A program made the translations under genes and the position numbers. Shown in pieces: positions 1-41,553 of a DNA stretch of 41,553 nt (the stretch's first letter is position 1; every line of letters begins with the position of its first letter). The stretch is taken from positions 1-41,553 of the forward strand of contig VGWG01000015.1 of NCBI GenBank assembly GCA_016873675.1, written 5' to 3'. This stretch comes from Lentisphaerota bacterium (lineage in GTDB: Bacteria > Verrucomicrobiota > Kiritimatiellia > RFP12 > JAAYNR01). The notes under the pieces were generated by a model. That model worked only from the letters and a program-made list of their open reading frames with translations. It ran no database searches and was not told where the DNA came from.

Positions 1-25
1 CCATGTGGTTTAGTAAAGTTTCTAC

Positions 26-85
26 GCGCATCCGGTGTCGTTTATCCTCCTCTGTTTTGTGTACAAGAAGGATAACCGGATGCGC
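26..85. repeat. Imperfect inverted repeat, possible terminator of an upstream gene
   Basis: The left arm is GCGCATCCGG (26-35) followed, after a 6-nt interruption, by TTATCCT (42-48). The right arm AGGATAACCGGATGCGC (69-85) is the exact reverse complement of the two left pieces joined. The loop is about 20 nt, and the right arm is followed by CTTTCTTAATC. It could terminate a gene lying left of the window or be a mobile-element scar. No gene is visible in 1-191. Confidence 0.45.
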
Positions 86-133
86 CTTTCTTAATCAACT
101 ACCACCCACAGATTCTCGTGAAGTGCCACTTTA

Positions 134-142
134 TGCTATGAT
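134..142 (+). promoter_or_regulatory. Extended -10 promoter for the hsd operon
   Basis: TGC-TATGAT is an extended -10 (TGN plus a 5/6 match to TATAAT) 50 nt before the hsdM start. No good -35 lies 16-18 nt upstream, which is acceptable for extended -10 promoters. It is the only promoter-like site seen before hsdM. Confidence 0.45.
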
Positions 143-191
143 CTCTGCCCATTTTCCTCTCTCATGGCAGCATGAAAAAAGCGGGTGAGAA

Positions 192-2186
192 ATGGATCAG
201 GCGACACACAACAAAATCGTTTCCTTCATCTGGGGCATCGCGGACGACGTGCTCCGCGATCTCTTCAAGCGCGGCAAGTACCCGGATGTGATCCTGCCCA
301 TGTGCGTCCTGCGCCGTATGGACGCCGTCCTCGAACCGACAAAGCATGCCGTTCTGGACACCAAGGCCATGCTCGACAAGGCGGGCATCACCGAGCAGCG
401 CGCCGCCCTCTGCCAAGCCGCCGACCAGGCCTTTTACAACACCTCCAAGTTCACCCTGCGTGATCTCCAGTCGCGCGGCAGCCAGCAGCAGCTTCTCGCC
501 GACTTCACCGACTACCTGAACGGCTTCTCGCAGAACGTCCAGGACATCCTCGAAAACTTCAAGTTCCGCAACCAGCTCTCCACGCTCTCCAAAGCCGACG
601 CGCTGGGCACGCTCATCAACAAGTTCCTCGACCCCGACATCAATCTCAGCCCCAACCCCGTCCTGAACGCCGACGGCTCCCAGCGCCATCCCGGCCTCGA
701 CAACCACGCCATGGGGACCGTCTTCGAGGAGCTTGTCCGCAAGTTCAATGAGGAGAACAACGAGGAGGCCGGCGAGCACTGGACGCCACGCGACGCGGTC
801 CGCCTCATGGCCAACCTCATCTTCCTGCCCGTCTCCGACAAGATCAAGCCCGGCTCCTACACCCTCTATGACTGCGCCTGCGGCACCGGCGGCATGCTCA
901 CCGTCGCGGAGGAGACGCTCAAACGCCTCACCGCCACACGCAGCCGCAACGTCAAAACCCACCTTTACGGCCAGGAGATCAACCCCGAGACCTACGCCAT
1001 CTGCAAGGCCGACATGCTCCTCAAAGGCGAGGGCCAGAACGCCGACAACATCGTCGGTGGCGCCGAATGGTCCACCCTCTGCAACGACGCCTTTCCCGCC
1101 AAGTGTTTCGACTTCATGCTCGCCAATCCGCCCTACGGCAAGAGCTGGAAGAAGGATCTCGACCTCATGGGCGGCAAGGACGGCATGCGCGACCCCCGCT
1201 TCCGGGTCATGCACAACGGCGAGGAACTCTCCTTCGTCACCCGCTCCAGCGACGGCCAGATGCTCTTCCTCGCCAACATGGCCTCCAAGATGGATCACAC
1301 CTCCGCCCTCGGCTCCCGCATCGCCGAGGTCCACAACGGCTCCTCGCTCTTCACCGGCGACGCCGGCCAGGGCGAGAGCAATATCCGCCGCTGGCTCATC
1401 GAGAACGACTGGCTGGAGGCCATTGTCGCCCTCCCGCTCAACCTTTTCTACAACACCGGCATCGCCACTTACGTCTGGGTGCTCTCCAGCCGCAAGCCCG
1501 ACCATCGCCGCGGCAAGGTCCAGCTCATCGACGCCTCCCAATGGTTCAAGCCCCTGCGCAAGAATCTCGGCAAGAAAAACTGCGAGCTTTCCGAGGACGA
1601 CATCGCCCGCATCTGCGACGCCTACCTCTCCTTCACCGAATCCCCGCAATCCAAGATCTTCCCCAACGCCGCCTTCGGTTACTGGAAGGTCACCGTCGAG
1701 CGCCCTCTCCGCCTCCACAGCCGGCTGACCCTCAAAGCCGTCGACGCCCTCCGTTTCGCCTCCGGCGACGAGGCGCTCCGCGCCGAACTCTATGACCGCT
1801 TCGGCGACGCCCTCTGCATCGCGTTCGCCACCATCCGCCCGGAGGTCGAAAAGATGCTTGCCGACTGGTCCGATCCCGCCGAGGAGCCCGACCCGTCCGA
1901 GGATGCGGAACCGGCTCCCAAGAAAGGCCTCCCCGGCGGCCTGCCCGCTGAAGCCACCGCGAAAGCGGGCATCGAAGCCTTCATCCGCCGCGAGGTCCTG
2001 CCCTACACCCCCGACGCGTGGATCAAACCCGACTCCGCCAAGGTCGGCTACGAAATCTCCTTCACCCGCCACTTCTACAAGCCCCAACCCCTGCGCACCC
2101 TCGCCGAGATCCGCGCCGACATCCTCGCCGTGCAGCAGGAGTCCGAGGGCCTGCTGGACGGGTTGCTGAAGGGAGGGCCGCGATGA
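192..2186 (+). CDS. hsdM: Type I restriction-modification system DNA methyltransferase subunit (HsdM)
   Basis: Modification subunit of a type I R-M enzyme: it transfers methyl from S-adenosylmethionine to adenine N6 at the site recognised by HsdS, and in the M2S form protects host DNA. The protein has 664 residues. An N-terminal helical HsdM domain covers about 1-150. SAM-binding motif I, DCACGTGG, begins near residue 227, and catalytic motif IV, NPPY, lies at 312-315 as expected for N6-adenine enzymes. Near 560-590 there is a Pro/Glu/Asp-rich linker before a conserved C-terminal segment. ATG 192 fits the family N-terminus (QATHNKIVSFIWGIADDVLR) and follows a weak GGTGAG. Its stop overlaps the next start in ATGA, so translation is probably coupled. 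The gene appears intact. The long antisense frame over it is a GC-driven shadow. Confidence 0.95.
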   Translation: MDQATHNKIVSFIWGIADDVLRDLFKRGKYPDVILPMCVLRRMDAVLEPTKHAVLDTKAMLDKAGITEQRAALCQAADQAFYNTSKFTLRDLQSRGSQQQLLADFTDYLNGFSQNVQDILENFKFRNQLSTLSKADALGTLINKFLDPDINLSPNPVLNADGSQRHPGLDNHAMGTVFEELVRKFNEENNEEAGEHWTPRDAVRLMANLIFLPVSDKIKPGSYTLYDCACGTGGMLTVAEETLKRLTATRSRNVKTHLYGQEINPETYAICKADMLLKGEGQNADNIVGGAEWSTLCNDAFPAKCFDFMLANPPYGKSWKKDLDLMGGKDGMRDPRFRVMHNGEELSFVTRSSDGQMLFLANMASKMDHTSALGSRIAEVHNGSSLFTGDAGQGESNIRRWLIENDWLEAIVALPLNLFYNTGIATYVWVLSSRKPDHRRGKVQLIDASQWFKPLRKNLGKKNCELSEDDIARICDAYLSFTESPQSKIFPNAAFGYWKVTVERPLRLHSRLTLKAVDALRFASGDEALRAELYDRFGDALCIAFATIRPEVEKMLADWSDPAEEPDPSEDAEPAPKKGLPGGLPAEATAKAGIEAFIRREVLPYTPDAWIKPDSAKVGYEISFTRHFYKPQPLRTLAEIRADILAVQQESEGLLDGLLKGGPR

Positions 2187-3328
2187 CCAGGAAACCGACG
2201 CCTTCCCGCCGCACGCGCAAGCCACCCGCGCTGCAGAGCAAAAACAATCGGGTATCGAGGTGTGGCACTGGAAATGACGTTCCGCCGGTGGTCAATGAAG
2301 CCGCGCTCCTCACGGATCTGAGAGCGCTGATCCAGTCCGCACGCCAGCGGATCGCCACGGTCGTTTGTGCTACCCAGACCCTGCTTTGCTGGTACATGGG
2401 ACGGAGGCTCTTGCACGAAAATCTTCAGGGCGGACGCGCCGCCTATGGAAAGCAGATTCTCGTGACCGTGTCACGAGAATTGATGGTGGAGTACGGGCGC
2501 GGCTTCAGCTATGCCGAGATTGCCCGCATGATCCAGTTTGCACAGTTGTTCCCCGATGAGGCGATTGTTGTAACGCTGTCGCAACAATTGAGCTGGTCTC
2601 ATTTTCATGCTTTGCTACCCATCAAGGATCCGCTCGCCCGCGACTTTTACGCCGAGATGTGCCGCATCGAACGTTGGGACGTGCGCACGCTCCGGCAGAA
2701 GATCGGCGGCATGCTGTACCAGCGAACGGCACTGTCCAAGAAACCGGAAGCCATGATCGCGGGGGAGATCGCCAAACTACGGAACGGGCAGATGAGCCCC
2801 GATCTCGTTTTCCGCGACCCCTACCTGCTCGACCTGCTGGGTCTCACGGGGACCTACAGCGAGCGCGACCTTGAAACCGCCATTCTGCGCGAGATCGAGG
2901 GCGTCCTGCTGGAGTTGGGCACGGGCTTCGCCTTCGTTGCGCGGCAGAAGCGCATGAGCATAGGCAAGGACGACTTTCATCTCGACCTGCTCTTCTACCA
3001 CCGTCATCTGCGCCGGCTGATCGCCGTCGAACTGAAGTTGGAATCCTTCCAGCCCGCGCATGTCGGTCAGATGGAGCTGTACCTGCGCTGGCTGGATAAA
3101 TACGAGCGCGCCCCCGGCGAAGACGCCCCGATCGGGCTGATCCTGTGCTCCGGTGCCGACGCCGAGCAAGTGGAACTGCTCGAACTCGACGCCAAATCCA
3201 TTCGCGTTGCCGAGTACCTGACCGAACTGCCGCCGCTGTCCCTGCTGCGCCGTCGACTGCACCAGGCAATCATGCATGCGCAGGAACAGGCCGTCAGACG
3301 GCTGCCGGCCGTCGGAGGCCAGGCGTGA
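2183..3328 (+). CDS. DUF1016 / YhcG-family PD-(D/E)XK nuclease-domain protein
   Basis: Protein of 381 aa from ATG 2183 (ATGA overlap with hsdM). It matches the YhcG/DUF1016 family: an N-terminal helical DUF1016_N part (about 35-180, with YMGRRLL, YGRGFSYAEIARMIQFA and LSWSHFHALLPI) and a C-terminal PD-(D/E)XK-like domain with DDFHLDLLFYHRHLRRLIAVE followed by LKLESFQPAHVGQMELYLRW. The D, E-x-K and Q positions are the expected nuclease residues. Members are often found within type I R-M and other defence loci, and their exact role is unclear. The first 30 residues are basic and low-complexity. The gene overlaps hsdS by 4 nt (GTGA), so it belongs to the same transcript. It may be an accessory nuclease, and no function in restriction should be assumed. 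Confidence 0.88.
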   Translation: MTRKPTPSRRTRKPPALQSKNNRVSRCGTGNDVPPVVNEAALLTDLRALIQSARQRIATVVCATQTLLCWYMGRRLLHENLQGGRAAYGKQILVTVSRELMVEYGRGFSYAEIARMIQFAQLFPDEAIVVTLSQQLSWSHFHALLPIKDPLARDFYAEMCRIERWDVRTLRQKIGGMLYQRTALSKKPEAMIAGEIAKLRNGQMSPDLVFRDPYLLDLLGLTGTYSERDLETAILREIEGVLLELGTGFAFVARQKRMSIGKDDFHLDLLFYHRHLRRLIAVELKLESFQPAHVGQMELYLRWLDKYERAPGEDAPIGLILCSGADAEQVELLELDAKSIRVAEYLTELPPLSLLRRRLHQAIMHAQEQAVRRLPAVGGQA

Positions 3329-4752
3329 CCGACTCCCTCCAGCCCTATCCCGCGTACAAGGACTCCGGCCAACCCTGGCTCGGTTCAGTTCCGCGCCATT
3401 GGCCGGTGCTGCCAAACCGTGCTATCTTCGACGAAGTGAAAGACCGCGAGCATCCCGATGAGGAGATGCTTTCAGTCACAATCACCCGCGGCATCGTCAG
3501 CCAAGAAACGCTCCTTGCCGACAGTTCAAAGAAAGACAGCTCCAACCTCAACAAGTCGGCCTACAAACTCGTCCAGCCCCGCGACATCGCCTACAACAAA
3601 ATGCGCGCATGGCAGGGTGCGATTGCCGCATCCGACCTTCGCGGCATCATCAGTCCCGCCTACGTCGTTATGCGCCTTCGCGAAGACGCAAACGTGCCGC
3701 GCTACTTCCATCATCTTTATCGTACCCCGCTCTTTGCGAAAGAGGCTGAACGCTGGTCTTATGGGATCACGTCCGACATGTGGAGCCTCCGGCCAGAGCA
3801 TTTCAAGGTGATCTACACGCCCCTCCCCCCGCCCTACGACCCAGCCGCCATCGTGCGTTTCCTCGACCACGCCCACGGCCGCATCGACCGGGCGATCCGC
3901 GCCAAGCGCAAGATCATCGCGCTGCTCAACGAGCAGAAGCAGGCCATCATCCACCGCGCCGTCACCCGCGGCCTCGATCCCAACGTCTCCCTCAAACCCT
4001 CCGGCATCCCGTGGCTCGGCGACATCCCGGCGCATTGGGAGGTGCGGCGCTTGCGATTCTGTATTCGAGGAAAATTGACATACGGTGCCAACGCAGCTGC
4101 TGAATTTGACAATCCAATCTGGCCACGTTACCTGCGTATCACGGACTTCAACGGAGACGGCAGCCTTCGTCCTGACACATTCCGTTCTCTGCCGCCAGAG
4201 GTGGCTAAGGATTACCTCGTGGAGGACGGTGACATCCTGTTCGCGCGCAGTGGAGCAACAGTCGGAAAAGCTTTCTTAGTTCGCACGAATACCGTAGAAG
4301 CTTGTTACGCTGGCTACCTCATTCGCGCTCGACCGAACACGAGTATAGTCATACCGGAATATCTATTCTCTTTCACGCAGAGTACCGCTTTCCTCCGCTG
4401 GAAGGACTCAATCTTCATTAAAGCGACAATTCAAAATATCGGCGCGGACAAATATGCAAACCTTGCAGTACCGACTCCTTCAATAGATGAACAACAGGCC
4501 GTTTTAGCCTATATTGAAACAGCAATTGCTCCGTTGCGCACCGCCATCACCAACCTCCAACGCGCGATGGCCCTGCTCCGCGAATACCGCACCCGCCTGT
4601 CCGCCGACGTGGTGACCGGCAAGCTCGACGTCCGCGCCGCCGCCGCATCCCTGCCCGCAACCGAGCCCGTTGCGTCCGTTCTGTCCGTCTCCCCCGATGA
4701 ACCCGATGCCGCCGACGATCCCGCCCTCGAACCCGAGGAGGCCGAAGCATGA
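3325..4752 (+). CDS. hsdS: Type I restriction-modification specificity subunit (HsdS)
   Basis: Specificity subunit, 475 aa, which recognises the bipartite target of the M2S/R2M2S complex through two target-recognition domains (TRDs). TRD1 spans about 5-170 and TRD2 about 225-400. Each is introduced by a related phrase, SGQPWLGSVPRHW and SGIPWLGDIPAHW, the internal repeat typical of HsdS. Conserved helical spacers follow each TRD (FLDHAHGRIDRAIRAKRKII near 180 and YIETAIAPLRTAITNLQRAM near 395). GTG 3325 is the only start giving the normal N-terminus, and it overlaps the DUF1016 stop. The TRD coding segments, especially 4060-4540, look less GC-rich than the spacers, suggesting domain exchange. 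The last 40 residues are Pro/Glu/Asp-rich and outside the domain. Confidence 0.93.
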   Translation: MTDSLQPYPAYKDSGQPWLGSVPRHWPVLPNRAIFDEVKDREHPDEEMLSVTITRGIVSQETLLADSSKKDSSNLNKSAYKLVQPRDIAYNKMRAWQGAIAASDLRGIISPAYVVMRLREDANVPRYFHHLYRTPLFAKEAERWSYGITSDMWSLRPEHFKVIYTPLPPPYDPAAIVRFLDHAHGRIDRAIRAKRKIIALLNEQKQAIIHRAVTRGLDPNVSLKPSGIPWLGDIPAHWEVRRLRFCIRGKLTYGANAAAEFDNPIWPRYLRITDFNGDGSLRPDTFRSLPPEVAKDYLVEDGDILFARSGATVGKAFLVRTNTVEACYAGYLIRARPNTSIVIPEYLFSFTQSTAFLRWKDSIFIKATIQNIGADKYANLAVPTPSIDEQQAVLAYIETAIAPLRTAITNLQRAMALLREYRTRLSADVVTGKLDVRAAAASLPATEPVASVLSVSPDEPDAADDPALEPEEAEA

Positions 4753-4764
4753 GCGCCCGTTTTG

Positions 4765-4808
4765 GAGTGCGGCGGCAAGCGGTATCCCGCGCGACGCCGC
4801 TTTTCGTT
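4765..4808 (+). terminator. GGAG-headed hairpin with T-rich tail between hsdS and higB
   Basis: GGAG followed by the stem GCGGCG (4769-4774) / CGCCGC (4795-4800) and then TTTTCGTTT. It fits a rho-independent terminator just after hsdS, so higBA and hsdR may depend on the higB promoter. The GGAG head also resembles one class of REP sequence. Only one copy is in the window. Confidence 0.5.
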
Positions 4809-4830
4809 TCCAATACCCCCGCCGCACGAT

Positions 4831-4882
4831 ATTCCCGATTTGGGAATTCAGTATTGACAGGATAACCCAAACAGGGAATAAT
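4831..4882 (+). promoter_or_regulatory. higBA promoter/operator region
   Basis: A palindrome ATTCCC-N5-GGGAAT (4831-4847) and a further GGGAAT half-site (4874-4879) flank a perfect TTGACA (4854-4859). AATAAT follows after 17 nt (4877-4882) and abuts the higB ATG. HigA-type antitoxins autorepress through such palindromes. If this -10 is used, transcription would begin inside the higB reading frame, so either an upstream promoter serves higB or this promoter mainly feeds higA. Confidence 0.5.
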
Positions 4883-5176
4883 ATGCGCGTCATTGCTCGT
4901 AAGACTCTCAGCGATTACTGGACGACGCAGCCTACCACTGAACAGGAGCTGAAGGCGTGGTTCAAGGAAGCTGAGCACGCTACGTGGCAGACGCCAGCAG
5001 ACGTTAAGGCCAAGTATGGGAACGCCAGCATCCTCAAAAAAGGGCGAGTCGTGTTCAATATCTGCGGCAACAAGTACCGGTTGGTCGTTTGGATCAACTA
5101 CAGCTTCCAGATACTGTATATCCGGTTTGTGGGGACGCACGAAGAGTACGACAACATCGACGCACAGGTGATCTGA
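4883..5176 (+). CDS. higB: HigB-type toxin (type II toxin-antitoxin)
   Basis: Small 97-aa protein of the HigB family, whose members are ribosome-dependent mRNA interferases of RelE-like fold. The start MRVIARKTLSDYW and the tail FNICGNKYRLVVWINYSFQI followed by LYIRFVGTHEEYDNID are the hallmark segments (beta sheet with basic residues, then the GTHxxYDxID end). The length is normal. ATG 4883 was chosen because the family begins exactly here; upstream codons in the frame come from the hairpin region. Its stop TGA shares one base with the higA ATG (TGATG), giving tight toxin-first coupling, the usual higBA order. It is inserted between hsdS and hsdR, so it may make loss of the R-M locus costly. 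It looks intact. Confidence 0.9.
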   Translation: MRVIARKTLSDYWTTQPTTEQELKAWFKEAEHATWQTPADVKAKYGNASILKKGRVVFNICGNKYRLVVWINYSFQILYIRFVGTHEEYDNIDAQVI

Positions 5177-6381
5177 TGCAAGCAAGACTGATCAAGACGG
5201 CAGAGCACTACGAAGCCGCCATGAAGCGCATCGAAGCGCTTTTCGACGCGACGCCTGGCACGCCAGAAGGTGACGAGCTTGACTTGCTCGCCACCCTCGT
5301 CGCGCTGTACGAAAAGCAAACCTTCCCGATTGACCTGCCCAATCCCATCTCTGCCATCCGCTTTCGCATGGAACAGCAGGGGCTTAAGAATAAGGACATG
5401 ATCCCTTATCTCGGCAGCCCGAGCAAGGTCTCGGAGGTGCTCTCGGGCCAGAGGAATCTGAGTCTCACGATGATCCGGAACCTGGTAAACGGGCTCGGCA
5501 TTCCTGCCGAAGTTCTTTTGAAGGAACCCGGAGCAAAGCTCAAGGCAGAAGAGGAAGTCCAGGCATTCAAACGTTTCCCGCTCGCCATAATGGTCAAGCG
5601 CGGCTGGTTCCCAGGCTTCAACGGGACGCTGGCCGAAGCCAAACACCAGATTGAGGATCTTGCCGCCGCGTTTGTCGGTCTGCTCGGGCCAGCCACACTG
5701 GGCCTCGCACTCAACCGCCAGAATGTCCGCTCAGGCAAGAAGTGTGATGAACAGGCTCTTGCGGCTTGGCGTATCCGCGTCATGGCCCTCGCCCAGAACG
5801 AAGCCTTGCCTCCATACGCGAAGGGCACGCTGAATCACGCCTTCCTCACAGAACTGGCACGCCTCAGCTATCTGGAGGAAGGCCCCAAGCTCGCCAAGGA
5901 GTTTCTCAACAAGAGCGGCATCCACCTCGTTATTGAACGGCATCTGCCCAAGACCTACCTCGACGGCGCTGCCATGAAACTGCCAGACGGCTCTCCAGTC
6001 ATCGCACTTTCGCTCCGCTTTGACCGTCTCGACAACTTTTGGTTCACCCTCTTCCACGAGCTGGCCCACGTCGTGCTACATCTAGACAAAGACGGCATTG
6101 AGATCTTCTTCGACGACCTGCAAGAAAAGGGCAAGTGTCTGTGTGAGACAGAGGCTGACGCCTTCGCAGCCAACGCACTCATTCCCGACTCCAAATGGCA
6201 GGCATCGAAACTCACGCCGAGATCAAGGCCCTGCGATGTCACTCGTTTCGCAGCATCTCTCCGCATAAACCCCGCCATTCCTGCAGGTCGAATCCAGTTT
6301 GAAGCGCACGACTACAGACTTTTCCCAAGCTTGATTGGCACAGGCAGAGTTCGCCGATTGCTTGAAAAGAGTTCTGATTAG
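5176..6381 (+). CDS. higA: HigA-type antitoxin fused to an ImmA/IrrE-like metallopeptidase domain
   Basis: Protein of 401 aa, far longer than a plain HigA (about 100-140 aa). The N-terminal 115 residues are a HigA-like antitoxin: a helical segment, then a helix-turn-helix with PNPISAIRFRMEQQGLKNKD and GSPSKVSEVLSGQRNLSLTM. A middle region of unclear fold follows, then an ImmA/IrrE (DUF955) domain with HELAH at about 294-298 and the downstream CETEADAFAANALIP carrying the third metal ligand. It probably binds and neutralises HigB, represses the 4831-4882 operator and may cleave a partner or itself. ATG 5176 overlaps the higB stop. hsdR begins 18 nt downstream, so both are probably co-transcribed. 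Confidence 0.88.
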   Translation: MQARLIKTAEHYEAAMKRIEALFDATPGTPEGDELDLLATLVALYEKQTFPIDLPNPISAIRFRMEQQGLKNKDMIPYLGSPSKVSEVLSGQRNLSLTMIRNLVNGLGIPAEVLLKEPGAKLKAEEEVQAFKRFPLAIMVKRGWFPGFNGTLAEAKHQIEDLAAAFVGLLGPATLGLALNRQNVRSGKKCDEQALAAWRIRVMALAQNEALPPYAKGTLNHAFLTELARLSYLEEGPKLAKEFLNKSGIHLVIERHLPKTYLDGAAMKLPDGSPVIALSLRFDRLDNFWFTLFHELAHVVLHLDKDGIEIFFDDLQEKGKCLCETEADAFAANALIPDSKWQASKLTPRSRPCDVTRFAASLRINPAIPAGRIQFEAHDYRLFPSLIGTGRVRRLLEKSSD

Positions 6382-6399
6382 CGAGGGCAGGTAATCGTC

Positions 6400-9300
6400 A
6401 TGAACCCTACCGACACCACCGAAAAAGGTCTCGAATCCCTCATCATGCGCCACCTCACCGGCACGGAGGGCCTTGAGACGGGCTCGTGGGACGGTGCCGC
6501 CATCGCCGACCCGTCGGCCGCCCCCGCCGCCCCCGCGCCGGCCGGCAGCGGCTGGTTCGCCGGCGTCCCCGGCTCCTACGACCGCGCCCACGCGCTCGAC
6601 GTCTCCCCCCTGTTCTGCTTCCTCGCCGACACCCAGCCCGCCGCCCTGAAGCAGTTGGGCATCACCGACTACGGCAACGCCAAGGACATCAAGCGGCTCA
6701 AAATTCTCGCCCGCCTCTCCTCGGAGATCGGCAAACACGGCGTGATCCACGTCCTGCGCAAGGGGATCAAACACGAGTCCCTCGACTTCACCCTCTTCTA
6801 CGGCACGCCCTCGCCCGGCAACGCCGCCGCCGCCGCGCTTTACGCCAAGAACCGCTTCTCCGTCACACGCCAACTCCGCTACAGCCTCGACGAGACCCGC
6901 CGCGCCCTCGACCTCTGCCTCTTCATCAACGGCCTCCCCGTCGCCACCTTTGAACTGAAGAACAAACTCACCAAGCAGACCGCCGCTGACGCCGAGGAGC
7001 AGTACAAACGCGACCGCGACCCGCGCGAAAGGCTCTTCGAGTTCGGCCGCTGTGTGGTCCACTTCGCCATGGACGACTCCGAGGTCCGCATGTGTACCCA
7101 TCTCAAGGGTAAGGCATCCTGGTTCCTCCCCTTCAACAAGGGCTGTAACGACGGCGCGGGCAACCCGCCCAACCCCGCCGGCCTCAAGACCGACTACCTC
7201 TGGACAGAGATGCTTGCCCCGCGAAGCCTCACCGATATTCTTGAGAATTACGCCCAGATCGTTGAGATCAAGAACCCCAAGACGCACAAGTCCACGCGCG
7301 TCCAGATTTTCCCCCGCTACCACCAGCTCGGCGTCGTGCGCAAGGCGCTTGCCGATGTCGCCGCCTGCGGCGCCGGCAAACGCTATCTCATCCAGCACTC
7401 CGCCGGCAGCGGCAAATCGAACTCCATCGCCTGGCTGGCGCATCAGTTGATCGCCCTCCGTCCCGCCGGATCCGCCCTCTTCGACTCCGTAGTCGTGGTC
7501 ACCGACCGCAAGATCCTGGACGAGCAGATCCAGAAGACCGTCAAACAGTTCATGCAGGTGAGCGCGACCGTGGGGCACGCCCACCATTCCGGCGACCTGC
7601 GAGCCTTCATCGAGAGCGGCAAGAAGATCATCATCACCACCGTCCAGAAGTTCCCCTTCATTCTCGACGAGATCGCCGTGTCCGGCAACAAGACCTTTGC
7701 CATCGTCATCGACGAGGCCCACTCCAGCCAGGGAGGCAAGACCTCCTCGGCCATGAGCAAAGCGCTCGGTTCGAAAGACGACGAGGAGGAGGACGCCGAA
7801 GACAAGGTCAACGCCGCCCTCGAATCGCGCATGGCCGCGCGCAAGATGCTGACCAACGCCAGCTACTTCGCCTTTACCGCCACGCCCAAGAACAAGACCC
7901 TCGAAATGTTCGGCGATGCCCTGCCGGCCGACGCCGAGGGCAAGGTCAGGCACCGCCCCTTCCACAGCTACACCATGAAGCAGGCCATTGACGAGGGATT
8001 CATCCTCGACGTGCTTGCCAACTACACGCCCGTCCACACCTACTGCAAACTCGTCAGGAAGGTCGAAGAGGACCCCGAGTTCGACACCCGCAAGGCCCTC
8101 AAGAAGCTCCGCAAGTACGTCGAGGGCCACGATCACGCCGTCCGCCTCAAAGCCGAAATCATGGTAGATCACTTCCTCTCCGGCGGCGTCGGCAAGATCA
8201 ACGGCCATGCCCGCGCCATGGTCGTCTGCAACCGCATCGCGCAGGCCATCCAGTATTTCCGTGCCTTCGAAGCCTACCTTGTCGAACGCAAGAGCCCCTA
8301 CAAGGCGATCGTCGCGTTCTCCGGCGAGCATGAGTTCGCCGGCGCACAGGTCTCCGAAGCGTCGCTCAACGGCTTCCCCTCCAATGACATCGCAGGCACG
8401 TTTCAGGAAGAGCCCTACCGCTTCCTGATCTGCGCCGACAAGTTCCAGACCGGGTATGACGAACCCCTGCTGCAAACCATGTACGTTGACAAGCCCCTCT
8501 CGGGCATCAAGGCCGTCCAGACGCTTTCGCGCCTGAACCGCTCCTGCCCGGGGAAGCGGGACGTCTTCGTGCTCGATTTCCAGAATAACTCCGAAACGAT
8601 CACCTGCGCTTTTGCCGACTACTATCGCACTACGCTTCTCAGCGAAGAGACCGATCCCAACAAACTCCACGATCTCAAAGCGGCCCTGGATGCCGAACAG
8701 GTCTACTCGCCGCAGCAGGTTGACACCCTTTGCGAGCGCTTTCTCACCGGCGCGCCCCGCGAGACCCTGGACCCGATACTCGACGCGTGCGCTCTCATCT
8801 ACATCGAGTCCCTCGACACCGACGCCAAGATCCGCTTCAAAGGCGGCGCCACACGATTCGTCCGCACCTACGAGTTTCTGGCGTCTCTGCTTCCCTATAC
8901 GAATTGCGAATGGGAGAAGCTCTCCATCTTCCTGACCCTCCTGCTCCCCAAGCTTCCGCCACCGCCCGACGACGGCTTATCCGACGCCATCATCCAGGCG
9001 GTCGACATGGACAGCTACCGCGTGGAGAAGAAAGACGCGCTCAAGATCCCGCTTCCCGACGCCGATGCGGAGATCGCGCCGATTCCCGTGGATAAGGTCG
9101 GCCATAAGCCCGAGGCCGATCTTGCCACACTCACACAGATCCTCGACACCTTCAACGCCCAGTACGGCACGCTGTTCTCCGACAGCGACCGCGTGATCCG
9201 TCGGTTCAAAGAAGACATTGCGCCGAAAGTCGCCGCTGATCCGGCCTATCAGAACGCCAGGGCCAACACCCCCTCCACCGCCCGCATCGAATACGAGAAG

Positions 9301-9441
9301 GCCCTTGAGAAGGTCATGCTCACCCTTCTGCGCGACGACACCCAGGTCTACAAGCAGTTCGTCGAAAACGACGCCTTCAAGCGTTCGGTCTCCGACATGA
9401 TCTACGCCCTCACCCAGGCCGTTTCGTCATCGGCGGCGTAA
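6400..9441 (+). CDS. hsdR: Type I restriction endonuclease subunit R (HsdR)
   Basis: Motor and nuclease subunit of the type I enzyme, 1013 aa. It translocates DNA with ATP and cuts at a distance from the HsdS site. Visible parts are an N-terminal PD-(D/E)XK nuclease (LDLCLFINGLPVATFELKN, with E and K at about 185-187), a SF2 helicase with Walker A HSAGSGKS near 333-340, DEAH near 437-440 and SYFAFTATPK, and a second RecA domain with ADKFQTGYDEPLLQTMYVDK and QTLSRLNRSCPGK. A helical C-terminal region completes it. An Ala/Pro-rich insert occurs at about 35-50. ATG 6400 follows GAGGGCAGG. Length and motifs indicate an intact enzyme. Unlike the classical order it follows M and S and is separated from them by the TA pair. 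Confidence 0.95.
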   Translation: MNPTDTTEKGLESLIMRHLTGTEGLETGSWDGAAIADPSAAPAAPAPAGSGWFAGVPGSYDRAHALDVSPLFCFLADTQPAALKQLGITDYGNAKDIKRLKILARLSSEIGKHGVIHVLRKGIKHESLDFTLFYGTPSPGNAAAAALYAKNRFSVTRQLRYSLDETRRALDLCLFINGLPVATFELKNKLTKQTAADAEEQYKRDRDPRERLFEFGRCVVHFAMDDSEVRMCTHLKGKASWFLPFNKGCNDGAGNPPNPAGLKTDYLWTEMLAPRSLTDILENYAQIVEIKNPKTHKSTRVQIFPRYHQLGVVRKALADVAACGAGKRYLIQHSAGSGKSNSIAWLAHQLIALRPAGSALFDSVVVVTDRKILDEQIQKTVKQFMQVSATVGHAHHSGDLRAFIESGKKIIITTVQKFPFILDEIAVSGNKTFAIVIDEAHSSQGGKTSSAMSKALGSKDDEEEDAEDKVNAALESRMAARKMLTNASYFAFTATPKNKTLEMFGDALPADAEGKVRHRPFHSYTMKQAIDEGFILDVLANYTPVHTYCKLVRKVEEDPEFDTRKALKKLRKYVEGHDHAVRLKAEIMVDHFLSGGVGKINGHARAMVVCNRIAQAIQYFRAFEAYLVERKSPYKAIVAFSGEHEFAGAQVSEASLNGFPSNDIAGTFQEEPYRFLICADKFQTGYDEPLLQTMYVDKPLSGIKAVQTLSRLNRSCPGKRDVFVLDFQNNSETITCAFADYYRTTLLSEETDPNKLHDLKAALDAEQVYSPQQVDTLCERFLTGAPRETLDPILDACALIYIESLDTDAKIRFKGGATRFVRTYEFLASLLPYTNCEWEKLSIFLTLLLPKLPPPPDDGLSDAIIQAVDMDSYRVEKKDALKIPLPDADAEIAPIPVDKVGHKPEADLATLTQILDTFNAQYGTLFSDSDRVIRRFKEDIAPKVAADPAYQNARANTPSTARIEYEKALEKVMLTLLRDDTQVYKQFVENDAFKRSVSDMIYALTQAVSSSAA

Positions 9442-9470
9442 TCCCGTCCGCATCCGCCCGTCTGCCCTGG

Positions 9471-9488
9471 GGCCGGATTTGCCCGGCC
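9471..9488. terminator. Shared convergent terminator hairpin
   Basis: GGCCGG (9471-9476) and CCGGCC (9483-9488) form a 6-bp all-GC stem with a 6-nt loop in the 49-nt gap between convergent hsdR and the NYN gene. There is no long T-tract on either side. Confidence 0.4.
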
Positions 9489-9490
9489 GT

Positions 9491-11233
9491 TCACAGCAGC
9501 GCGCCGATGTCGGTGGCGGCGATCGTCACGGCGCCGATGCGCCGGGCCTGTCCGCAGAGGGCGTTGTCGTTGCTGGCGAGAATCACGGGAATCTCGGCGT
9601 CGACGCCGCGCAGGAATCGGATGTCGTCGAGCAGGACGGCGTCAGCCCGGTGTTCGCCGACGCCACCGGAGTAGGAGACCCGGACGTTCGGGGCTGGGGT
9701 TTCCTCGCTGGAGACGGGGCCGTCGAACACGATCCAGACGCGGCAGGAGGGGTGGGGGCCGACCACGCGGACGAGGTCCGCGATCATCCGCGATCGCTTC
9801 TCGCGGTCCGGGACAGCCGCGCCCGAGGGCGGCATGTAGCGCCCCTGGAGGGCGAAGAGCAGGTTGTGTCCGTCGATCAGGAGGATGGCCTTGCCGCGGC
9901 CGGTGAGGGCGCGCCGGAGCGCCAGGACGGGCTCGGGCGCCTTTCCCTCCGGCATCTCGCCGCGAGAGAGCAGGGCCGCCTGACGGCGGTTGATCGCGGC
10001 GTCGATCCGGTTGATCGCGCCTGGTTCGAGCACAGCGAACGGGGTGAGCCGTTCGGTCAGCGAACGGATGGCGTAGAGGGCGTTGCCATCGGCGGTGTGG
10101 AGGCGGGCGGTGAGGGTCTCTTCCAGCGGGGAGACAGGCTCATCGATCCTGAGGATGGCGCGGATGCGCTGGATCTCGTCATCGAGTGCTCGGACCGCAG
10201 CGGGGAGTTCGGGAGTCTGCACCAGCGCGTGGGCGAGCGCGTCGCGGGCGCGGGCGCGGGCGGCATCGAGGGCGTCGAGCCGCGCGAGAAGGGTGGCTCG
10301 GTTGCCGGAATGGCGGTCGGCGGCGGCCTGTCTGCGGAGGGCGTGTTCGACCTGTTCAAGCGCATCGCGGTGTCTCATCACGTCGGTGGCAGCCGCGGCC
10401 TCCACGGTGCGCGCATGGGCGATCCAGCCCGCGAATTCGCTGGCCAGCCGGCTGTCGAGCGCGGCGCGCAGACGCTCCTCGCGTTGCGTCCGTTCGCGGC
10501 CCAGTTCGGCCTCCAGCTCGCTGCGCTGACGGATCACCTGTCGTTTCTCGGCGGTTTCCGCATCTAGCCGGGCGGCCAGATCGTCCCGTTCGGCGGTGAG
10601 GGCGTCGGCGAGTTTCTGAAGCCGGACCGCGCGCGCGGCAGAATCCTTGAGCGCGCGAAGCTGGACGCGGAGGTCTCGGAGTTGGTCGTTCAGATGCGCC
10701 TTCTCGTCCTGCCACGCCTCGCGGGTAAGAGTGAGGGTGAAGGGCGGCGCCGTTCCAGCGACGCCGCAGGCGTCCAGCAGTCGGCCGAAGACATCCCGCA
10801 GACGCGCAGTGGCGGCGGCGGGATCGACCGGGGCGAACGGCGGATTCGCGCGCAGCCAGCGGGCGGCGGCCTCGCGGACGGTTTCCCGCTCATCGAGTTG
10901 AAGCGCCAGGAGGATGCGGGCGGGGCCGAAGAGCGCGGCGAGGTCATGGCGCAGGTCGGCGATGGCGGATTCGGAAAGGTCGGCGATCAGGGTGCGGTTG
11001 AGCGAACCGTGCGCCAGCAGCCGCCGCAGCGCGTCCGAGAGTCCGTCGGTCGCCGCCGCCAGAACGCGGAGGCGCGTTCGGATGAGCGCGGTGTTTCCGG
11101 GGCGGAATCCGCCCGACGTGAAGGCCGGATCGGTCGCGGCAAAGGCCGAAACTGCGTCATCCGAAAGGGCGTCAATCACCCGGTCGCGTTCAGCCGAGAG
11201 GGCGTCGGCAAGCGTTGGCGCGGTGTCGGACAT
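9491..11233 (-). CDS. Coiled-coil protein with C-terminal NYN (PIN-like) nuclease domain
   Basis: Protein of 580 aa. The start ATG 11233 (MSDTAPTLADAL) is chosen because residues upstream in the frame overlap pgsA-like coding DNA. About 1-200 is helical with no recognised domain, and 200-420 is long, heptad-rich and Arg/Ala/Glu-rich, predicted coiled coil. From about 445 to the end there is an NYN/YacP-like domain: GKAILLIDGHNLLFALQ, RVWIVFDGP, HRADAVLLDDIRFL and VILASNDNALCGQA. These supply the acidic residues of PIN-like metal-dependent RNases. It probably acts on RNA, but the target is unknown. It lies 14 nt after the phosphatidyltransferase gene and is likely co-transcribed with it, without an obvious functional link. 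Confidence 0.75.
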   Translation of the reverse strand: MSDTAPTLADALSAERDRVIDALSDDAVSAFAATDPAFTSGGFRPGNTALIRTRLRVLAAATDGLSDALRRLLAHGSLNRTLIADLSESAIADLRHDLAALFGPARILLALQLDERETVREAAARWLRANPPFAPVDPAAATARLRDVFGRLLDACGVAGTAPPFTLTLTREAWQDEKAHLNDQLRDLRVQLRALKDSAARAVRLQKLADALTAERDDLAARLDAETAEKRQVIRQRSELEAELGRERTQREERLRAALDSRLASEFAGWIAHARTVEAAAATDVMRHRDALEQVEHALRRQAAADRHSGNRATLLARLDALDAARARARDALAHALVQTPELPAAVRALDDEIQRIRAILRIDEPVSPLEETLTARLHTADGNALYAIRSLTERLTPFAVLEPGAINRIDAAINRRQAALLSRGEMPEGKAPEPVLALRRALTGRGKAILLIDGHNLLFALQGRYMPPSGAAVPDREKRSRMIADLVRVVGPHPSCRVWIVFDGPVSSEETPAPNVRVSYSGGVGEHRADAVLLDDIRFLRGVDAEIPVILASNDNALCGQARRIGAVTIAATDIGALL

Positions 11234-11247
11234 GCCGGGTGCGGGGT

Positions 11248-11868
11248 TTAGGCGGCCGCAATCGCGCGGCGTAGCCAGGGGAGGTACTGCTTGGTGTAGA
11301 CCACAATGGAGGCAAAGTTGACGAGGATGGCGAAGGCCTCCAGAGTGTAAATCAACGGGCGGGGAAGCCAGAACGGGTGACAGGCCAGATAAACGTAAAT
11401 GATGCACCCAATGGGAAAGCTGATGGCGGTGCGGAGCTTGCCCATCCAATTGGCTCGGACGTCGGCGCCGTAGGCCGAACCGACGGAGCGGAGGAAGGTC
11501 ACCCACTGATCGCGCAAAATGTAGAGGACCGTGAAGACAAGCATGACGACGGCGTGGACCGATTCGGCAGGCTGCTGCCGGGCAAGCAGGTAGAGCAGGG
11601 TCGGGAACACGACGAGGTAGAAGACCTTGTCCATGAGCGGATCCGCCATCGCGCCGAACGCGCTCACCACCCGCCAGCGGCGTGCGAGCAGGCCGTCAAA
11701 CAGATCGGTGACTGCGGCGATGACGAGGCAGGCCGTCGCGATCACGGCCAGTGCCAGAGAGGGCCGGAACGCCTCGACGAGCGCGAGCGCCATGAACAGA
11801 AAGACAAAAGGAACACGCGCGAACGTGATTGCGGTGACAATGAACAAGGCATTTAGACGTGGCGTCAT
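11248..11868 (-). CDS. CDP-alcohol phosphatidyltransferase (PgsA-like)
   Basis: Integral membrane enzyme of 206 aa that joins a CDP-activated lipid to an alcohol phosphate. Residues 53-79 carry the family signature D-x2-DG-x2-AR-x8-G-x3-D-x3-D, seen as DLFDGLLARR followed by GAMADPLMDK with all metal-binding aspartates present. Five or so hydrophobic segments surround it (about 8-48, 86-130 and 145-200). Length and signature match phosphatidylglycerophosphate synthase, but substrate choice (glycerol phosphate, inositol phosphate or other) cannot be read reliably. The start is ATG 11868. The 119 nt upstream separates it from the YhiN-type gene on the same strand. It ends 14 nt before the NYN-protein gene. 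Confidence 0.85.
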   Translation of the reverse strand: MTPRLNALFIVTAITFARVPFVFLFMALALVEAFRPSLALAVIATACLVIAAVTDLFDGLLARRWRVVSAFGAMADPLMDKVFYLVVFPTLLYLLARQQPAESVHAVVMLVFTVLYILRDQWVTFLRSVGSAYGADVRANWMGKLRTAISFPIGCIIYVYLACHPFWLPRPLIYTLEAFAILVNFASIVVYTKQYLPWLRRAIAAA

Positions 11869-11987
11869 GGTAGCGAAATCCCTTTCACGGGGACACTATA
11901 CACCAAAGCGGAATCTTTGTCAGCCGGAGAGTCAGGGCATTGCAACTTCTGAGCGCATCCTGGTCCTTCTTCCTCCTCCGCCCTCGC

Positions 11988-13229
11988 TCACGCCGAGAGC
12001 CCCGCCAGCCAGCCGCTGGCGAATGCCCAGGTGAGGTTGTAGCCGCCGCACGGGCCATCGAGATCGACCAGTTCGCCGGCGCAGAAGAGGCCGGGAACCC
12101 GCCTGCACGCCAGGGTCCGGGGATCCAGATCATCGAGCGCCACCCCGCCGCGCGTCACCATCGCGCGGTTCCAGCCATCGGTCGCCGTGACCGTCAGCGC
12201 GGCGCCGCCGCAGCACGCGGCCAGCGCCTCCAGCCGCTTGCGTCCCGCCTGAGCCAGCGGCACATTCATCAGGCCGGACTGCGCACACAGGGCTTCGGCC
12301 AGCGCGCGAGGCATCTCGCCGGAGAGGACGTTGTGGCAGGCCCGTCGCCCCAGCCGGGCACCCCATTCATCAAAGCGGCGCCTCCAGGCAACCGCGTCGC
12401 GATCCGCGTGCGCGGCCACGAGCAGCACCACGCCCGGGGCGCCGCAGTCCAGCCGCGCCGAGACCTCTCTGGACAGGTTGAGCACGGGCGGGCCGCTGAT
12501 CCCGCGGTGGGTGAACAGCAGCGGCCCGACGCGCCCCGCCTTGTCCTCGCCCTTCCCGGCGAGGCGGATACGCGCCCGTTCCAGAACGATTCCACTCAGC
12601 GCGTGCGGCCAGGTTTCGGCGGTCACCAGCGGCACCAGTGCCGGGACCGGGCCGACCACCGTGAGGCCCGCCTCGCGCGCGAGGGCCAGGCCGCTGCCAT
12701 CCGACCCCAGGGCGGGGTAGGCGCATCCGCCGGCGGCGAGCACCACGGCGTGAGCGCGGGTCGGCCGTCCCGCCGCGATCACGCCCGTGATCCTTCCCCC
12801 GGGCGCCTGAGTCAGCCGCTCGACCCGTTCGCCGCAGACCAGACGTGCGCCGACCCGTTCCGCCGCCAGCCGGAGCGCCGCCAGCACGTCCGCCGCCCGC
12901 TGGCTCCGGGGGAAGACACAGGCGTCGTCCGCCTGCACGACCGTCGGCACCCCCTCGCGGAGGAAGAACGCGCGGATCGCCTCCGGTCCGAGGACCGCCA
13001 GCGCGGGGACGATGAACCGGCCGCAGCGGCCGAACGCCACCGGCCAGGTTTCCGGATGGGTCGCCGTGGTGAGGTTGCATCGTCCGCCGCCGCTGGCCAG
13101 CAGCTTCCGCCCCGGATCAGCCAGCCGTTCAAACACCGTCACGCGTCGGCCGCGTCGGCCGGCCGCAATTGCCGCCATCAGCCCGGCGGGTCCGCCTCCA
13201 ACCACAGCCACGTCGGTTTCGCCATCCAT
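11988..13229 (-). CDS. YhiN/HI0933-type FAD-binding flavoprotein (BaiN family)
   Basis: Predicted flavoprotein of 413 aa. An N-terminal Rossmann dinucleotide-binding motif GGGPAGLMAAIAAG (about 11-24) ends in the acidic residue of TVFERL. It is followed by the family signature GRKLLASGGGRCNLTT and later by GGCAYPALGSDGSGLALA. The C-terminus has the second FAD contact, GLFCAGELVDLDGPCGGYN, and LTWAFASGWLAG. This is the HI0933/YhiN group, variously annotated as aminoacetone oxidase-like or NAD(P)/FAD oxidoreductase; the physiological substrate is generally unknown. The start ATG 13229 lies about 48 nt from a predicted start site. It is divergent from the beta-mannosidase gene, with a 243-nt region between them. 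Confidence 0.87.
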   Translation of the reverse strand: MDGETDVAVVGGGPAGLMAAIAAGRRGRRVTVFERLADPGRKLLASGGGRCNLTTATHPETWPVAFGRCGRFIVPALAVLGPEAIRAFFLREGVPTVVQADDACVFPRSQRAADVLAALRLAAERVGARLVCGERVERLTQAPGGRITGVIAAGRPTRAHAVVLAAGGCAYPALGSDGSGLALAREAGLTVVGPVPALVPLVTAETWPHALSGIVLERARIRLAGKGEDKAGRVGPLLFTHRGISGPPVLNLSREVSARLDCGAPGVVLLVAAHADRDAVAWRRRFDEWGARLGRRACHNVLSGEMPRALAEALCAQSGLMNVPLAQAGRKRLEALAACCGGAALTVTATDGWNRAMVTRGGVALDDLDPRTLACRRVPGLFCAGELVDLDGPCGGYNLTWAFASGWLAGLSA

Positions 13230-13283
13230 TCAAAGCCCCGCTCTCCGTATGCCGAGATACATCTGCAGACCCTAGACGCCAAG

Positions 13284-13312
13284 ACGGTATCGCATCAGGA
13301 ATCGCGTGTCAA
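13284..13312 (-). promoter_or_regulatory. Predicted promoter of the YhiN-type flavoprotein gene
   Basis: On the minus strand a perfect TTGACA (13312-13307) is followed after 17 nt by TACCGT (13289-13284), which is only a 3/6 match to the -10 consensus. It would start transcription near 13277. Confidence 0.35.
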
Positions 13313-13350
13313 TACGGGCGCTCATCCTGCGCAGCTCCGTTACGCGCTCC

Positions 13351-13380
13351 TTGACAATCGGGGTGTAAAACAAGGATACT
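13351..13380 (+). promoter_or_regulatory. Predicted promoter of the beta-mannosidase-araBD operon
   Basis: A perfect TTGACA (13351-13356) and GATACT (13375-13380, 4/6) are separated by 18 nt. Transcription would begin near 13387, leaving about 85 nt of leader. The -35 lies 38 nt from the divergent promoter's -35, so one regulator could serve both. I see no clear operator palindrome. Confidence 0.5.
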
Positions 13381-13472
13381 TCCATCCGTCGAAAGGGTGT
13401 TGGGGCGGACGCGCGCCGGCGAGCTTGCGTGGCGAGGCGGCGGACTTTTGCTGAACGGATTCCCGAGGTACA

Positions 13473-16100
13473 ATGAAACAACTTGATTTATGCGGCGCGT
13501 GGACATTCTCAAAGGAGGGGTCGAAGCCGTCGTGGCCCGGGACTGTCCCCGGGTGCGTGCATACCGATCTGCTGGCGGCTGGAGAAATCGAAGATCCGTT
13601 TTACCGGGACAACGAGGCTGGGCTCCAGTGGATCACCCGCGAGAACTGGGTGTATGAACGGACATTCCAGATGGAGGACTGGAGCGCGTTTGACCGGGTG
13701 CTGCTCCGCTGCGAGGGGTTGGACACGATCGCCACCGTGACGCTCAACGACGCCGAGCTCGGCACGACGGACAACCAGTACCGGACATGGGAGTTCGACG
13801 TCACGGGCGTCATCCGGACGGGGCGCAACACCCTCCGCATCCGCTTCGAGTCGCCCCTGGCCTACATCGAGCGCCGGGCCGCGGGCGAGCGGCCGCTGCC
13901 GGGCTGGGCGCCGCCGCATGAGACGGCCCTCCGCCCCTGGATCCGCAAGTCGCCGTGCAGCTTCGGCTGGGACTGGGGACCGGTGCTGACCAGTTCCGGA
14001 ATCTGGAGGCCACTGGAGATCGTGGCCTTCAACACCGCCCGGATCACCGATGTGCGGGTGCGTCAGGACCACTCCCGGATCAAGCAGGGGGTGGTCGGCC
14101 TCGACATTGACGGTGTCGCGGAGATCGCACCGTCTCGCGACGGGGTGGCGCTCGACGCCCATGCGCGGGTCTATTACAAGGGCGCCGTGATTGCCGAGGC
14201 GCGCGGAAAATGGTCGGATGGCCGGACGCATCTGCACATCGATGTCCGCAACGCGCAACTGTGGTGGCCCGCCGGCATGGGCGACCAGCCGCTGTACGAG
14301 GTGGTCCTCAACGTGCTGCAGCAGCGCGTTCACATCGCGCACGCCTCCCGTCGCGTCGGCTTGCGGACGTTGCGGCTGGATCGCCACGAGGACACCTGGG
14401 GAGAGTCGTTCCAGTTCGTGATCAACGGAATCCCGTTCTTTGCCAAAGGGGCCAATTGGATTCCGGCCGACGCTTTCGTCGTCCGCCTCACGCGGGTGGA
14501 GTATGCCCGCCTCATCAAAGCCGCGGCCCTGGCGAACATGAACATGCTTCGCGTCTGGGGCGGCGGCATCTACGAGAGCGACGCCTTTTACGATTTGTGC
14601 GACGAATACGGCATTTGCGTCTGGCAGGACTTCATGTTTGCCTGCGCGGCTTATCCCGCGTTCGACGAGGCCTGGATGGCCAACGTTCGGATCGAGATCG
14701 AGCAGAACGTCAGCCGCCTGCGCCACCACCCCTCGATCGCGCTGTGGTGCGGCAACAACGAGCTGGAGCAGGGGCTGGTGGGCGACACGTGGAGCAGCAG
14801 GCAGATGAGCTGGGAGGATTACGGCAAGCTGTTCGACCGACTCATCGCCGGGGTGGTTGCGGAGCAGGATCCACAGCGCGACTACTGGCCGTGCAGTCCC
14901 CATACCCCGCCCCCGGGCGACCGGAAGAATCACGCCGATCCCGCGCGCGGGGATGCGCACCTGTGGGACGTGTGGCACAGCCGCCAGCCGTTCGAATGGT
15001 ACCGCACATCCCACCACCGGTTTTGCAGCGAATTCGGATTTCAGAGTTTTCCAGAACCGCGCGCGGTGGAGCGATACACCGCGCCGTGCGACCGCAACAT
15101 CACCAGCCCGGTGATGGAGCGGCACCAGCGCAGCGGCATCGGCAATGCGGTGATCATGCACTACATGCTCGACTGGTACCGCATGCCGAACGGCTTTGAG
15201 AACACGCTGTGGCTGAGCCAGATTCAGCAGGGAATGGCGATCAAGTATGCGGTGGAGCATTGGCGGCGCAACCGACCGCGCTGCATGGGCGCCCTGTACT
15301 GGCAGCTCAACGACTGCTGGCCGGTCGCGAGCTGGGCGTCGATCGATTACGAGGGCCGCTGGAAGGCGCTGCATTACATGGCCCGCCGCTTCTATGCGCC
15401 GTTGCTTGTGTCGGGCGTCGAAAAGCCCGAGGACGGAACTGTCGACATCCATGCGGGCAACGACCCGCTCAAGCCCTTCAATGGCAAGCTGGCCTGGCGC
15501 ATCACGCGGGTTGACGGCAAAGTCGTCCGCAGCGGCGCGATGCCGGTGATGCTCGCCGCCGGCAGCACCGCTCTGCTGACGACGCTGGCGCTGTCGGACC
15601 TGATTGCCCAACATGGCGCGCGCAACCTGATCGTGTGGCTGACGATGCTCGATGGCGAGGGCGCGGCGGTCTCGTGGAACGTGGTGACCTTCTGCCGGCC
15701 CAAGCACATCGAATGGCATCCGCCGAATCTCAAGGTCGAGATCCGCGCCTGGGACGACAACAGCTACGCCGTCACCCTGTCTTCCAAGGTTCCGGTGTTG
15801 TGGCTGTGGGCCTCGCTCAAGGGTATCGATGCCAAATTCGACGACAATTTCATTTGCTTGGAACCGGCGCGGCCGATGCGCATCCGGGTGACGCCAGCCG
15901 TTCGGATGAAGATCGACGATTTTCGCGAGGCGCTCGTCCTGCGGTCGGTCTGGGACACCTATCAGGATCCGTGCGGTGAAGCGCCCGTGCCGGCCGCCCT
16001 GCCGTTGAACCGGGTGGCCCTCTTGGCGCGGCGGGTCGCGGCCCAACAGGAAGCGACACGGAAAGGCGGCAAGACGGTTCGCACACGAAAAAAGCGTTAA
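13473..16100 (+). CDS. Glycoside hydrolase family 2, beta-mannosidase-like
   Basis: Protein of 875 aa that should hydrolyse terminal non-reducing beta-mannose. The order is GH2 N-terminal jelly roll (1-170; WPGTVPGCVHTDLLAAGEIE and YRDNEAGLQWI are typical beta-mannosidase phrases), immunoglobulin-like domain (about 185-290), TIM barrel (about 295-620) and C-terminal beta domains. The acid/base Glu is in GNNELEQG (near 429) and the nucleophile Glu in FCSEFGFQSFPE (near 520). LYWQLNDCWPVASWASIDY is the usual barrel end. No convincing signal peptide is seen, so it probably acts on imported oligosaccharides in the cytoplasm. ATG 13473 follows GAGG. The stop overlaps the first possible ATG of the next ORF, indicating one transcript with araB and araD. 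Confidence 0.9.
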   Translation: MKQLDLCGAWTFSKEGSKPSWPGTVPGCVHTDLLAAGEIEDPFYRDNEAGLQWITRENWVYERTFQMEDWSAFDRVLLRCEGLDTIATVTLNDAELGTTDNQYRTWEFDVTGVIRTGRNTLRIRFESPLAYIERRAAGERPLPGWAPPHETALRPWIRKSPCSFGWDWGPVLTSSGIWRPLEIVAFNTARITDVRVRQDHSRIKQGVVGLDIDGVAEIAPSRDGVALDAHARVYYKGAVIAEARGKWSDGRTHLHIDVRNAQLWWPAGMGDQPLYEVVLNVLQQRVHIAHASRRVGLRTLRLDRHEDTWGESFQFVINGIPFFAKGANWIPADAFVVRLTRVEYARLIKAAALANMNMLRVWGGGIYESDAFYDLCDEYGICVWQDFMFACAAYPAFDEAWMANVRIEIEQNVSRLRHHPSIALWCGNNELEQGLVGDTWSSRQMSWEDYGKLFDRLIAGVVAEQDPQRDYWPCSPHTPPPGDRKNHADPARGDAHLWDVWHSRQPFEWYRTSHHRFCSEFGFQSFPEPRAVERYTAPCDRNITSPVMERHQRSGIGNAVIMHYMLDWYRMPNGFENTLWLSQIQQGMAIKYAVEHWRRNRPRCMGALYWQLNDCWPVASWASIDYEGRWKALHYMARRFYAPLLVSGVEKPEDGTVDIHAGNDPLKPFNGKLAWRITRVDGKVVRSGAMPVMLAAGSTALLTTLALSDLIAQHGARNLIVWLTMLDGEGAAVSWNVVTFCRPKHIEWHPPNLKVEIRAWDDNSYAVTLSSKVPVLWLWASLKGIDAKFDDNFICLEPARPMRIRVTPAVRMKIDDFREALVLRSVWDTYQDPCGEAPVPAALPLNRVALLARRVAAQQEATRKGGKTVRTRKKR

Positions 16101-16123
16101 TGGTTCAGAAAAGGAAGGATCAG

Positions 16124-17833
16124 ATGAGGAAACAGACGAGCAAGCAGGCGGCGTATGCGCTGGGCGTGGATTACGGCACGAACAGTTGCCGGGCTTTGTT
16201 GGTGGACGTGGCTGACGGAACGGAGGTCGCTTCGGCCGTTTTCCCCTATCCGACCGGTGAAGCGGGAATCATTCTCGACCCGAAGGATCCGAATGTCGCG
16301 AGGCAGAATCCGCAGGATTACATCGACGGCTTCATCCACACGGTCGCCACGGTGGTGCGTGATGCGGCTAAAAAGGTCAAAGGTTTTTCTCCCGAACAGG
16401 TGGTCGGCATCGGCGTCGACACCACGGGTTCGACGCCGCTGCCGGTGAACGCCGACGGCATTCCGCTGGCGATGACACCGAAATTCCGCAAGCACCCGGC
16501 GGCGCAGGCGTGGCTGTGGAAGGACCACACGGGTTGGTCGGAGGCGGCGCGCATCACCGAGGCGGCCCACCAGGCGGGCGTCCCGTATCTGGCCAAGTGC
16601 GGCGGCACCTATTCAAGCGAGTGGTTCTGGTCCAAGATCTGGCACTGCGAACAGACGGCTCCCGAGGTATTTGACGCCGCATATACCTGGGTCGAATTGT
16701 GCGATTTCGTCCCGGCGTTCGTGACTGGAAACATGAAGCCCGAGCGGATCGCGCGGTCGATTTGCGCGGCCGGGCACAAGGCGATGTTCGGCACGGCTTG
16801 GGGCGGACTCCCTTCCAAGGCGTTTCTGAAGAAGCTCTCGCCCAAGCTGGCAGCGTTGCGCGACCGGTTGTATGAGACCACGATGGCGTCGGACGAGATC
16901 GCGGGCTTTCTGACCGAGGATCTGGCTCGCGCGGTCGGGTTGCCGCGTGGTGTGCCCGTCGCCGTGGGCGCCTTCGACGCACATCATGGCGCGGTTGGGG
17001 CGGGGATCAAGCCGGGGCGGCTGGTGAAGATCATCGGCACATCGACGTGCGACATCCTCGTCGGGCCGGAGCGGGCCGCGATCGCCGACATTCCGGGCGT
17101 GTGCGGTCTGGTTCCCGGTTCGGTCGTTCCCGGCATGATTGGCCTCGAGGCCGGACAGTCGGCCGTGGGCGACATCTTCCTCTGGTTCGCGCGCAACGGC
17201 TGTCCCGCCGAGTATCGCCGGGCCAGCGACGGCGCGTCGATCGCCGCGCTCGAACAGGCGGCGGCTGGGCAGAAGCCGGGCGCGTCGGGGTTGGTCGCGT
17301 TGGACTGGAACAACGGCAACCGCACGGTACTGGTCGACCCGCTGCTCAGCGGCCTGATGGTGGGGCAGACGCTCCATACGACGGCGCCTGAGCTGTTTCG
17401 CGCGCTGGTCGAGGCCACGGCCTTCGGCGCGTGCACGATCATCCGGCGCTTCGAGGAGCATGGGGTCGCGGTCCGTGAAGTGGTGACCTGCGGCGGCATT
17501 GCCGAGAAAAGTCCATTCCTGATGCAAATCTACGCGGATGTCTGCAACCGGCCGATGCGGATCAGCCGGTCGGCGCAGACTTGCGCGCTGGGCGCGGCGA
17601 TTTTTGGCGCGGTTGCGGGCGGCGCGTACCGCACCACGGCGGCGGCTCAGAAGGCGATGACCGGCGTCAAAGACATCGTCTACAAGCCCATCGCGGCCCA
17701 CGTCAAGGTTTACGCCGAGCTGTACGAGGTGTACCGCTCGCTGCACGACGCATTTGGCAAGACCGGTTTGCATCCCGATCTGGAGGGGGTGATGAAGAAA
17801 CTCATCGCCATCCGCCAGAAGGCGCGGCAATAA
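16124..17833 (+). CDS. araB: Ribulokinase (FGGY family)
   Basis: Protein of 569 aa that phosphorylates L-ribulose (or a related pentulose) with ATP. The FGGY fold shows the N-terminal ATPase motif [30 protein letters not shown], the long ribulokinase-specific region [31 protein letters not shown] with the probable catalytic Asp, and the C-terminal [20 protein letters not shown]. Length matches AraB (about 560) rather than shorter xylulokinases. I prefer ATG 16124 over the in-frame ATG 16100 because it follows AAGGAAGG at good spacing. araD begins 26 nt downstream. No araA isomerase is in the window, so L-ribulose must come from elsewhere, or the pair serves another pentulose. Confidence 0.9.
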
Positions 17834-17859
17834 GGGTAGGCTCGAAAGCGGAGGCACAC

Positions 17860-18552
17860 ATGCTGGAGGCGCTCAAGCAGGAAGTTCTGGAGGCCAACCT
17901 GGATCTGGTCAGGCACGGGCTGGTGATCCTGACGTGGGGGAACGTCAGCGCGATTGACCGGCGTTCGGGCCGGGTGGTGATCAAGCCCAGCGGCGTGGCC
18001 TACGACGCGATGAAGGTCGGCGACCTCGTCGTCACCGACCTCGACGGCCGGGTCGTGGAGGGCGCGTTGCGCCCCTCCTCCGACTTGCCGACGCACTTGG
18101 CGCTGTACCGCGCGTGGCCGGAAATCGGCGGCGTGGTGCACACCCATTCGTTTCATGCGACGATGTTCGCACAGGCGTGCCGCGAGATTCCGTGCCTGGG
18201 CACGACTCACGCCGACCACTTCCACGGGCCGGTTCCGGTGACGCGCGTGCTGACCGAGGCCGAGGTGACGGGCGACTACGAGGCTAACACCGGCGCGGTG
18301 ATCATCGAGCGTTTTTGTGAGCTGGCTCCCGCGCATGTGCCGGCCGTGCTGGCCGCCAACCACGGGCCTTTCGCCTGGGGCGCCAGCGCCCGCGAGGCGG
18401 TGCACAACGCCGTCGCGCTCGAAGCCGTGGCGCGTATGGCGCTCGGCACACTCCAGATCAACCCCGGTATCGGGCCGATTCCGACCTATGTGCTTGAGAA
18501 ACACTTTGGCCGGAAGCACGGACCCAACGCCTATTACGGGCAGGCCCGATAA
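17860..18552 (+). CDS. araD: L-ribulose-5-phosphate 4-epimerase (class II aldolase fold)
   Basis: Protein of 230 aa that converts L-ribulose 5-phosphate to D-xylulose 5-phosphate, feeding the pentose phosphate pathway. Residues show the class II aldolase/AraD pattern: [13 protein letters not shown] (phosphate-binding loop), [25 protein letters not shown], and Zn-binding HTHS at 94-97 with a further His in [10 protein letters not shown] near 170. The end YGQAR is characteristic of AraD. ATG 17860 follows GGAGG and gives the canonical N-terminus [16 protein letters not shown]. The gene lies directly behind araB, and their products act in consecutive steps. The downstream protease gene starts 1 nt after its stop. 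Confidence 0.93.
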
Positions 18553-18553
18553 C

Positions 18554-19963
18554 ATGAACACACGTCGTTGCCGGTCAGTCTGGCAGTCTCGCCACTGGCT
18601 CCGATGGGCCTGTCCGGCTCTGGCACTGCTTCTGTTTGTGACTGCCGGGTGCCGCACCACACCGCCGACAGAGTCGGCGGTGGCGGCGATCACCCGCGAG
18701 CTGGCGACCACGAACGATGCGGGCGTGGTGGTCAGCGGTCGCGATGTGGCTTATGAGGACATGGCCCTGCTGGTCGAGGCGATCCTGCTGGTCAAGCAGG
18801 GCTATGTCGAGGAGCGACCGTTCCGCGAGCTGCTCTATGGCGCGATCGACGGGATGCTGGTTTCGCTCGATCCGCACAGTGCGTTTTTGCAGCCCTCAAC
18901 CTATGAAGCGCTCCAAGAGGAGACCCATGGATCGTTCTGCGGGATCGGCATCACGATCGGCGTGCAGAACGGCATGCTCACCGTCATTGCGCCGATCGAG
19001 GATTCGCCGGCCTTTCGCCAGGGGCTACACTCGGGCGACCGCATCGCGGCGGTCGAGGGGACCACGACTCGTGGCATGACGGTGGATCAAGCCGTCAGGC
19101 GCCTGCGGGGGGCGCGCGGCACGGCTGTGACCCTCACGATCCACCGAGAGGGGGCCGAGCCGAGGGACGTGACGATTGTGCGCGACGAGATCCGGCTGAT
19201 CAGCGTCAAGGGCGCGCGTCTGCTCGAAGACGGCAACGGCTATGTCCGCATCATCCAGTTTGGAGAGAAGACCCCGGCCGAGTTTGACGGGGCGCTGCGG
19301 GGCCTGCGCGCGCAGAATCTCAAGGGTCTGGTCATTGACCTGCGGGGAAATCCGGGCGGCCTGCTCGAATCGGCGGTGGAGGTGGCGCAGCATTTTCTTC
19401 CCGAGCGCGCGCCGGTCGTGACCATCCGGGGGCGCGCGGGCACGTCACAGGAACGGGTGTTTCGCGCGGCGGGCCCGGACCACGATGCGGCGCTGCCGCT
19501 GGCGGTGCTGATCAACCGCGGCAGCGCCAGCGCATCGGAGATCGTCGCTGGCGCCCTGCAGGACCACGCGCGCGCCGTGATTGTGGGCGAGACCTCGTTC
19601 GGCAAGGCCTCGGTGCAGAACGTGATCCCGACCCAGACGCGGCCGTCGTGCGCGGTAAAGCTCACGACCGCCCATTATTTCACGCCGCTGGGCCGGCTGA
19701 TTCATGGGAAAGGGATTGTGCCGGGCGAGGCGATTCCCATGAAGCAGGAGCAGTGGCGCCAGGTGCAGCTCAAGCGGCTGTACGAGGAGATGCCCGACGC
19801 CTACCCGGTCGATCAACGCGAATCGGTGGCCGATGCTGTCGACACCCAGTTGGAACGGGCCCTCGCGCGGTTGCGTCCGGCGGCGCCCGGCAACGCGCAG
19901 GACGCCGAGGCATCGCAGGCGCCGCAGGGAACGAGCCCCGAAGCAATCCCGCCCTCTGAATAA
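18554..19963 (+). CDS. ctpA: S41-family C-terminal processing protease, lipoprotein (CtpA-like)
   Basis: Protein of 469 aa. An N-terminal signal with a lipobox (TAGC, Cys33) predicts a membrane-anchored lipoprotein in the periplasm. A helical N-terminal segment (45-125) with YVEERPFRELLYGAIDGML and SLDPHSAFL precedes a PDZ domain (about 128-210; GIGITIGVQNG, SGDRI). The S41 catalytic core follows: GLVIDLRGNPGGLL, the nucleophile serine within RGSASASEI (322-330) and the general-base lysine in GETSFGKAS (Lys351). The family trims C-termini of envelope proteins. The last 60 residues are low-complexity Ala/Pro-rich. The ATG 1 nt after the araD stop suggests co-transcription with the sugar genes, though no functional tie is apparent. 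Confidence 0.9.
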   Translation: MNTRRCRSVWQSRHWLRWACPALALLLFVTAGCRTTPPTESAVAAITRELATTNDAGVVVSGRDVAYEDMALLVEAILLVKQGYVEERPFRELLYGAIDGMLVSLDPHSAFLQPSTYEALQEETHGSFCGIGITIGVQNGMLTVIAPIEDSPAFRQGLHSGDRIAAVEGTTTRGMTVDQAVRRLRGARGTAVTLTIHREGAEPRDVTIVRDEIRLISVKGARLLEDGNGYVRIIQFGEKTPAEFDGALRGLRAQNLKGLVIDLRGNPGGLLESAVEVAQHFLPERAPVVTIRGRAGTSQERVFRAAGPDHDAALPLAVLINRGSASASEIVAGALQDHARAVIVGETSFGKASVQNVIPTQTRPSCAVKLTTAHYFTPLGRLIHGKGIVPGEAIPMKQEQWRQVQLKRLYEEMPDAYPVDQRESVADAVDTQLERALARLRPAAPGNAQDAEASQAPQGTSPEAIPPSE

Positions 19964-19982
19964 CCCTCTCAGCCCGAGCCCC

Positions 19983-21032
19983 ATGACCCTTCTTGGCATT
20001 GAGACTTCCTGTGACGAAACGGCGGCGGCGGTGGTGCGCGGCGGGCGGGAGGTGCTGTCGAGCGTGGTCTACAGCCAGATCCCGCTGCATCAGCCGTATG
20101 GCGGTGTCGTGCCTGAGATTGCCTCGCGCAGCCACGTCGAGAAGGTTGGGTCGGTCATCCGGGAGGCTGTCGAAGGCGCGGGCATTGGCTGGAATGGCAT
20201 TGATGGCATCGCCGTGACCTATGGACCGGGGCTGGCGAGTTCGCTGCTGGTGGGTCTCTCGGCCGCCAAGGGCTTGGCGGTGGCGCTTGGCAAGCCGCTG
20301 ATTGGCATCAATCACATCGAGGCGCACGTCCATTCGGTGTTTCTCTCGCCCGGCGCGCCGGACCCGGCGGAGGCCCTTCCGCTGCTGGCGCTCGTGGTCT
20401 CGGGCGGCCACTCCTGCCTGATTGATGTGCCGGCCATCGGCGCGTACACCGTGATCGGTCAGACCTTGGACGATGCGGCTGGCGAGGCCTTTGACAAGGC
20501 GGCCAAACTGCTGGGCCTCGGTTATCCCGGCGGCCCCGCGATCGATCGCGCCGCGCGCGGGGCTGCGCTGCGTCCGGGCCTCGACTTTCCGCGCGGGCGC
20601 GTGCAGCCGGACAATCCCGGGCTGTGCGGGATGCGGGCCGACTTGTGCGTGAGTTTTAGCGGACTCAAAACCGCGCTGCTGTACCTGATTCGGGAACAGC
20701 CGCCGCAGGGCGATGACGATGTGTGCGCGATTGCCGCCGCCTACCAGGAGGCGATCGTGGCGGCGCTGGCCGAACGCTGTGACCGGGCGCTGGCGGGCGG
20801 ACGCTATCGCTATCTGGCGGCCGGCGGCGGCGTCTCCCTCAACCGCTCCCTGCGCGAGCGCCTGCAGACTGTGGCGGCGCGCCGGGGGGTCAGCCTGCTG
20901 CTGGCCGAACCCCGATACTGCGGCGACAACGCCGCGATGATCGCCGGGCTGGCCGGCGCGGGTGGCGGCACCTGCGGCGACCAGACCCTCGCCCTCGACG
21001 CCGTGCCGAGTCTGGCAATAGAATACAATTGA
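19983..21032 (+). CDS. tsaD: tRNA N6-adenosine threonylcarbamoyltransferase TsaD
   Basis: Protein of 349 aa that, with TsaB and TsaE, transfers the threonylcarbamoyl group to A37 of ANN-decoding tRNAs (t6A). ASKHA/Kae1 features: LGIETSCDETAAAVV at the N-terminus, YGGVVPEIASRSHVEK, ITYGPGLA-like VTYGPGLASSLLVG, and metal ligands HIEAH (His111, His115). Later come VVSGGHSCL, GEAFDKAAKLLGLGYPGG, FSGLKTALL and AAGGGVSLNRSLR. Length is standard. ATG 19983 sits 19 nt after the ctpA stop. TsaE is encoded 5.6 kb away on the other strand; TsaB and TsaC are not in the window. It is the last gene of this plus-strand run. Confidence 0.96.
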   Translation: MTLLGIETSCDETAAAVVRGGREVLSSVVYSQIPLHQPYGGVVPEIASRSHVEKVGSVIREAVEGAGIGWNGIDGIAVTYGPGLASSLLVGLSAAKGLAVALGKPLIGINHIEAHVHSVFLSPGAPDPAEALPLLALVVSGGHSCLIDVPAIGAYTVIGQTLDDAAGEAFDKAAKLLGLGYPGGPAIDRAARGAALRPGLDFPRGRVQPDNPGLCGMRADLCVSFSGLKTALLYLIREQPPQGDDDVCAIAAAYQEAIVAALAERCDRALAGGRYRYLAAGGGVSLNRSLRERLQTVAARRGVSLLLAEPRYCGDNAAMIAGLAGAGGGTCGDQTLALDAVPSLAIEYN

Positions 21033-21038
21033 CTGTAT

Positions 21039-21173
21039 ATGCATGCGCAGGGTTACACACCAGCAACATGGCGCTATCGAGTAGGACCCTATCGTATTTT
21101 TTTTGCTCTGGATGAGTCCGAGCGCATGGTGTTCGTTCTATCGATCGATGATCGAAAGGATGCGTACAGATAA
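21039..21173 (+). pseudogene. C-terminal fragment of a RelE/ParE-family toxin
   Basis: A 44-codon frame reads ATWRYRVGPYRIFFALDES, then RMVFVLSIDDRKDAYR and TAA. WRYRVGPYRIFF and the ending DDRKDAYR are the last two beta strands and basic tail of RelE/ParE toxins (usually 85-95 aa). The first half, about 45 residues, is missing: the sequence upstream is the end of tsaD, whose stop is only 6 nt before. No RelB-like antitoxin is present. It is therefore a truncated remnant. The ATG at 21039 is incidental. It lies just before an intact VapBC-type pair, so this spot has probably received TA modules more than once. Confidence 0.8.
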
Positions 21174-21249
21174 TCCGGAAGGGAAACAAGGCATTCCAAC
21201 AGAATGAACCGAGGAGGATGACACCCGCCGAGCATTGCTGCTTCGCGGG

Positions 21250-21281
21250 TTGACATGCGATATGCCTTACAGTATAGTAAG
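21250..21281 (+). promoter_or_regulatory. vapBC promoter with overlapping operator
   Basis: TTGACA (21250-21255), a 17-nt spacer, then TATAGT (21273-21278): nearly ideal sigma-70 spacing and sequence. The -10 lies inside the inverted repeat CTTAC-N6-GTAAG (21266-21281), a likely autorepression site for the AbrB-type antitoxin. It places the start downstream of the first in-frame codons, supporting ATG 21313 as the antitoxin start. Confidence 0.65.
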
Positions 21282-21312
21282 AAAAAACAGAGCAGTAAGG
21301 AAATCAACCGAC

Positions 21313-21561
21313 ATGGTCACAGCCTCATTGACAAGCAAAGGTCAGATTACTATTCCTAAGACCGTCCGAGATACTCTGCGCCTTCACACCGGCGATCGGA
21401 TTGTGTTCATCGTGCAGGGTGAAGTCGAAGCCATTATGCGGCCGGCCACGCGCACGGTGGATCAGGTCTTTGGTCGCCTGCACAAATCCGGTCAGGCGCG
21501 AAGGACCGTGGCCGAAATGAATCAGGCCATTGCCCGGCGAATGCAGGCGAGACAATCATGA
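21313..21561 (+). CDS. vapB: AbrB/MazE-type antitoxin (VapB-like)
   Basis: Protein of 82 aa. Residues 1-45 are a SpoVT-AbrB swapped-hairpin DNA-binding domain: VTASLTSKGQITIPKTVRDT followed by LHTGDRIVFIVQGE. The C-terminal 35 residues (VFGRLHKSGQARRTVAEMNQ and a basic end) would wrap the PIN toxin. It neutralises the toxin and represses the promoter upstream. ATG 21313 is chosen over longer in-frame starts because the promoter ends at 21278 and an AAGGA lies 12 nt before it. The stop overlaps the toxin start as ATGA, implying translational coupling. It is intact. Confidence 0.88.
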   Translation: MVTASLTSKGQITIPKTVRDTLRLHTGDRIVFIVQGEVEAIMRPATRTVDQVFGRLHKSGQARRTVAEMNQAIARRMQARQS

Positions 21562-21968
21562 TTGCGCTCGACACGAATATCCTCGTCCGCTTTCTGGTGC
21601 GCGACGACGAAACGCAGGCACATCTCGTCTATGCCCGCTTCAAGCGGGCCGAGTCCGCACGCGAAACGTTGTTCGTGCCTCTGGTGGTGCTGCTCGAAAC
21701 GTTCTGGGTTCTGGAAAGCGCTTATGATAAGACCCGAACAGAAATTCTCGACGCGCTGGAAGACCTGAAGAACATGCCGATATTGAAATTCGAGAAGGAT
21801 CAAGTGCTCCACCGGCTCCTATTCGAAGGCCGCAAAAACCAGTTGGATGTTTCTGATCTTCTCATTGCCCTGAGCGCACAATCTTGCGGCTGCACGGAAG
21901 GACTCACTTTCGACAAAAAGGCCACCTCATTTCCGTTTTTCCGTTTGCTGACACACACCGGGACGTAG
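21558..21968 (+). CDS. vapC: PIN-domain ribonuclease toxin (VapC-like)
   Basis: Protein of 136 aa with a PIN fold: MIALDTNILVRFLVRDDE carries the first catalytic Asp (Asp5), LLETFWVLE the conserved Glu, and LDVSDLLIAL followed by GLTFDKKA the remaining acidic residues. VapC toxins are Mg-dependent RNases cutting tRNA or rRNA. The length is that of the family. It is coupled by an ATGA overlap to its antitoxin. Immediately after its stop begins the 21-bp-arm palindrome at 21979, which may serve as its terminator. All the acidic positions I can place are present, so it is presumably active. Confidence 0.88.
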   Translation: MIALDTNILVRFLVRDDETQAHLVYARFKRAESARETLFVPLVVLLETFWVLESAYDKTRTEILDALEDLKNMPILKFEKDQVLHRLLFEGRKNQLDVSDLLIALSAQSCGCTEGLTFDKKATSFPFFRLLTHTGT

Positions 21969-21978
21969 TATTCCGCGC

Positions 21979-22023
21979 CCCGCCAGCCAGTAGCCAGTGT
22001 TGCACTGGCTACTGGCTGGCGGG
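21979..22023. repeat. Perfect 21-bp-arm palindrome; copy A of a dispersed repeat
   Basis: The arms 21979-21999 and 22003-22023 are exact reverse complements separated by TTG. Bases 21993-22021 recur identically as a 29-nt block at 29459-29487, where the outer part of the left arm is missing. It lies between vapC and the convergent phosphohexomutase gene, so it could act as a transcription stop, but it has no T-run. An internal CAGTAGCCAGTG stem suggests a REP-like mobile palindrome. Confidence 0.85.
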
Positions 22024-22085
22024 TTCCGAAACATTTTATCCCACATGCGGCAAGAATACGCTTCGCTTCTGACCCCATTGCCGGA

Positions 22086-23414
22086 TCAGCCGCGGATGCG
22101 GGCGAGAAGCTCGTCGCGTTTGCCGATCATCAGGTCGCGGGTCTTGGCTTCGACGTTGAGGCGGACGAGCGGCTCGGTGTTGGAGCAGCGGACGTTGAAC
22201 CACCAGTCCGCGTACTCCACGGAGATGCCGTCCAGCTCGAAGCCGTTCCCGTCGGCATAGGCCGCCTTAATACCGGCGAGGATCGCGCGTGGGTCGCCGG
22301 TGACATGGGTATTGATCTCGCCGCTCGCGCTATAGACGCGCAGGGGAGCGATGAGCGCCGAGAGCGGCTTGCCGGCTCGGCTGACAATGTTGGCGATCGA
22401 GAGGACCGCAAGCGCCGACGACTCGGTGGTGTAGTTGTCTTTGAAATAGTAGTGGCCCGACAGCTCGCCCGCGAACAGGGCGTCGTGTTCGCGCATCTGT
22501 TGCTTGATGAAGGCATGGCCGACACGCGACATCATCGGCGTGCCTCCCGCCGCGTGGATCGTCTCCTTGACGATCCACGACGAGCGCAAATCGTAGAAGA
22601 TCACGCCTTTCCGCGTGGAGAGAATATCCTGGGCGATGAGCGCGGTCACGAGATCCATGGGGATGACCGCGCCGGTTTCGTCCACAAAGCCGACACGGTC
22701 GGCGTCGCCGTCGAACGCCGCGCCGAAGGCATAGTTGCCGCTGCGGACGCGTTCCTGCAGAGCTTCGAGCGTCTCGACGTTCAGCGGGTTCGCCTCGTGA
22801 TTAGGGAATGTGCCATCGGGCGTGTCAAACAGGGGGTCGATGCACAGCAGCCCCGTCAGCGTCTTGGCCTCCCAGATGCCCATGCCGTTGGCCATGTCGG
22901 CGGCGATGCGAAGCGGCCCACCGGCATGATTAAAACCGGCGACATGGGCCGTGTACGCAGGGAGAATGTCATGGGTCGTGATGGTTCCGGTTCGCGCCGC
23001 CCGGGGCGCAAAAGACCCCGACTGAACGATCCGTTCGATATCGGCGATTCCAGAGGCTCCGGAAATCGGCACCACGCCTTTGCGGCAGAGTTTGAAGCCG
23101 TTCCACTCGCCCGGGTTGTGTGAGGCGGTGATCATCACCGAGGCGTCGGCGCCGAGTCGGCCGTTGGCATGATAGGACATCGGCGTGGAGCACCAACCGA
23201 TGTCGATCACGTCTGCGCCCTGTTCGTTGATCCCCTTCGCCAGCGCGGCGAACAGGGGTTCTGAGTGCGGGCGGATGTCGCGTCCGATCACAACCTTCCG
23301 GCAGCAGTCGCCCAGATAGGTAACAAACGCGCGGCCGATGCGGTACGCAGTTTCCGCCGTCAGGTCGGTTCCGTAAATGCCCCGGATGTCATAGGCTTTG
23401 AAGATGCCAGCCAT
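22086..23414 (-). CDS. Phosphomannomutase/phosphoglucomutase (alpha-D-phosphohexomutase)
   Basis: Protein of 442 aa that interconverts hexose 1- and 6-phosphates, supplying mannose or glucose 1-phosphate for nucleotide sugars. Four-domain phosphohexomutase landmarks are present: FKAYDIRGIYGTDL at the N-terminus, the phosphoserine loop TASHNPGEWNGFK (Ser98), the Mg-binding loop FDGDADRVGF (235-239), sugar-binding GELSGHYYFKD and the phosphate-binding VRCSNTEPLVRLNVEA near the C-terminus. SNTEP matches the ManB/AlgC type. The start is ATG 23414 (MAGIFKAYDIRG); the longer frame upstream is tRNA sequence. The tRNA-Arg gene lies 37 nt upstream on the same strand and might share its promoter. Confidence 0.92.
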   Translation of the reverse strand: MAGIFKAYDIRGIYGTDLTAETAYRIGRAFVTYLGDCCRKVVIGRDIRPHSEPLFAALAKGINEQGADVIDIGWCSTPMSYHANGRLGADASVMITASHNPGEWNGFKLCRKGVVPISGASGIADIERIVQSGSFAPRAARTGTITTHDILPAYTAHVAGFNHAGGPLRIAADMANGMGIWEAKTLTGLLCIDPLFDTPDGTFPNHEANPLNVETLEALQERVRSGNYAFGAAFDGDADRVGFVDETGAVIPMDLVTALIAQDILSTRKGVIFYDLRSSWIVKETIHAAGGTPMMSRVGHAFIKQQMREHDALFAGELSGHYYFKDNYTTESSALAVLSIANIVSRAGKPLSALIAPLRVYSASGEINTHVTGDPRAILAGIKAAYADGNGFELDGISVEYADWWFNVRCSNTEPLVRLNVEAKTRDLMIGKRDELLARIRG

Positions 23415-23451
23415 AGGTGTATGTGGGTGTGTGGCGTGATCGATAACAGAC

Positions 23452-23528
23452 TGGTGCGCCTGGCGGGGATCGAACCCACAACCTTCAGCTCCGGAGGCTG
23501 ACGCTCTGTCCAATTGAGCTACAGGCGC
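23452..23528 (-). tRNA. tRNA-Arg (anticodon CCG)
   Basis: On the minus strand the acceptor stem is GCGCCTG/CAGGCGC. The D arm has GCTC-AATTGGACA-GAGC, and the anticodon stem TCAGC/GCTGA encloses loop CTCCGGA, giving anticodon CCG for codon CGG. A 5-nt variable region and a T arm GTGGG-TTCGATC-CCCGC follow. The discriminator A and the CCA end are encoded (ACCA at 23455-23452). Total 77 nt; all stems pair cleanly. Confidence 0.96.
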
Positions 23529-23541
23529 GAGAAGAGGACAC

Positions 23542-23570
23542 ATGATAGAGGTTCGGGCTGCAGAGAGCAA
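23542..23570 (-). promoter_or_regulatory. Promoter of tRNA-Arg
   Basis: On the minus strand TTGCTC (23570-23565) and TATCAT (23547-23542) are separated by exactly 17 nt, placing the start a few bases upstream of the tRNA 5' end. Confidence 0.6.
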
Positions 23571-23657
23571 GCGCCGTTTTACCTTCATCCTTCCCATTGA
23601 CGGCGCGGGTGGGCTGGTGTACGGTATCCGAAGTTCACACAGGGAGCCAAGCGATTC

Positions 23658-24227
23658 ATGACAGCAGACAACACAGCGGGCGGTTGGAACGGCAGCGGGG
23701 GACGCGCGCCGCGGATTCTGCTTTTCACCGGCGATGGCAAGGGCAAGACGACCGCCGCGTTAGGAATCGCGCTGCGCGCATCCGGGCACGGCCTGCAGAC
23801 GCTGATCGTGCAGTTCATCAAGGCGCATGCCGCGACGGGCGAGTTGGCGGCGCTGCGGATGTTGGCGGGGGTGGAGGTTCGTCAGGCAGGACTCGGTTTT
23901 GTTCCCCGGTCCGACGACGCGCCGCAGTTTGCCGCGCACCGCCATGCGGCGGCCGAAGGGCTGCGCGCGGCGGCTGCGGAGCTGGCGTCGGGGCGCTACC
24001 GGGTGGTCATTCTGGACGAGGTGTGCACCGCCGTGGCCCGCGGCCTGCTGGATGAGGATTCCGTCGTCGCCGCGCTCAGCCAGGCGCCCGCAGATGGCGT
24101 CATCGTGCTGACCGGCCGCGGCGCGACACCGGGTCTGATCGCGCGGGCCGACACGGTGACGGAGATGCGCTGCATCAAGCACGGTTTCGACGCGGGTCTT
24201 CCGGCGCAGCCCGGTGTGGAGTGCTAG
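23658..24227 (+). CDS. cobO: Cob(I)yrinic acid a,c-diamide adenosyltransferase (CobO/BtuR)
   Basis: Protein of 189 aa that transfers the 5'-deoxyadenosyl group of ATP to cobalt, making adenosyl-corrinoid. A P-loop FTGDGKGKTTAALG (Walker A at about 25-32) is followed by LIVQFIKAHAATGEL, a Trp-less version of the usual QFxKG segment. VVILDEVCTAVARGLL and VIVLTGRGATPGLIARAD, then VTEMRCIKHGFDAG, match the CobA/CobO/BtuR family. ATG 23658 is the first with a plausible N-terminus, preceded by GGAGCC at a distance. A weak promoter TTGACG-N16-TACGGT lies at 23598-23625. No other cobalamin genes are nearby. Its stop is directly adjacent to the stop of the convergent rsmB gene with no spacer. Confidence 0.9.
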   Translation: MTADNTAGGWNGSGGRAPRILLFTGDGKGKTTAALGIALRASGHGLQTLIVQFIKAHAATGELAALRMLAGVEVRQAGLGFVPRSDDAPQFAAHRHAAAEGLRAAAAELASGRYRVVILDEVCTAVARGLLDEDSVVAALSQAPADGVIVLTGRGATPGLIARADTVTEMRCIKHGFDAGLPAQPGVEC

Positions 24228-25550
24228 TCATCCCGGCATTTGCAGGGCGGCGGCGAAGGCGCCGTCGGTGCCGTGGCGGACGGGATGGCGCGCGACGGTG
24301 GCGAGCAGGCGCAGGCCGGATGAGGCGAGGCAGAGCCGCTCGATCTGCCGCGCGTTCTCCTCGGGTTCGAGGCTGCAGGTGGAGTAGACGAGGATGCCGC
24401 CGGGCGCCAAGAGCGCCAGGGCGTTGGTGAGGATCGCGCGCTGGTGGTGCACCAGCGTCTGCAGGCGATGGGCGTTGAAGCGCCAGCGGGCGTCGGGCCG
24501 GCGGCGGAGGACGCCGGTGTTGGAGCAGGGGACGTCGAGGAGGATGCGGTCAAAGCGACCGCCGGCCTCGGCGGGGGTGAGGCGTGAGGCGTCGCCGGGT
24601 ACGGCACGGACCCAGCCCATCCCGGCGCGCGCCAGATTCTCGTGGAGAAAAACGAGCCGATCCTTGTGCGCATCCAGCGCGATCAGCTCGCCCGGAGGCG
24701 TGGCGCCGCGGGCGCCGGCGAGCAGGCGCGAGGCGATCTGCAGGGTCTTGCCGCCGGGCGCGGCGCAGGCGTCGAGAATGCGCTGCCCGGGACGGACGTC
24801 CAGAAGGTCAACCGCGGCGCGGGTCGCCGGATCCTGGACGACAAACCACCCCTCGGCGAATCCGGGGAGGGTCTCCAGCCGCGGCGCGCCGTGGGGGAGC
24901 GTCACGGCGGTGTCGGGCGCGGCGGGGTGGGGGACCGCCGCGAGGGTTTCGCATCCGGGACAGGCCGCCAGACGCGCGATCCAGTCGGCCGCGCCGATGC
25001 CGCAGTGCGGGAGCAGGGCGATGATGGTCTCGGCGGGGCGGTTGTTCCATTCGCAGAGCGCGGCGGTCTCGGCCTCGCCATACTGCTCCACCCAGCGGGC
25101 GACGAGGGCATCGGGGTGCGAGAGGCGGACGGCCAGCGGCTGGCGGGCGAGCTCGGCGGTGAGTGCCTCGCGGTTGCGCAGAAGATTGCGGAGGACGGCA
25201 TTGACGAAGCCTGCCGAGCGCTTGGATGCCTGCTTCGCCGCCTGGACGGTCGCGTCAACGGCGGCGTAATCGGGGACGCCGGGCATGTAGAACAGTTGAT
25301 AGGCGCCGGAGAGGATGGCAGCGAGCGTCTCGCCAGTGGGCATCTTCTCGACGTGCCGCGCGAGGAGCCAGTCGAGGGCCCGGCGCTGACGCACCGTGCC
25401 GTAGACGAGGTCCATCACAAAGCCGCGATCAGGGCAATCGGGGATGATGCGATCAGGAAAGTCCTGGGAACTCAGCCAGCGCGACAAGACGCGGATGGCG
25501 GTACGGCGGGACGTGGCGGCGGGGGTGACGGTCTCGGTGGTGTGTGTCAT
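24228..25550 (-). CDS. rsmB: 16S rRNA (cytosine-967-C5)-methyltransferase RsmB-like
   Basis: Protein of 440 aa that methylates C5 of a cytosine in 16S rRNA. The N-terminal NusB-like RNA-binding domain (about 1-140) has ILSGAYQLFYMPGVPDYAAV, a typical RsmB phrase, and SAGFVNAVLRNLLR. The C-terminal SAM-dependent fold has DACAAPGGKTLQIA, LDAHKDRL, and both catalytic cysteines: the nucleophile region YSTCSLEPEEN and DVPCSNTGVLRRRPD. The family is Sun/Fmu. The start is ATG 25550, sharing ATGA with the end of rlmN; the long upstream frame belongs to rlmN. Together with tsaE and rlmN it makes a minus-strand RNA-modification operon. It ends tail-to-tail with cobO. Confidence 0.92.
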   Translation of the reverse strand: MTHTTETVTPAATSRRTAIRVLSRWLSSQDFPDRIIPDCPDRGFVMDLVYGTVRQRRALDWLLARHVEKMPTGETLAAILSGAYQLFYMPGVPDYAAVDATVQAAKQASKRSAGFVNAVLRNLLRNREALTAELARQPLAVRLSHPDALVARWVEQYGEAETAALCEWNNRPAETIIALLPHCGIGAADWIARLAACPGCETLAAVPHPAAPDTAVTLPHGAPRLETLPGFAEGWFVVQDPATRAAVDLLDVRPGQRILDACAAPGGKTLQIASRLLAGARGATPPGELIALDAHKDRLVFLHENLARAGMGWVRAVPGDASRLTPAEAGGRFDRILLDVPCSNTGVLRRRPDARWRFNAHRLQTLVHHQRAILTNALALLAPGGILVYSTCSLEPEENARQIERLCLASSGLRLLATVARHPVRHGTDGAFAAALQMPG

Positions 25551-26650
25551 GTGGAGTGCTTCGGATTGTGAGGGGCGACCTGCCGGCCGCCCGTACGTCG
25601 CAGCCTCAACTGGCCGCAGGCGGCGTCGGCCTGGCGGCCGCGCGAGTGGCGGAGGGTGGTGTTGATCCGCGCCTGCTCCAGAACGGCCTGGAAGCGGGCG
25701 CACGTTTCGGCGTCGGGCGGGTGGCCGTCAAAGGCGGCGACCGGGCTGAGCGGAATCAGGTTGACCCGGCAATGCAGGGGTCGGAGGAGGCGCGCAAGGA
25801 GTTCGGCATGGCGGGGTTGGTCATTCAGGCCTCGGACGAGGGTGTACTCGAAGGTGATGATCCGGCCGGTGCGCGCTGTGTAGTCGGCACAGGCGGCGAG
25901 CAGTTCGGCGATCGGCCAGCGGGCGGCCACGGGCAGGAGCGACTGGCGCAAGCGGTCATCCGGGGCGTGGAGCGAGACCGAGAGCTCGACCTGCAGCCCC
26001 TCGTCGGCGAGGCGGCGGATGCCGGGGACGACGCCGCAGGTGCTGAGGGTCATGCGGCGGGCGCCGATGGTGAGTCCGCCGGGGGCGTTGAGGACGCGGA
26101 TGGCGCGGAGGGTGTTGTCGTAGTTGGCGAGCGGTTCGCCCATGCCCATGAAGACCACATTTTCAGGCCGGGCATCGGGCGCGGCATTTGGTGTGGCGCG
26201 GAGTTCGCGGGCGGCGGCGAAGACCTGTCCGACGATCTCGCCCGCATCCAGATCACGGGCCAGGCCCAGGGCGCCGCTGGCGCAGAAGGCGCAGCGGAAG
26301 GCGCACCCGGCCTGGGTGGAGACGCAGAGGGTTTGGCGGTCGCGGGAGGGGATGAGGACCGATTCGATCCGCTCGCCGTCCCGGCAGGCGAGGAGGAACT
26401 TGGTGACGCCGTCGGGGGATGCCGTGCGCTCGCAGACCGTGAGGGCCGACAGGTCGCAGCGGCCCGCGAGGGTCCGGCGGAGCGCGGCGGGCAGGTTGGT
26501 CATCTGCTCCCAGTCGGCGACCAGGCGGCAGGCAACCCACTGCCAGAGCTGCGCCGCGCGGAACGCGGGGACGTCGAGCTCGGCGCAGAGCCTCTTCCAG
26601 TCATCGGGCAGAAAGCCGGCGGCAAGGGGAATGGTGGTGGCGGCAGGCAT
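25547..26650 (-). CDS. rlmN: Radical SAM 23S rRNA (adenine-2503-C2)-methyltransferase RlmN
   Basis: Protein of 367 aa that methylates C2 of A2503 in 23S rRNA (and A37 of some tRNAs) by radical chemistry. The [4Fe-4S] cluster motif CxxxCxxC is Cys116-Cys120-Cys123 (GCAFRCAFCAS). FMGMGEPLANYDN, TLSTCGVVPGIRRLAD and FEYTLVRGLNDQPRHA, and NLIPLSPV follow in family order. The C-terminal methyl-carrying cysteine is in RHSRGRQADAACGQL. The N-terminal accessory domain (1-95) is present. It overlaps rsmB by 4 nt and starts 24 nt after the tsaE end. The enzyme is complete. Assignment as RlmN rather than Cfr is favoured by the housekeeping context. Confidence 0.94.
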   Translation of the reverse strand: MPAATTIPLAAGFLPDDWKRLCAELDVPAFRAAQLWQWVACRLVADWEQMTNLPAALRRTLAGRCDLSALTVCERTASPDGVTKFLLACRDGERIESVLIPSRDRQTLCVSTQAGCAFRCAFCASGALGLARDLDAGEIVGQVFAAARELRATPNAAPDARPENVVFMGMGEPLANYDNTLRAIRVLNAPGGLTIGARRMTLSTCGVVPGIRRLADEGLQVELSVSLHAPDDRLRQSLLPVAARWPIAELLAACADYTARTGRIITFEYTLVRGLNDQPRHAELLARLLRPLHCRVNLIPLSPVAAFDGHPPDAETCARFQAVLEQARINTTLRHSRGRQADAACGQLRLRRTGGRQVAPHNPKHST

Positions 26651-26674
26651 AAGTCGGTTAGTCCGGACGGCGCA

Positions 26675-27124
26675 TCACTCCTGGTTGTTCGCGGTGGAGG
26701 CGGGTGTGCGGATGATGATCCGGCGCGAGGTGCGGTCGGGGAGGACGGTCAGGGCGACCTGCACGGCGTCCGGTGGAAGGAGGTCGCCGGCCCGTTCCGG
26801 CCATTCGATGGCGACGATGGCGCCGCTCTCCAGATAGTCGGGGAAGCCGATGGCCAGAAGGTCGTCGGGGCCGGTCAGGCGGTACAAATCCATGTGGACG
26901 AGGCGTCCGCCGGGGCCGGTGTAGTCGCCGACGAGGGTGAACGTGGGGCTGGTCACGGGGCGGGCGATGCCGAGGGTGTGGGCGATGCCCTGGACAAAAG
27001 CGGTTTTGCCGACGCCGAGGTCCCCGGAAAGGGCGACCACGCCCCCGCGCGGCAGGAGGGACGTGACACCGGCGGCCAGGCGCCAGGTTTCGGCAAGCGA
27101 ATGAACGGTCTGGTCTGTCGTCAT
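26675..27124 (-). CDS. tsaE: tRNA threonylcarbamoyladenosine biosynthesis ATPase TsaE
   Basis: Protein of 149 aa, the ATPase partner of TsaB/TsaD in t6A synthesis. Walker A SGDLGVGKTAFVQG lies at 33-46. The family phrase PVTSPTFTLVGDYTG follows, then LVHMDLYRL and DYLESGAIVAIEWPERAGDL, the diagnostic Walker B-like TsaE motif. ATG 27124 (MTTDQTVHSLAETWRLA) is preferred; the longer in-frame extension runs into the divergent thioesterase gene. Only 64 nt separate the two divergent starts. It is the first gene of the tsaE-rlmN-rsmB unit. Confidence 0.94.
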   Translation of the reverse strand: MTTDQTVHSLAETWRLAAGVTSLLPRGGVVALSGDLGVGKTAFVQGIAHTLGIARPVTSPTFTLVGDYTGPGGRLVHMDLYRLTGPDDLLAIGFPDYLESGAIVAIEWPERAGDLLPPDAVQVALTVLPDRTSRRIIIRTPASTANNQE

Positions 27125-27188
27125 GGGATAGAGTATGATGCAAACGGTTCGTTTTGACGAGTCAGAAGCTGGGCGAAGGGAGTCACTC

Positions 27189-27557
27189 ATGACCAACTAC
27201 AAACTGGTGATGCCTGAACACTTGAACCACTACGGGTTTCTCTTCGGCGGCAATCTCCTCAAGTGGGTTGACGAATTCGCCTGGATGGCGGCGAGCCTGG
27301 ACTATCCGGGATGCCAGCTCGTGACGATCGCCATGGACGCGGTGGAGTTTAAGAAGGGGGCTCGTGACGGGGCAATCCTCCGCTTCGAGATCGAGCGGGC
27401 GCGCGAGGGGCATACGTCGGTGACCTATCGCGTGATGGTTTTCCGGCGGACGCTGCACGAAATGACGGAAGAGGAGATGTTCGGCACCGCCATCACCTTT
27501 GTGCGGGTCGGCGCGGGCGGGGTCAAGCTGCCGTTGCGGGACGCGGCCGGAATCTGA
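27189..27557 (+). CDS. Hotdog-fold acyl-CoA thioesterase (YciA/BFIT-like)
   Basis: Protein of 122 aa. It has the single hotdog domain of acyl-CoA thioesterases: MPEHLNHYGFLFGGNLLKWVDEFAWMAA contains the N/H-x-x-G-xx-GG-xLL-x-W-x-D active-site pattern of the YciA/cytosolic acyl-CoA hydrolase group. VEFKKGARDGAILRFEI forms the next strands. It should hydrolyse acyl-CoA to free acid and CoA; chain length cannot be read. ATG 27189 follows AGGGAG at good spacing, while the frame upstream runs into the tsaE start. It is divergent from tsaE and probably monocistronic, followed by the repeat-rich region 27558-28124. Confidence 0.85.
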   Translation: MTNYKLVMPEHLNHYGFLFGGNLLKWVDEFAWMAASLDYPGCQLVTIAMDAVEFKKGARDGAILRFEIERAREGHTSVTYRVMVFRRTLHEMTEEEMFGTAITFVRVGAGGVKLPLRDAAGI

Positions 27558-27610
27558 CGCATGCCACAGGAAACGCGCGGAAGTGGGTATGTGAGTCTGT
27601 GCACCGCGCC

Positions 27611-27639
27611 GGTAGGGCGGCGGCGTCCCGCCGCGCCGC
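27611..27639 (+). repeat. GTAG-headed REP element, copy 1
   Basis: GGTAG followed by a GC-only hairpin (GGCGGCG... CGCCGCGCC) of 29 nt. The same element with one substitution and one inserted C lies in the opposite orientation at 38299-38328. A GTAG head before a hairpin is the hallmark of REP sequences mobilised by RAYT transposases, and a RAYT gene is in this window. Short direct repeats ATGCCACAGG occur on both sides, near 27563 and 27652. Confidence 0.75.
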
Positions 27640-27670
27640 AGATCAAGACGAATGCCACAGGGAGTGGGGG

Positions 27671-27895
27671 AAGGTCCGTCCCTAGTCAGGTTCTTGGGAT
27701 CTCCATCCCGATGAAGCGCTTGCAGAACCGGGGAAGGATGTGCGGTTCTGATATGCGGACCTTTGTCGTGAGCTTTGTCGCGAGCTTTGTTGAACCCTCT
27801 ATGGGCGAACCGGTTGCGATTCGACAACGCTCACGACAAAGCTCGCGACAAAGAGGGTGGAATGGCTTAACTTAGCGCCATTCGGGACGGACCTT
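27671..27895. repeat. Nested inverted-repeat element in a gene-free stretch
   Basis: The exact 12-bp inverted repeat AAGGTCCGTCCC (27671-27682) / GGGACGGACCTT (27884-27895) encloses the long hairpin at 27761-27853. The arrangement, about 225 bp without a coding frame I can credit, resembles a small non-autonomous mobile element. The rest of 27558-28124 shows no gene; it includes a G-run (27921-27933) and AT-richer DNA before the SAF gene. Confidence 0.6.
27761..27853. repeat. Long hairpin with 34-nt arms built of tandem subunits
   Basis: Arms 27761-27794 and 27820-27853 pair over 34 positions with four differences, two of which would be G-U wobbles in RNA from the plus strand. The loop is 25 nt. 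Each arm consists of two related 12-13-nt units, CTTTGTCG(T/C)GAGC, in swapped order, plus a third degenerate unit. A promoter or T-tract is not evident, so it is more likely a repeat element than a terminator. Confidence 0.8.
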
Positions 27896-28124
27896 CCGTC
27901 CTTCCGCCTCAGCCGGGCTGAGTGGGGGGGGGGGACTCAGTCCCAGGCCAAACCTTCTGCTTATCTCCTTCCGACTATCCTTACGATCCGCAAGATAGGC
28001 CGCAAGTCGGCATCATGACATCCCAATTTCCGTTGCTGCGTCCACCGTATTCATCTATTATCTACACCGTTGTGGAGATAGCCTGAAACGGCTTGATCAC
28101 TTGTTCACCAAGGAGATGATGCCG

Positions 28125-28463
28125 ATGAAAATCAAGAACCTGATAGGCATAGTGACAGTACTTTCGGTTTCACTCGCCGGATCGATGTGTATGGCACGTG
28201 ATTCCGGGATGACCGTCGCTGTGGCGACAACAAACCTGCAATCTGGAGCAGTACTTGCAACGAACAACATTGCCCAAGGGTTTGTAAAAGATGCGAATTT
28301 GCCAGATGACTTCATCACCGGACAAGATATGAAAGTCCTGTTAGGAGTTAAGCTCGCAAAGCCGGTCAAGAAAGGGGAACCCATCAAGAAGTCTGATCTC
28401 GACAATCCCCCCAAAGCCGTTCAGAGCTCAAAACCGAAAGTCTTTGACTTGACAATCGAGTGA
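28125..28463 (+). CDS. Small secreted SAF-domain protein
   Basis: Protein of 112 aa from ATG 28125, chosen because AAGGAG (28110-28115) lies 9 nt upstream; two earlier in-frame ATGs lie too close to it. Residues 1-24 form a signal peptide (MKIKNLIGIVTVLSVSLAGS, predicted cleavage after CMA). The remainder is one SAF domain as in CpaB/RcpC and FlgA: VAVATTNLQSGAVLATNNIA, then GVKLAKPVKKGEPIKKSDL. Such domains are usually N-terminal modules of larger pilus or flagellar assembly proteins, and no partner genes are near. The coding sequence is visibly less GC-rich than its neighbours, hinting at different origin. The function is unknown. Confidence 0.7.
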   Translation: MKIKNLIGIVTVLSVSLAGSMCMARDSGMTVAVATTNLQSGAVLATNNIAQGFVKDANLPDDFITGQDMKVLLGVKLAKPVKKGEPIKKSDLDNPPKAVQSSKPKVFDLTIE

Positions 28464-28513
28464 CATCGTTGCCAGCAATCGGCTCCTGCCGACGCCGGTT
28501 TTTGGGCAGGTAG

Positions 28514-28825
28514 GTGCCTTGGCTCATCATCTGTTTTGGTGTGTTCGTGGGAGCTTCATTCTTGTGGAGACTGATCTACGATAAAACCAGAGGGCTCACG
28601 GTCGTGGTAGCTTCGCACATTCTTGCTGACCTTGGTTGGGAGGGCGACCTGGTTGTCGGGGCGAACGCGACGGGCTACCTGGTGACGCTGGTGGAGCGGG
28701 TCACGCGCTTCACGCTTGTGGGCTGGTCGCGGACCAAGGAGGCGGACGAGGTGGCTGCCGAGGTCATCCGCCGGCTCGGCATGATCGGCGTGGCCTGCAC
28801 GGGGATCACGTTCGACAACGGGTAA
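28514..28825 (+). pseudogene. IS30-family transposase fragment
   Basis: The frame from about 28629 reads GWEGDLVVGANATGYLVTLV, then RVTRFTLVGWSRTKEADEVA and a little later ACTGITFDNG followed by TAA. This is the middle of the DDE catalytic domain of IS30 transposases (WEGD with the first Asp, and TxDNG with the second). The N-terminal HTH half and the C-terminal Glu region are absent. The 35 residues before it (GTG 28514 on; LIICFGVFVGASFLWRLIYD) are hydrophobic and unrelated, so the frame is a chimera. A possible later scrap (TKTADEVFGQ) lies at 28923-28952 in another frame. Confidence 0.75.
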
Positions 28826-28882
28826 TCGTTCACGACCCCGCCGTTTGGATTGGTGGTGCATCCCCTCGACGCTCCGAACGTC

Positions 28883-29005
28883 CGACGAAGCCGTGCGCGA
28901 AGCGTAAACGACAAGGTGTGCGACGAAGACCGCCGACGAAGTGTTTGGCCAACACCCGCTCGACACGTCGTCCCTACACCTCGGCGCACGCTTCGTCGTT
29001 TACGC
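28883..29005. repeat. Degenerate inverted-repeat cluster of CGACGAAG-type motifs
   Basis: The 11-bp GCGTAAACGAC (28902-28912) is exactly inverted at 28995-29005. CGACGAAG-C-CGTGCGC (28883-28898) is inverted with one bulge at 28984-28998. Further CGACGAA copies lie at 28921 and 28934. It lies in 28826-29447, where no intact gene is seen. Confidence 0.5.
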
Positions 29006-29091
29006 GTCGTCACCACATTTCGTCGAGCGGTTCATCCTGCTCACCCAGGCTTTGCCGCGCCTACGCGCCCTACACACCAGTTTGCAAGTGC

Positions 29092-29181
29092 CTCTTCGGG
29101 CACGGCGAGAAGCACCTGGCCAACACGCTGGCGTCCCTCAACATCTTCGCGTTCCTGTCGCGCACCGTCCTTGAACTCGTC
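29092..29181 (+). pseudogene. C-terminal scrap of a second transposase
   Basis: The frame reads LFGHGEKHLANTLASLNIFA then FLSRTVLELVG. The pattern HGxKHLAxxLAxLNxxAFL near a C-terminus recalls ISNCY-like transposases, as I remember them. Homology appears to continue in another frame after about 29181 (RRHARLPGVTRQHRFGIH), implying a frameshift. No start or catalytic domain remains. Confidence 0.45.
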
Positions 29182-29447
29182 GGCCGTGGAGACACGACGC
29201 CACGCGCGTCTCCCAGGCGTGACGCGGCAACACCGGTTCGGCATCCATCGGCAACCCAGCAAAATACCGCCGTCACGCTTCAAGAGCTTGCATCGGGCCA
29301 CAACCCATGCTCAAAATCACTAGCTCCCCCAATAATCATTCCGCGACCCGACCCCAAAATTAGAATTGCTGCCGCCGCCGCCCAACCTGCGCTTGTAAAC
29401 TCCGCCGTTCTGTGTCAAAATGAACCCGCTTTCACACGAAGGAACGA

Positions 29448-31994
29448 ATGGCCCACTCGCCAGTGTTGCACTGGCTACTGGCTGGCGCGACGCTAAACAT
29501 GTCGAAGCATCGTACTTTACAAGGGGCAGCCGTCACCCCCTCCACAGGCGCACCGGATGCTCTGGTACCGTTGTTGGATGAATTGCAGGCGGCGGTCGCG
29601 CAACAGCGCGGGCACAAGGCGCTCGGACTGGCCAAGTTGCTGCGAAAACATCCCGCCTACGGCCCGCAACACACCGCGCTTGTGGCCCGCGCCTACGAAG
29701 TTCGTATGGCCGAAATGCTCGCGTCCGGGCAGCATAAATCTGCGCAGGAGTTGCTGCAGGTGCTGACCGTGCAACAGCCAGCGGTCGTCGCGCTGATTTC
29801 CAGCCGTCCGGCCCTGCTTGTCGAACTGGGCGGAGGGGCGGGTCAATTCCTGGCCGGGTACGGACTGGACGCGGCGTTGACCGAAGCGATCGACACGTGC
29901 ATCCGCCGCGATTGCCGCGATCCGCGCCTGCTGGCCCAGCACCCCCACCTGACGGAGGCGCATCCGTTAAAGGTTGCGGCTGCCACCATCTTGAAGGCGT
30001 GGGATGAGATCGAGAGCGGTGCCAGCGCCGAGGCGTACGCGCGTCTCCCGGAGGTTGTCGGCCGGCGCTCGCCGTTCATCGCCTGGCGGCTATTCATCCA
30101 TGCCTTGCAAGCCGCGTATGCAGGCCACGATGCGGATGTGCCCGCCTTCCTGGACCGGATCGCAGCCGATAGCGCCGTGCGTCCCCTCGCCGATATCCTG
30201 CGCCGCATCCTAGCTGGCGAGCCACCGCAGACCCCACGCGAAAGGATAGTGCATGCGAAGCTCGTTGCGCCGTCGCTGCATGGGACACTGGTGCAAATCG
30301 ACCAGCATCTGGCAGCCGGAGAGTTAACCGAGTCGCGACGGATTTTCGATGAGCTGGCCCGCCAGCCGATCTGGGCAGAACGGAAACACCTGTTCGGCGA
30401 AATGGCGGCGCGTTATCTGTTGGCCGCCACCCCCACGATCAACCGGATCTGCAAGGAGCGCGGATCGTTCAATAAAGCGGACGAACTATTTCTATCCTTC
30501 CGGCAAAATCAGCAGTTCACGGCAAGCTTTGTCAAATTCATGTACTGGGACGATCACGATTGTGCCGAGGACTGGGAGCTTGTCATCCAGCACAGCAAGC
30601 CGCCGCCGCTGGCCATGGCACTGATCTATGACCGGCTGGCCACGATCTGCCTGACGCGGGAAGAGGACGACTCGGATGACGATGCGTTCGACGACAAGTT
30701 CGACGATGCGTTCGAGATACATGATCCCGATGCCGATGTCGATGCTGGCCGCCGAGTCGAGAAACTATGGCAAAAGAGCGCGCAGATCCATCCCTTGCGC
30801 GAAACGTTTGTTCACTGGCACGCGGCGATGCAGCGTTGCAAGGGGGACGATGAAGCCGCTCTTCAGGCGTGGATCAAGGCCTTCCCGGAGGATGTCACGC
30901 CGCTGCTGGAGTTGACCGCGCTTTTCCGATCCAATCGAACACCCCAGAAGGCCTTGTCCATGTTCAAACGGCTGGAAAGCGTGGCGCGCGGTCGGCCCGA
31001 AGTCGAGGCCCTGCGGCCGCTGCTGCGTCTCGACAGCGCCGCCGGGCGCCTGACCCGCCGGATGTATGCCGCCGCAGAAAAGGATCTGGACGAAATCGCC
31101 CCGAATGCGCCGGAGTTCATCCGGGTCGTCTGCGCCACGCTGCGATGGATTTGCGCCTCGCGGAGCGGTGGCGATGCGGCGGCGCGACGCGCGGCTTGGG
31201 AGGTTGCCGGACATCCGATCTGGGCGTACCAAGCCGTAAGCGTGCTGGCGAGTCAGTGGCGTGCGGAGGTGTCGGCGGAGTTGACCGAAGTCGATGCATG
31301 GCTAACGGCACAGGCCCGGTCAGCACCCGCGCAATTGGTGTTAGATTTCGCCAAACTGGCTGCACAGCCGGATGCGGTCTGGTCCTTGAAGCGCCGGTTT
31401 CCCTGCGGTGCGGTCATCGTTGCCGCCTGTCGGGATCGCTCGGCAGACGCGGATTCGGTGTGGTCTCTCCTGCAAGGTCTTTTCAATCCCCATGTTTTGT
31501 CCCAACCGGGAGCACGCGCGCTTTTCTGGGCGCTGACCGGTAACGGCCTGGCACGGCGCGACGCGCGGACGCCGGAGTACCTCGCCTACCGCGCGCTGCT
31601 CTACGATCCGTTGTTCATGCCGCCCGACGACAATCCGAATTTCGATGCGCTCGTTGACCGTGTAGATGAATGTCTGGCGGTGGCGCACCACGTGGCTCAT
31701 GCATCAGGACGCATGGAGGCTGTGCAGGCCGTCGAGTCCCTGTCCCGCCACTGTCGTGCGCCCGTCAATCGCAAACGCCAGAAAGCGCGTCTGACCGACA
31801 AGACCCGCGACCGCTTGCTTGAACAGGAGATCGGGATCAGCGCCTGGGATGACGTGCCGGGCCGTCTGAAGGAAAAGGTGCGGCACGGCAGGGTTGATAT
31901 TTTTTCTGAACTCCAAAGCAAACGGCGCTCGACTCGCGCGCGAACCTCGCGCCCTGAGTCCGGGCCGGACTTCAACCAGCCGGAGTTGTGGTAA
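29448..31994 (+). CDS. Large helical-repeat (TPR-like) protein, first gene of the Hsp70 operon
   Basis: Protein of 848 aa with no recognised enzyme domain. It is almost wholly alpha-helical, with repeated helix pairs rich in Ala/Leu resembling TPR or Sel1-like arrays (for example PLLDELQAAVAQQRGHKALG near 42 and a run around 490-560, ALSMFKRLESVARGRPEVEA). Residues about 405-435 are a very acidic Asp-rich linker. The C-terminus is basic and Gly/Pro/Arg-rich. ATG 29448 has AAGGA just upstream, but codons 4-14 are made of the 29-nt repeat shared with 21993, so the older start may be ATG 29499 (MSKHRTLQG). The J-domain gene follows after 2 nt. It may be a client-binding or scaffold subunit of the chaperone; this is inference. 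Confidence 0.72.
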   Translation: MAHSPVLHWLLAGATLNMSKHRTLQGAAVTPSTGAPDALVPLLDELQAAVAQQRGHKALGLAKLLRKHPAYGPQHTALVARAYEVRMAEMLASGQHKSAQELLQVLTVQQPAVVALISSRPALLVELGGGAGQFLAGYGLDAALTEAIDTCIRRDCRDPRLLAQHPHLTEAHPLKVAAATILKAWDEIESGASAEAYARLPEVVGRRSPFIAWRLFIHALQAAYAGHDADVPAFLDRIAADSAVRPLADILRRILAGEPPQTPRERIVHAKLVAPSLHGTLVQIDQHLAAGELTESRRIFDELARQPIWAERKHLFGEMAARYLLAATPTINRICKERGSFNKADELFLSFRQNQQFTASFVKFMYWDDHDCAEDWELVIQHSKPPPLAMALIYDRLATICLTREEDDSDDDAFDDKFDDAFEIHDPDADVDAGRRVEKLWQKSAQIHPLRETFVHWHAAMQRCKGDDEAALQAWIKAFPEDVTPLLELTALFRSNRTPQKALSMFKRLESVARGRPEVEALRPLLRLDSAAGRLTRRMYAAAEKDLDEIAPNAPEFIRVVCATLRWICASRSGGDAAARRAAWEVAGHPIWAYQAVSVLASQWRAEVSAELTEVDAWLTAQARSAPAQLVLDFAKLAAQPDAVWSLKRRFPCGAVIVAACRDRSADADSVWSLLQGLFNPHVLSQPGARALFWALTGNGLARRDARTPEYLAYRALLYDPLFMPPDDNPNFDALVDRVDECLAVAHHVAHASGRMEAVQAVESLSRHCRAPVNRKRQKARLTDKTRDRLLEQEIGISAWDDVPGRLKEKVRHGRVDIFSELQSKRRSTRARTSRPESGPDFNQPELW
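29459..29487 (+). repeat. Copy B of the 29-nt dispersed repeat, inside a coding region
   Basis: All 29 bases equal 21993-22021. The outer half of the left palindrome arm present in copy A is absent here. It encodes residues 4-14 of the helical-repeat protein in frame and contains no stop. Confidence 0.85.
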
Positions 31995-31996
31995 CC

Positions 31997-32299
31997 ATGC
32001 TTTATCCCTACCTGACCTTGGATGTTCCCGAGACGGCGACCGACGAGGAGGTGCGCCGCGCGTACCTGCAGAAGATTCGCATCTATTCGCCTGAACAAAG
32101 CCCCGACGAGTTTCAACGGGTGTGCGAGGCGTACGAATTGATCAAAACCGAACTGGCGCGCACCCGGTTGCACTTGTTTGGCATGCGCGGGAACAATCCA
32201 GGCGCGCCCATGGCCGATCTGGTGCCCAAACCGGTCACCGTCGAGCGACACCGAGCTGGAGTAACCCTGTGGATCGAAACGAATACGAACCAACCCTGA
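31997..32299 (+). CDS. J-domain-like protein lacking the HPD motif
   Basis: Protein of 100 aa. Residues 1-55 match a J domain: PYLTLDVPETATDEEVRRAY (helix I and start of helix II), QKIRIYSPEQSPDEFQRVCE and AYELIKTELARTR (helix III). Where canonical J proteins have HPD, this reads YSPE. HPD is needed to stimulate Hsp70 ATPase in known systems, so a changed mode of action is implied. The C-terminal 40 residues are an unassigned tail. ATG 31997 is preferred over GTG 31988 because GGAG (31982-31985) is better spaced. It overlaps the GrpE-like gene by 31 nt and lies 2 nt after the helical-repeat gene. Confidence 0.82.
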   Translation: MLYPYLTLDVPETATDEEVRRAYLQKIRIYSPEQSPDEFQRVCEAYELIKTELARTRLHLFGMRGNNPGAPMADLVPKPVTVERHRAGVTLWIETNTNQP

Positions 32300-33111
32300 C
32301 GCCGACGGCGATCCTTCCGGATCCCCAAGCGGAATCTGTCGCCGAAACGCCGAGCGACTGGCGCGAGGACATCCTGTCGGATTTCCGCGCCTGGCTGTAC
32401 AGCCTGACGGATGACGACGCAGAATCGTCGGTCGCGGACGAAAGTCCGGTTGTTGAATCGACCGACTCGACCTCGGATACAGACGAGCCGGATGCAGTCA
32501 AACCCGACCTCGCCGATTTGGATACAGACGAACCGGACGCATCGGAACCGGATTTGGAAACGCTGTTCGGTGAACTTGCGGCGCTGCGTCAGGAAACCCG
32601 CCTGGTGGGACGCGCCAGCCAGCAGGCGGAACGGCAGCTCGGATCACTGGCCGAGAGCCTGCGCGCCGAGTTGCGCGAGCAGAACGAACGGTTGGCGCGC
32701 ACCACGGCCGACCTGAAAACCCAACTGCCGATCGCCCGGCGCGAAGCACAGGGCGCGGTGCTGACGGAGCTGATCGCCATCCGCGCCGCCCTCGAAGACA
32801 CGGTCCGGGCCGCCCGTCGGCGCACGCTGCCGCCCTGGCCCTGGCTGGGCGCGGCCCGTCAGTTGCTTCAGGAAGGGGCGACCAGTGCGCAAATGGCTCT
32901 AGACAAGGCCGACGATGCCTTGCGTCGCTTGTCCATCGCCTCCGTGGCCGAACCGGGCGAGCCCTTTGACCCGAAGTGGATGCGGGCTGTTGCCACCGTG
33001 ACAGGCTCGGGCCGGCCCGCCGGAACCGTTGTGACCGTCGTGCGCCAGGGTTGGCGGCGCGAAGATCAGGTGTTGCAAACCGCCGATGTGGAGGTGTCAA
33101 AAGCGTTATGA
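32269..33111 (+). CDS. GrpE-like nucleotide exchange factor
   Basis: Protein of 280 aa, longer than ordinary GrpE (about 190). The first 100 residues are acidic and Asp/Glu/Ser/Thr-rich, including a repeated DxDEPD phrase. About 105-160 is a coiled coil (QQAERQLGSLAESLRAELRE), and the C-terminal part shows GrpE features: a helical region VLTELIAIRAALEDTVRAAR, then the beta domain FDPKWMRAVATV, GTVVTVVRQGW and VLQTADVEVSKAL. It should release ADP from the Hsp70 encoded next. GTG 32269 with GGAG 7 nt upstream is the start; no ATG is available in the frame. The stop overlaps the Hsp70 start as ATGA. Confidence 0.82.
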   Translation: MDRNEYEPTLTPTAILPDPQAESVAETPSDWREDILSDFRAWLYSLTDDDAESSVADESPVVESTDSTSDTDEPDAVKPDLADLDTDEPDASEPDLETLFGELAALRQETRLVGRASQQAERQLGSLAESLRAELREQNERLARTTADLKTQLPIARREAQGAVLTELIAIRAALEDTVRAARRRTLPPWPWLGAARQLLQEGATSAQMALDKADDALRRLSIASVAEPGEPFDPKWMRAVATVTGSGRPAGTVVTVVRQGWRREDQVLQTADVEVSKAL

Positions 33112-34895
33112 ACGTAATGAATGCAGATCCCGTGATTGGCATCGATCTCGGAACCACCAACAGCGAAGTGGCCGTATTCGTGGACGGACGCGTCGAGACC
33201 GTTGAGGAGAACGGCACCGCCATCCTGCCGTCCTGCGTCGGACTGGACCCCGCCGGCAATCTGCTGGTCGGCGTCGAGGCGCGCAACCAATTGGTGCTCT
33301 ATCCAGACCGGACCGTGCGCTCCGTGAAGCGCAAGATGGGGACGGATGCGCTGCTGACTCTGGGTGACCGCACCTTTCGTCCGCAGGAGGTTTCCGCCAT
33401 GATCCTGCGCCGGCTCAAGGAGCGCGCCGAAAAGCGGCTGGGGCGCCCGGTGGCCAAGGCCGTGATCACGGTGCCGGCGCAGTTCAACGATGCGCAACGC
33501 CAGGCGACGCGTGATGCCGGCGCCATCGCCGGCCTCGAAGTCCTGCGCATCATCAACGAACCCACGGCCGCCTGCCTGGCCTACGAAGCCGCTCACAAGC
33601 ACGGTGCCCGCACGGTCCTGGCCTTCGATCTCGGCGGCGGCACGTTCGACGTTTCCATCGTGCGCATGGAGGGCGACGTGGTCGAAGTGATCGCCAGCCA
33701 CGGCGACAACCAGCTCGGAGGCGACGATTTCGATACCGCGCTGGCCGCCAGCATCGCAGACCGCCTCTACAGCCGCCAGGACAAGCCGGCACTGCTCACC
33801 CCGACGGCCATCTTGCGCCTCAACCGTGCCGCCGAAACCGCGAAGATGCATCTGTCGGACCAGACCTTCGCGCGCCTGATCGAAGACCAACTGCCGACGG
33901 AGCGCGGCGGCATGGACTGCATCGACGAGGAGATCAACCGGCTCACGTTCGAAGATATGCTTGAGCCATTCCTAACGCGCATGCTGGCCGCCGTGCATCG
34001 GGCACTGGCCGATGCGGGGCTGAAGCCCCGCGAGATCGACGAGATTGTGCTGGTCGGCGGCTCCACCCGCATCCCAGCCGTGCAAAATCTGCTGGAACGC
34101 GAATTCGGCAAGCGCCCCCGCACGGACGTACACCCCGACTTGGCCGTGGCCTACGGTGCCGGCGTCATGGCATCCCGCCTGATGGGCGCGACCGAGCAGC
34201 GCATCCTCGTGGACATTACGCCGTACACCTTCGGCACGTCCTGTCTGGGCGATGTGCGCGGACAATACTGCCCATACCACTTCGCCGCCGTGATCCGCTC
34301 CGGGGCGCCCCTGCCGGTCCGCCGCGCGGAAAGTTTCTATACCTGCTATGACTGTCAGGAAGTTGTGGAGGTCAACATCTTTCAGGGCGAAAGCGATGAC
34401 GCACGCGAAAACACCTTGATTGGCCGGTTCATGATCAAGGGCCTTTCCCGTGTCCCCCAGAACAACGAGATTGTCCTGCACATGGCTCTGGATCTGGACG
34501 GCATCTTGCGCGTGACCGCCACGGAGAAAGCCACCGGTCTCTCCAAAGAGGTGGCCATTGAGAACGCCCTGGCCAAGCTGGATGCTGCACAACTTGAGAA
34601 ATCGCGCAAGGAAGTCGCCGCACTCTTCGCGTCGGCGCCGTTGGATGATGGAGACGCCCATGCGTGTGGGGACGATGACGCGGGCCTTGCCACCGAAGAA
34701 CCCCCGCCCGACGACTGCGCAGACCTGCTGGCGCGCGTGACACAGGCACGCGCCAAGATGGATGCGGCGGATCAGGCCGACACGGACCGGATTCTGGCGC
34801 AACTCGCGGCCGCGCGCGAGGCGCGCGTCGACGCGGCCGTGGGCAAGGCCATAGAGGAATTGAAAGACATCCTCTTCTATCTGGAATCCGAATGA
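33108..34895 (+). CDS. Hsp70-family chaperone (HscC/DnaK-like)
   Basis: ATP-dependent chaperone of 595 aa, shorter than DnaK (about 638). The actin-like ATPase domain has IGIDLGTTNSEVAVF (phosphate 1), ITVPAQFNDAQRQATRDAG, IINEPTAACLAYE, FDLGGGTFDVSIVRME (phosphate 2) and LVGGSTRIPAVQNLL (adenosine). The linker and beta-sandwich substrate domain follow (about 365-500, with TPYTFGTSCLGDVR and VNIFQGES). The C-terminal lid is short, interrupted by an acidic patch near 515-545, and lacks the EEVD-like DnaK tail. The ATG overlaps the GrpE-like stop; the zinc-ribbon gene overlaps its own stop. By size and context it resembles the specialised HscC class rather than the housekeeping DnaK. Confidence 0.93.
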   Translation: MNVMNADPVIGIDLGTTNSEVAVFVDGRVETVEENGTAILPSCVGLDPAGNLLVGVEARNQLVLYPDRTVRSVKRKMGTDALLTLGDRTFRPQEVSAMILRRLKERAEKRLGRPVAKAVITVPAQFNDAQRQATRDAGAIAGLEVLRIINEPTAACLAYEAAHKHGARTVLAFDLGGGTFDVSIVRMEGDVVEVIASHGDNQLGGDDFDTALAASIADRLYSRQDKPALLTPTAILRLNRAAETAKMHLSDQTFARLIEDQLPTERGGMDCIDEEINRLTFEDMLEPFLTRMLAAVHRALADAGLKPREIDEIVLVGGSTRIPAVQNLLEREFGKRPRTDVHPDLAVAYGAGVMASRLMGATEQRILVDITPYTFGTSCLGDVRGQYCPYHFAAVIRSGAPLPVRRAESFYTCYDCQEVVEVNIFQGESDDARENTLIGRFMIKGLSRVPQNNEIVLHMALDLDGILRVTATEKATGLSKEVAIENALAKLDAAQLEKSRKEVAALFASAPLDDGDAHACGDDDAGLATEEPPPDDCADLLARVTQARAKMDAADQADTDRILAQLAAAREARVDAAVGKAIEELKDILFYLESE

Positions 34896-35209
34896 ACAAC
34901 TGCCCCACCTGCAAACGCACGCTGGAGAAGGGCGTCCCGACGTGTCCTCGTTGCGGCTGCGATCTTTCCACGCTGCAAGCGGGTGACCGCGCCGCGCGTC
35001 AGTGGTTTGAAGCCGGGTGTCGAGCCTTGAGGGAAAGGGATTTCGACGCCGCTACCGCCGCCTTTGATCGCGCCTGGCGTTGGCGTCACGACCCCGCCTT
35101 CGCGTCGGCCCGGGCCGTGGCCGCTCTCTGCCTCGGCCACCACGAATTGGCGCTCCACCGCCACGGGCAGGCGCAAGAAGCACTCCACCCCTTAAACCTA
35201 GAACCGTAA
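34892..35209 (+). CDS. Small zinc-ribbon protein with TPR-like tail
   Basis: Protein of 105 aa. It begins with a zinc ribbon, CPTC (4-7) and CPRCGC (18-23), able to bind one Zn with four cysteines. Residues 30-100 form helices resembling one or two TPR units (RQWFEAGCRALRERDFDAAT and FDRAWRWRHDPAFASARAV). The ATGA overlap with the Hsp70 gene makes it the fifth gene of the operon. It may link the chaperone to a partner; no function is known to me. Its 3' end is followed by 167 nt without a gene, containing a T-run at 35229-35234 that could end the transcript. Confidence 0.75.
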   Translation: MNNCPTCKRTLEKGVPTCPRCGCDLSTLQAGDRAARQWFEAGCRALRERDFDAATAAFDRAWRWRHDPAFASARAVAALCLGHHELALHRHGQAQEALHPLNLEP

Positions 35210-35310
35210 GTTGAACTGAACTTTGGTCTTTTTTGTGGACGCATTCACGGCGATTGGGCAGCCCTTTCCGGCGGTGCGCAAACTTCATCCGTGCCAGACT
35301 ATTTCTATGT

Positions 35311-35332
35311 CCCCTGAGGCTCCCCTGAGGCT
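35311..35332 (+). repeat. 11-bp tandem duplication
   Basis: CCCCTGAGGCT occurs twice in direct tandem (35311-35321 and 35322-35332) between the zinc-ribbon gene and the RAYT gene end. Confidence 0.8.
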
Positions 35333-35376
35333 CCTGGATTGACTGAAGGCCGAACCGGCAAATGCCTGGCCCGCCG

Positions 35377-36414
35377 TCACCCGCCGGGCGCCGCAATCGG
35401 CTTCAGGCGCAGGTCGCGGGCCGCGCACAGTCCTCCCCAGTCCGCAAAACGGAGCGGTCGCGCCCCGTCTTTGCGCTTCGGGCCGAAGTTGTCACGGTGT
35501 TGCTGGAAGACCTCGTTCACAAACGCCTTGCTGCCGATCGCCAGACCGTCGCTGAAATAACGAACCCGGCATCGCAAAACATCCCGCAACGGCAGTTCCC
35601 CTCGCTGTTTCACGATCTGTTGAACCTGTTTCACGGTAAGAGTCGGCGGCAACGCCGCGCCGCCAGTGGTGCGTCCGCTTTCAGGGCCGGCTGCATCAAT
35701 CAGATGCCTGTAACGTGATGCAACCGTACGCCAACACCCGGCATGCGCCTCGCCAAAAATCAGCGCAAGTCCCTCGCGGGCCCGTTTCCCGCCAGCCACG
35801 GCCTCGCCGTAGCCGCACCAGGCGTAGTCCCGTGGATCGCTCACAATCCCCGCGCGCACGGCATTGAGATCAATGTACGCCGCAATCGTCGCCAGCGCGC
35901 CCACACTCTGGCGCTCCCGCAGCGCATGCGACGGCGGCTCGATCATCACGCTCTTGAATCGGTCCTCCCACAGCGTGCCGGTCCGTCCCTTCCGCCGGTT
36001 GTACCATTGCGTGAACCGTTGCTTCACCGTCTTCACAAACGACCCCGCATCACACATCCGCACGCGCAGCCGATCCTGCTCCTCCTGCACCCGAGTATCC
36101 AACCCGTGCGTCCGCCACAACGCCCATTGATCCAGTATCGCCACGACCTCCCGACGGTCATACATTGCCGCCAGGCGTTCCACAATTTCCGCTTCGCCAA
36201 GCTCGCGCTTCGCAGGCACCTCGGCCAGAATATGGAAATGATTGGAGAGGATCGCATAGGTCAGCACCCGTACGCCACTGAACGTCTCGACTCCGCGCAT
36301 CAACTCCCGAAACTTCTCCCGCTCCACGTCCCCCAGAATCATCTGCCGGTCCACCACCCGGCTGATGCAGTGATAATAACCCTTCCCATCCGCTGTGATC
36401 CGTGATGCTCGCAT
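35377..36414 (-). CDS. REP-associated tyrosine transposase (RAYT, Y1/HUH family)
   Basis: Protein of 345 aa of the IS200-like Y1 transposase superfamily. The N-terminus MRASRITADGKGYYHCISRV is typical of RAYTs. The HUH metal site is NHFHIL (His59, His61), and the probable catalytic tyrosine is Tyr138 in RFTQWYNRRKG, followed by GTLWEDRFKSVMIE. AYIDLNAVRAGIVSDPRDY and WCGYGEA are also family phrases. A 150-residue C-terminal extension, perhaps DNA-binding, makes it longer than minimal members. ATG 36414 is preferred over the frame's first ATG because a GAGGGGG Shine-Dalgarno precedes it. A GTAG-headed REP-like sequence lies about 80 nt upstream. It should nick and move REP palindromes. The gene looks intact. 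Confidence 0.9.
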   Translation of the reverse strand: MRASRITADGKGYYHCISRVVDRQMILGDVEREKFRELMRGVETFSGVRVLTYAILSNHFHILAEVPAKRELGEAEIVERLAAMYDRREVVAILDQWALWRTHGLDTRVQEEQDRLRVRMCDAGSFVKTVKQRFTQWYNRRKGRTGTLWEDRFKSVMIEPPSHALRERQSVGALATIAAYIDLNAVRAGIVSDPRDYAWCGYGEAVAGGKRAREGLALIFGEAHAGCWRTVASRYRHLIDAAGPESGRTTGGAALPPTLTVKQVQQIVKQRGELPLRDVLRCRVRYFSDGLAIGSKAFVNEVFQQHRDNFGPKRKDGARPLRFADWGGLCAARDLRLKPIAAPGG

Positions 36415-36495
36415 GACAGCCCCCTCTCTCTGCGGTTGTAGCGGGGCAATGTTAGCACATCGTAGTTGCCATATCCACAACAAGTGACAGATTAC

Positions 36496-36518
36496 GGGGG
36501 CGGGGCGCCTTGTCTACC
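36496..36518 (-). repeat. Degenerate GTAG-headed REP, copy 3, upstream of the RAYT gene
   Basis: On the minus strand GCAAGGTAG leads into a GC-rich partial hairpin (GGCGCC...). The 9-nt head is identical to that of copy 2 (38299-38328), while the hairpin is diverged. It has the same orientation as the transposase gene. Confidence 0.5.
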
Positions 36519-36602
36519 TTGCTCCGCAACCGATCCGAAGGGGTTCTGCAAGAGCCTCGATTAAGTAACCCTCATCAGAACCGCCATGCGCCCACGGGTG
36601 CG

Positions 36603-38198
36603 TCAGCGGGGCGGCGCGAAACGGGCAATGATCGCCTCGGCCGTGCGGATGCCGTCCACGGCCGCGGAGGTGATGCCGCCGGCGTGGCCGGCGCCTTCGC
36701 CGGCGGGGTAGAGGCCGCCAATGCTGCTCTCGCCCGATTCGCTTCGCGGCATGCTCACCGGCGATGAACTGCGGGTCTCCACGCCGGTCAGGATGGCGTC
36801 GGGCAGGTCGAAGCCGGCGACGCGCCGGCCGAACTGGGGGAGCGCCGCGCGGAGGGTGTCCGCCACATACGGCGGCAGGCAGCCGCGGAGATCCGCCGGC
36901 CGCACGCCGGGGGTGTAGCTGGGCGTCACACGGCCAAACTGCGTGCCGGGCACACCGCGCAGAAAATCGCCGACCCGTTGCGCCGGGGCGCAGTAATTGG
37001 CGCCTCCGAGCGCGAACGCCAGTGATTCCCATTGCCGCTGGAAATCAAAGCCGCTCAGGGGCGAGTCGCCCGGAAAATCGGCGGGCGTCACGCCGACCAG
37101 CACCGCGGCGTTGGCGTTGACCCGGTCGCGCGCCGAGGCGCTCATGCCGTTGGTGACGATGCCGCCGCATTCGGATGCCGCCGCGATCACCTCGCCGCCG
37201 GGGCACATGCAGAAGGTGTACGCGCTGCGCCCGTGGGGCGCGTGATAGGCCAGCTTGTAGTCGGCCGGACCCAGACGCGGATGTCCCGCAAAACGGCCAT
37301 ATTGCGCCGTGTCAATGAGCGCCTGGGGGTGTTCAATGCGCACGCCCACGGAAAACGGCTTGGGCGTCAGGCGCAGGCCGCTGTGATGCAGCATCGCCAC
37401 GGTGTCGCGCGCGCTGTGTCCGATGGCCAGCACGCAGACCTGGGCGGGCAGGGATTCGCCGGTTTGCAGGCGGACCCTGCGGAGTTGCTGCTGATCCAGA
37501 TCGAGACCGGTCACCTGGTGTTCAAAGCGGACTGATGCGCCCAGCGACTCCAGTCGCTGGCGGATCGCGACCACCACGGCGCGGAGGCGGTCGGTCCCCA
37601 AATGCGGCTTGGCGCTGACGAGGATGGAGGGGTCGGCGCCAGCGGCCACAAACTCCTCCAACACCTTGCGGCAGCGCGGATCATTGATGAGGGTGGTCAG
37701 CTTGCCGTCCGAAAACGTGCCGGCGCCGCCTTCGCCGAACTGCGCGTTGGAGTGCGGGTCGAGCGCCCCCCCGTTCCAGAACGCCTCGACGTCCCGGCAG
37801 CGCTGCGGCACCGGCCGGCCCCGTTCCAGCACGATCGGCCGGTAGCCGGCCTGCGCCAGCGTCAGCGCCGCAAAAAGCCCAGCCGGACCGGTGCCCACGA
37901 CCACGGGCCTGTGCTGCAAGGGGGCTGTGCCGGGGGAGGCCGGATGGTAGGATTCGTCGGGGGAGGCGACCACCTGGGGCGAGGCGGCGGCTTGGAGCAG
38001 CCGAGACTCGTTGGCCACGACGACATCCACGGAATAGGTCAGGGTGACGGCGTTCTTTCGTCGCGCATCGATGGCCTGGCGGCGCACCACCCACTGCTGC
38101 AACGCCCCGGGCTTCACGCCCAGAACACGGGCGGCCGCAACCGCGATGTCATCGGGGGCGTGATCGAGCGGCAGGTGTATGTCGTGGACACGGAGCAT
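36603..38198 (-). CDS. FAD-dependent dehydrogenase (COG2509-like flavoprotein)
   Basis: Protein of 531 aa. An N-terminal 95-residue domain of unclear role (VHDIHLPLDHAPDDIAVAAA and RRQAIDARRKNAVTLTYSVD) precedes a Rossmann FAD site VVGTGPAGLFAALTLAQAG (about 99-117), with ERGRPVPQRCRDVEAFW and SNAQFGEGGAGTFSDGKL. FCMCPGGEVIAAASECGG contains paired cysteines. The C-terminus has GLYPAGEGAGHAGGITSAAV, the second FAD-binding motif. This is the uncharacterised FAD-dependent dehydrogenase group of COG2509; the substrate is not known. The start is ATG 38198. The nfn genes lie upstream on the same strand, separated by a 179-nt repeat-containing spacer. Confidence 0.85.
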   Translation of the reverse strand: MLRVHDIHLPLDHAPDDIAVAAARVLGVKPGALQQWVVRRQAIDARRKNAVTLTYSVDVVVANESRLLQAAASPQVVASPDESYHPASPGTAPLQHRPVVVGTGPAGLFAALTLAQAGYRPIVLERGRPVPQRCRDVEAFWNGGALDPHSNAQFGEGGAGTFSDGKLTTLINDPRCRKVLEEFVAAGADPSILVSAKPHLGTDRLRAVVVAIRQRLESLGASVRFEHQVTGLDLDQQQLRRVRLQTGESLPAQVCVLAIGHSARDTVAMLHHSGLRLTPKPFSVGVRIEHPQALIDTAQYGRFAGHPRLGPADYKLAYHAPHGRSAYTFCMCPGGEVIAAASECGGIVTNGMSASARDRVNANAAVLVGVTPADFPGDSPLSGFDFQRQWESLAFALGGANYCAPAQRVGDFLRGVPGTQFGRVTPSYTPGVRPADLRGCLPPYVADTLRAALPQFGRRVAGFDLPDAILTGVETRSSSPVSMPRSESGESSIGGLYPAGEGAGHAGGITSAAVDGIRTAEAIIARFAPPR

Positions 38199-38220
38199 GG
38201 AGCGGTTCCGGGGAAGAGAA

Positions 38221-38367
38221 GGGTTCAGGGTTCAGGGAAAGGCGCAAAGCACGAGGTCATTGAATAAACTGCCGTTTCCAGGTTCATTCCCTATTGCTGC
38301 GGCGCGGCGGGGACGCCGCTGCCCTACCTTGCGTTTCGCGGCTTTCTGAACCCTGAAACCTGAACCC
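38221..38367. repeat. Inverted GGTTCAGG-repeat element enclosing a REP copy
   Basis: 38221-38237 (two GGGTTCA units then GGG) and 38351-38367 are inverted copies matching at 16 of 17 positions; similarity extends about 3 nt outwards as GAA. Between them lies REP copy 2. The element occupies most of the spacer between nfnB and the COG2509 gene. Confidence 0.7.
38299..38328 (-). repeat. GTAG-headed REP element, copy 2
   Basis: Read on the minus strand it begins GGTAGGGCAGCGGCG and ends GCCGCGCCGC, 30 nt, one substitution and one inserted C from copy 1 at 27611-27639. It is preceded by GCAA as in copy 3. Confidence 0.75.
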
Positions 38368-38377
38368 TTCCCAACGG

Positions 38378-39880
38378 CTAGGCCCGCGCCGGGCCTGCCA
38401 GCCGGGCGTTGATGGCGGCGGCGGCGCGGCGGCCTTCGCCCATGGCGAGGATGACGGTGGCTGCGCCGAGGACGATATCGCCGCCGGCGTAGACGCCATC
38501 GAGGCTCGTCTGACCGGTCTCGTCGACCAGGATGTTGCCGTATTTATTGACGTTCAGGCCGGCGGTGGTCTGGCGGATCAGCGGGTTGGATTCGTTGCCG
38601 ATCGCCACGATCACGGTGTCCATCTCCATCTCAAACTCGCTCCCCTGGATTTCAACCGGACGCCGGCGGCCCGAGGCGTCGGGCTCGCCCAGCTCATAGC
38701 GGAGACATTCGATGGCTCGCACGCAGCCGTTGTCGTCGCCGAAGATCCGCTTGGCATTCTGGAGGATATGGAATATCACGCCCTCTTCCCGCGCATGGGC
38801 GACCTCCTCGACGCGGGCGGGCATCTCCTGTTCGGTGCGCCGGTAGATCAGGTGCACCTCTGCCGCGCCCATCCGGAGGGCGGTGCGGGCGGCGTCCATG
38901 GCGACGTTGCCGCCGCCGAGGACGGCGACCTTGCGGGATGGGTAGATCGGCGTGTGGGCCTGCGCGGTGTCGTAGGCCCGCATCAGGTTGGAGCGGGTGA
39001 GGTACTCGTTGGCGGAAAAGACGCCGACGAGGTTCTCGCCCGGGATACCCATGAACTTCGGCAGGCCGGCGCCGGTGCCGACGAAGACGGCATCAAAGCC
39101 GTCCCGATCCAGCAGGTCGCGCAGCTTGCGGGTGCGGCCGATGACGTAGTTGGTCTCCAGCGTCACGCCCATGGCCTGGAGGGTCTCGATCTCCTTCCGG
39201 ACAATCGCCTTGGGGAGGCGGAACTCGGGGATGCCGTAGACGAGGACGCCGCCCGGTTTATGAAACGCCTCGAACATCGTGACGGCGTGGCCTTCGCGGC
39301 GGACATCGGCCGCGACCGTGATCGAGGCGGGTCCCGAGCCGATGACGGCGACTTTTCGGCCGGTCGGCGGCTTGATGGCGGGGACCGCCTGTGCGCCGCC
39401 CTCCCGCTGGCGATCAGCGACAAACCGCTCGATGCGGCCGATGGCGACCGACTTGTTGACATCCTTGAGGATCTTGCCGAGTGTGCAGGGTGCCTGGCAC
39501 TGCGACTCCTGCGGGCAGACCCGGCCGCAAACGGCGGGGAGCAGCGACGCCTCGCGAATGATGGCGATCGAATCGTCAAAGCGCCCCTCGGCCGCGGCCT
39601 TGACAAAGGCGGGGATGTTGATTCCCACCGGGCAGCCGCCGACACAGGGCGCATTCTTGCACTGGAGGCAGCGTTCGGCCTCGAGCTGGGTCTGTTCGGG
39701 CGAATAGCCGAGAGCCACCTCGTTCATATTGCTGCGGCGGAGGTTCGGATCCTGGTTGGGCATCTCTTGCGGCGGGATGGCGGCGCGATCCTTGGCGGTC
39801 AGCGGTTTTCCGGACGCTCGGATTTCGGCCAGTTTGGCGGTGGCGGCGTGATGGAGCTGATCGGGTGTGGCGTGAGACAT
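38378..39880 (-). CDS. nfnB: NADPH-dependent glutamate-synthase-like subunit, probably NfnB (large transhydrogenase subunit)
   Basis: Protein of 500 aa. An N-terminal iron-sulfur domain has ERCLQCKNAPCVGGCPVGI and CGRVCPQESQCQAPC for two [4Fe-4S] clusters. Then follow an FAD motif VAVIGSGPASITVAADVRRE (about 171-190), GGVLVYGIPEFRLPK and a second nucleotide site VAVLGGGNVAMDAARTAL for NADP(H), and a final GVYAGGDIVLGAATVILAM. The same architecture serves GltD, but pairing with the gene 5 nt upstream (ferredoxin-NADP reductase-like) points to NfnAB, which bifurcates electrons between NADPH, NAD+ and ferredoxin. Such enzymes are typical of anaerobes. The N-terminal 40 residues are an extension. 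The start is ATG 39880. Confidence 0.85.
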   Translation of the reverse strand: MSHATPDQLHHAATAKLAEIRASGKPLTAKDRAAIPPQEMPNQDPNLRRSNMNEVALGYSPEQTQLEAERCLQCKNAPCVGGCPVGINIPAFVKAAAEGRFDDSIAIIREASLLPAVCGRVCPQESQCQAPCTLGKILKDVNKSVAIGRIERFVADRQREGGAQAVPAIKPPTGRKVAVIGSGPASITVAADVRREGHAVTMFEAFHKPGGVLVYGIPEFRLPKAIVRKEIETLQAMGVTLETNYVIGRTRKLRDLLDRDGFDAVFVGTGAGLPKFMGIPGENLVGVFSANEYLTRSNLMRAYDTAQAHTPIYPSRKVAVLGGGNVAMDAARTALRMGAAEVHLIYRRTEQEMPARVEEVAHAREEGVIFHILQNAKRIFGDDNGCVRAIECLRYELGEPDASGRRRPVEIQGSEFEMEMDTVIVAIGNESNPLIRQTTAGLNVNKYGNILVDETGQTSLDGVYAGGDIVLGAATVILAMGEGRRAAAAINARLAGPARA

Positions 39881-39885
39881 AAACG

Positions 39886-40740
39886 TTATCCAGCGGCGAG
39901 TTTGTGGGCCTGTTGTTGCAGATGGCAGGCGTGGTGGTCGGCGTCCTCCCGGCTCTTGTAGGAGCGGAGGCGTTTCATCATGTTGTCAAAATCGACCTGA
40001 TGGCCGTCGAATTCGGGGCCATCGACGCAGACGAACTTGGTCTCGCCTCCGACGGTGACGCGGCAGCCGCCGCACATCCCGGTGCCATCGATCATGATGG
40101 TGTTGAGCGAGACCACCGTCGGAACGCCATACGGGCGCGTCGTTTCGGCGCCGAACTTCATCATGATTGGCGGGCCGATCACGACGGCCAGATCGGGTTT
40201 CGGGTTCTGTTCGCACAGTTCCTTTAGGGGGACGGTGACCAGCGCCTGACGGCCGCGGGAGCCGTCGTCGGTGACGATGATCAGATCGTCGGCGAGCGCC
40301 CGCATTTCATCCTCCAGGATCAGCAGCGACGCAGTGCGGGCACCCATGATGATGGTCAGGCGGTTCCCGGCGGCCTTGAGCGCCTCGGCGATGGGGTGCA
40401 GCGGCGCCACGCCAATCCCGCCGCCCACGCAGACCACATGGCCGAATTTCTCAATGTGGGTGGGTGTGCCCAGCGGACCGAGGAGCGCCGGAATGGTATC
40501 GCCGGGGTTTTTGTCGGCCAGCAGGTGGGTCGTTCGCCCGACCGTCTGAAAGATCAACGTGATCGTGCCGCGTACCGGGTCGGCATCGGCGATGGTGAGC
40601 GGTATCCGTTCGCCGAAGGCATCGTCAACCTGGACGATGATGAACTGGCCGGCCTTCCGTTCGCGCGCGATCAACGGTGCCTCGACTTCGATGCGGAAGA
40701 CCTCTGCGGAGAGCTGCTGCTTGCGAATGATTCGGTTCAT
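39886..40740 (-). CDS. nfnA: Sulfide/dihydroorotate dehydrogenase-like FAD/NAD-binding protein, probably NfnA
   Basis: Protein of 284 aa. The N-terminal FAD domain has AGQFIIVQVDD and ERIPLTIADAD, followed by an NAD-binding part with VCVGGGIGVAPLHPIAEALK and VVIGPPIMMKF. The C-terminal [2Fe-2S] site is in DGTGMCGGCRVTV and FVCVDGPEFDGHQVDF. It matches the small subunit of NADH-dependent ferredoxin:NADP oxidoreductase (NfnA). With NfnB it would balance NADH, NADPH and reduced ferredoxin in the cytoplasm. ATG 40740 (MNRIIRKQQLSAEV) is chosen; the frame's earlier ATG lies beyond the predicted promoter. It is first in a two-gene operon. Confidence 0.87.
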   Translation of the reverse strand: MNRIIRKQQLSAEVFRIEVEAPLIARERKAGQFIIVQVDDAFGERIPLTIADADPVRGTITLIFQTVGRTTHLLADKNPGDTIPALLGPLGTPTHIEKFGHVVCVGGGIGVAPLHPIAEALKAAGNRLTIIMGARTASLLILEDEMRALADDLIIVTDDGSRGRQALVTVPLKELCEQNPKPDLAVVIGPPIMMKFGAETTRPYGVPTVVSLNTIMIDGTGMCGGCRVTVGGETKFVCVDGPEFDGHQVDFDNMMKRLRSYKSREDADHHACHLQQQAHKLAAG

Positions 40741-40792
40741 GCATGCCTGTTTGTTGGCCGATGGAAACGGGTATGTCGTGACAATTCGAGAT

Positions 40793-40822
40793 ATAGTAGC
40801 AAAACAGCGCCCGGCCGGACAA
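40793..40822 (-). promoter_or_regulatory. Possible nfnAB promoter
   Basis: On the minus strand TTGTCC (40822-40817) and TACTAT (40798-40793), each 4/6, are 18 nt apart, leaving about 45 nt of leader before nfnA. It would exclude the earlier in-frame starts. Confidence 0.35.
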
Positions 40823-40946
40823 GCGCGAATCAGCGCCCGAACAAAACGCACCTTACTTTAAGGCTTGCGAAACGGCAGGCTTATCCAGTACACTCCGAGA
40901 CAAATTATCTTGGGGTAGTGTTCTCACTGCGATGAAAGGGACCACG

Positions 40947-41553
40947 ATGCGCGCGTTTGTTTTGGGAATGGCGCTCTCTGGACTCCAATTGGTGGCCCGG
41001 GCCGATGGATTGAGCGTCGAGTCGTTCAACCATGCGGGACGGCTGACATTCAACGAAATTCCGACCGCGACGGTGTACCGGGTGGAATCGGCGCCCGCGC
41101 CTGGCGGCTCGTGGAGGGCCGCTTCAAACGGCGCTGCGCCGATTACGCTTGTGGCGAGCGGATCGGGCAGCGTGACCTGTTCCGTTCCGATGGACGTCGC
41201 ACGGCAGTTCTACCGTGTGGTGGCGACCGTGACCAACGCATCGCCGCAGGACGTTCCCTCGTTTCTGGTGTTGGTTCCGGGAGGAACGAACAGCGGAAAT
41301 GATCCAGACTTGGGAGCGTATTCCCTCACGGTCGCGACCTTTTACATGGACCCTCGAGAGGTCACGAAGGCGATGTGGGATGAGGTCCGGATCTGGAGCG
41401 CAAGCTATGGATACGCCTACGATAATGTCGGATCGGGAAAGGGGACCAACCATCCCGTACAGGGGGTCAATTGGTATGACTGCGTGAAGTGGTGCAACGC
41501 CCGGTCCGAGAAAGAGGGACTCACGCCAGTGTATTATGCCGATTCCGACATGT
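40947..41553 (+). CDS. Secreted SUMF1/formylglycine-generating-enzyme-domain protein, truncated by window edge
   Basis: An open frame of 202 codons runs to the end of the window without a stop. Residues 1-21 are a signal peptide (MRAFVLGMALSGLQLVARAD). About 22-95 is a beta-rich region resembling a fibronectin-like module (LTFNEIPTATVYRVESAPAP, FYRVVATVTN). From about 107 a SUMF1/FGE-sulfatase domain starts: FLVLVPGGTNSG, FYMDPREVTKAMWDEVRIWS, HPVQGVNWYDCVKWCNARSE and EGLTPVYYADS. Known members oxidise cysteine to formylglycine in sulfatases or have C-type-lectin-like binding roles; most extracellular PVC copies are uncharacterised. ATG 40947 has AAGGG 7 nt upstream. The divergent 206-nt region is shared with nfnA. 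Confidence 0.85.
   Translation, partial: MRAFVLGMALSGLQLVARADGLSVESFNHAGRLTFNEIPTATVYRVESAPAPGGSWRAASNGAAPITLVASGSGSVTCSVPMDVARQFYRVVATVTNASPQDVPSFLVLVPGGTNSGNDPDLGAYSLTVATFYMDPREVTKAMWDEVRIWSASYGYAYDNVGSGKGTNHPVQGVNWYDCVKWCNARSEKEGLTPVYYADSDM

Follow-up and report, generated by a model that had tools for sequence, protein, structure and literature searches.

Insertion sequences of the IS4 family, which duplicate about 10-13 bp of their target site, and the mini-transposons derived from them are the closest described relatives of the locus considered here. The likeness consists in a terminal repeat identical with that of elements encoding an NF033592 / PF01609 transposase, in target duplication and in the lack of coding capacity, whereas the cargo differs, being a hairpin of host repeats and not the deleted interior of an insertion sequence. 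Non-autonomous mini-transposons (MITEs) often have only their ends in common with the parent insertion sequence, as stated in the relevant passage of PMC3852290. In BrickBuilt of Porphyromonas gingivalis, a minisatellite lies inside a MITE (PMC4596501), and this element resembles the present case in that a tandem-repeat array of variable unit number serves as cargo. However, its direct repeats of 23 nt, IS5-like ends and 4-bp type duplications set it apart from the inverted arrays that make up a hairpin here.

Other precedents concern REPs, for which the general background, including that of their associated tyrosine transposases (RAYTs), is found in part of PMC2817692. ISRm22 is described, in the pertinent section of PMC1525189, as an IS4-family element inserted in REPs; insertion of an IS4-family element into REP palindromes is seen here as well, but here it is mini-elements that have inserted, and into a palindrome specific to the window's genus. 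For CGTC REPs, the sections of PMC3733652 that bear on this question report no dedicated transposase and place some REP dimers within longer palindromes. The likeness to such GTAG/CGTC REPs, REP dimers and TIRtrons is that the cargo of elements like L147 (see below) looks like facing CGTC-type palindromes, and the TIRYT motif GGGGWSAS given in that report resembles the target consensus found here; the difference is that CGTC REPs have no associated transposase according to that account, whereas here such hairpins lie between IS4-type ends. Since REP dimers, ISRm22 in REPs, a minisatellite MITE and MITEs sharing only their ends with an insertion sequence have all been published, the ingredients are already known individually. 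The combination of IS4-type ends, a host-repeat hairpin as cargo and insertion into a REP-like palindrome was not found in the literature searched, and neither were the strings of the terminal inverted repeat TIR1 described below.

Structure of the window copy

The window, that is, the whole analysed stretch of 41,553 nucleotides, belongs to a genome assembled in 218 contigs (G000). The feature lies between the end of a 4HBT thioesterase gene at 27557 and the start of an SAF/ChapFlgA gene at about 28101, in agreement with the initial annotation, which had placed it in gene-free DNA; a 104-codon frame at 27561-27875 is a mechanical open reading frame only, and no convincing gene overlaps the feature. 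We consider it highly probable that a decayed MITE, derived from an IS4-family insertion sequence, is present here, which carries the hairpin as passenger cargo and has lost its left end. Its parts are as follows.

27669..27682, minus strand: left copy (half) of a REP-like palindrome, GGAAGGTCCGTCCC, forming the left arm of the outer inverted repeat (exact inverted repeat; motif dispersed in the genome)
27683..27741, no strand: segment occupying the expected position of the left TIR1 (left TIR1 absent; no homology to the copy on contig C56)
27742..27864, plus strand: mini-element interior common to the window and C56, containing the hairpin (C56 alignment, 85% identity)
27761..27794, plus strand: left hairpin arm, 12-nt units CTTTGTCGTGAG / CTTTGTCGCGAG (arm complementarity, unit search)
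27820..27853, plus strand: right hairpin arm, the reverse complement of the left-arm units with their order swapped (arm complementarity, unit search)
27865..27883, minus strand: right terminal inverted repeat TIR1, GAATGGCGCTAAGTTAAGC (26 genome sites; at least 107 stretches of bacterial and archaeal genomes; ends of the IS4-family elements L139 and L167)
27884..27894, plus strand: 11-bp target-site motif GGGACGGACCT (placed and sized like the 11-bp duplications of relatives)
27884..27901, plus strand: right copy of the REP-like palindrome, GGGACGGACCTTCCGTCC, of which 27884-27897 is the right arm of the outer inverted repeat (inverted repeat, dispersed motif)

The hairpin with arms of 34 nt built from repeat units, as it had been described initially, was confirmed: the arms are composed of 12-nt units, are 88% complementary and enclose a loop of 25 nt. 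All four exact occurrences of CTTTGTCGYGAGC in the window fall within these arms, and at up to two mismatches there are five sites against 2.77 expected, the fifth of which, at 11132, has two mismatches. The outer inverted repeat is also present and exact, but it extends over 14 bp and not over the 12 bp first reported. The form closest to its left palindrome half is GGGGAAGGCCCGTCCCTAGG of locus L332, and within the adjoining segment 27716-27738 resembles, by eye, another repeat of the genome, GCGCTTGCAGAACCGACGAAGGAG. No left TIR1 was found in 27600-27800, where the best match covers 10 of 19 positions, and clear homology between the window and C56 begins at 27742. The window copy has no direct flanking repeat; the left direct partner of the 11-bp motif is absent, and the flanking motif is inverted instead. 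The window element is a mosaic.

Two neighbouring sequences were also observed. Immediately left of the feature, at 27608-27663, there is a REP-type palindrome, GTAGGGC...GCCGC, which has dozens of matches in the assembly G002, and at 27924-27934 a run of 11 G lies within the short palindrome CTGAGT...ACTCAG.

Terminal repeat and IS4-family elements

A genome-wide search for further copies, which had been proposed initially, did find copies, and these have a common terminal repeat. The 14 rows obtained from the window's genome with 27640-27920 as the DNA query consist of the window on both strands, C56, and short matches, most of them at the right end; C56 is the sole other long match (85% over query positions 131-257, both strands), and its copy has the inverted ends TCCCGAATGGCGCTAAGTTAAGC...GCTTAACTTAGCGCCATTCGGGA, i.e. 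TIR1 on both sides. With up to three mismatches allowed, TTAACTTAGCGCCATTC was located 26 times in the genome, and the reversed pattern 3 times. Eight clear inverted TIR1 pairs of 115-163 bp were recognised, on C5, C24 (two), C56, C95, C105 and C127 (two), and a degenerate ninth pair at C24:5980/6023. The eight clear pairs are dispersed copies without a transposase gene. The interiors of seven of them differ from that of the window and form a hairpin with arms of TAATCN hexamer arrays, and the 12-nt hairpin is confined in this genome to the window and C56 (eight unit matches, six of them in these hairpins and two weak ones with three mismatches).

The terminal repeat is by no means restricted to this genome. 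Scanned for exact matches to the 18-bp end, genomes of bacteria and archaea yielded at least 107 stretches, and the phyla among the matches listed include Verrucomicrobiota, Lentisphaerae, Proteobacteria, Cyanobacteria, Acidobacteriota and others; within the window's own phylum, 16 of 288 sampled genomes, G000 included, have an exact match. A phage collection gave no match. The at least 107 stretches hold 53 TIR1 pairs, six of which are longer than 450 bp. L139 and L167 are about 1.55 kb long with one long frame each, and these frames match the IS4-family transposase (NF033592, E 4e-62; PF01609). The first element at L186 also encodes a PF01609 (DDE_Tnp_1) transposase, L105 and L168 have similar frames by eye, and the second L186 element, the ends of which are more diverged, holds a Y1 transposase instead. 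The family shares its terminal repeats with IS4-family elements (L139, L167, L186), as does the window copy at its right end. The nearest plasmid matches of the L139 protein are below 60% identity.

Two arrangements at such loci are recorded here in their own right. At 2220-4043 of L186 (Acidobacteriota) the Y1 transposase gene between TIR1-like ends directly adjoins the IS4-family element with TIR1, and at L074 (G002:C9) the palindrome GGCGCCTTATGTTGCGCGCAACATAAGGCGC takes the place of the normal left end in a TIR1 element.

An IS4-family transposase acting in trans would bind the terminal repeat GAATGGCGCTAAGTTAAG and paste the element into a GGGACGGRCCT site inside the REP-like palindrome, with duplication of 11 bp; we infer such transposition in this lineage, as we do the routes by which the hairpin may have been captured and the left end lost. 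A transposase close to that of L139 was not found in G000, G001 or G002: the sole match in G000 has 29% identity over 84 residues, and there is none in the other two. Judging from the assembled sequence, the helper transposase appears to be missing from these three assemblies. As the window copy has no left TIR1 and a close transposase was not found in the genome, it is probably an immobile remnant, the left terminal repeat of which would have been lost and replaced.

Target site and REP-like palindrome

Comparison of 39 element flanks from 80 of these loci identified 11 bp as the only register with a strong flank match (0.83 against 0.44 after re-pairing); at L141 and L154 the flanks match at 12. 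Among the at least 107 stretches, the 11-bp flanks are identical in 22 of 52 TIR1 pairs, a duplication which the wider family has and of which the window copy retains no direct repeat; they match at 10 or more positions in 30 of the 52 and at 9 or more in 34, against a re-paired mean of 0.98 at the latter threshold. The site consensus is approximately GGGTCAGRCCC, in the window's genus mostly GGGACGGRCCT. In the window's genome the direct flanks, compared by eye, agree at 11 of 11 positions on C95, at 10 at C127:3461, at 9 on C105 and at 8 at C24:4428, the C5 flank has an additional 9-nt piece, and in three of the eight clear pairs (C56, C127:4405 and C24:6381) the flanks do not match in direct orientation. 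These imperfect or non-direct flanks could have been caused by recombination between copies or by misassembly. An empty site was not found, and a search of G001 and G002 did not find the neighbouring 4HBT protein.

The motif GGGACGGRCCTTC matches 55 sites of the window's genome at up to one mismatch, against 14 for the control. By coordinates, at least 9 of the 55 adjoin TIR1, and several of the remainder are free-standing GGACGGAAGGTCCGTCC palindromes or variants of them, four having been seen in tandem pairs (L330-L333). Since the GGGACGGRCCTTC/GGACGGAAGGTCCGTCC motif is dispersed and stands alone in the genome, the outer inverted repeat is most likely formed by two facing copies of a REP-like palindrome, the right one of which holds the insertion. 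The initial view of a single nested 225-bp element was rejected on these grounds: the outer repeat corresponds to two copies of the dispersed palindrome serving as target, and on the left no TIR1 is present. Its suggestion of a MITE-like element, by contrast, gains support from the other copies, the shared terminal repeat, the 11-bp target duplications of relatives and the full-length IS4-family elements. For a site-specific recombination site, also named initially, no sign emerged from these analyses.

If a RAYT had spread the feature as a REP/BIME-type element, the outer inverted repeat would be a REP pair and the hairpin the DNA between, which would account for the REP-like palindromes on both sides; the right boundary of the hairpin segment is, however, TIR1, C56 has TIR1 on both sides, and the 11-bp duplications fit an IS4-type element. 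The same window does contain a Y1 (RAYT-type) transposase gene (35377-36483, minus strand, 368 aa, PF01797 E 2.3e-7), which is one of five matches in the genome, but it lies 7.5 kb from the feature. There is also a copy of the motif about 100 bp from the Y1 match on C136, and on C72 (L331, G000:C72:14150-14670) a truncated protein related to the Y1 protein of the window (74% identity, 68 residues) follows two tandem GGACGGAAGGTCCGTCC palindromes, yet the palindrome is mostly found without such a hairpin. We therefore regard spread by a RAYT as improbable and retain the decayed IS4-type MITE.

A second family of terminal repeats was noticed beside the Y1 gene. One of its ends, GGGCGCATGGCRGTTCTGATGAGG, is located at 36570-36593, about 90 bp beyond the gene start, and mini-elements with this end occur in the window's genome at L316, L324, L317 and others, where TAATCN arrays adjoin both ends. 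By eye, two copies have 9-bp direct flanks, TACGTCGCC in L316 and TGCAAGCGC in L324. L334 (G000:C23:11500-12100) is a chimera of a second-family left end, a hexamer hairpin and a right TIR1; hairpins may be recombination joints between element families.

Hairpin cargo

In the decayed MITE, the interior hairpin would be passenger DNA, consisting of two inverted arrays of the family's 12-nt repeat. In G001, which represents another genus of the family, arrays of the 12-nt unit, mostly of 2-4 units, occur without TIR1, and GGCGCTAAGTTAAG has no exact match there; most of the 18 stretches inspected by eye hold one array, L240 and L242 two facing arrays. The unit belongs to the repeats of this bacterial family, which also carries it on its own. 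The window and C56 copies differ by exactly one 12-nt unit per arm, which is a single comparison. Among 28 hexamer cargos (TIR1 on both sides in 18, on one side in 7 and on neither in 3), the array register is kept in 27, and the arrays therefore change by whole units.

These arrays also bear on the structured RNA likewise raised in the initial annotation, or on a transcript-end element, kept by selection. The fold of 27660-27905 is very strong (-134.1 kcal/mol, where 200 shuffles average -87.4 and none is as good; z -9.1), but the feature is without an Rfam match, the sole match in the window being a tRNA at 23455-23528, and the interiors of TIR1 mini-elements are unrelated across phyla. The feature lies downstream of a gene, and 27400-28300 has two terminator-like matches against 0.8 expected. 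Compensatory change was nevertheless not seen in the hexamer class: in 24 elements, facing units agree in their variable bases at 0.143, and shuffled units at 0.167. Arm lengths, counted without unrelated loop matches, show no significant correlation (r 0.29, p 0.14, 28 elements). This speaks against selection for pairing and in favour of independently changing arrays. The covariance analysis of copies proposed at the outset thus gave no covariation in the hexamer class, and the 12-nt class comprises two copies, which are too few. An initial arm-matching test, in which orientation was not normalised (0.147 against 0.347 shuffled; 29 arrays, three from other genomes), was set aside; after normalisation and removal of the outside loci L103, L138 and L185, the result did not differ from shuffling. 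Selection as an RNA is accordingly a very unlikely explanation. A chimera of repeats misjoined in a draft metagenome bin is likewise very unlikely in spite of the 218 contigs, the many repeat copies at contig ends and the missing left TIR1 and inverted flanks at several copies, because the junction between interior and TIR1 recurs independently at C56 and at least 27742-27883 is therefore not a chance join.

Among 80 of the at least 107 loci, strong hairpins were present in 15 of 36 interiors against 7 of 288 random flank controls, and in 12 of 29 against 15 of 156 noncoding controls, three interiors having no noncoding control; when all of the at least 107 loci are taken, 14 of 34 distinct interiors and 19 of 150 noncoding controls fold with z below -3 (Fisher p 3e-4). 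Both noncoding comparisons exclude near-duplicate interiors, and interiors shorter than 40 nt and elements beyond the length limit were left out of all three. The over-representation of hairpin cargo weakens under stricter controls. The L147 cargo, which has the look of two CGTC-tagged palindromes facing each other, is repeated in the Thiogranum genome G003, and its best 30 places there have TIR1-like ends (up to five mismatches) on both sides in 17 cases, on one side in 10, some of these at contig ends, and on neither in 3.

The window copy itself is a remnant only. Tentatively, and with more doubt than confidence, we suggest that IS4-type ends could be a vehicle of general use, which takes up and multiplies any hairpin-forming repeats of the host, such as the tandem arrays of the window's genus and the CGTC-like pairs of Thiogranum. 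If TIR1 elements package hairpin repeats, they would connect two classes of bacterial repeats which tend to be studied separately. If true, the vehicle would be one route for the spread of REPs without their own transposase, and would offer a testable answer to the question left open in PMC3733652 of how REPs without a dedicated transposase multiply.
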